A DNA stretch of 32,595 nt from Candidatus Kapaibacterium sp. (GTDB lineage Bacteria > Bacteroidota > Ignavibacteria > Kapaibacteriales > UBA4661). Numbering within the stretch: the stretch's first letter is position 1; every line of letters begins with the position of its first letter. Shown here piece after piece: positions 1 through 32,595 of this stretch. The translations under genes were made by a program, and so were the position numbers. The stretch covers positions 1 to 32,595 of the forward strand of contig RDXM01000121.1 of assembly GCA_004292595.1 (NCBI GenBank), given 5' to 3'. The notes under the pieces are model-generated. The model was not told where the DNA came from, made no database searches, and was given only the letters and a program-made list of their open reading frames with translations.

Positions 1-267
1 CAACAAAGCGCAACATTCCATTTGCATCTTTCACTCTCCATATACTTTTGGCTTCTTTTGTTTACCCATTGACATCTTCTGAATTGGCTTCAGGGGTTTT
101 AACACAAAAGCGAAGAAAACCCAAAAGTGATTCACTTGAAAACAAGAAGCAGCATCTTCCTTCTTCAAATTTAAATACAAAAGCTGCTTTGGGGGGCATC
201 CGATGCACTTGAAGACACTTCTCAGCAGACGTGAGCGAAATGGAAAGATAGAGGAAAAGAAAAACAA
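1..267. other. AT-rich stretch with no supported gene
   Basis: This stretch lies downstream of the truncated SIMPL gene on the minus strand. A minus-strand open frame of 78 codons exists here (31-267) but it starts with TTG, has no recognisable domain and begins exactly where the SIMPL frame ends, so I do not call it. The remainder of the SIMPL domain was not found in any of the three minus-strand frames. Confidence 0.5.
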
Positions 268-564
268 TTAAAGTTTTGTTAGTAGACGTTTTTGTGTGTA
301 ATTTGTCTGAACATTTTGCGAAAGAATGCCGAAACGCCGCGTCAAATCAAGAATCTTGGCAACGGTTTCATCGTTTTGCTTTTTTGCGATGTTGATGTCT
401 TTGTTCAATTTCTGCACTTCCAAGGAAAGCACGACTTCATCCGGCGGCACACGAATTTCCGCCGAGCCTGAAACGGTGATAGTTGATTTTGCTTCAAGGG
501 TTTGTGCGGGAGATTCCATACAAAATGCGAAAAATGGGATGAGGAAAAAGCTGAGAAGGCGCAT
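268..564 (-). pseudogene. Truncated SIMPL-domain (DUF541) secreted protein
   Basis: The frame encodes 98 residues from the chosen ATG. It starts with a signal peptide (MRLLSFFLIPFFAFC, cleavage near SPAQ), then the N-terminal part of a SIMPL domain: TITVSGSAEIRVPPDEVVLSL followed by a helix and a VQTNY segment. In the family this last segment leads into a long beta-rich second half, and whole proteins run to about 220-250 residues. Here the frame stops nine codons after VQTNY and no frame downstream resumes the domain, so the gene appears cut short by a deletion, insertion or rearrangement. An alternative ATG at 618 would add 18 residues ahead of the signal peptide and is less likely. SIMPL proteins are periplasmic or secreted and poorly understood functionally. 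The domain assignment is firm for the part present; loss of function is inferred. Confidence 0.6.
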
Positions 565-642
565 AAATACTGGTATTGATGAGGAAAAATATTTTGGTGG
601 AAACTTCAAAATATGCATTTTTTTGTTGGTATCGTCACCAAC

Positions 643-677
643 GAAAAAAGCCTCAATGCGACTTAAACACTGAGGCT
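643..677 (-). terminator. Rho-independent terminator after the beta-barrel gene
   Basis: On the minus strand, AGCCTCA and TGAGGCT form a 7-bp stem (649-655 with 671-677), followed directly by a run of T (643-648). It lies 22 bp past the stop of the beta-barrel gene and before the SIMPL gene, so it separates the two transcripts. Confidence 0.75.
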
Positions 678-699
678 GGTGATATTGCGATTTTTCGGT

Positions 700-1251
700 T
701 TACAATTTGAAATCCACACCTAAGCGAAAATATCCGAAACCGTAGCCTGCTTCAGCCGTTACAGCCATTTTCTCGGAGAAAAAGTATCGTCCGCCCACGC
801 GAAAATCCCAGAAAAAGCCGCCATAGCCTCTGTCCCACGTGTAACGAGCATCATTCGACGTAACCGAGCCGAAATTCCATCCAAGCCCTACACCTGCGTA
901 GGTATCAAGGTTTTTGACTTTGAACACATCCACGTGGAAGTTTCCCCCGACGGCAAAAATAAGATTCGTGTACGTCCAATAGCCAGAGGAATATCCTGAC
1001 CAGCCAAACGTACCAGTGATGCCGATTTGCGGCGTGATGCCATATTCCGCATTCACACCCAAGCCCAAGTCTGCACCGCCGATACCGCCTAAGCCGACGC
1101 GAGGTCCAATATAAAAATCTTTATTGTGAAATTGCGGATTTGGTCCGAATTGTGCCGAAGCCTGAAAGCTTAAACTCAGCATGAATACTGCTGCCAACGC
1201 AAGAAATAGTCTTGTTGTGGAGCTGTTGGGAGAAGTGTATAGTTTGTTCAT
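700..1251 (-). CDS. Small outer-membrane beta-barrel-like protein
   Basis: The product is 183 residues from the ATG at 1251. The start is chosen because it gives a clean signal peptide: a polar N-terminus, then RLFLALAAVFMLSLSF ending at ASAQ. A longer frame to 1356 only adds non-signal sequence. The mature part is glycine- and aromatic-rich with alternating residues (IGPRVGLGGIGGADLG, then paired strands ending in FGYFRLGVDFKL with a C-terminal hydrophobic/aromatic pattern). This resembles the compact eight-strand OmpA/OmpX-like outer-membrane barrels common in Bacteroidota. No Shine-Dalgarno is visible; the leader is TTTTTAACAACA. It probably resides in the outer membrane; ligand or partner are unknown. 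It is followed by its own terminator. The barrel call rests on composition and strand pattern, not on a recognised specific family. Confidence 0.7.
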   Translation of the reverse strand: MNKLYTSPNSSTTRLFLALAAVFMLSLSFQASAQFGPNPQFHNKDFYIGPRVGLGGIGGADLGLGVNAEYGITPQIGITGTFGWSGYSSGYWTYTNLIFAVGGNFHVDVFKVKNLDTYAGVGLGWNFGSVTSNDARYTWDRGYGGFFWDFRVGGRYFFSEKMAVTAEAGYGFGYFRLGVDFKL

Positions 1252-1341
1252 TGTTGTTAAAAATATAGGTGAATGTGCCTGTACGCTTGATTGTATCTGC
1301 CTTTGAAGGCTATTTGAGAAAAACTGCACCTTGCTAGTCGA

Positions 1342-1404
1342 ATACCACGCACGCAAGATGCAGTCGGGGTTACAGGGCTGTTGGGTTGTATTTGTGCGTG
1401 GTAT
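1342..1404. repeat. Perfect 11-bp inverted repeat with 41-nt loop
   Basis: ATACCACGCAC at 1342-1352 is the exact reverse complement of GTGCGTGGTAT at 1394-1404. It lies between the small secreted protein gene (stop at 1417) and the beta-barrel gene (start 1251), both on the minus strand. It could be a transcript-end hairpin or a leader structure. No clean T-run follows on the minus strand, so a classical terminator is not certain. Confidence 0.5.
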
Positions 1405-1416
1405 ATTTTCGCGGGC

Positions 1417-1722
1417 TTACATAATTTTAATGCAGCCGTCTTTGATTTCCACTTTCGCGCCGTCTTTCACTTCGATTTTACCGCATTTGGTTTCAATCAC
1501 ACACGTATTTCCGCCACCTTGAATCGTTACCGATGATGTGCGGCTATTGCCAAATTCCACTTCTTTATCCATGCCGCCGATAAGGACTTTGAATTTATGT
1601 ACTTGCGAATCTTTGTTGTAGTATTGGATATAGACGGTTGCTTTTGCTTCGCTTGGAGCAAACAAGAAAGGAGCAATGGCAAGAGAAGCCAATACGAGTG
1701 CGTGTTTCAGAGATTTTTTCAT
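1417..1722 (-). CDS. Small secreted protein of unknown function
   Basis: The product is 101 residues from the ATG at 1722. It has a typical signal peptide: MKKSLKHALVLASLAIAPFLF with cleavage near APSEAKA. The mature part of about 75 residues is beta-rich and has two cysteines (NTCVIETKCGK) plus a third near the C-terminus (DGCIKIM); the tail repeats a charged KVEIKDG pattern. I do not recognise the family. A frame extending to 1785 adds only residues ahead of the signal peptide. Upstream lie three 21-bp-spaced direct repeats (1803-1855) and a TATTTT element (1767-1774), and beyond them the LytTR regulator gene on the same strand. It is therefore a good candidate target of that regulator. Periplasmic or extracellular location is inferred from the signal peptide. 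Confidence 0.7.
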   Translation of the reverse strand: MKKSLKHALVLASLAIAPFLFAPSEAKATVYIQYYNKDSQVHKFKVLIGGMDKEVEFGNSRTSSVTIQGGGNTCVIETKCGKIEVKDGAKVEIKDGCIKIM

Positions 1723-1766
1723 AGCTGTAAAAATTGATGTGAAAAGAATGATGATGTGTACAGGTA

Positions 1767-1774
1767 CGAAAATA
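1767..1774 (-). promoter_or_regulatory. Candidate -7 element TATTTTCG
   Basis: On the minus strand TATTTTCG differs at one position from the Bacteroidota -7 consensus TAnnTTTG. It lies 28 nt after the last LytTR-type repeat and 44 bp before the ATG at 1722. Equivalent TATTTT elements occur at the same spacing (29 nt) from the other two repeat sites in the window. Confidence 0.5.
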
Positions 1775-1802
1775 GGGCAGCGCACGGCACGAAACGGGCT
1801 GT

Positions 1803-1855
1803 GTAAATAAGTGCAGGGATTTTCTTAACAGGTGCGGGAGGAATCGAAAGAAGTG
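1803..1855 (-). promoter_or_regulatory. Candidate LytTR operator A: three direct repeats, 21-bp step
   Basis: Read on the minus strand, the copies are GCACTTCTTTC (1855-1845), GCACCTGTTAA (1834-1824) and GCACTTATTTA (1813-1803). Their first bases are exactly 21 bp apart. LytTR DNA-binding domains are known to bind imperfect direct repeats of about 9 bp with a centre spacing of 21-22 bp. The site lies between the stop of the LytTR gene and the small secreted protein gene it faces. The same consensus GCACTTRTTAA recurs at 2756-2787 and 14307-14338. Binding by the neighbouring regulator is inferred. Confidence 0.65.
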
Positions 1856-1862
1856 CGCAGGC

Positions 1863-2633
1863 TTAGGTATTCAGGATTTTCAACAAATCATCTTTTTTGC
1901 GTGTGGCAACAGGAACATTTGATAAATCGCTCATTTGCAGGTCGGAGTCGGATTTGCGGAAGAGCTTGATGTGGCGCAGGTTGATGAGGTGTGAATGGTG
2001 GACGCGAAAAAAAAGATGCGGCGTGAGAAGTAGTTCGTATTCTTTGAGGGTCTTGGAAACGATAATAGTGGTGCGGTCTTTGAGGTGGAATGTCGTGTAC
2101 GGACCATCAGCAGAGCAGCGAATAATTTCTGAAATATCCACAAAGTAGATGTTATCGTGGTCGCGGAGGGCAATTTTTTTATCAGCGCGGTGAAGTTGCT
2201 GTAAGTTTTCGTTCAAAAGGGCAATTTGTTGGGAAAGAACCGTTTCCAAACTAGCATCCGTGCTTGCTTCCGTAGCTTTGCGGATATTACCCACAGCCCG
2301 CTCTAATGCTCGCTTCAAAGCATCTTCATCAACAGGCTTGACGACAAAATCTATCGCGCTAAACTCAAACGCGCTCAGAGCATAGTGATTATGCGCTGTG
2401 ATAAAAACTAATTGAAACTCAGGTTTTTCAATGCTCCGAATAAGGTCGAATCCTGTTCCGTCCTGCATTTCCACATCAAGCAAGACAATAGCGGGCTTGT
2501 GCGCCTGAATCGCTTGCAGCCCAGTCTGTACGCCGCTTGCTTCGTGAATTTCTGCATTGGGGAGAATTTCTGAAACAAAAAGGCGCGTCGTGGCGCGGAT
2601 TGGTGCTTCGTCGTCAATAATGAGGATGGTCAT
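1863..2633 (-). CDS. LytTR-family two-component response regulator
   Basis: The product is 256 residues from the ATG at 2633, chosen because it places the receiver motif TILIIDDE right after the initiator Met. Residues 1-120 form a CheY-like receiver: acidic pocket D7/D8, phospho-acceptor D53 (IVLLDVEMQDG), switch Thr79 (FITAH) and Lys99 (VVKPV). A linker helix rich in Gln follows. Residues about 155-255 form a LytTR DNA-binding domain (IALRDHDNIYFVDISEI, then FFRVHHSHLINLRHIKLF). No LytS/YehU-type histidine kinase is adjacent, so it is an orphan here. The protein should act in the cytoplasm as a phosphorylation-dependent transcription factor. Three sets of 21-bp-spaced direct repeats in the window, one beside this gene, fit LytTR operator geometry. 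No such site is clear in its own upstream region, so autoregulation is unsupported. Confidence 0.93.
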   Translation of the reverse strand: MTILIIDDEAPIRATTRLFVSEILPNAEIHEASGVQTGLQAIQAHKPAIVLLDVEMQDGTGFDLIRSIEKPEFQLVFITAHNHYALSAFEFSAIDFVVKPVDEDALKRALERAVGNIRKATEASTDASLETVLSQQIALLNENLQQLHRADKKIALRDHDNIYFVDISEIIRCSADGPYTTFHLKDRTTIIVSKTLKEYELLLTPHLFFRVHHSHLINLRHIKLFRKSDSDLQMSDLSNVPVATRKKDDLLKILNT

Positions 2634-2755
2634 AAATATCAAAACGTTGTGTTGATGCGGGTTTCGTTGCAACTTACACCAAAATTTGCGAAAATCAAAG
2701 TGTACATTTGAAACTGTCTATTCACGTTTTCTTGCACAAAATAGTTCGGCTTACT

Positions 2756-2787
2756 GCACTTATTGACAAAATCCGCTCACTTATTAA
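2756..2787 (+). promoter_or_regulatory. Candidate LytTR operator B: two direct repeats, 21-bp step
   Basis: GCACTTATTGA (2756-2766) and TCACTTATTAA (2777-2787) are exactly 21 bp apart and read towards the plus-strand gene at 2871. They match the consensus of operators A and C. The site is in the intergenic region between the divergently oriented LytTR gene and the 2871 gene run. Confidence 0.65.
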
Positions 2788-2816
2788 ACTCTCCAACTTT
2801 CCTGCCACATCTTTTG

Positions 2817-2824
2817 TATTTTTC
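2817..2824 (+). promoter_or_regulatory. Candidate -7 element TATTTTTC
   Basis: TATTTTTC begins 29 nt after the last repeat of operator B, the same spacing as at operator C and one nt more than at operator A. It lies 46 bp before the ATG at 2871. The assignment rests on position and on resemblance to the TAnnTTTG element. Confidence 0.45.
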
Positions 2825-2870
2825 TGCTTCAAAAAACGTCCTCTTTCCGCACCAAATCTCTTCAGAAGCC

Positions 2871-3344
2871 ATGCGATTTCCCAACGAAGAATGCTCTTCA
2901 GAAACCTTCAAATATGGAACATTCTCCTGCGATGTTGATTTTTTCATCGTTGATGAGATGTTTGGCTTTGATGCGATTGATATTGACATTCCTCATAACC
3001 CGCTCCACATCACGGCTCGCTTCTACGATGTTTCCAACGTTCACGCAACGAAGGATGTGCATGATTTGGTCGCACTGGAGAAAAGTTTTGGTACAATAAC
3101 CGTTGAAATACGCACCGATGATGTTCATTCAATCGGTTTTACAGGCGGTTTTCTGGATGCAAGTATTTTTACAACGCAAGATATGGTGCGGTCTGCGGTG
3201 TATTTTGTCCAAGACTATTTGGCGTATTGGATGATACGTGATGGGAAAGATGTATGGCGGCAAAAAGTGCGTGATGCCGGCTTTTACCATCATGTTTGCT
3301 TGTTTGAACGTGTCGGTGTTGTGGAATATAACGGCACAAAATGA
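2871..3344 (+). CDS. Unknown cytoplasmic protein, tandem paralogue 1
   Basis: The product is 157 residues from the ATG at 2871. An upstream in-frame extension to 2763 overlaps operator B and the promoter element and is rejected. I do not recognise the family. It is clearly paralogous to the next gene: both share F.Y.TFSCDV near the start, ITARFYD in the middle, GFLDA followed by FTTQ and an MV helix, and a C-terminal LF...G.VEY.G. There is no signal peptide or membrane segment; the protein is acidic and aromatic-rich. It is the first gene after a candidate LytTR-controlled promoter, and it is followed on the same strand by its paralogue and by TPR and WG-repeat genes. An immunity-protein role is possible given the Imm genes further on, but this is inference only. 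Confidence 0.7.
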   Translation: MRFPNEECSSETFKYGTFSCDVDFFIVDEMFGFDAIDIDIPHNPLHITARFYDVSNVHATKDVHDLVALEKSFGTITVEIRTDDVHSIGFTGGFLDASIFTTQDMVRSAVYFVQDYLAYWMIRDGKDVWRQKVRDAGFYHHVCLFERVGVVEYNGTK

Positions 3345-3389
3345 AGCCCTCTCAAACGCTTACAATCAAGCATTTTCCAAAAATCACCC

Positions 3390-3833
3390 ATGAAATTTAC
3401 CTACGAAACATTCTCCTGCGATGTCGCTTTTTACGTCATTGATGCGAAATATACCTGGACGGATTGGGGCGCAATAAACGCGATTGATTGGGAAACCTTT
3501 GACGGGCATATCGAGCATTTTCCCACGCACAGCCCGCTCTACATCACGGCTCGGTTCTACGACGCTTCCCGCATTTTTCCATTGGAACAACTTCGAGACC
3601 ACGTTGTGGTGGATAGAGGTTTTGGCACATTGACGCTGATAATGAAAACGGAGGAATCCGGCTCTATGAGCGGTTTTCTGGATGCACGAGTCTTCACAAC
3701 GCAAGAGATGGTCAAGGCTGCGGCGGAATTTATGCGTGAACATTTGCCGTCCTTTCCGGCGCGAGAGGCTGATATTTCCTATAACATCTCGTTGTTTCGA
3801 TGTGCGGGTTTTGTTGAATATACTGGTGAATGA
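3390..3833 (+). CDS. Unknown cytoplasmic protein, tandem paralogue 2
   Basis: The product is 147 residues and starts MKFTYETFSCDVAFY, matching the start of the preceding gene's shared region, which supports both start choices. Shared blocks with paralogue 1 are TARFYD.S, GFLDA followed by FTTQ, and the C-terminal VEYTGE. It differs by a longer segment after the first strand (about residues 20-45, rich in Trp, Asp and His). No signal peptide or membrane helix is seen. The 45-bp gap to its paralogue has no promoter-like element, so co-transcription is likely. Its leader (ATTTTCCAAAAATCACCC) resembles that of the next gene (ATTTTCCAAAATCT). The function is unknown. Confidence 0.72.
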   Translation: MKFTYETFSCDVAFYVIDAKYTWTDWGAINAIDWETFDGHIEHFPTHSPLYITARFYDASRIFPLEQLRDHVVVDRGFGTLTLIMKTEESGSMSGFLDARVFTTQEMVKAAAEFMREHLPSFPAREADISYNISLFRCAGFVEYTGE

Positions 3834-3857
3834 TTTTCAAACAATTTTCCAAAATCT

Positions 3858-5741
3858 ATGACCACAGAAGAATTTCACAACCTAACCATTTACCACAATG
3901 GCAGCACAAAATCACCGCATCCAACAATGGTGGATTACTACGCTTGTTTGCTGGCATTGGTGGAAGTGCATCGTGCAGAAACGCCCAGTTACAAGCTCTT
4001 TTTTGAACTCTTTGCGAAAGCCTTCCACACGCCGCTTTCGGAGTTTATGACGGCTGAGGAGCAGGAAAATCATGACCAAAACTACAATACCTACATCGTA
4101 CCGGACGAGTTTTCAAGCGGTGTTGCTTCAAGTGATGTTGAGCGAGTACTGTGTTTTTTGAAAGCGCAAATTCAATTCGGTAGGGTCGTGGATTATTACG
4201 AAAGCGAAGTGTGGTTGGTGGAATTTATCGTGGATAAATGTGGTGATTTTCTTGATGAAGCAAGTAATCAAGCACTGTTTGAGGCGAAGAATATCACGTG
4301 GCATTACTTCATTATTCTGTTGGAAGAATTGTTCAATTACCGCATCCACACTCGGCTTCAGTGCAGATACGGTTATTGTGTGCTGAACTGCTTGAAACTG
4401 CATCCGCAAATGGAATGGGAGCGCTCAGATATTGGCTTTCTTGCGTGGATTGCTGCTGCATGGCGCATGATTTCAGGCGATAGGAGTTTTTTGGATGACT
4501 TTGATGGTGTTTTTTTTAATAGAAATATTTTGTCAGGATTATATCCGTTTCAATCCTACGAATTGGGCTGGCGCAATGACTTTATCGGCTTAGGAACGTC
4601 GGGCGAAATTCGCCGTGAAATCTATGACCAATGCTTTCGTGCAATTCAGCGTTCAACATCCGATGACGCACTCGCTATCTTGGAAGGCGCACGAATGCTT
4701 GATGTAGCATATCCGTTTGAGGATGGTATCGGCAATGCTGATGGGGTTTTCTACGATGAGTTATTTCATGAGGAATGGACGCAGTTTTCACAGCATCGTG
4801 GATATTTTGAAGCATTGCTGAACAAGGTGAAAGTGCTTGATTACGAATGGATTACGCTTGCGCAGGTTCTTTGGCTGTTTTATCGTGATGTAAATCACGA
4901 AGCAATGGAGTATTTCTTGGAAACCGCATTAAGCCTAAATCCTTCCACGCCAATTCACTATTTCGACATGAAGTTTTGGCAGCACGATACAAAAAATGAG
5001 GAAGAAACCCTCAGACACACGCTGCAAAGCGGTTTGGGAATAACGTGGTTTTATTATGCCGAAATGCAGTATTACCACAAACGCAATAACGATGCGGCAT
5101 TGCGGTACTACACGATGTTTTGCGAAGCAGAGCCGCAGTATTTGCCGAATAATGATTTTGAACGTGATGCGATGGATTACTTTGTCCACCGCAGTCGCTA
5201 TCCCGCATCAACACAAGAGGCAAAGGCACAAATAGCGAGAATATATCTGCAAATGGGCGATGTGCAGCGAGCAGAAATTGCTGCTGAAGAAGCAATAGCC
5301 TTGCGCCCGAACAATTTCCAAACGCCCTACGAAGTCTTAGCAGACGTAAAAGCGCATCAGGGCTTGCTTTCGGAGCAGATTGCCCTGTTAGAAGCGAAAG
5401 CAGCAGCAATGGTAAAAATGCGCCTCCGCAACGTAAGCGTTACAAAAAGAAGGCTTTACGGCTATCCGATTGACGGCTTTGCGGATGATGCCAGAAAAAC
5501 TACGCGGTCGTTTGTGATGGTCTTTGAGGTGTATTTGAAAATAGCTGACCTTTGTGCCTATTCCGATGTTGCCGCGCTCATGCCGAAAGCCCGCGAAGCC
5601 CATCGGAAAGCCATCGCTGAATTTAAGCGCATACAACGGAGCCATAATAGCTGGAAGTTTGGCTTGAAGAATGTGGACATCAGCAGTCTGCATCGGGATT
5701 ACATCGGAAAACAGCACTTCGATAGCAATGACAACGATTAA
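3858..5741 (+). CDS. Large TPR-containing protein, paralogue 1
   Basis: The product is 627 residues with no signal peptide or membrane segments. The N-terminal 250 residues are helical without a recognised domain. The middle holds a segment shared with the next gene (YFEALLN, then EWITLAQVLW, and NPSTPIHY). The C-terminal part, about residues 390-520, contains TPR-like repeats such as AALRYYTMFCEAEP and AEIAAEEAIALRPNN. TPRs mediate protein-protein contact, so a scaffolding or sensing role is plausible, but no catalytic motif is visible. The gene overlaps the next one by 14 bp, which suggests translational coupling, and it follows the tandem paralogues by 24 bp. I cannot assign a named family. 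Confidence 0.75.
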   Translation: MTTEEFHNLTIYHNGSTKSPHPTMVDYYACLLALVEVHRAETPSYKLFFELFAKAFHTPLSEFMTAEEQENHDQNYNTYIVPDEFSSGVASSDVERVLCFLKAQIQFGRVVDYYESEVWLVEFIVDKCGDFLDEASNQALFEAKNITWHYFIILLEELFNYRIHTRLQCRYGYCVLNCLKLHPQMEWERSDIGFLAWIAAAWRMISGDRSFLDDFDGVFFNRNILSGLYPFQSYELGWRNDFIGLGTSGEIRREIYDQCFRAIQRSTSDDALAILEGARMLDVAYPFEDGIGNADGVFYDELFHEEWTQFSQHRGYFEALLNKVKVLDYEWITLAQVLWLFYRDVNHEAMEYFLETALSLNPSTPIHYFDMKFWQHDTKNEEETLRHTLQSGLGITWFYYAEMQYYHKRNNDAALRYYTMFCEAEPQYLPNNDFERDAMDYFVHRSRYPASTQEAKAQIARIYLQMGDVQRAEIAAEEAIALRPNNFQTPYEVLADVKAHQGLLSEQIALLEAKAAAMVKMRLRNVSVTKRRLYGYPIDGFADDARKTTRSFVMVFEVYLKIADLCAYSDVAALMPKAREAHRKAIAEFKRIQRSHNSWKFGLKNVDISSLHRDYIGKQHFDSNDND

Positions 5742-7293
5742 ACAAGCACATATCTATCACAAGTATCTTCTCAGCAACGATGCAAAGAAGATTTTATCCG
5801 CTTTAGACGAGATTGATTCGTTGGAAGAGGCGGACTATGGCTTGTTTGCGTGGTTGTGGGTGCGTTGGGAGTGGTATTATTCCATCACGCAAAGAGACTA
5901 TCGGCGGCTTATGGAAACGGAATATTTTCAGTGCCACACGCTTGGTTGGCGGCAAATGAAGTACGGATACAAGGCTGCAAGCGGAAAGCAAGCAACAATG
6001 GTTTATTCAGCAATAGAGCGTTTATTGGAAGCACATTGCGGAAAAACAGAGACGAGAAAACTTATTGCAGCAGCAATGATATTCAATGATGGGTACTCGG
6101 AAATGGTTGACCACGGCAATCATGCTTCGAGCGGCTATGATGTCAATGTTGAGCGCGATTGGAAAGACTTTTTGCCGTACAAACATCACTTTGAAGCACT
6201 CTTGGGAACAAGTCCGCTCTTTGATGCGGAGTGGATAACGGCGGCGCAGGTGATTTGGCAGCATTTTCGGTGGTTTAAAAACGACTACGACCGTACATTT
6301 TCTGCCGATGCAGCAGGGTATTTTTTGTGCCATGCAGTGCGCTTGAAACCTGCTTTTCCGATTCATTACATGGTGATTTTGTCTCAGCGCGAACGCTACA
6401 AACGCGGCGATTGGAATCCATTCCAGGAAGACCAATACGCGACGCTTCAAACCCCGCTTGGAATCACGTTTTTGTACCATGCGCAATATTGCAATTTCCA
6501 CGAAGCGCGGTACGACGAGGCTTTGGAGTATTATCAGCGATTTCTTGACTGTGAACAAGGGCTTTTGCCAGATAATATCTTTGAAATCAGACCGGAATAC
6601 GCAATGTACAATATGCTCCAAGCCTCTTCACAGCAGGCTTTGGCGGAAATGGCGGTAATGATGTTGAAGCAAGGAAATATGCGGCAAGCAGAGGTTTTTT
6701 GCGAACAAGCAATCGCAATGCGACCGAACTATTTTCAAGCACCGTATCAGGTTTTGGCGCGAATACGCCTTGAACAGGGCTACACGCTTGATGCAGCGCG
6801 GCTTTTGGAGAAAAAAGCGGTGATTTTCCGTGATTCTGTAACGCGCACAGCGTGGTGGGGCAGCCACGCTCCATATTTTGAAATCACCTACAACCCTGAA
6901 TGCAAGCAAAATAGCTTTGTTCGCGGTGATTCGCTAACGCGAATAGAAAGGTACTTTATCCATCAATTTGCACAGCAAGCGGCGATGCTCTTCCTCCAAG
7001 CCCAGAATTTATGCGGCGTTCAGCGAATGCTCAAATTTTGTAAATGTATGCCCCAGTATTTTTGCTTCGATTACTCGGAAACGTACACGATGCAAGAGAA
7101 ACCAACTATGTTCCCTGAATTGGCGATGAAACAAGAATTGGCGGGCATTCTGGAGTGGCAAGCGGAGATTGCTTTTTGGACAAAAGACTATTGGCAAGCC
7201 AGATTGCTGCAAATGCAATGGGAAGAAATCGAACCCGAAAACCTACGTGCTGTGGCTTTGAAGCAAGAAATTACGCGGGTTTTGGGCTATTGA
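5728..7293 (+). CDS. TPR-containing protein, paralogue 2
   Basis: The product is 521 residues starting MTTIKQAHIYHKYLL. This ATG lies inside the end of the preceding gene; an upstream in-frame extension (to 5671) runs deeper into that gene and is rejected. It aligns over most of its length with the C-terminal three quarters of the preceding protein: HHFEALLG, EWITAAQVIW, FPIHYM, PLGITFLYHAQY, and TPR pieces around residues 260-380 (EALEYYQRFLDCEQG, AEVFCEQAIAMRPNY, QAPYQVLARIRLEQG). It lacks most of the N-terminal 150 residues of the other copy. No signal peptide is present. The pair probably arose by gene duplication and acts together, given the overlap. The function is unknown. Confidence 0.75.
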   Translation: MTTIKQAHIYHKYLLSNDAKKILSALDEIDSLEEADYGLFAWLWVRWEWYYSITQRDYRRLMETEYFQCHTLGWRQMKYGYKAASGKQATMVYSAIERLLEAHCGKTETRKLIAAAMIFNDGYSEMVDHGNHASSGYDVNVERDWKDFLPYKHHFEALLGTSPLFDAEWITAAQVIWQHFRWFKNDYDRTFSADAAGYFLCHAVRLKPAFPIHYMVILSQRERYKRGDWNPFQEDQYATLQTPLGITFLYHAQYCNFHEARYDEALEYYQRFLDCEQGLLPDNIFEIRPEYAMYNMLQASSQQALAEMAVMMLKQGNMRQAEVFCEQAIAMRPNYFQAPYQVLARIRLEQGYTLDAARLLEKKAVIFRDSVTRTAWWGSHAPYFEITYNPECKQNSFVRGDSLTRIERYFIHQFAQQAAMLFLQAQNLCGVQRMLKFCKCMPQYFCFDYSETYTMQEKPTMFPELAMKQELAGILEWQAEIAFWTKDYWQARLLQMQWEEIEPENLRAVALKQEITRVLGY

Positions 7294-7330
7294 AGTTCAA
7301 ACGCTCTTTTGCTATCGGAAACCTTGTTTT

Positions 7331-7348
7331 GACCGCAGAGGCGCGGAG
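7331..7348. repeat. Relic of a widespread dispersed repeat (ACCGCAGAGGCGC type)
   Basis: GACCGCAGAGGCGCGGAG in the 91-bp gap between the TPR and WG-repeat genes resembles the ACCGCAGAGACGCAGAG-type dispersed repeat seen in intergenic DNA of many bacteria. Only about 18 bp are recognisable here and no partner inverted copy is nearby. Confidence 0.4.
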
Positions 7349-7384
7349 TGAAGTCATTTGTAGATAATTTTTTTTACCAAAACA

Positions 7385-8698
7385 ATGCCCAACAGCCCAT
7401 ACAATCAGCTTCCTGAACACATTCAGCGAAAATTTCACATCGTGTACTCGGAATTGGTACACAAAAATCTCACCATCTTCAAAAACACTTCCGAAAAATG
7501 GGGTGTGCTGGAGGAGGTGAGAACACTGGGTATTTACTCAAGCTATAAACTTCTGATTGAACCAAACTACCATTCAATGGGCTTTAGCAAGGATGCAAAG
7601 ATATTTGAAGCCGTTTTGTACGATGATGGTACGTGGAACAAAGACAGGAATATCACGCACTTTTTCGATACCAAAGGCAACCCCGTTGGTCAATCGGAAC
7701 AAGGAACAAGCGTGAGGATTGATAGGCATCAAAACTACATTGCTGAAAAAGATGGGAAGTTCGGAACGCTGGACAACACCTTGCAAACCTTGATTCCGCC
7801 TGCCTTTGAGTGGCTTGTTGCCATCAACGACACATTTTTCAAAGTAAGAAAAAACGGTAAATATGGCATTGTAGATAGCACCAATGCTATCGTTCTGGCT
7901 GTTGAATGGCGCGAAATTCTTATCGAAACGGTGAATAATTGCGTCATTCTTCAAGCTGAAAACGGGCAATATTTTGTGTTTAATATGCAAAACAAAACTC
8001 GCTCAGAATTGCCGTTTGACAAGGTTTTACGCGCTTCCAGCAATTCCTACAAAGCACCATCGGCGGGAAGTTTTGGGCTGTTCAAAAGCATCACGAACTG
8101 TACTCTGAACGATGAGTATGACGGAGACTACTCAAACTACGAAATACTGCGATACAAAGGCGCGTGGGGGATTATTTCGGCAGATGGAAAGGTCGTTATT
8201 CCGAATGAATATGCGTTCATTGATTTTTTACAAAACCCGCACTATTTCAAGGTTTGCAAGGGAGAAATCACCATCGGCGATATGCAGGATGAAAGAGGTT
8301 TTTTCCGCCCAACGGTTGAAAATCTGAAATGGGGGGTTATTGACAAAAACAACACCGTCGTTGTACCGATAGAATACGACTGGATTCACGAGGTGGAATC
8401 AACGCTGTGGGTTGTGTACAAGGGCGGGACGGTGTTTTACGACGAGGATTATCAGGAAGAATATTGGAAAATTCGCGGCGGCAAACTTGGTGTGTACAAT
8501 GTGAACAAACTCATCACGCCGATTGAATACGACGCTATTCAAACGAGTTGGTTCAAAGTAAAAGACTACATTTTTGTTCAAAAAGGCAACAGTTATTTTG
8601 ACGTAACATCAAGCAATTACGACGTGTTCACGCTGGGCGGCGAGAAAATAGAGCAGTATAAACCGCATCCGAAAAATCATTTGAACGGTCCATATTGA
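7385..8698 (+). CDS. WG-repeat protein
   Basis: The product is 437 residues with no signal peptide. It contains about six WG-type (KWGW-like) beta repeats, each with an aromatic-Gly followed by a short strand and an IP.EY-like end: WGVLEE, GKFGTLDN with IPPAFEWL, GKYGIVDS, GAWGIISADGKVVIPNEY, KWGVIDKNNTVVVPIEYDWI and GKLGVYNVNKLITPIEYDAI. WG-repeat proteins are thought to form repeat folds used for binding and are often found near toxin-immunity loci, but no catalytic role is known. It is the last gene of the plus-strand run that starts at 2871; the 91-bp gap before it is the largest in the run, so it may be separately transcribed. The family call is firm, the role is not known. Confidence 0.88.
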   Translation: MPNSPYNQLPEHIQRKFHIVYSELVHKNLTIFKNTSEKWGVLEEVRTLGIYSSYKLLIEPNYHSMGFSKDAKIFEAVLYDDGTWNKDRNITHFFDTKGNPVGQSEQGTSVRIDRHQNYIAEKDGKFGTLDNTLQTLIPPAFEWLVAINDTFFKVRKNGKYGIVDSTNAIVLAVEWREILIETVNNCVILQAENGQYFVFNMQNKTRSELPFDKVLRASSNSYKAPSAGSFGLFKSITNCTLNDEYDGDYSNYEILRYKGAWGIISADGKVVIPNEYAFIDFLQNPHYFKVCKGEITIGDMQDERGFFRPTVENLKWGVIDKNNTVVVPIEYDWIHEVESTLWVVYKGGTVFYDEDYQEEYWKIRGGKLGVYNVNKLITPIEYDAIQTSWFKVKDYIFVQKGNSYFDVTSSNYDVFTLGGEKIEQYKPHPKNHLNGPY

Positions 8699-8873
8699 CA
8701 GTGAAAAAAGTAGTTCTTCGTTAATACACTTCAACAGCCCTGAAAGCCAGATGGAATCTTGCATAGAAGGCATTTTTTGCGAAACTGCCCTTGCGACGAT
8801 AATCCCCTGTCTCCTCGATGCAGTAAGGGATTCAAGGTTTTTTAGGCAAAAGGTGCGTTGATTTCTTTAAATG

Positions 8874-8897
8874 AACAAGGGAGCATGCTCCCTTGTT
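8874..8897. repeat. 24-bp perfect palindrome (REP-like)
   Basis: The 24 bases are their own reverse complement: an AACAAGG arm, a GAGCATGCTC core and the CCTTGTT arm. The arms match those of the second palindrome 17 bp downstream, while the cores differ. REP-like elements mobilised by RAYT transposases have similar short palindromic form; no RAYT gene is in the window. Confidence 0.7.
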
Positions 8898-8914
8898 ACC
8901 GAACACTGCGAATC

Positions 8915-8936
8915 ACAAGGGGTTGCAACCCCTTGT
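8915..8936. repeat. 22-bp perfect palindrome (REP-like)
   Basis: The 22 bases are their own reverse complement: ACAAGG arm, GGTTGCAACC core, CCTTGT arm. It shares the ACAAGG/CCTTGT outer arms with the palindrome at 8874-8897. Both lie in the leader region of the Imm11-like gene. Confidence 0.7.
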
Positions 8937-8986
8937 TTCCAAACGAAAGTCGCTTTTTCGTAAGTTCAAACACAAACAAAACCATT

Positions 8987-9628
8987 ATGAAACCACTGCA
9001 ATATTTTGAATGCACACCAAGCGCAGAGCCGCATATAGCCGGAACATTTCATCAAATTGATGGCATGAGAAAGGGCGCGTGTCCGGTGGGAGAATTTATC
9101 GAAAGATTGTATCCTCAAAATTGGGATACGCTGCCACCTGAGTTTACGTTTGTTCTCAAGCGGAAAGCAAAATGGACGGATTTGATGTCCTGCGCGTACA
9201 GTCCGGGGTATGTTGGTATGCTTGTTTCGGAAGCCGCACAGAATCTACTCTCTACGCTACAACTGCCGCCGCATCGGTGGCTTGAAACGAAGGTTGTTTA
9301 TGCACGAGACCGCCGCAAGTATTTTATCTTGAACTACGGAGACGCGCCTGTTATCAACTATCCCGAATCCTTGTTCCGCGACGAGATTGAAAAAATTTCC
9401 CTCACATTTCAGTCCTACAATGAGTGGGTAGAATACGCGAAAGCGCAGGTAGCACCGCCGTTGATTCGCTTTACGCGCCTCGTTCTTGATGCGCCGATAG
9501 ACCTTTTGAAGAGACCATTTCAAGCAACGCCGATTGTTTCAGAAGGATTGAAGAAGGCAGTGGAGGAGAGCGGTTTGGTTGGATTTGAGTTTGAGCCAGT
9601 CAGGATGGAAATCGTAGGAAGCGCATGA
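8987..9628 (+). CDS. Imm11-like (DUF1629) immunity family protein
   Basis: The product is 213 residues from the ATG at 8987. The upstream extension is rejected because it would translate the palindromes. The C-terminal third carries the hallmark of the Imm11/DUF1629 family: F.R..LD..IDLLKR, then SEGLKKAVEESGLVGFEFEPV (residues about 185-205). The N-terminal half is more divergent (TFVLKRKAKWTDLMSC). Imm11 proteins are predicted cytoplasmic antidotes to polymorphic toxins, and many are orphans. No toxin with a trafficking domain and C-terminal nuclease or similar lies next to it. The family call rests on the C-terminal motif and the length (about 180-220 residues is usual); which toxin it would counter cannot be told. 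Confidence 0.72.
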   Translation: MKPLQYFECTPSAEPHIAGTFHQIDGMRKGACPVGEFIERLYPQNWDTLPPEFTFVLKRKAKWTDLMSCAYSPGYVGMLVSEAAQNLLSTLQLPPHRWLETKVVYARDRRKYFILNYGDAPVINYPESLFRDEIEKISLTFQSYNEWVEYAKAQVAPPLIRFTRLVLDAPIDLLKRPFQATPIVSEGLKKAVEESGLVGFEFEPVRMEIVGSA

Positions 9629-9657
9629 AATCTTGCTTGTTGGCTTCACAAGGTGCG

Positions 9658-10101
9658 TTACATAGTTTTCTCTGCAAGAATTTCACGAAGCCGTGTGAAA
9701 GAAATAACGCTGGTTGAATGACTGCCAGAAAAATGCACAACCTTCATTGCAAGCAAGGCACGGTCGCCTGTTACGAGATATTGAGCGCGAGATTCGCGGC
9801 AAATATCAAAAAGATAATTGTCTTTTAGGTCGGGAGATAAGGTAAAAAGCGCGTTTGGGTGGAAGAATTGGCAGAAATCTTGGTGCAGGTTGATTGCTTC
9901 TTGAATGATTTCTGGTGAGAGTTTTTTCGCAAATTTTTTTCGCTTCAAAACACGCTCCAATTCTTGCGATGCAATGTCCGAAGAGGCAAGTGTGAAGCCG
10001 TGTTCGAGTATATCAGCAAGCAGTGAAAAGTTATTTTTCCATGCAAGGCTAATCCAAATATTCGGGTCGAGAACCACTACTTTAGCGATGAATATGCCCA
10101 T
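9658..10101 (-). CDS. PIN-domain toxin (putative TA toxin, TIGR00305-like)
   Basis: The product is 147 residues from the ATG at 10101. Acidic active-site residues of a PIN nuclease are visible: D12 in VVVLDPNIWIS, E47 in SQELERVL, D94 in LKDNY with D99 nearby, and D113 in YLVTGD. The order and spacing match the PIN-family toxin-antitoxin component group. Such toxins cut RNA in a metal-dependent manner and arrest growth when freed from the antitoxin. The gene overlaps the upstream small gene by 20 bp, in the usual antitoxin-toxin order. It is on the opposite strand to its neighbours. A longer frame to 10152 runs deeper into the antitoxin gene and is unlikely. Confidence 0.87.
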   Translation of the reverse strand: MGIFIAKVVVLDPNIWISLAWKNNFSLLADILEHGFTLASSDIASQELERVLKRKKFAKKLSPEIIQEAINLHQDFCQFFHPNALFTLSPDLKDNYLFDICRESRAQYLVTGDRALLAMKVVHFSGSHSTSVISFTRLREILAEKTM

Positions 10102-10291
10102 TTGTACGCTCGTTATACATTTCTTGACGCATAATACGGCATTCTTCGACAATCTCTTGCATTGTCGGTCGCGGTCCCTTGATTTTGCTCATTTTCGCGT
10201 CAAACGCTTCAGCACGTGCGCGAAGGGCAGCAATATCTTTGGTAGCCTGATTTGATGAGGGTTTTGAGGACATTAGAGATTCTTTCGACAT
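10082..10291 (-). CDS. Putative antitoxin partner of the PIN toxin
   Basis: The product is 69 residues from the ATG at 10291; an ATG six codons later (10273) is also possible. It is charged and helical (ATKDIAALRARAEAFDAKM, then TMQEIVEECRIMRQEMYNER). No clear ribbon-helix-helix, AbrB or Phd motif can be read, so the antitoxin class is not assigned. The role is inferred from size, charge and its 20-bp overlap with the PIN gene. The likely promoter lies in the 53-bp gap shared with the divergent LRR gene at 10345. Confidence 0.7.
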   Translation of the reverse strand: MSKESLMSSKPSSNQATKDIAALRARAEAFDAKMSKIKGPRPTMQEIVEECRIMRQEMYNERTNGHIHR

Positions 10292-10344
10292 TGTAAGCGA
10301 AACCGATTTCATCACAAATATATTCATTCTTTCCATCAAAACCA

Positions 10345-11673
10345 ATGACCACCGAACTCCAACGCCGCATCGCTGAAAACAAGGAAACACGCGATTCATG
10401 GTTGAATCTTCAAGGGCTTCATTTGACGGGAAACGAGCCTGAACTCTTGGAATTAGCCGACTGTATTTGGCTTACAGACGCTGATTTTTCCGATAACGAC
10501 ATCACGAATATTGCTTTTGTGATGCCGCTTTTTGCTATGAAAAATATATCTTCCATTGACCTCCGAAACAATCAAATTTCCGACCTTTCGCCTTTAAGCT
10601 CTCTTGCTGATAGCAGCAAAGAATGCGAGATTACCTTGTGGCTTGATGGGAATGTGATTGAAGATGTTGCGCCCCTCCAAGGCGTAAAACTTCTCGATAG
10701 CCTCTATTTAGACAACAATCGTATCAAGGATTTATCACCGCTCAAGGACGAAGAATATGGCACGTTCAGCGTGGAAAATAATCTGATTGATAGCATTAGT
10801 GTTGAAGTTCCGAAAGTGATGGACCACTTTCGTTTCAAGGGAAATCCTGTGCTTGAGCGGATGTTACATTTGCTCCAGGTTAATCGCTATGACGATCATA
10901 GCTGGTTCGGAATACGGCTTCAAACCGAGGATCAAATCCCCGATGATATTTTTCCCTACAATGAAATGAATGCTTGCTTGGACATTCTCGCGCAAGGTGA
11001 TGGATATGCTGCAGCCAATACGAAGGAAAAGCGTTTACAAAGCCGCATCATGAAAAATAAGCAAAAGCGCAATCCGGAACTTGACCTTTCCAGACTGGAA
11101 CTTACTGGAAACGAGCCAGAACTCTTGGAATTAAGCGAGTGTACGTGGTTGAAAGAGTTCGACTTCGGGCATAATCGCATTACTAATTTTGCCTTTGCGT
11201 TGCCACTTTTTGCACTGGAAAATATTTCATGGATGCGGTTCAATAACAACAGGATTTCTGACCTTTCGCCCTTTGCATCCTTAGCTGACAGCCGCAAAAA
11301 ATATCCACTCACCCTTTCGCTTCAATGGAACCAGATTGAAGATGTATCGCCTCTGAAAGGCGTAAAAGTTGAGAGCCTGATGTTGGGGTATAATCGCATC
11401 AAGGATATATCAGCACTCAAGGATGAAGAATATGGCTGGTTCAGTGTGGATAATAATCTGATTGAAGATATAACGTTGGATGTTCCTAAAGCTAATCTTG
11501 CGTTTAGATTGAGGGATAATCCTGTGCTAACGAAGATGAAAAAATTGTTGAATCGCAAGGTGAAATTGGAATTTGTGATTCGAGAAAAAGACTCTATGCA
11601 GCGCTCTGAGATGTATCCTTACGACGATGTGAAGAAATGTTTGGAAATCCTGAAAGAACGAGGCGAACTATGA
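10345..11673 (+). CDS. SDS22-like LRR protein with an internal tandem duplication
   Basis: The product is 442 residues with no signal peptide. It consists of two homologous halves, about residues 1-222 and 223-442. Each half has the same order: a basic N-terminal helix, LTGNEPELLEL, NDIT/NRITN.AF..PLFA, an LRR block with N.ISDLSP and LADS, a second with IEDV.PL.GVK, a third with YNRIKD.S.LKDEEYG, then a NNLI tail, a NPVL helix and Y(N/D) ... CL.IL at the end. The DNA of the halves is also similar (AACGAGCC.GAACTCTTGGAATTA in both), so the duplication looks recent. LRR arcs bind proteins; no effector domain is present. Its stop overlaps the start of the next gene (ATGA). Confidence 0.85.
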   Translation: MTTELQRRIAENKETRDSWLNLQGLHLTGNEPELLELADCIWLTDADFSDNDITNIAFVMPLFAMKNISSIDLRNNQISDLSPLSSLADSSKECEITLWLDGNVIEDVAPLQGVKLLDSLYLDNNRIKDLSPLKDEEYGTFSVENNLIDSISVEVPKVMDHFRFKGNPVLERMLHLLQVNRYDDHSWFGIRLQTEDQIPDDIFPYNEMNACLDILAQGDGYAAANTKEKRLQSRIMKNKQKRNPELDLSRLELTGNEPELLELSECTWLKEFDFGHNRITNFAFALPLFALENISWMRFNNNRISDLSPFASLADSRKKYPLTLSLQWNQIEDVSPLKGVKVESLMLGYNRIKDISALKDEEYGWFSVDNNLIEDITLDVPKANLAFRLRDNPVLTKMKKLLNRKVKLEFVIREKDSMQRSEMYPYDDVKKCLEILKERGEL

Positions 11674-12446
11674 ACAATTCTGAAAGAACCCGCAACACCG
11701 CACTATTTCTCCTTTTTCTCGCCACATTTTTTATGAATACTCCAGAACCCGCATCATCACAGACGTTGAGATTCTTACGTGAGCATCAGCGTTATTTCGC
11801 CCTTGCCGAAGAATTGCAAAAAGTGTATGCGGAAAAGAAGTTGCTGAAGTTCATTGCATTTTCGCCCGCATCAGTGTTTATCGAACTTCATCTGCCGTTT
11901 GAAGCACTCGCGGCAAACAATTTGTTTGTGAAAATTCATATCAACAAAACCGACAAAAAAGCCGATGTTTTTGCGTTTGATAAAAAGCGCGAAGCTGAAA
12001 TAAAGACGCAATTTGAGGGCATAGATTCCACCATGAGCGGTGTAGGGTATTCCGACTGGTTTCGGCGAATTGAGCATGAATCGGTTGTGAACGCGCTTGC
12101 AAAAGCAGACAATATAGCCAAACTCGGCGCAAATTGTGCGCCCGGCGACAATTACGAGCTTGGGTATTACGGCAAAATTCAGGTGAGCGAAGGGCTGATT
12201 TTTGTTCGCCAAGAAAACCACTACAACGCGAAATCACTGAAAGGAACGGAGTTTTCGATGCGAGATTTTTCGGTAGAAATCGAACTCCCACACGCACCGA
12301 AACAGCGCGGGCTGCGTGTACATCTGCCCTCCACAATCTTGCACAAAAATATGCGGATATATTTTCTGGATTCATCTTCCGAGCGGTACAAAGAGTGTGG
12401 AGACCGCATGAATGCTGCAATTCAAAACCTTGTTGGAAGAAAGTGA
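11670..12446 (+). CDS. Secreted protein of unknown function
   Basis: The product is 258 residues from the ATG at 11670, which overlaps the LRR gene's stop in an ATGA arrangement. A hydrophobic N-terminal segment (TALFLLFLATFFMNT) followed by EPASSQT fits a signal peptide, so it is probably periplasmic or outer-surface. The mature part has no recognised domain; notable blocks are VFIELHLPFEALAANNLFVKI, VGYSDWFRRIEHE and a C-terminal region with two cysteines far apart. The tight overlap with the upstream LRR gene and direct abutment with the next gene (TGA then ATG without a gap) suggest an operon of three. The function is not inferred. Confidence 0.7.
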   Translation: MNNSERTRNTALFLLFLATFFMNTPEPASSQTLRFLREHQRYFALAEELQKVYAEKKLLKFIAFSPASVFIELHLPFEALAANNLFVKIHINKTDKKADVFAFDKKREAEIKTQFEGIDSTMSGVGYSDWFRRIEHESVVNALAKADNIAKLGANCAPGDNYELGYYGKIQVSEGLIFVRQENHYNAKSLKGTEFSMRDFSVEIELPHAPKQRGLRVHLPSTILHKNMRIYFLDSSSERYKECGDRMNAAIQNLVGRK

Positions 12447-13097
12447 ATGAACAATATTCCAAATATCATTGAAGCAAAACGATGTTTGTGGTGCGAAGAA
12501 GAGCCTTCAAGCATTGCTCTTGAAACACGTCCGCGTATCAATGAACGGTATTGGGTTTCTGTTTCAAATGCCATAAACCTGAGTGTTGGTGAGGCTTCGT
12601 GGCTCTTGTACGAAACCGCGTCGGTGCATTACAACGATTATTCTGAAGCGAGTGAATTTGACCAAACCTGCTTCTGTCTTGTGAGCGTTATTGCGCGATT
12701 GCAGGAGGGAAGCGATGGGACACCCTACCGCGTTCAGGTGCGGGAATTGGTCTCCTTGCGCGAGGTAATGAACCGCTCAAAGGACGAAGAGTTTCCCACG
12801 TGGAAAGGCTTCATTACGCGCTTTTTCACCCAAAAAGATGACGCACTGACGCGCAATATCGAAACTACAACATTGACGAACTACGGCGCGTACACGCTGC
12901 TTTCGGTGTCGTTGCAAAGCGATTGCGGTTTGGATTGTGTGATGATGCAGCACGAAGCGAGATTATATGCGTGTTTGGTGGCAGAATGGGGTTTTAGGAA
13001 TGATGAGGTTCTTGGTGGACGGTTTCGTTTGCCGGAGTATGGAAATTCCAAAAAAATGAGCAATGAAAATGCCTCACAAGGCGCACAATATCTATGA
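12447..13097 (+). CDS. Unknown cytoplasmic protein
   Basis: The product is 216 residues. The ATG follows the preceding stop codon directly, so the genes are probably co-translated. There is no signal peptide. A CLWCEEEP motif near residue 13 and scattered further cysteines are present, but no zinc-binding pattern that I can defend. Conserved-looking blocks are GEASWLLYETASVHYNDYSEASEF and LLSVSLQSDCGLDCVMM. I do not recognise the family. It lies between LRR genes in the immunity-rich stretch, so an immunity or accessory role is possible but unproven. Confidence 0.65.
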   Translation: MNNIPNIIEAKRCLWCEEEPSSIALETRPRINERYWVSVSNAINLSVGEASWLLYETASVHYNDYSEASEFDQTCFCLVSVIARLQEGSDGTPYRVQVRELVSLREVMNRSKDEEFPTWKGFITRFFTQKDDALTRNIETTTLTNYGAYTLLSVSLQSDCGLDCVMMQHEARLYACLVAEWGFRNDEVLGGRFRLPEYGNSKKMSNENASQGAQYL

Positions 13098-13121
13098 TCC
13101 TTGAACCTTTTTTCTGAAACT

Positions 13122-14297
13122 ATGAACACCGCCATTACCAAACTCCTCGAAGAAAACAAACAACAGCAATCCGCAGAACTCAATCTGACAAGGCTCGGTA
13201 CCGAAGACTGTTTCCCAGACGGCACAGAACCTGAGTTTGCCGACCTCGTACGTTTTACGTGGGTTACAACACTCAAAATGCAGTATTACAAACAGCGATT
13301 CACCGTGATTCCGCCCTTGCCGCCAAACCTTACGAGGCTGGAAATTGGCAACGGCTCTATCAGTGATTTGTCTCCAATAGCGCACCAAACCTCGCTGGAA
13401 CATCTCAAACTTGGGCATATCCCCGTTTCGGATATTTCCGTTCTTGCGACCTTGCCAAACCTCAAAAAACTGTATTTGAACGAAATCCCCATTCGTGATG
13501 TGAACAGTCTTGCAGGGCTTTCACGCTTGGAAATGTTTTCTTATTCTGGCAAGGAATTATGCGACATTCAGGCACTTGGAAATCTACCACAACTGAAAAA
13601 CCTTGAAATTTGGGGCGACTATCAAACCCTGAACATCGCTCCCTTAGCGGCTTGCAGTGCTTTAGAAGAAATAAAACTTTTCAATGTAACGCTGGAACAC
13701 CCAGAAACACTAGCGTTGCTGACAAATGTGCGCGACCTGCGGCTTTGGGAAAACGGATTGAAGGGAAATATAGATTTTACGCGCTCTTTACTGGCGTGTG
13801 AAGAATTGGAAATTGATTTTAACGGCATCAGCGACCTTACACCACTTCAGGGTTTGTCGGCATTATTGCGATTCAGTTGCAGGCGAAACGAGATTGAAGA
13901 TATTACGCCACTTGCTCATTTAACAAGCCTTGCAGACCTTGATTTGTCGGGAAATCGAATAAAAGATATTTCGCCTATCAAGCATTTATCGAACCTTACA
14001 GACCTTGGTGTTGCGCATAATTCCATTTCGGATATTTCTGTTTTGGCTGAGATGCCGCACACATTCGATGATATGTTTTCATGTGTGAGTATGTCATACA
14101 ATCAGATTCAGGATTTCTCGCCGCTTCCCGGATGGTGCTACGCCCTGTACATTGAGGGTAATCCAGGGGTTCAGGCAATGGAAGCGATATTGGGGCGGAG
14201 CATTGAATTTGACGATAACAATGATAATTCCTTGCGGCACGAGGATTTTTGGGATTTCAAAAAAGCGGTAAATGCAAGTCGCTCTGGGAGTTTTTGA
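13122..14297 (+). CDS. SDS22-like leucine-rich-repeat protein
   Basis: The product is 391 residues from the ATG at 13122; a TTG 21 bp upstream is less likely. There is no signal peptide. It carries about ten LRRs of the 22-residue bacterial type with the ISDLSPL/IEDITPLAHL ending: ISDLSPIAHQ, VSDISVLATL, IRDVNSLAGL, ISDLTPLQGL, IEDITPLAHL, IKDISPIKHL, ISDISVLAEM and IQDFSPLPG. It ends with a short IEGNPGV cap and an acidic tail. The repeats resemble those of the 10345 gene (ISDLSP, IKDIS), so the two are related. It is likely cytoplasmic and protein-binding. The downstream intergenic region holds operator C, so the next gene starts a new transcript. Confidence 0.85.
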   Translation: MNTAITKLLEENKQQQSAELNLTRLGTEDCFPDGTEPEFADLVRFTWVTTLKMQYYKQRFTVIPPLPPNLTRLEIGNGSISDLSPIAHQTSLEHLKLGHIPVSDISVLATLPNLKKLYLNEIPIRDVNSLAGLSRLEMFSYSGKELCDIQALGNLPQLKNLEIWGDYQTLNIAPLAACSALEEIKLFNVTLEHPETLALLTNVRDLRLWENGLKGNIDFTRSLLACEELEIDFNGISDLTPLQGLSALLRFSCRRNEIEDITPLAHLTSLADLDLSGNRIKDISPIKHLSNLTDLGVAHNSISDISVLAEMPHTFDDMFSCVSMSYNQIQDFSPLPGWCYALYIEGNPGVQAMEAILGRSIEFDDNNDNSLRHEDFWDFKKAVNASRSGSF

Positions 14298-14306
14298 AGG
14301 AAATGC

Positions 14307-14338
14307 GCACTTGTTAATCCAACACCCGCACTTGTTAA
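14307..14338 (+). promoter_or_regulatory. Candidate LytTR operator C: two identical repeats, 21-bp step
   Basis: GCACTTGTTAA occurs twice, at 14307-14317 and 14328-14338, identical and exactly 21 bp apart. It reads towards the Imm49 gene. The sequence is the consensus of operators A and B, over 11 kb from the LytTR gene. Confidence 0.7.
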
Positions 14339-14367
14339 AAGCCGCAGAAATACACGTCCGAAAGAGG

Positions 14368-14375
14368 TATTTTAG
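14368..14375 (+). promoter_or_regulatory. Candidate -7 element TATTTTAG
   Basis: TATTTTAG starts 29 nt after the second repeat of operator C and 24 bp before the ATG at 14400. The spacing equals that at operator B and is one nt more than at operator A. Confidence 0.5.
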
Positions 14376-14399
14376 GGCAATTCCAACAAAGCACTATCA

Positions 14400-15257
14400 A
14401 TGCACTTCATAATGAAAACAATTCCACGCAAATACCCGATTGACCCGAATAATATCACCATCAATTATCATTTGGGAGAGTTCGATGGATGGCTCGACCT
14501 CTGTGTTAAAGCCTTGCATCTGCATCCTACAAACATTATCGGAACGTTAGCCCGTGAGGCGCATAATCACGCCTTTTACGCATTAGAGAGCAAATTACCC
14601 AATGCGGAAAAATTATCGCGTGTTCGCCTTTGCCACTCGTTTGTACTGGCAAATTTCCTTGTCGGTGCAGGAAAAGACGGCGCGAAAATGACTATCAAGA
14701 ACACGGAAATCAATCTTTTATCCGAAAGAAAGCGCGATTTCATGGGCTTTGAGGACTGGAAAACCGCCTACGATGTGTGTATGGTTGTGCGGGATATGGC
14801 AGGCTTGAAGTTTCTCTCAACCATTGACGAAGAAGTTATGCGGCAAGCGAATCAGAAACTTACGGAGTACGAAGTAGCGCATTTTCGCTTGTTGTCGCAC
14901 TTTTTTACGGGTGGCGAAAATACAGGAAAACTGCTCATTGATGCCGTTGAAAAGGGCATGAAACCTCAAGAAAACTCAACGCGGACGAAGTTTGTGGATT
15001 TGATTCGTGTTTCGGAGTTGTTCTTGCTGCAATGTATCGTCGAGGAGGATGAAGAAAAGTTCAACATCCGCCTTGTGGAAGCCTTGAAAAATCATAAAAA
15101 ATACTGGGAAACCAAGTCAATGCGGCATTCTACGAATGGATATTTTTCGTTTGGTTTGATGGCACTGTGCGTTATGGCGGTTGATGCGAAAAAATTTGCT
15201 ATCAACGTTGAATCGCCGTATATCCCGCGTTGGCTGATTTTTCGGGAATATGAATAA
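14400..15257 (+). CDS. Imm49 family immunity protein
   Basis: The product is 285 residues from the ATG at 14400; an ATG at 14412 would shorten it by four. The Imm49 pattern is visible along its length: a helical N-terminal part (SFVLANFLVGAG about residues 80-91), the FEDWKTAYDVCMVVRD segment (117-132), and the diagnostic C-terminal ALKNHKKYW (228-236), a glycine-containing helix with LMALCVMAVD, and SPYIPRWLI (272-280). Imm49 proteins are predicted antidotes to polymorphic toxins, mostly deaminase or nuclease types, and act in the cytoplasm. No toxin is adjacent. It follows a candidate LytTR operator and promoter, so its expression may be induced with the 2871 gene run. Confidence 0.82.
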   Translation: MHFIMKTIPRKYPIDPNNITINYHLGEFDGWLDLCVKALHLHPTNIIGTLAREAHNHAFYALESKLPNAEKLSRVRLCHSFVLANFLVGAGKDGAKMTIKNTEINLLSERKRDFMGFEDWKTAYDVCMVVRDMAGLKFLSTIDEEVMRQANQKLTEYEVAHFRLLSHFFTGGENTGKLLIDAVEKGMKPQENSTRTKFVDLIRVSELFLLQCIVEEDEEKFNIRLVEALKNHKKYWETKSMRHSTNGYFSFGLMALCVMAVDAKKFAINVESPYIPRWLIFREYE

Positions 15258-15305
15258 TCGCAATTTTCATCAACAAATTTTTACAACACTTTTCATTTTT
15301 TTGAT

Positions 15306-15779
15306 ATGACACCAAAAGTAAAAAAACTCGCCATCATGGTCTATGGCGCATTGGCACTGCTTATTGTGATATTCGCCGTTGGCGCGTATTGGAGCGGCAA
15401 GCAGAATGCAGAACTCATTGATACCGGCATTCACACAACCGCGACCGTTACGGATATGAGCAGCTCGAAAGCATCCAAAAGAAGCTCGCCAGTCTATACC
15501 ATTTCCGTCAATTATTTTTCCGACACAACTCGCAAAGAACCTACGCCCGCAAGCAATTCCGCCCCAAAAGCACAAACGCCCGAAGAACTCAAAGCGCAAG
15601 CATTCAAGACCCTCGAAAAGAACAGCGCAAGTATTTCTGCGGGTTTGGGGGATTACCAAAAAGCATCTGTCGCGGTGAGTGTCCATGTTTACCAATCGTT
15701 GAACATTGGCGACAAGGTGAAAATTGTCTTCGACCCGAAAGAACCTGAAAGAATCTTGCTTCTGGGCAAAGTTGAATAA
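15306..15779 (+). CDS. DUF3592-like single-span membrane protein
   Basis: The product is 157 residues. One transmembrane helix is at about residues 9-28 (AIMVYGALALLIVIFAVGAYW). The soluble part starts with TGIHTTATVTDM, has a Ser/Lys-rich loop, a strand YTISVNYF, a variable Ala/Pro/Lys-rich insert, and ends VHVYQSLNIGDKVKIVFDPKEPERILLLG. The ending, a strand, GD.V.I.FDP..P and a final strand, is the DUF3592 signature. Orientation is probably with the C-terminal domain outside the cytoplasm. The family has no known biochemical role; members are common near immunity and secretion loci. It is 48 bp after Imm49 and 17 bp before the next gene, so it may belong to the same transcript. Confidence 0.75.
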   Translation: MTPKVKKLAIMVYGALALLIVIFAVGAYWSGKQNAELIDTGIHTTATVTDMSSSKASKRSSPVYTISVNYFSDTTRKEPTPASNSAPKAQTPEELKAQAFKTLEKNSASISAGLGDYQKASVAVSVHVYQSLNIGDKVKIVFDPKEPERILLLGKVE

Positions 15780-15796
15780 TCATTTTTGCAAGTACC

Positions 15797-17011
15797 ATGA
15801 AAAATAGACGCGCAACAAAAAAGCAAAAACAACACCCTGAAAAGCCTCCCGACCCGCTTACAATCTACTTCCAACCGCAAACCATGCGTGAATGTTTGCA
15901 GGAATTAGATAAGCACATTCCCGATGAAATAAAAGCCGAAATGCTTGCGCTTCAAGACCGCAGTGATATGATTGGCTACCATCGTGATATTGGCACGTTT
16001 ATTCGCTCGCGGTGGGCGTTGTGGCGGGCTTCGCCGTTGTCGCTTGTGATGAATTCTCGCGGCATTTGGTTTGCGGACGATATGTCGCACGAAATTTTGG
16101 AACGGTATTTTGATTGGCTTCATGGCAACAATGATTCATGGCAAACCTTTGATGAAATCAGCATGAAAACTCATAACGGCGAGAACATTGAATACATCTT
16201 CGACGGCTACAAACTCAGCATCATTGCTGGTTACGCGGAAGGTCATTTGCAATATTTCCAAGAGGAAACAAAGCAGCAACTCGGCGCACTTCTCGCCGAA
16301 GTACACCGCCCTGAGCCTGAAGGCATACAAAACCGTGCAAACTTCCGCAACCGAGAAGGGAAGGGTGGGCAGGGCATTGGGTACGGCTGTTGGGCGGTTG
16401 ATAGCCCAGAAATAACCGACGAACCAGATTACTACGAATGGAAAACACGCTGGGAAGAGGCAAATAAGCGGTCTTTGGAAGGATACGTCTGGGCAATATG
16501 GGTAGCGTGGGAACGAAGAGCAGGCTATATGCCGCATGAAACCTTGATGAACATCATTGACATGCAAGAAGCAATTTTTGCAAAACAATATTCGCAAGCA
16601 GATTTTCACGAGCAGTGGTGCGCTCTGGTGGACAAAGTAATGCGTGATTTTTCCTCGCTTTCAGGCGCAGAGCGGCTTTGGTACACAGTTGAATCCTTGA
16701 TTATCGGTGTTTGCAATGGCGGCATTATTTTTCCCTACATCAATTCCGGTGCGGAGCATATTCACGAAACGATTGCCGACCTCATCACGCTTGGTTTTCC
16801 CGACATTGCCGACCTTCTCACGCAAGTAAACACGCTCTTTCCGAGTGGCGAACCCTCGCAAGATATTGATGAGCGCAACGACGCTGTTGGCGCGTGGGAT
16901 GGCGAACACGATGAGTTTCTGGACAAATGCGACACACAGTTTTTTGCGCGGTGCGATGCCTTGGAAGCCGCATTGTTGCTGTATATTCAGCAGTATTTTT
17001 CTGAAAAGTAA
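15797..17011 (+). CDS. DUF6794-DMP19 (DUF4375) fusion protein
   Basis: The product is 404 residues without a signal peptide. The N-terminal part, about residues 28-110, resembles DUF6794: MRECLQELDKHIPDEIK, then a loop and RSRWALWRASPL, ending SHEILERYFDWLHG. The middle has a Trp-rich, charged stretch. The C-terminal part, about residues 285-400, resembles DMP19: AERLWYTVESLIIGVCNGGI followed by FPYINSGAEHIHETIADL, LGFPDIADLL and a helix with ALEAALLLYIQQYF. The DMP19 prototype from Neisseria is an acidic DNA mimic that blocks a transcription factor. Whether this protein mimics DNA is inference; the tail is acidic. DUF6794 is unexplained but common in this kind of locus. It ends the run of small accessory genes before alpha-2-macroglobulin. 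Confidence 0.68.
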   Translation: MKNRRATKKQKQHPEKPPDPLTIYFQPQTMRECLQELDKHIPDEIKAEMLALQDRSDMIGYHRDIGTFIRSRWALWRASPLSLVMNSRGIWFADDMSHEILERYFDWLHGNNDSWQTFDEISMKTHNGENIEYIFDGYKLSIIAGYAEGHLQYFQEETKQQLGALLAEVHRPEPEGIQNRANFRNREGKGGQGIGYGCWAVDSPEITDEPDYYEWKTRWEEANKRSLEGYVWAIWVAWERRAGYMPHETLMNIIDMQEAIFAKQYSQADFHEQWCALVDKVMRDFSSLSGAERLWYTVESLIIGVCNGGIIFPYINSGAEHIHETIADLITLGFPDIADLLTQVNTLFPSGEPSQDIDERNDAVGAWDGEHDEFLDKCDTQFFARCDALEAALLLYIQQYFSEK

Positions 17012-17020
17012 AGGAGAAGA

Positions 17021-17060
17021 AACAACTCAAAACTCAGCACTCAAAACTCAACACTTTCCC
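17021..17060. repeat. Left arm of the inverted repeat flanking alpha-2-macroglobulin
   Basis: The 40 bases are built from ACTCAAAACTCA-type units and end immediately before the ATG at 17061. The reverse complement matches 23532-23570 with one gap and two mismatches. The arm therefore also forms the whole 5' leader of the gene. Confidence 0.8.
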
Positions 17061-20000
17061 ATGAAAACGTTCCTTCTCTCCTTCTTCCTCAGCATAAACA
17101 CTGCCTTTGCGTTGCAAATCCATACTGTTGTGAAAAAGCCGCATCTTCTCCGCGAAGTCGCTGCAAGCAAGCAATCATCAGCCTCACAAGCACAATCCTC
17201 AACCACAATGAAACGCGATACCACACTCAAACAACTCTGGAACAAGGTAGATTCTTGCATTGAGCAGAGTTTACCCAAATCAGCCTTACCAATTTTGGAG
17301 AAAATTTTAGCGGAAACACGGGCTGCAACAAGCGAAAATCTCCCACACACCGCAAAGGCACTGGTCTTGAAGCATTCGCTTTTGGCAGAAACCAGTGAAA
17401 ATGGTGAAATACTTTTCGCGCAAGAATTGGAAAAAATGCTGAAGCACTTTCAAAACGAAAGCACAGAAAAGCCTGAAAACCTTGTTTTGGCGGCACTTCT
17501 GCGCTCTACGTTGGCGGAATATTATGAACTCTACTTTTCGCGGCATGAGTGGGAAATTCAACATCGGCAAATTTTGGTAGCATCGGAGAAATACGATACA
17601 GACAGCATCATTGCTGCGCGAAACAAGGATTTTCGCACATGGGATGCACGGCAGTTTATTTCAACCATTCGAGAACTGCATTTTGCTGCGCTGAAGGACA
17701 AAAAAATCTTGCAAGAAACACCGCTCGCATCGCTTAAAATCTTGCTTTACGGCTATGATGATGGTAGTGCGAAACTTCGCCCAACGTTGTACGACGTTAT
17801 TGCATTTAGAGCAATTTCCATGTTGAACAATACGACAACGACCTTACCAAAGCCGGAAAATGAGTTTGAAGTAAGCAGTGATGCGGGCTTTGCGAGGATT
17901 GAGGATTTTATCGGTACGAGCATTCCTCATGCAAACCCTGATGATTGGAAATATCAAACTTTGCGTTTGTACCAAGATATTTTGGCATTTCATTCTGCTT
18001 CAAAAACCAGCACTGACGCGCTCTTGGACGTAAATCGTGCGCGATTGGCATTTGTCAATTTTTACGCAACGGATGAAAACAAACATGAGGCGTACAAGCA
18101 AGCATTGGAGCGGGATGCTAACAAGTACAACACTTCAGAAATTACTGCTGAGTATTGGTGCGATTTGGCGGGAGTTTTTTTCGACAAGGGCGATTATATC
18201 AAAGCCCGTGAACACTTGGCGCAAGCATTGGCGTACAAGGATTCCTACGGAAGTAAGCGGGCAAAGGCGTTGGAGGTGAAAATTCTGACAAAAACGCTTT
18301 CACTGCAAACGGAAAAAACTGTGCTGCCTGGCGCACCATTCCTTGTGTCAGTGGGTTTTCGGAATGTGGAAAAAGTGCATTTTCGGCTGTACAGCTTGCC
18401 CCAGCGCACGACTGAAGTTATTGATGTGGAAGAATACTTTTACAAAGACGAAGCAATGACGCGGCTTTTGGTGCAAAAGCCCGTGTTGGTATGGTCGGAA
18501 AATCTACCAACGAAGGATTCAAGCGGTGCTGAGGATTACAAACAGCATTACGTGGATGTGAAAGTGCCTGTGAAGCCAGATATGTTGCCGTTTGGAAGGT
18601 ATGTAGTGATTGCTTCAGCAAACGAAAATTTTGCCATGAAAACGAATGCTTTTGCATGGGTAAAGCTGACTGCTACACGTCTCGCGCTTGTGAAAGACCG
18701 CGAAAGCGCGTATATCACGGATGCGGAAACAGGGCAGCCGATAAAGGGCGTAACGGTGCGGGTTTTAGAGACGCAGTACGATAAATACGGCAAAGTAGCG
18801 AGCGAAAAGCTCCTCAGCAAGTATTCAAGCGATGAGCAAGGCTTTTGCCCCATTGCTTGCGGCGTTTCCTCACGGGCATTTATTGAACTTGAATACAAAG
18901 GCGATATGCTCCGCGACGGCTCTATTGCTTATCGTGAGACAGAAAAACCAGTGGAAGCGCAAGACATTGTACGGCTTTTCACCGACCGCGCATTTTATCG
19001 CCCTGGGCAGACGATATTTTTCAAGGGAATTGCTCTGCGCGTTGATAATTCAAACTCCGCAAAGCCTGATAATTCCACGCTTCGCGGCAAACAATGCACC
19101 ATCGCTTTCCGTGATGTGAACGACCGCGTGATTACTGAACAAACCTTCACGAGCAACGAGTACGGCTCATTTCACGGTACATTCACGATTCCCGTCGGTA
19201 TTTTGAATGGCACAATGTGGCTTCGCCATAATGACGACCGCGCAAACCAAGCAAATTTCAGGGTTGAGGAATACAAGCGTCCAAAATTTGAGGCAAAATT
19301 ACTCAAACCGAAAGAACTTTTTCGCGTTGGTGAAAATGTGAAAGTGCGCGGAGAAGCGCGGAATTATGCGGGTTCTGCATTAGATGGCGCGACGGTGCAG
19401 TTCCGCGTTGTGCGCCGCGCAAGGTTTCCGTATTGGCGTTCTTGGTGGGGAAGCACAATGAATAATCATGCGCCACAATCACAGGAAAAAGAAATCGCCA
19501 GAGGGCGCATCAATGCTGATGAAAAAGGTGATTTTACGCTTGAGTTTCCCGCGCTGCCCGATAAATCCTTGTCGCCTGAAACGTTGCCCATTTTTACCTA
19601 CTCCGTTATTGCCGATGTAACCGATATTTCGGGCGAAACGCATACCGCCGAAACCAGTGTTTCTGTGGGCTACGTGGCAATCGACTTAGATGTTTCCGTG
19701 CCAGAGCAGAATGAAAAAGCGGAGATATTGACAGGAAATCGTATTACCATTCAAACGTTCAATCTCAATAGCCAACCTCTCTCAACGCAAGGAACAGTGC
19801 GGCTTGAGCGGCTTAAACAGCCGAAGCGTATTTTGAAGCCGCGATTTTTACCCATGCCCGACAGATTCCTTTTGAGCGAAAAAGCATTCCGCGAGGCGTT
19901 TCCAGCAGATGTGCGCTTGAATGAGGACGACATCGAAGCCTGGAAGGCTGATAAAATCATCGCTCAGACCACCTTTACGACGAATAAGGATGGGTTTTGG

Positions 20001-23000
20001 GATTTGCCGAAGGAAATAAAAGAGAAAATCACAGCGGGCGCATATCGCATCATTGCTGAGGTTCAGGACATTTCGGGAAGAAAATTAGAAAGCATTGAAC
20101 ACTTCACCGTGCAGGACGCTTCGGAGGCTGTGCCGACTGCTATGATTCAGCAAAGCCTCACCGCGCTCACGCCTCTTTGCAAAGCCGGGGACACCGCATC
20201 ATTCCTTATTTCCAGTGCTGCTGCGGGTGCTAAAATTTTCTTTCAGGTTTCGTATGGAAATGTGGTAAAAAGCACGGATAATTTTCCCCGCAACCCGCAC
20301 TGGTTCTCGCTTTCCAAAGAGCAGCATGTTATTTCTGTTCCCATTCCAAAAGATTTTCACGGCATTCTCACGGTGCATACCTTCTCGGTGCGGCATCACC
20401 GCTTGTTTACGAGCCAAGTATTTGTAACGGTTCCTTGGACGCACAAGCATCTTCGCGTGGAAACAAGCACCTTCCGCGACAAAACACGCCCCGGAAGCCG
20501 CGAAGAATGGACGCTCACGGTGCGTGGCTCTGGCGCGGAAAAGATTAGTGCCGAGCTTGCCGCCACGCTCTACGATGCTTCGCTAGACTCCTTCGACCCG
20601 CTTGGTTACTCGTTTCTGAACTGGAAATCCAAGTGGGGCGAGTTTTCGTGGCAAATGAATTATTCCCATCATCGCTTTGTTTCGCAATCCTTCGCGGCTT
20701 CGCTGGAGCAGGGGTTTCGAGAATTGTATTGGAATGAACGATATTCCTTCAACACAAGGTTTTATGCGGATATTGACCTTGATTTGCCCGAATTTCCATC
20801 GTATCGTTCTCCAGGGCGACTGCGCGGCGGTTCGGGCGGAGAAGGGTCGAAACGCCGCTCTGAGCCTCGCTTGAAGCGTGAGCGAATGCTGGTTACGGAG
20901 CGTGGGGAACGTGATTCGGAGCGCGATGAGTTCGGCATTGTGCCTGAGGAAGAGTATCAAATGGATGATGGTATGCAAGAGGCGGACAAGTTTAGCGATG
21001 CGGCTCGGAATCAGCAAAGTAAAGGCAAATTCGTTGGTGGAAAAGTCGAAGGGCATTTACCAATCAGTGATGCAATGAATAGCCGTTCTGACGGCATAGA
21101 TACTGACCTTTCGGGCATAAAAACGAGAACAAATCTGCAAGAAACCGCCTTTTTTATGCCGCAACTTTTGACGAATGAAAAGGGCGAAATCGTGCTGAAA
21201 TTCACGATGCCCGAATCGCTGACACGCTGGCGAATGCTTGCTTTTGCGCACACGACGGATATGAAAACGGGTTCGCTCGAAATGGAAACCGTCACGCAAA
21301 AAGAATTGATGATATTGCCCAATGTGCCACGTTTTCTGCGTGAAGGCGATTCGATTCGGCTGCCGTTCAAAATTAGCAATCTTGCAAGCAAGCAAATACG
21401 CGGTGTTGCGGAACTGAAGCTGTTTGACGCTTTAACAATGCAGGAATTATCATTGGGATTTCAACAACAACAATTTTCTGCCGAAGCTGGTCAAAGCAGC
21501 GTGGTTACTTGGTCCATGAATGTTCCCGAAGGTTTGCAAGCGGTCGTGTATCGGATAGTTGCGAAAGCCTCAAATGCTGAAGGCGAATTTAGCGACGGCG
21601 AAGAAGCACCAATTCCCGTGCTTCCGAACAGAATTCTTGTTACCGAGACGCTTCCACTCTGGGTTCACGGCAATTCTGAGCAAAAATTTGGATGGAAAAA
21701 ACTCGCTGAAGCCAGCAAATCCGCCACGCTAAGGCATCAACGCTTGACGCTGGAAATATCGAGCAATCCCGCTTGGTACGCCATTCAAGCACTACCGATG
21801 CTGATGGAATACGGCAACGAATGTACGGAACAGCTTTGGAACAAGGTCTATGCGAATTTGATTGCGGCGCATATTGTGAACTCAAAGCCCAGAATTAAAG
21901 CGGTCTTTGAGTCATGGAAGCAATCGAAAGAAAGCCTGCTTTCGGGATTGGAGAAAAATCAGGAATTGAAATCGCTGCTTCTGCAAGAAACGCCGTGGGT
22001 CTTGAATGCGGGCGATGAAACCGAGCGCAAACGGCGTGTAGGCTTGCTTTTCGAGCTGAATACGATGTCGCAAGAGACCGAGAAAAATTTGAAAAAAGTT
22101 TTGAAGCGGCAATCGGAAAACGGCGGTTTTACGTGGTTTCCGGGGATGCGTGAAAGCCGCTTCATTACTCAATATCTGATGACGGGATTGTATCGTTTGA
22201 CGCGCATTATTCCCGTCGTGGATAAAAGGCTCATGAGCAAGGAGACCGCACAACAACTGGGTGAATCAATACAACACGCAGTGAAATTCATGGACAGCCA
22301 GGCTTCGGAGGAGTACAAATACGCCAAGCAACGAGACGATTTTTCGCCTAAGAACGACTATTTAAGCCATGAAGCGGTGCAGTTTTTGTACACGCGGAGC
22401 TTTGATTGCGAATCCTATACGAAGTTTTTTAGCGAAGAAGCGTTTGAATTTTGGGTGAAGCAGGCTGGGCAACACTGGCAAAATCAGGGTTTGGCGGGAC
22501 AGTGCATGATTGCAATCGCATTAAAACGTTTTGCTGCAGCAAAAAAACTTTCCGCAAACATGAGTAAACAAGCCGTTCCTGAGAAAATTTTGCAATCGCT
22601 CCGAGAACGCGCTTTGCACAATGACGAACTCGGGATGTACTGGAGGCAGGATGCAGGCTGGTTTTGGTGGCAAGCACCGATTGAAACGCACGCGCTTTGC
22701 ATTGAAAGTTTTCTCGAACTTGACAGTTCCGAAGCGGGTTTGCGGGATGTGGAAGCAATGAAAACCTGGCTTTTGAAACAAAAACAAACCAACGATTGGA
22801 AAACCACGAAAGCCACTGCTGATGCGTGTTACGCGCTGCTTTTGCGCGGTGCGGATTGGCTGGAATCTACGAAATTGGTGGACGTGAAATTAGGCAAAAT
22901 GGCGATTGACCAACGTGTGATTCGAGAGCAAGGCGCAAGCGTTGAAGCGGGTTCGGGGTATTACAAGGTTTCCTTTGGGAAAGGTGAAATTACGCCCGAT

Positions 23001-23528
23001 ATGGGCAACGTCGCGCTCGCCAAAACCGATGCAGGCAGCGCGTGGGGAGGCTTGTATTGGCAGTATTTCGAGCGTTTGGATAAGATTACTTCAGCAGCGT
23101 CGCCGCTTTCGCTCACCAAAGAACTCTTTCGCCAAAATGCTACCGCGAAAGGGCTGGAATTAGAGCCAATCACGGATAAAACCGTGCTTCGTGTGGGTGA
23201 TGTTGTGCAGGTGCGCGTGGTGCTTCGCTCCGACCGCGACATGGAATACATTCATCTCCACGATATGCGTGGTGCGGGTTTGGAGCCACTAACGACGCTT
23301 TCCGGGTACAAATGGCAATCGGGTTTGGGCTATTACGAAACGATGCGGGATGCGTCGGCGAACTTCTTTATTGGCTGGCTGCCGAGTGGGGTTTGGGTTT
23401 TCGAGTATGGGCTTCGCGTTACGCATGAAGGCACGTTCCAAAATGGCATTACGAAGGTGCAGTCTATGTACGCGCCAGAGTTTTCGAGCCATTCGGAGGG
23501 AGTGTTGGTGCGGGTTGGGGGGAGGTGA
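17061..23528 (+). CDS. Alpha-2-macroglobulin family protein with CTEQ thioester motif
   Basis: The product is 2155 residues with a signal peptide (MKTFLLSFFLSINTAFALQ), without a lipobox cysteine. A longer upstream frame overlaps the previous gene and is rejected. Residues about 60-420 are helical without a recognised domain. MG domains follow; the MG2 signature FTDRAFYRPGQ is at 640-650. A charged, Arg/Gly/Glu-rich stretch at about 1249-1365 sits just before the A2M domain (LTRWRMLAFAHTTDMKTG, about 1383-1401). The thioester domain has CTEQ at 1588-1591 (YGNECTEQLW) and alpha-toroid helices to about 1960. Bacterial A2Ms trap attacking proteases through the thioester and act in the periplasm or on the surface. 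The length is at the high end for the Bacteroidota type. No penicillin-binding protein gene is adjacent. It is flanked by an inverted repeat. Confidence 0.93.
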   Translation: MKTFLLSFFLSINTAFALQIHTVVKKPHLLREVAASKQSSASQAQSSTTMKRDTTLKQLWNKVDSCIEQSLPKSALPILEKILAETRAATSENLPHTAKALVLKHSLLAETSENGEILFAQELEKMLKHFQNESTEKPENLVLAALLRSTLAEYYELYFSRHEWEIQHRQILVASEKYDTDSIIAARNKDFRTWDARQFISTIRELHFAALKDKKILQETPLASLKILLYGYDDGSAKLRPTLYDVIAFRAISMLNNTTTTLPKPENEFEVSSDAGFARIEDFIGTSIPHANPDDWKYQTLRLYQDILAFHSASKTSTDALLDVNRARLAFVNFYATDENKHEAYKQALERDANKYNTSEITAEYWCDLAGVFFDKGDYIKAREHLAQALAYKDSYGSKRAKALEVKILTKTLSLQTEKTVLPGAPFLVSVGFRNVEKVHFRLYSLPQRTTEVIDVEEYFYKDEAMTRLLVQKPVLVWSENLPTKDSSGAEDYKQHYVDVKVPVKPDMLPFGRYVVIASANENFAMKTNAFAWVKLTATRLALVKDRESAYITDAETGQPIKGVTVRVLETQYDKYGKVASEKLLSKYSSDEQGFCPIACGVSSRAFIELEYKGDMLRDGSIAYRETEKPVEAQDIVRLFTDRAFYRPGQTIFFKGIALRVDNSNSAKPDNSTLRGKQCTIAFRDVNDRVITEQTFTSNEYGSFHGTFTIPVGILNGTMWLRHNDDRANQANFRVEEYKRPKFEAKLLKPKELFRVGENVKVRGEARNYAGSALDGATVQFRVVRRARFPYWRSWWGSTMNNHAPQSQEKEIARGRINADEKGDFTLEFPALPDKSLSPETLPIFTYSVIADVTDISGETHTAETSVSVGYVAIDLDVSVPEQNEKAEILTGNRITIQTFNLNSQPLSTQGTVRLERLKQPKRILKPRFLPMPDRFLLSEKAFREAFPADVRLNEDDIEAWKADKIIAQTTFTTNKDGFWDLPKEIKEKITAGAYRIIAEVQDISGRKLESIEHFTVQDASEAVPTAMIQQSLTALTPLCKAGDTASFLISSAAAGAKIFFQVSYGNVVKSTDNFPRNPHWFSLSKEQHVISVPIPKDFHGILTVHTFSVRHHRLFTSQVFVTVPWTHKHLRVETSTFRDKTRPGSREEWTLTVRGSGAEKISAELAATLYDASLDSFDPLGYSFLNWKSKWGEFSWQMNYSHHRFVSQSFAASLEQGFRELYWNERYSFNTRFYADIDLDLPEFPSYRSPGRLRGGSGGEGSKRRSEPRLKRERMLVTERGERDSERDEFGIVPEEEYQMDDGMQEADKFSDAARNQQSKGKFVGGKVEGHLPISDAMNSRSDGIDTDLSGIKTRTNLQETAFFMPQLLTNEKGEIVLKFTMPESLTRWRMLAFAHTTDMKTGSLEMETVTQKELMILPNVPRFLREGDSIRLPFKISNLASKQIRGVAELKLFDALTMQELSLGFQQQQFSAEAGQSSVVTWSMNVPEGLQAVVYRIVAKASNAEGEFSDGEEAPIPVLPNRILVTETLPLWVHGNSEQKFGWKKLAEASKSATLRHQRLTLEISSNPAWYAIQALPMLMEYGNECTEQLWNKVYANLIAAHIVNSKPRIKAVFESWKQSKESLLSGLEKNQELKSLLLQETPWVLNAGDETERKRRVGLLFELNTMSQETEKNLKKVLKRQSENGGFTWFPGMRESRFITQYLMTGLYRLTRIIPVVDKRLMSKETAQQLGESIQHAVKFMDSQASEEYKYAKQRDDFSPKNDYLSHEAVQFLYTRSFDCESYTKFFSEEAFEFWVKQAGQHWQNQGLAGQCMIAIALKRFAAAKKLSANMSKQAVPEKILQSLRERALHNDELGMYWRQDAGWFWWQAPIETHALCIESFLELDSSEAGLRDVEAMKTWLLKQKQTNDWKTTKATADACYALLLRGADWLESTKLVDVKLGKMAIDQRVIREQGASVEAGSGYYKVSFGKGEITPDMGNVALAKTDAGSAWGGLYWQYFERLDKITSAASPLSLTKELFRQNATAKGLELEPITDKTVLRVGDVVQVRVVLRSDRDMEYIHLHDMRGAGLEPLTTLSGYKWQSGLGYYETMRDASANFFIGWLPSGVWVFEYGLRVTHEGTFQNGITKVQSMYAPEFSSHSEGVLVRVGGR

Positions 23529-23531
23529 GGA

Positions 23532-23570
23532 GGGAAGTGTTGAGTTTTAAGTGTTGAGTTTTGAGTTGTT
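23532..23570. repeat. Right arm of the inverted repeat flanking alpha-2-macroglobulin
   Basis: The 39 bases start three bp after the stop of the alpha-2-macroglobulin gene and are the near-exact reverse complement of 17021-17060. They contain the GTGTTGAGTTTT unit twice (imperfectly). No T-run follows directly, so it is not an obvious terminator. Confidence 0.8.
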
Positions 23571-24236
23571 TTCCGAAGAGTTTTTGAGCTATGACATTGG
23601 TAAAATTCGATGGGAAAATAACGGTAGAAATTATGCATATTGACGCGGATATTTTTCCCAAAACTGAATATGAAAACCGACACCCTTTTTTACAAACTAT
23701 TAGAAGCGCAGCCCGCACTATTACTGCGTTTGGCGCACTTGGAGGCGTTGCGCGGCATTCCATATCGCTTCCAGTCAATCGAACTCAAAGAAAAAGCCCA
23801 AAGGACTGATGGAATCTTGTTTCCCGATGAAGGTGCGCCGCCGGATGCGCCGGTTATTGTCTGCGAAGTGCAGTTTTGGGCAGACAAGCTCATTTACACG
23901 CGCCTTGTGAGCGAAACGGCATTGCTGCATCTGCAAATGCCCGACGTGCAGCGTTTCCAAATGGTTTTGGTGCTGAGTTCACGCGCTCTTGATACCGATG
24001 CGGGAACGTGGTCGCTTTTGCGTGAGGGCGGCGCGATAGATGTGGTCTATTTGGATGAAGCCCTGGAAACAAGTAATGATGAGGCTTTGCCGGAAGAGCA
24101 ATGTGCCTATATGCTCATGCAACTCACTGTAACGCCCGAAAATAGGGAAGTTGATGATGCGCTCATCCCCAAACTTGGCTCTACGATTGCCCGCACAAAA
24201 AACATGGCATTGCAAATCATGTTCCGAGATTTATTC

Positions 24237-24250
24237 GTAAGTTTGTACAC
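24237..24250. repeat. Left 14-bp direct repeat at the split nuclease gene
   Basis: GTAAGTTTGTACAC here recurs exactly at 25362-25375, where the homologous protein frame resumes. In both copies it encodes VSLYT in the same frame. It marks the boundary of the inserted 1.1 kb. Confidence 0.75.
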
Positions 24251-24302
24251 AAGTTACAACAAGAAAACACCAGAAAAAAAGAACTTAAAAAAGACAGCAT
24301 AC

Positions 24303-24335
24303 AAGCGGCTTTCATTCAATGGAAGTCGCTTTTTT
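24303..24335 (+). terminator. Rho-independent terminator inside the inserted segment
   Basis: AAGCGGCTTTC (24303-24313) pairs with GGAAGTCGCTT (24321-24331) over 11 bp with two G-T pairs and a 7-nt loop, followed by TTTT. It lies within the tail of the interrupted nuclease frame, which is further evidence that this tail is not native coding sequence. Confidence 0.7.
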
Positions 24336-24428
24336 ATTGCTCTTTCCTACCTTTGATTTGTTACTTTTTGTTGCTTTAATGTTGCTCTTGTTGCTCCAAG
24401 CAACAAAATCTTGTTGCTCTTAACGAGC

Positions 24429-24653
24429 GTGTATTTGCCAGAGATTGAACAGCCTGAATTTGGCTATGGTAACTTACAAGGCACGTCGGACGCGCTGCTA
24501 TTTGTCTTGAGCGAGAATCCTAAACGGCTTGAGCTATTCATTGCCAGAGAGAAGAAAAGCGTAGAACAGGCAATTTGCAATCTGGCTATTGAGCAAGACA
24601 AGGAACTTTTGGCACAAATGGATTTTCTCAGAAAACGAGCAGAACGAATCTAA
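24429..24653 (+). CDS. Small hypothetical protein in the insert
   Basis: The frame gives 74 residues from GTG at 24429 (TTG at 24411 is an alternative; no ATG start is available). It reads TSDALLFVLSENPKRLELFIAR in the middle and ends in a charged helix (LAQMDFLRKRAERI). I do not recognise the family. It lies inside the 1.1-kb segment that splits the nuclease gene and is followed after 82 bp by a second small frame. Its upstream region carries several TTGTTGCT copies and a TTGTTGC/GCAACAA hairpin (24388-24406). It may be cargo of a small mobile segment; this is inference. Confidence 0.45.
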   Translation: MYLPEIEQPEFGYGNLQGTSDALLFVLSENPKRLELFIAREKKSVEQAICNLAIEQDKELLAQMDFLRKRAERI

Positions 24654-24735
24654 CAACCAGACAGGGCTAAATATCAAATTCGCACAAATAGTAACAATGT
24701 GTTTAGTCCTGTCAATTTTTGTCAGTAAATCATGT

Positions 24736-25026
24736 ATGATACCATATCTCTATGGCTTGAAAAAGACCGTGAGCAAACCGCACCACAGCACGAAGGATGT
24801 ACAGGCGTATTTGTGTGCTTTGGCATTGCAAGATAGTGGGCGAGAGGCTGCTATCATAGAACGGCTTGAGAGCCACAGGAAAGCAGGGAAAATAAACGAG
24901 CGGACGTTTTACCGTCTCAAGGCTTCTCTGAGGTCTTACAGGTCAAATAAGAGCCTTACACAGCCAAACGAGCGGCTTGAGGAACTTGATAGGCACGTGA
25001 AGCGGGAAGTACAGTATTACCGATGA
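24736..25026 (+). CDS. Small basic hypothetical protein in the insert
   Basis: The frame gives 96 residues from the ATG at 24736; an upstream in-frame ATG (24697) adds a hydrophobic stretch and is also possible. The product is basic and helical: DVQAYLCALALQDSGREAAI, then ERLESHRKAGKINERTFYRLKASL and a Lys/Arg-rich tail. The helix pair with basic residues could bind nucleic acid, but no family is recognised. It lies in the insert within the nuclease gene and is followed directly by the four-unit repeat array. Confidence 0.45.
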   Translation: MIPYLYGLKKTVSKPHHSTKDVQAYLCALALQDSGREAAIIERLESHRKAGKINERTFYRLKASLRSYRSNKSLTQPNERLEELDRHVKREVQYYR

Positions 25027-25079
25027 ATGAGTATTTTTATTGGTATATGGTGGTTGTAGAAAATGAATTTTTAGTGTGG

Positions 25080-25216
25080 AAATTAGACAAATTAGACACA
25101 CCCTTTAAAGGGGAAATCTTACAAATCTTACACACCCTTTAAGGGGAGTAAATCGGACAAATCGGACACGCTCTTTATAGGGAAAATGGTACAAATGTTA
25201 CACGCTCTTTAAAGGG
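25080..25216. repeat. Four-unit tandem array with paired, co-varying 9-mers
   Basis: There are four units of 34-36 bp, starting at 25080, 25114, 25150 and 25184. Each begins with two adjacent 9-mers of the form AAATnnnAC, then a spacer AC(A/G)C and a palindromic CCCTTTAAAGGG-type core. The variable triplets differ between units but agree within a unit: TAG/TAG, CTT/CTT, CGG/CGG, and GGT/GTT with one mismatch. The first core (25101-25112) is a perfect 12-bp palindrome. Units 1-2 have ACACCC and units 3-4 have ACGCTC. The last core is followed by seven T (25217-25223). No coding frame crosses it. It is not CRISPR: there are no unique spacers of constant length. Confidence 0.8.
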
Positions 25217-25361
25217 TTTTTTTGATTCAATTTCAGTGCATGGATAGAACGGTATATTTGCTATATTTAAGCATACAGATGACAATTTGTTGCTAATTTG
25301 TTGCTTGAAAGTTACTGGATAGTCCAATAGCAAGTAAACACGCCGCTTTGAGCAAGATTTT
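25217..25361. other. Non-coding right part of the insert
   Basis: This stretch has no supported gene. Two TTGTTGCT copies occur at 25287 and 25298, as near the left end of the insert, and a TATATTTG match to the -7 consensus at 25253-25260 without a convincing upstream element. From about 25337 the frame of the nuclease C-terminal fragment is open (RRFEQDFVSLYTS). Confidence 0.4.
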
Positions 25362-25375
25362 GTAAGTTTGTACAC
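25362..25375. repeat. Right 14-bp direct repeat at the split nuclease gene
   Basis: This is an exact second copy of GTAAGTTTGTACAC (24237-24250). The distance between copies is 1125 bp. Confidence 0.72.
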
Positions 25376-25403
25376 CAGCAAATACAAAAATTTATCACTC
25401 GAC

Positions 25404-25432
25404 GAGGTACGCGCCATGATAAACACCGTAGA
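25404..25432. repeat. 29-bp repeat, copy 1 (inside the nuclease C-terminal fragment)
   Basis: The segment begins GAGGTACGCGCCATGAT and encodes EVRAMINTV. It matches 25612-25640 at 27 of 29 positions. Confidence 0.75.
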
Positions 25433-25611
25433 AATCTTTGACGACATCCACGAAAGCCTTGCTGTACAACAGTATGGAGATGAATTAGTCAATATTGCGA
25501 AAACAAAAAGTGCCTTAAAATTGCTGGATATTGGGCTTTCACCTCAGCAAATTTCTGACGCACTGGATGTGCCTTTGCAAACTGTGCTGAACATCCAGCG
25601 TGGCAAGCACT

Positions 25612-25640
25612 GAGGTACGCGCCATGATTAACACGGTAGA
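25612..25640. repeat. 29-bp repeat, copy 2 (after the nuclease fragment)
   Basis: It begins within the stop codon of the nuclease C-terminal fragment and again encodes EVRAMINTV in an open frame, so it is a remnant of yet another copy of the same gene end. It then changes into the inverted repeat at 25648. Confidence 0.75.
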
Positions 25641-25647
25641 CAGAATA

Positions 25648-25713
25648 CCCTTCGACAAGTTCAGGGGAAATACCGCATCAATCCTCATACTGAGTCCTGA
25701 AATTGTCGAAGGG
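25648..25713. repeat. Inverted repeat of the CCCTTCGACAAG type
   Basis: CCCTTCGACAAGTTCAGGG (25648-25666) and CCTGAAATTGTCGAAGGG (25696-25713) pair over 18 bp with one mismatch and a 29-nt loop. Repeats of this sequence type are known as dispersed intergenic palindromes in many bacteria. It lies 33 bp past the stop of the START-domain gene on the minus strand and may end its transcript. Confidence 0.7.
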
Positions 25714-25746
25714 TCGAAGCATTTTTCTACTATTATCGTTCATGTA

Positions 25747-26331
25747 TCAGGAATTCAACTTCTTTCTCAGTGCTTTGAACGTTTGGTACGGCATCTCATG
25801 AATTCTGGGATTGATGAGCCAAGGTGGAATATTTTGCGACGCTTCGGAATGAAAATAATACGTCATTTTGATAGCTCCATTTTCCGGTTCAAGCAAAATA
25901 TAACCACTTGCTTTTTTCAAGGAATACTCACATTGAACATGAGTATTCGTGCCGTTTATAGATACTTTCATCACGTTATCTTGAAGTTTCTCAAACACCA
26001 TTTGGTAATTCATACATTCGTTCGAGAAGGGCCAGGGATAATCCGTTTCCATGAAGAAGGATTGCTCATTTTCTGATTGCGCAAGTAGGCGTGTTGATGC
26101 GGTAAATGCGAACCATTCGGGGTATTTTTGCACATCTTTTAGTTTTTTGATAATCTCTGCTTCCGTCGTTTTTACCGACATAATGGCTTTGAAAGCATAG
26201 TATTCGCTATTGGAAACCTCACTAACAACAACTTTTATTCCGTCTTCGTCTTTTGCCAACTTCCATGTTTGCTGGGCTGTGAGCTTTTCTATGCTCAGGA
26301 GCGCGAGAAAAATCAGAATGAATGTTTTCAT
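25747..26331 (-). CDS. Secreted START/SRPBCC-domain protein
   Basis: The product is 194 residues with a signal peptide (MKTFILIFLALLSIEKLTAQ). The mature part fits a START-type lipid-binding fold: WKLAKDEDGIKVVVSEV, then YYAFKAIMSV, a helix with LKDVQKYPEWF, the strand block FFMETDYPWPFSNECMNYQMVFE, INGTNTHVQCEYSL, YILLEPENGAIKMTYYFHSEASQNIPPWLIN and a C-terminal helix (MPYQTFKALRKKL). Such proteins bind hydrophobic ligands, here likely in the periplasm; the ligand is unknown. It lies 12 bp after the membrane protein gene and is the last gene of a three-gene minus-strand group headed by a Crp/Fnr regulator. Confidence 0.85.
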   Translation of the reverse strand: MKTFILIFLALLSIEKLTAQQTWKLAKDEDGIKVVVSEVSNSEYYAFKAIMSVKTTEAEIIKKLKDVQKYPEWFAFTASTRLLAQSENEQSFFMETDYPWPFSNECMNYQMVFEKLQDNVMKVSINGTNTHVQCEYSLKKASGYILLEPENGAIKMTYYFHSEASQNIPPWLINPRIHEMPYQTFKALRKKLNS

Positions 26332-26343
26332 ACAATGTGGTGT

Positions 26344-26754
26344 TTAGATGATGGCTTTTTTGCTGGTGAATAATTTGTAAAAATAATACGCAAAAAAGGC
26401 GCAGAAGATAAAATCACCGACGACGATGATGAGTATTTTTGAGTTCGCAAGCCCCGAAAAATAGAGTTGCAATTCAGCTATGGCAAACGATAATTTTCCG
26501 ACTCCGCCAATAAGTGCCACGCCTGTATGTTTGACCGGGTTATACGCCACTAACAAATATCCGAAAAAGAACATGAACGTTGTTCCCCACGCGCCTTTGT
26601 ACACCTCATAAAACAAAGGGTCGTTCAGTGGTCTGTTAAATATTCCTTGAAACGTATATTCGGTATTAAAATACCCAAACCCCGCGCCGATAAGGTTCCA
26701 TGCGGCTGCTACGATAAACAACCAGGTGAAAAAAGGAAATTCTGTGTTTCGCAT
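26344..26754 (-). CDS. Four-helix integral membrane protein of unknown function
   Basis: The product is 136 residues from the ATG at 26754 (a TTG at 26781 would add nine residues). Four hydrophobic helices are visible: FFTWLFIVAAAWNLIGAGFGYF, GTTFMFFFGYLLVAY, VALIGGVGKLSFAIAELQLYF and ILIIVVGDFIFCAFFAYYFY. A conserved-looking loop with NRPLNDPLFYEVYKGAWG joins the first two. The fold resembles small bacterial inner-membrane proteins of no known activity. It is between the Crp/Fnr and START genes, 12 bp from the latter, so the two are probably translated from one message. Confidence 0.72.
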   Translation of the reverse strand: MRNTEFPFFTWLFIVAAAWNLIGAGFGYFNTEYTFQGIFNRPLNDPLFYEVYKGAWGTTFMFFFGYLLVAYNPVKHTGVALIGGVGKLSFAIAELQLYFSGLANSKILIIVVGDFIFCAFFAYYFYKLFTSKKAII

Positions 26755-26846
26755 TTTGACTCTCGTTTTGAAATTGAACAATATTGATTACCAATACTGC
26801 AAAACTACAGCCTGTTCACGAGAATTTCATTTACATAGGTAAAGAT

Positions 26847-27434
26847 TTACTTTTTCCGACTCATTTTGTTTCGGATGCGGCTCAGTTGCGTTGCGCTGAT
26901 GCCGAGATAGGATGCGATATGATATTGAGGAATAAGCTCTTCGACCCCTTTGAATTCTTCACGAAAAATGACATACCGCTCTTCCGCCTGCAAAATTGCT
27001 ATTTCAAGTTCGCGCTTCTCTTTTAGCACAAAAAAGTGTTCCGCAATTTTTCGCCGAAGTCTTTCAATTTCAATATTATTTTCAGACAATTTTTCAATGA
27101 TAGAGAAGGGGATTGTGAGGACAATGCAGTCCGTGAGGTCTTGCTGGGGCAAGTGATTTGGCTGCCCCGTGATGAGCGAAACATACGAACCGATGATGTT
27201 TGGAGCAGCAAAGAGGTTTTTGTTGTACTCTTTGCCTTCATTGGTCAAGTAAAATGAGCGCACTATTCCTTGCACAAGTATTCCCACCTCGCGAGACACT
27301 TCGCCATCTTGCACAAAAAACTCGTGCTTTTTAAGCACTCTTTCCGTCGTATGCGATAAGAGCAGGGACATGGTTTCTGGGCGCAAATTGCCGATACTCT
27401 TGAAAAATGATTCTATGTTGCTAATGTTGCTCAT
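26847..27434 (-). CDS. Crp/Fnr-family transcriptional regulator
   Basis: The product is 195 residues. The N-terminal part is a cyclic-nucleotide-binding-like beta roll (RVLKKHEFFVQDGEVSREVGILVQGIVRSFYL, then NIIGSYVSLITGQP). A long dimerisation helix follows (IEIERLRRKIAEHFFVLKEKRELEIAIL), then a C-terminal helix-turn-helix (LIPQYHIASYLGISATQLSRIRNKM). The canonical R-S effector motif of E. coli CRP is absent, as in many Bacteroidota members, so the ligand is unknown. It heads a minus-strand group with a membrane protein and a START-domain protein, which it may control. A candidate promoter precedes it. Confidence 0.9.
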   Translation of the reverse strand: MSNISNIESFFKSIGNLRPETMSLLLSHTTERVLKKHEFFVQDGEVSREVGILVQGIVRSFYLTNEGKEYNKNLFAAPNIIGSYVSLITGQPNHLPQQDLTDCIVLTIPFSIIEKLSENNIEIERLRRKIAEHFFVLKEKRELEIAILQAEERYVIFREEFKGVEELIPQYHIASYLGISATQLSRIRNKMSRKK

Positions 27435-27459
27435 CGTGTCGGGCTTGTTTTTTGGCGAA

Positions 27460-27485
27460 ATTATAGCTCAATAGAGTTCTTTCAA
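27460..27485 (-). promoter_or_regulatory. Weak candidate promoter of the Crp/Fnr gene
   Basis: On the minus strand TTGAAA (27485-27480) precedes TATAAT (27465-27460, followed by TTCG) at 14 nt, or 17 nt counted from TTG to TATAAT. The second element also resembles TAnnTTTG. The spacing is non-standard for sigma-70 but acceptable for the Bacteroidota type. Confidence 0.3.
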
Positions 27486-27568
27486 TAAATATACGAAAGT
27501 TTATCCTACCATTTGCGCTGCATCGCGTCCATTCATGGGGTTTCGCTTGAGTAAATTCCTTCGTGTAT

Positions 27569-27811
27569 TCAAAAGCAAATTCGCCAGCCAAGATCGCTTA
27601 AAAACCGCGCTACTGCTTCGATTTCCGCATCTTCAAACGCGCACAGCAGGATAAATCCGCCGCGTGGATGTGCAGAAATAGGCGCGTCAATCGTTAGTTT
27701 TGGAAAAGCCTGATTAAGCTGCAACGTAAGGTTTTGTGCGCTTTCTAACTCGTCGCTTGTGCTTTCGTGAATAATGCGGAGATAGCGTTTCTTATTCAAT
27801 GCTAATTCCAA
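27569..27811 (-). CDS. Small hypothetical protein, translationally coupled
   Basis: The product is 80 residues from the TTG at 27811, chosen because AAAGGAG lies five nt upstream and because the overlap with the preceding gene is then only 20 bp. The frame also has an open extension to 27850 that begins with another TTG. The sequence has an alternating beta-alpha look: NKKRYLRIIHES, NLTLQLNQAFPKLTIDAPISAHPRGG and ILLCAFEDAEIEAVARFLSDLGW. I do not recognise it; it resembles small ferredoxin-like folds. It is the last gene of the LRR operon. Confidence 0.6.
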   Translation of the reverse strand: MELALNKKRYLRIIHESTSDELESAQNLTLQLNQAFPKLTIDAPISAHPRGGFILLCAFEDAEIEAVARFLSDLGWRICF

Positions 27812-28175
27812 AACAACTCCTTTCAGAATCAACGATGCGCAGCATGGCAAGCGCGTTTCCTACGCGCACTAGAATTGCTGCTGCTTGCTGTTCATCAAAA
27901 CCTATTTGTGCGACAATGTGGTGATGCTGTGTTTGGATGATTTCCAGTTCTGTCCTCAGTTTATCCAGTTCTTCGTCAAAGGCGTAAATGTTCGTGGTTT
28001 TGAGTGAAGCGAGCATCGTGCAGCCAAGGTTGCGGATAACATCATGCCCCCAGACCGCATACCGCCACGATTCCATGCCGAAAAGATTTGTCCGTGGTGC
28101 TGGTAAGCGGTCTTCCAGTGTTTGGGTGTTGATGACGCTGGTTTCTTTGGGAATGATGCTGATAATGAGGGTCAT
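27792..28175 (-). CDS. Hypothetical protein overlapping the LRR gene (ATGA)
   Basis: The product is 127 residues. Its ATG overlaps the stop of the LRR gene by four bases, so it is translationally coupled. The first 60 residues are of mixed composition; a heptad-like helix follows (FDEELDKLRTELEIIQTQHHHIV), then a region AQIGFDEQQAAAILVRVGNALAML. No family is recognised and no signal peptide is present. It sits between the LRR gene and a further small overlapping gene, suggesting the three products work together. Confidence 0.65.
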   Translation of the reverse strand: MTLIISIIPKETSVINTQTLEDRLPAPRTNLFGMESWRYAVWGHDVIRNLGCTMLASLKTTNIYAFDEELDKLRTELEIIQTQHHHIVAQIGFDEQQAAAILVRVGNALAMLRIVDSERSCFGISIE

Positions 28176-29371
28176 AACTCGCTTCCCGCCAAATATTCCC
28201 GCACTTCATTCAAACAATTCCGCCAATATTGACCATTTTCCATCAAATACTCTTTTGCAATCGGAACGTGCGGATTACTCGCAAGCCAGATGCTGGTTAA
28301 ACTTGGTACATCCCGCACAAAATCGAGGTTTGTGAGGTAATTGCAAATAAAATCCAAATGCTTCAATCGCTCGCAATCGCTACATTCCACCTCCGAAATA
28401 CCGTTGCCGTGAAACTGACCTTGTTCCAAGCGCGGTAAATTTCGCAAACTGAGGCGTTGAATCTGACCTTTGTGCGCAAAAATAATGCGAAGTAACGGCA
28501 AATCAGCAAGTTCTAAATGCTTGATGGAGTTCGATTCTATGCGGAGTTCGGTCAGATTGGGGAATATCTGGTAGGGAAAATACTCCATCGGATTATTCGA
28601 CAAACTTAGCATTTGAATCTTTGAAACACGGCTCAACGTCAAGTGTGTGAGGGCATTACTGCCTGCATGAAGCACACCAAGCGACGGCAAATCTTCCAAG
28701 AATAAACGCGAAAGGGCATTCTGGGAAACATCTAACCAATGAAGTGATGGTAAATCACGGAATGATGCCGACTCCAGACGACCTTTTGTCAATTCCAAAT
28801 GCTCCAAACGCGGCAAATCCGTTAGCGACAACGTAAGCATTTCTGCGCCTTTGAGCCTGAAGTTGTTGAGCAAGGGAAGATTTTTGAGTGTGAGTTTGCG
28901 AATCGGATTCTCCTCGAAATACGCCGTTTGCAAGCGGGGAAGGCGCTTCAAATCTAGCTTCATGAGCGCATTATTGTTGGCGTTTATAACGCGCAAATAC
29001 GGTACATCCTTCAGAATCAACTCTTCTATCTCATTTTCTTCACATTCTACATCGAGAAGGTTCGGGAAGTCTCTCAAATCCAAGCGTTTGAGCTGATTGC
29101 CGTCAAGTTCAAGTCTGACAAGTTTGGGTAGGTTTCTGAGTGTTATTGTTTTCAGATTACTAGAACTCAGGTCGATCCGGACGAGGTTCGGCAAATTCTC
29201 AATCGTCGCTGATTCAATGTCTTGATACGAAAGCTCAATATTCTCCAAATGCTGTACATCCTTCACAACAATATGTTTTTCATGTAAGGTATGAGGCTCT
29301 GCAACAAGGAGTGTACTTGCAGTTTCGATGCAGTTTTGGAGGAGTGTTTTGAATGAATGTGGTGTTTCCAT
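28172..29371 (-). CDS. Leucine-rich-repeat protein (21-residue type)
   Basis: The product is 399 residues without a signal peptide. It carries about fifteen LRRs of about 21 residues with a L.L.NLP.L..L.L..N.L pattern: LKTITLRNLPKLVRLELDGN, LKRLDLRDFPNLLDVECEEN, LMKLDLKRLPRLQTAYFEEN, RLFLEDLPSLGVLHAGSN and IKHLELADLPLLRII. This is a different LRR type from the 22-residue SDS22-like genes at 10345 and 13122. The C-terminal cap ends in WRNCLNEVREYL. It is likely cytoplasmic and protein-binding. It lies 63 bp after a second LRR gene of the same type, and its stop overlaps the next gene. Confidence 0.85.
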   Translation of the reverse strand: METPHSFKTLLQNCIETASTLLVAEPHTLHEKHIVVKDVQHLENIELSYQDIESATIENLPNLVRIDLSSSNLKTITLRNLPKLVRLELDGNQLKRLDLRDFPNLLDVECEENEIEELILKDVPYLRVINANNNALMKLDLKRLPRLQTAYFEENPIRKLTLKNLPLLNNFRLKGAEMLTLSLTDLPRLEHLELTKGRLESASFRDLPSLHWLDVSQNALSRLFLEDLPSLGVLHAGSNALTHLTLSRVSKIQMLSLSNNPMEYFPYQIFPNLTELRIESNSIKHLELADLPLLRIIFAHKGQIQRLSLRNLPRLEQGQFHGNGISEVECSDCERLKHLDFICNYLTNLDFVRDVPSLTSIWLASNPHVPIAKEYLMENGQYWRNCLNEVREYLAGSEL

Positions 29372-29434
29372 TGTCGCAAAGTAAGTGTGGATGACGAGGT
29401 TTTATGGGCTGTTCAACTCAAAGGAAAACATTTC

Positions 29435-30127
29435 TTACAATAAATTTTCGTGCTGAAAAAGATTCTGAAGCGACGGTACATCCTCAATCACAAGGCTTTG
29501 CAAGCGATTGCGCCGAACGTTCAGGGTGTACAATCTTGGAAAATCGCGTAAATGCAAGTGTTCAAGACGGTTCACACTCAGGTCAAGATGGAGAAGGCTC
29601 GGCAAGCCGCTTAATTCCACGCTTTGCAGCTTGTTTATGGAAACATTCACCGTTTCCAATGATGGCAATTCTTTCAAGGTGAGATGGCGCAAGGCATTCA
29701 GGGAACAACTCAGCGTTTTCAGGCTTGGAAGGTTTTCTAAACGCACATTTTCAAGGTCGTTTCGGTAGCAGTTCAGGAACTCCAAACGAGGTAGATTGCG
29801 GAGTTCAAGCTCGCGTAAAAAATTCCGCTCCAGATTCAGATATTCCACATTCTGCATGGAATGAAGTGCAATCGTTTCCAACCAATTCCCACGCAAATCC
29901 AAGTGTTTCAGCCTTTTTAGTGTTGCAATTTTGGGCGAAAGAATTTTCAGCATATTGCCATATCGCCACTCTTCATCAAGCAGTTCCTGCGAACGGTCGT
30001 TCTCCTCATTGAACCTGTCGCCCATGACAAGCCGCTCCACATCTGGGTTCTGCGTAAAGACCCAATCGGGTATTTCTTCCAAGCGTTGAAAGGAAAGGTC
30101 GAGGGTTGTTGAGTTCTCGTTGTGCAT
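29435..30127 (-). CDS. Leucine-rich-repeat protein, paralogue of the following gene
   Basis: The product is 230 residues from the ATG at 30127; a longer frame to 30223 overlaps the divergent lipoprotein gene. The N-terminal part reads TTLDLSFQRLEEIPDWVF with an acidic insert (GDRFNEENDRSQELLDEEW). Repeats of the same 21-residue type follow: LKHLDLRGNWLETI, VEYLNLERNFLRELELRNLP, LEFLNCYRNDLENVRLENLP, LKTLSCSLNALRHLTLKELP and LLHLDLSVNRLEHLHLRDFP. The last repeat stops abruptly (FQHENLL) without a cap. It shares repeat type and likely origin with the gene at 28172, 63 bp downstream. No signal peptide is present. Confidence 0.82.
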   Translation of the reverse strand: MHNENSTTLDLSFQRLEEIPDWVFTQNPDVERLVMGDRFNEENDRSQELLDEEWRYGNMLKILSPKIATLKRLKHLDLRGNWLETIALHSMQNVEYLNLERNFLRELELRNLPRLEFLNCYRNDLENVRLENLPSLKTLSCSLNALRHLTLKELPSLETVNVSINKLQSVELSGLPSLLHLDLSVNRLEHLHLRDFPRLYTLNVRRNRLQSLVIEDVPSLQNLFQHENLL

Positions 30128-30212
30128 TTTGGTTATTTTGTGACTTTTTTTTGCGATGTGTCTCTTACTGAATATCAAGCCTATTTTTTTAACCCAAATC
30201 TCTGGAGGAACT

Positions 30213-30713
30213 ATGATTCCCACTCGTTTTGCTCACTGGAACATCTCACAAAAAAGCCTAGCTTTTGCGAGTGTTGTTCTGCTTTTTCTTGGCGCGTTGG
30301 CGTGCGATCCGCCCGTTAATCCTAATCCCGACCCACCTCCGGTGGAAATTCCGCGCAATGCCGAACCACCGAACCCATCGGGAACAGGCTGGCTCGTCTG
30401 GAGCCATGATAGTACCATGTTTCGCGGGACATTGACCGGGTTTACGATTCTGCGGAATACGATTTCGTTCAATATCACCGGGATAAATCCTGATGGTTGC
30501 GTTCCGCAAACAACGTTCACACACGCGCTCAACGGCAATGTTTTCGCCGTGAAAGCATTTTACAAACGGAATGATACCTTGCGCGTTTGTACGCAAGCAA
30601 CCATGCCGTTTACCTTGCGAGTGTTTTTGACAGCAAGCACTGGCACATATCGCGTCGTTCTGCGTCCAACGCCGCTTTCACGGGCATTCGATACCACCGT
30701 AACTGTTCCGTAA
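30213..30713 (+). CDS. Putative lipoprotein of unknown function
   Basis: The product is 166 residues from the ATG at 30213, supported by a strong Shine-Dalgarno GGAGG five nt upstream, which is unusual for the window. The N-terminus has a hydrophobic helix ending LGALAC, a plausible lipobox with Cys31, followed by a Pro-rich spacer (DPPVNPNPDPPPVEIPRNAEPP). The mature domain is beta-rich (GWLVWSHDSTMFRGTLTGF, then ISFNITGINPDGCVPQTTF and a C-terminal strand series ending TVTVP), possibly an Ig-like sandwich. It should be anchored in the outer membrane or its periplasmic face. The function is unknown. A terminator hairpin follows at 30802. Confidence 0.7.
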   Translation: MIPTRFAHWNISQKSLAFASVVLLFLGALACDPPVNPNPDPPPVEIPRNAEPPNPSGTGWLVWSHDSTMFRGTLTGFTILRNTISFNITGINPDGCVPQTTFTHALNGNVFAVKAFYKRNDTLRVCTQATMPFTLRVFLTASTGTYRVVLRPTPLSRAFDTTVTVP

Positions 30714-30801
30714 AGCGATTTTTCGATGATATTGGTCGTATTTTGATAGTATTTTTCTAGTCGAAGTATTTTGGGTTACAGGGCATCGAACAAGGCTTGA
30801 G

Positions 30802-30850
30802 ATAGAGTTTTCATGCGGGATTTCAGCGATTTCCCAAAAGAAAACTCTAT
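30802..30850. terminator. Bidirectional-looking terminator hairpin
   Basis: ATAGAGTTTTC (30802-30812) pairs with GAAAACTCTAT (30840-30850), 11 bp with a 27-nt loop that has an inner GGGA/TCCC pairing. A T-run follows on the plus strand. It lies between convergent genes: the lipoprotein (plus) and the TPR-like gene (minus), whose stop is 20 bp away. Confidence 0.8.
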
Positions 30851-30869
30851 TTTTTTATGCTCATTTTTT

Positions 30870-31181
30870 CTATGCCCCATTCCACCAATCTGGCACAAAA
30901 CCTGACGTTTCGAGCAATGAAGCATTCTCCGACATTGCAAAATACACCGCCGCATACTCCAAATTTCCCATCGCTTTGTGCGCACCTGCTAGACCGCGCA
31001 AACACTCGTTTTCTCGCTCTTCGTACACATCTTCCAGCACAGAATACGCGATAATTGCTTCTGTGAAATTTCCAGAGCGCATTAAATCGTGCGCGGTGGC
31101 AAATGCTTCTTCTTCGGTGCAGCATGAAATCTGTCGTTCCCATTCGTGGCGAATAGTCGTTGCGTGATGTTCCATATACAT
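30870..31181 (-). CDS. Small TPR-like protein
   Basis: The product is 103 residues from the ATG at 31181 (an ATG two codons later is also possible); a longer frame to 31331 adds basic sequence with no signal and is rejected. Two TPR-like helix pairs are visible: EEAFATAHDLMRSGNFTEAI with IAYSVLEDVYEE, and CLRGLAGAHKAMGNLEYAAVYF with AMSENASLLE. It ends FVPDWWNGA. TPRs mediate protein contact; no partner is known. It is a single gene, convergent with the lipoprotein gene and divergent from the YARHG gene. Confidence 0.65.
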   Translation of the reverse strand: MYMEHHATTIRHEWERQISCCTEEEAFATAHDLMRSGNFTEAIIAYSVLEDVYEERENECLRGLAGAHKAMGNLEYAAVYFAMSENASLLETSGFVPDWWNGA

Positions 31182-31449
31182 TTCTTCATAGTTTTTGCGT
31201 GATTTTGACCGAGAGCCAAAGTATCGTTTATTGAATTTTACACGAAAAAGTAGCGGGATTTTTCGCAAAAAGCAAACAAAAACTTTCCCTTCAACGCAAG
31301 TATTCATCGGGGATTGGAGAGATTTTCGCACTTATTCGAGAAAGCATTGCAGATAAAAGGAAAAGTGCCTCGCCCATTAAAGAAAAGTTTTTTTCAATAT
31401 TTTTTGCTGTAAGTTCACATTCACAGAAACAACTATTCATGCGCTTTGC
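31182..31449. other. Divergent intergenic region
   Basis: These 268 bp separate the TPR-like gene and the YARHG gene. A GCACTTATTCG at 31328-31338 matches the LytTR-type consensus closely, but the two following 21-bp-phased positions (31349, 31370) match poorly, and the nearest TATTTT (31398) is at another spacing. No other structure is seen. Confidence 0.4.
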
Positions 31450-32406
31450 ATGAAACAACACGACAAAAGAACAATCATTGTGAGAAGTAACCGACATATC
31501 ATTCATTACTTGTTTGTGCTTATGGCATCAGTTGTAATGCCGTTTTCGCTCATTGCACAAAGCAAAAACAATGCACCAAAAAAAACTATGCCACCATATT
31601 TTGACAAAAAAACGGGAACGCATTTTAACGAAATGGCAAACCGATTTATCGAAGATGGCGGGACGATTTCTTGGATGTCATTTATCGAAGAAGAGCTTGC
31701 GTACTTGTCTGCGTGGGAGTTGCGTTTGCTGGTGAACCATATTTATGCACGGCATGGAGCGCGGTTTGCCAATGATTCTTTGACAACATATTTCAAGCAA
31801 TTCCCTTGGTACGAGCCGCGTATGGCGAGTTTTGAAGTGCCGTTGAACGAAGTGGAAAAGAGCAATATTTATCTCATCAATGCTTTCAAAAATCGCCTTC
31901 TTATCACTTTTGATAATCCTAAGTTAGGAACGGGGAAGCTGGATGATTACCTGAGAAACCTGAACGGATGCTGGCAAGAAGGCACTTCAACGGTTGCGTC
32001 GGGCTACCGGGAGCGATTTTCGTTTTACGAAAGCGATAAATCTTTCGCATTTATGGCAAATCAAATGCAACAAAGTGTAATTAGCAAAAATCTTGGGTAT
32101 TCAGGGAGGTTTACTTTGCTTGTGAATATGCTTCCCGCCAAAAAAATAGAGTTTGAAATTTATGCAAAAGATTTTGTGAGAAAAGTTCCAGGCGGAACGT
32201 ACAAAGACCCAAAAACAGAGAAAATGCTCACGCGCACGGGACTCAAAATTTTCACCGAAGACCTTGGAACAGACCATGAATACAAGACGGTGAGCATAAG
32301 TGATATTTCAGTTGTCGCGGTGGAAGAGGACTTGACGAAAATGTTTGTCAAGATTGATGGTGTGGTGTATTGGCGCATTAATACTGACCCGGGAGGGTGT
32401 GAGTAA
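31450..32406 (+). CDS. Secreted YARHG-domain protein
   Basis: The product is 318 residues. A basic N-terminus and hydrophobic helix (YLFVLMASVVMPFSLIAQ) form a signal peptide, cleaved near residue 37. Residues about 85-145 are a YARHG domain: LSAWELRLLVNHIYARHGARF with the name-giving motif at 99-103, then FPWYEP (118-123) and an N.E..NI.LINAFK end. The C-terminal 150 residues are beta-rich with no recognised domain. YARHG domains are extracellular in bacteria and their ligand is unproven. The start ATG follows a leader without Shine-Dalgarno. It seems to be a single gene. Confidence 0.86.
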   Translation: MKQHDKRTIIVRSNRHIIHYLFVLMASVVMPFSLIAQSKNNAPKKTMPPYFDKKTGTHFNEMANRFIEDGGTISWMSFIEEELAYLSAWELRLLVNHIYARHGARFANDSLTTYFKQFPWYEPRMASFEVPLNEVEKSNIYLINAFKNRLLITFDNPKLGTGKLDDYLRNLNGCWQEGTSTVASGYRERFSFYESDKSFAFMANQMQQSVISKNLGYSGRFTLLVNMLPAKKIEFEIYAKDFVRKVPGGTYKDPKTEKMLTRTGLKIFTEDLGTDHEYKTVSISDISVVAVEEDLTKMFVKIDGVVYWRINTDPGGCE

Positions 32407-32504
32407 GGAATGCTCAAAAATTACATGGACAAACTCTTTTAGTTTCTTGCACTACCAATGAAGGCTTTTGCCAATTATTTTTTGTTCAATCCTTAGGCAA
32501 AAAA

Positions 32505-32595
32505 ATGGAACCAATATTCCGAGCTATCCATAAAAATGATTCAGAGATTGAAAAAGCACATACTCTGTGTGCCGATACAATAGACCAGTTCGTAG
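32505..32595 (+). CDS. Start of a further gene, cut by the window end
   Basis: An open frame begins at the ATG at 32505 and runs to the window end: MEPIFRAIHKNDSEIEKAHT, then LCADTIDQFV. It has no stop in 30 codons and an A-rich leader like other genes here. The sequence is too short to assign a family. Confidence 0.5.
   Translation, partial: MEPIFRAIHKNDSEIEKAHTLCADTIDQFV

Follow-up and report, generated by a model that had tools for sequence, protein, structure and literature searches.

PICIs (phage-inducible chromosomal islands; SaPIs and those of E. coli) are integrated in their host genome, are small, and have int, xis and rep genes but no capsid genes. Some PICIs carry terS and others carry the pac or cos sites of a helper, with EcCICFT073 and SaPIbov4 carrying two cos sites (PMC6092414). 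PICMIs, minimal satellites from marine hosts, are about 5-6 kb long. Their genes for excision and rolling-circle replication are a minimal set, and they have neither terS nor a recognised pac or cos site (PMC10803314). In phages, the P22-type pac is a short asymmetric packaging site within terS, and the way in which TerS recognises DNA has been called unclear and difficult to measure in vitro (PMC9611059). In lambda and phage 21, TerS helix residues 20 and 24 set the packaging specificity (PMC4669245, PMC9026076).

Here we describe a four-unit array in a Candidatus Kapaibacterium sp. contig (RDXM01000121.1; the window is the whole stretch analyzed, 32,595 nucleotides). The element that carries the array, judged by its fuller relative in a sister genome, is like the PICIs in being small and integrated, with int, an excisionase-like gene and rep but no capsid genes, and like the PICMIs in its minimal integration, excision and replication gene set without terS. 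It differs from PICIs in having at least four short, putative TerS-type doublets in a row with differing specificity triplets, a G2P-type Rep and a Bacteroidota-type Arm-DNA-bind_5 integrase. Unlike PICMIs, it has a candidate packaging array, and its integration site is different. In the lambda-like cosB the R sites are also repeated TerS sites beside terS that are read by the TerS recognition helix, but the doublets described here have two direct half-sites 9 bp apart, go with another TerS family, and appear to follow a one-base, one-residue rule across many phages. The doublets can be inside terS as in the P22-type pac, but they differ in sequence, have a variable triplet, and also occur outside terS. 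Since PICIs with terS, pac or cos and PICMIs with similar genes are known, an element with such an array is not a new category.

The array and the element that carries it

Each unit consists of two adjoining AAATnnnAC 9-mers, then ACAC, then a CCCTTTAAAGGG-like tail, and the unit-to-unit spacing is 34/36/34 (Table 1). The triplets agree at 11 of the 12 positions within units, a score that only the true pairing reaches among the 24 re-pairings of the second triplets. This bears out the initial annotation, which described four units with triplets matched within units and different between them. The palindromic core that it also described is perfect in unit 1 (CCCTTTAAAGGG) and imperfect in units 2-4 (CCCTTTAAGGGG, CTCTTTATAGGG and CTCTTTAAAGGG), and the tails of the phage sites discussed below are TATAAAAAAG, ACTAAAAAAG, CCTAAAAAG or unrelated sequences. 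A palindromic core is thus no general property, and RNA hairpins are not the feature that the sites have in common. A genome-wide pattern search for AAATNNNACAAATNNNACAC found four copies in the 4.6-Mb genome, all inside the array. Across 123 genomes of the order there are only eight copies with exact agreement: three in the window, four in G017 and G051, and one in coding sequence of G060. In the phylum, pattern searches with the whole window unit, both exact and relaxed, gave chance-level matches only, and a BLAST of the array against plasmids and phages gave no match.

A DUF2887 gene is split by a 1125-bp insertion, and the array is inside this insertion. The gene is uninterrupted in G007, and the joined halves are 85% identical to the intact copy (G007:C46) over 282 aa. 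The interior of the insertion is 90-92% identical to contig C136 of a sister genome, G001. Relative to the sister element, a deletion at 24421/24422 removed the integrase, orf288, xis and the 5' end of a 158-aa gene, and 635 bp are absent between the two rep fragments. Judged from this comparison, the copy in the window is a dead remnant that has undergone two deletions and has neither an integrase nor an intact rep. Of the hallmarks of satellite integration it retains only the direct repeats and the evidence of an empty site. The long inverted repeat upstream of the G2P-like rep is possibly an origin or a rep operator. Two further repeats were seen. The DUF2887 genes of the genus (25362-25733, L283) have tandem C-terminal segment repeats that vary in number between relatives, and AACTCAA heptad repeats (17024-17055) and their reverse complement (23535-23566) flank a bacterial alpha-2-macroglobulin gene.

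Table 1. Features of the interrupted DUF2887 gene, the element remnant and the array (positions in the window).
Feature	Position	Strand	Evidence or remark
DUF2887 5' part (target gene)	23640..24256	+	Pfam PF11103 E 1e-28
14-bp target-core repeat GTAAGTTTGTACAC, left copy	24237..24250	+	single copy in G007 empty site
Conserved left end of element	24242..24422	+	71% identity, 182 columns, to segment upstream of G001:C147 integrase (tyrosine recombinase)
TTTGTTGCT-type repeats, candidate integrase arm sites	24357-24425		within left end
3' fragment of 158-aa element gene	24422..24653	+	92% DNA identity to G001:C136 from position 1523
Large inverted repeat GACAGGGCTAAA...TTTAGTCCTGTC (GACAGG.CTAAA...)	24660..24713	.	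directly upstream of rep; conserved in G001 (L294:1763-1815)
5' fragment of G2P-like replication gene	24732..24783	+	alignment to L294; intact homologue PF05144 Phage_CRI E 3.2e-11
3' fragment of replication gene	24784..25026	+	90% DNA identity to L294:2521-2811; 89% protein identity
Unit 1, triplets TAG/TAG	25080..25112	+	sequence read; doublet nnnACAAATnnnACAC as at phage terS genes
Unit 2, triplets CTT/CTT	25114..25146	+	sequence read
Unit 3, triplets CGG/CGG	25150..25182	+	triplet shared with unit after G001 integrase and many phage sites
Unit 4, triplets GGT/GTT	25184..25216	+	orthologue of G001 unit at L294:3009 (GTT/GTT)
TTTGTTGCT pair at right end, candidate integrase arm sites	25284..25305	+	TRF period 11; conserved in G001 right end
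14-bp target-core repeat GTAAGTTTGTACAC, right copy	25362..25375	+	duplicated core
DUF2887 3' part	25362..25613	+	83% identity to G007:C46 over 83 aa

The G001 element is about 4.6 kb long as inferred from two contigs (C147 and C136) joined by a 17-bp overlap. It encodes an integrase (Arm-DNA-bind_5, SAM_5 and Phage_integrase). A CGG/CGG doublet is located directly past the integrase stop codon and is followed by a 288-aa protein, an HTH_17 protein with an excisionase-like PHROG match, a 158-aa protein, and a filamentous-phage-type Rep (PF05144 Phage_CRI, E 3.2e-11). Further doublets are 3' of Rep (the four are CGG/CGG, GTT/GTT, GTT/GTT and GAG/GAG), then right-end repeats, and the element is bounded by matching 13-bp repeats. 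G001 thus has the direct repeats, int and xis of a site-specifically integrating satellite or PICI, and its own replication module, the Phage_CRI Rep, which is broken in the window. We found no capsid genes in the element and no terS in the window copy or the G001 element. With an integrase, an excisionase-like HTH protein, a rolling-circle Rep and no capsid genes, the element would fit a phage satellite. A Rep-based search found int, xis and rep elements in other Bacteroidota-like genomes, and searches of plasmids, phages and viral contigs with the Rep protein gave no match. One satellite-like element, in G020, has the order int-xis-rep-terS followed by TAT-ACAAAT-TAG-ACACTATAAAAAAGGG. In the G238 element terS also comes after rep, and in the G011 element three doublets do.

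Doublets at phage terminase genes

We found ACAAATNNNACACTATAAAAA in 102 viral contigs, and in most of them the internal triplet recurs ahead of ACAAAT. The doublet nnnACAAATnnnACAC in viral contigs is at or inside terS, beside terL, and in differing reading frames or non-coding sequence. The phage sites are thus in or beside terS, where a TerS site is expected. At least 24 of the 32 ORFs adjoining the doublet match one PHROG terminase small subunit family, and at least 20 of the 29 next ORFs match one PHROG terminase large subunit family; further PHROG families raise both counts. In the commonest class the site falls within the coding part of terS, past the start codon (MKSDKSDTIKKK...). In L365 and L370 it comes about 2 kb after the start of terS, and in L209 and L215 sites with other tails are also at terS. 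The tail after ACAC is RCYCTTTAAAGGG in the window and commonly TATAAAAAAG in phages. Pattern searches, including those of the phylum, found no phage with the RCYCTTTAAAGGG tail, and a helper phage of this lineage was likewise not found. Among the matches listed, the phage contigs have single sites and not arrays, and the viral contigs with at least two doublets all have coding repeats and no terminase arrays.

The agreement of the two triplets differs between TerS classes. In class 1 (n = 66), where coding sites are found in three frames and non-coding ones 53-154 nt ahead of the HTH, the triplets agree at 3/3 positions in 46 sites, 2/3 in 19, 1/3 in one and 0/3 in none. In class 2 they agree at 0/3 positions in 10 of 19. 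The class 2 sites encode a DKSDTIKK-like peptide right after the HTH of a second TerS family (seen for instance in L336, L338, L347, L373 and L391). The DNA match is forced by the conserved coding peptide, and this class therefore serves as a negative control. Where sites are translated as SDKSD, the serine codons are matched (TCG/TCG, TCC/TCC or TCA/TCA) in 8 of 9 distinct contexts. Since the matches are at synonymous positions, selection acts on the DNA.

The initial annotation suggested either a mechanism that duplicates the triplet or selection for matched half-sites. The latter is supported by the doublets at the terminase genes of unrelated phages, by the triplets of relatives' doublets, which change in concert, and by the covariation with the TerS helix described below. 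A triplet-duplicating mechanism is not needed, and we found no evidence for one. Copies with disagreeing triplets, which the annotation had proposed looking for, occur only in the peptide-forced TerS class.

Triplets and the TerS recognition helix

The first base of the triplet covaries with the residue that precedes the final W or Y of the TerS recognition helix (residue X). C is found with E or D in 39/40 cases, T with N in 10/10, G with R in 28/29 and A with R in 5/5. Across 19 TerS clusters (60% identity), X has the highest score among 16 positions, with a mutual information of 1.45 bits and a permutation p of 5e-5, although X was chosen after inspecting the data and the rule, noticed in earlier rows, is partly post hoc. 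Among loci retrieved once the rule had been set down, C fits in 5/6, T in 3/4 and A in 4/4 (L643 was counted by eye), and the two later loci that break the rule have CTG with A and TAC with V. The CGG sites of L211 and L213, where TerS is of another fold type, are also exceptions. The TerS of the G020 element (phrog_309, 3.4e-13) has N at this position beside its TAT/TAG unit, which fits the rule (N with T). X falls in helix 35-44 of a confident TerS model, and a structure search with this model returned the TerS of phBC6A51 and Sf6 as best matches, with weak scores. The covariation with the DNA-binding helix that a TerS site would be expected to have is thus seen, with exceptions.

By these sequence comparisons, the doublet is well supported as a TerS recognition site. 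Each unit would be a place where the small terminase (TerS) of tailed phages recognises DNA and packaging is initiated. TerS presumably binds there and packaging presumably starts there, a reading built on features visible in the DNA itself (the insertion, the sister gene content, the linkage of doublet and terS, the pair agreement and the helix covariation). Two TerS subunits would bind the two direct half-sites 9 bp apart, and because identical subunits would read both, the specificity triplet must be equal in both. The triplet would serve as an address. Its first base would be read late in the recognition helix, by E/D where the base is C, by N where it is T and by R where it is G or A. The array in this decayed, small integrative element would offer sites of several specificities (TAG, CTT, CGG and GKT), and the TerS types predicted by the rule for units 1-4 are N, E/D, E/D and R. 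Several specificities would make packaging by helpers with different TerS types possible, and we infer that this is the function of the array. That the units are TerS packaging sites in a satellite remnant, with the array serving several helpers, is in our view the probable explanation. We are more tentative, with the balance slightly against, on whether there is a Bacteroidota class of satellites with tandem multi-address TerS arrays and a residue-to-base rule that predicts phage-satellite packaging from sequence. If true, arrays of different addresses would mean that satellites hedge across several helpers. A recognizable site together with a helix-to-base rule would make packaging specificity, satellite-helper pairs and transduction potential readable from metagenomes.

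Alternative readings and doublets elsewhere

The gene terS is often the first gene of the phage late operon. The position of the doublet at terS would also suit an operator or activator of that operon, and the array could be regulatory sites by which the satellite senses its helpers. TATAAAAA resembles a -10 element, and the TerS HTH could regulate as well. We consider this unlikely, given that the commonest class of site is past the start codon of terS, that the L365 and L370 sites are far downstream of it, and that the covariation is with the TerS helix itself. The covariation with TerS also argues against the doublets being rolling-circle origins or Rep-binding iterons of the element's G2P-like Rep. 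The element does encode a Phage_CRI Rep, the doublets are directly downstream of rep, and the reverse complement is loosely like the f1 plus origin. However, the doublet is at the terS of many phages independent of such a Rep, and a single element has several triplets although one Rep should read one sequence. A G2P-type origin would be found only with its cognate Rep and as one sequence per Rep, which is not the distribution seen here, and this reading is quite improbable. The element could also carry its packaging-like sites as decoys that titrate the helper TerS and interfere with the phage, and not for its own packaging. PICI interference that targets TerS is known, through Rpp proteins (PMC6739421), and the several sites per element would agree with it, but with a few sites per copy the titration would be slight, short of replication to a high copy number. 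In G020, moreover, the element pairs its own terS with one site, and we think decoys very unlikely.

Arm-type sites of tyrosine integrases are another kind of repeated word. Tandem pairs of element-specific words occur upstream of related integrases, with 19 found versus 1.7 expected. The pairs have a period of 10-12, and about 80-150 bp separate them from the Arm-DNA-bind_5 integrases that they precede (L191, L224, L225, L229, L235, L252, L254, L255 and L257); they are candidate arm sites in which the word varies between integrases. For the array units themselves this reading is highly improbable, as arm-like TTTGTTGCT pairs with a period of 10-11 are already at both ends of the element and the 9-bp doublet is terminase-linked. 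The word shared by the ends is TTTGTTGCT, whereas the array words differ from one another. The tandem period of 34-36 and the 9-bp sub-period would also be expected of a neutral tandem repeat with the 9-mers homogenized within units by slippage or gene conversion. We set simple homogenization aside as extremely unlikely, because the same pair agreement is found at single sites in unrelated phages, in addition to the helix covariation.

Doublets were also seen in other gene contexts. L442, L443 and L444 (G017:C65, G017:C84 and G051:C118) have CTG/CTG doublets with the tail ACACTCATAAAAAAGGGC near HsdM-like, AAA ATPase or OLD-like genes, and these loci are possibly defence-carrying satellites. 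On a CPR-like contig (L118), a GAG/GAG doublet with TATAAAAAG at 2073 precedes a large serine recombinase by about 200 bp, and the motif may reach beyond the phages of Bacteroidota.
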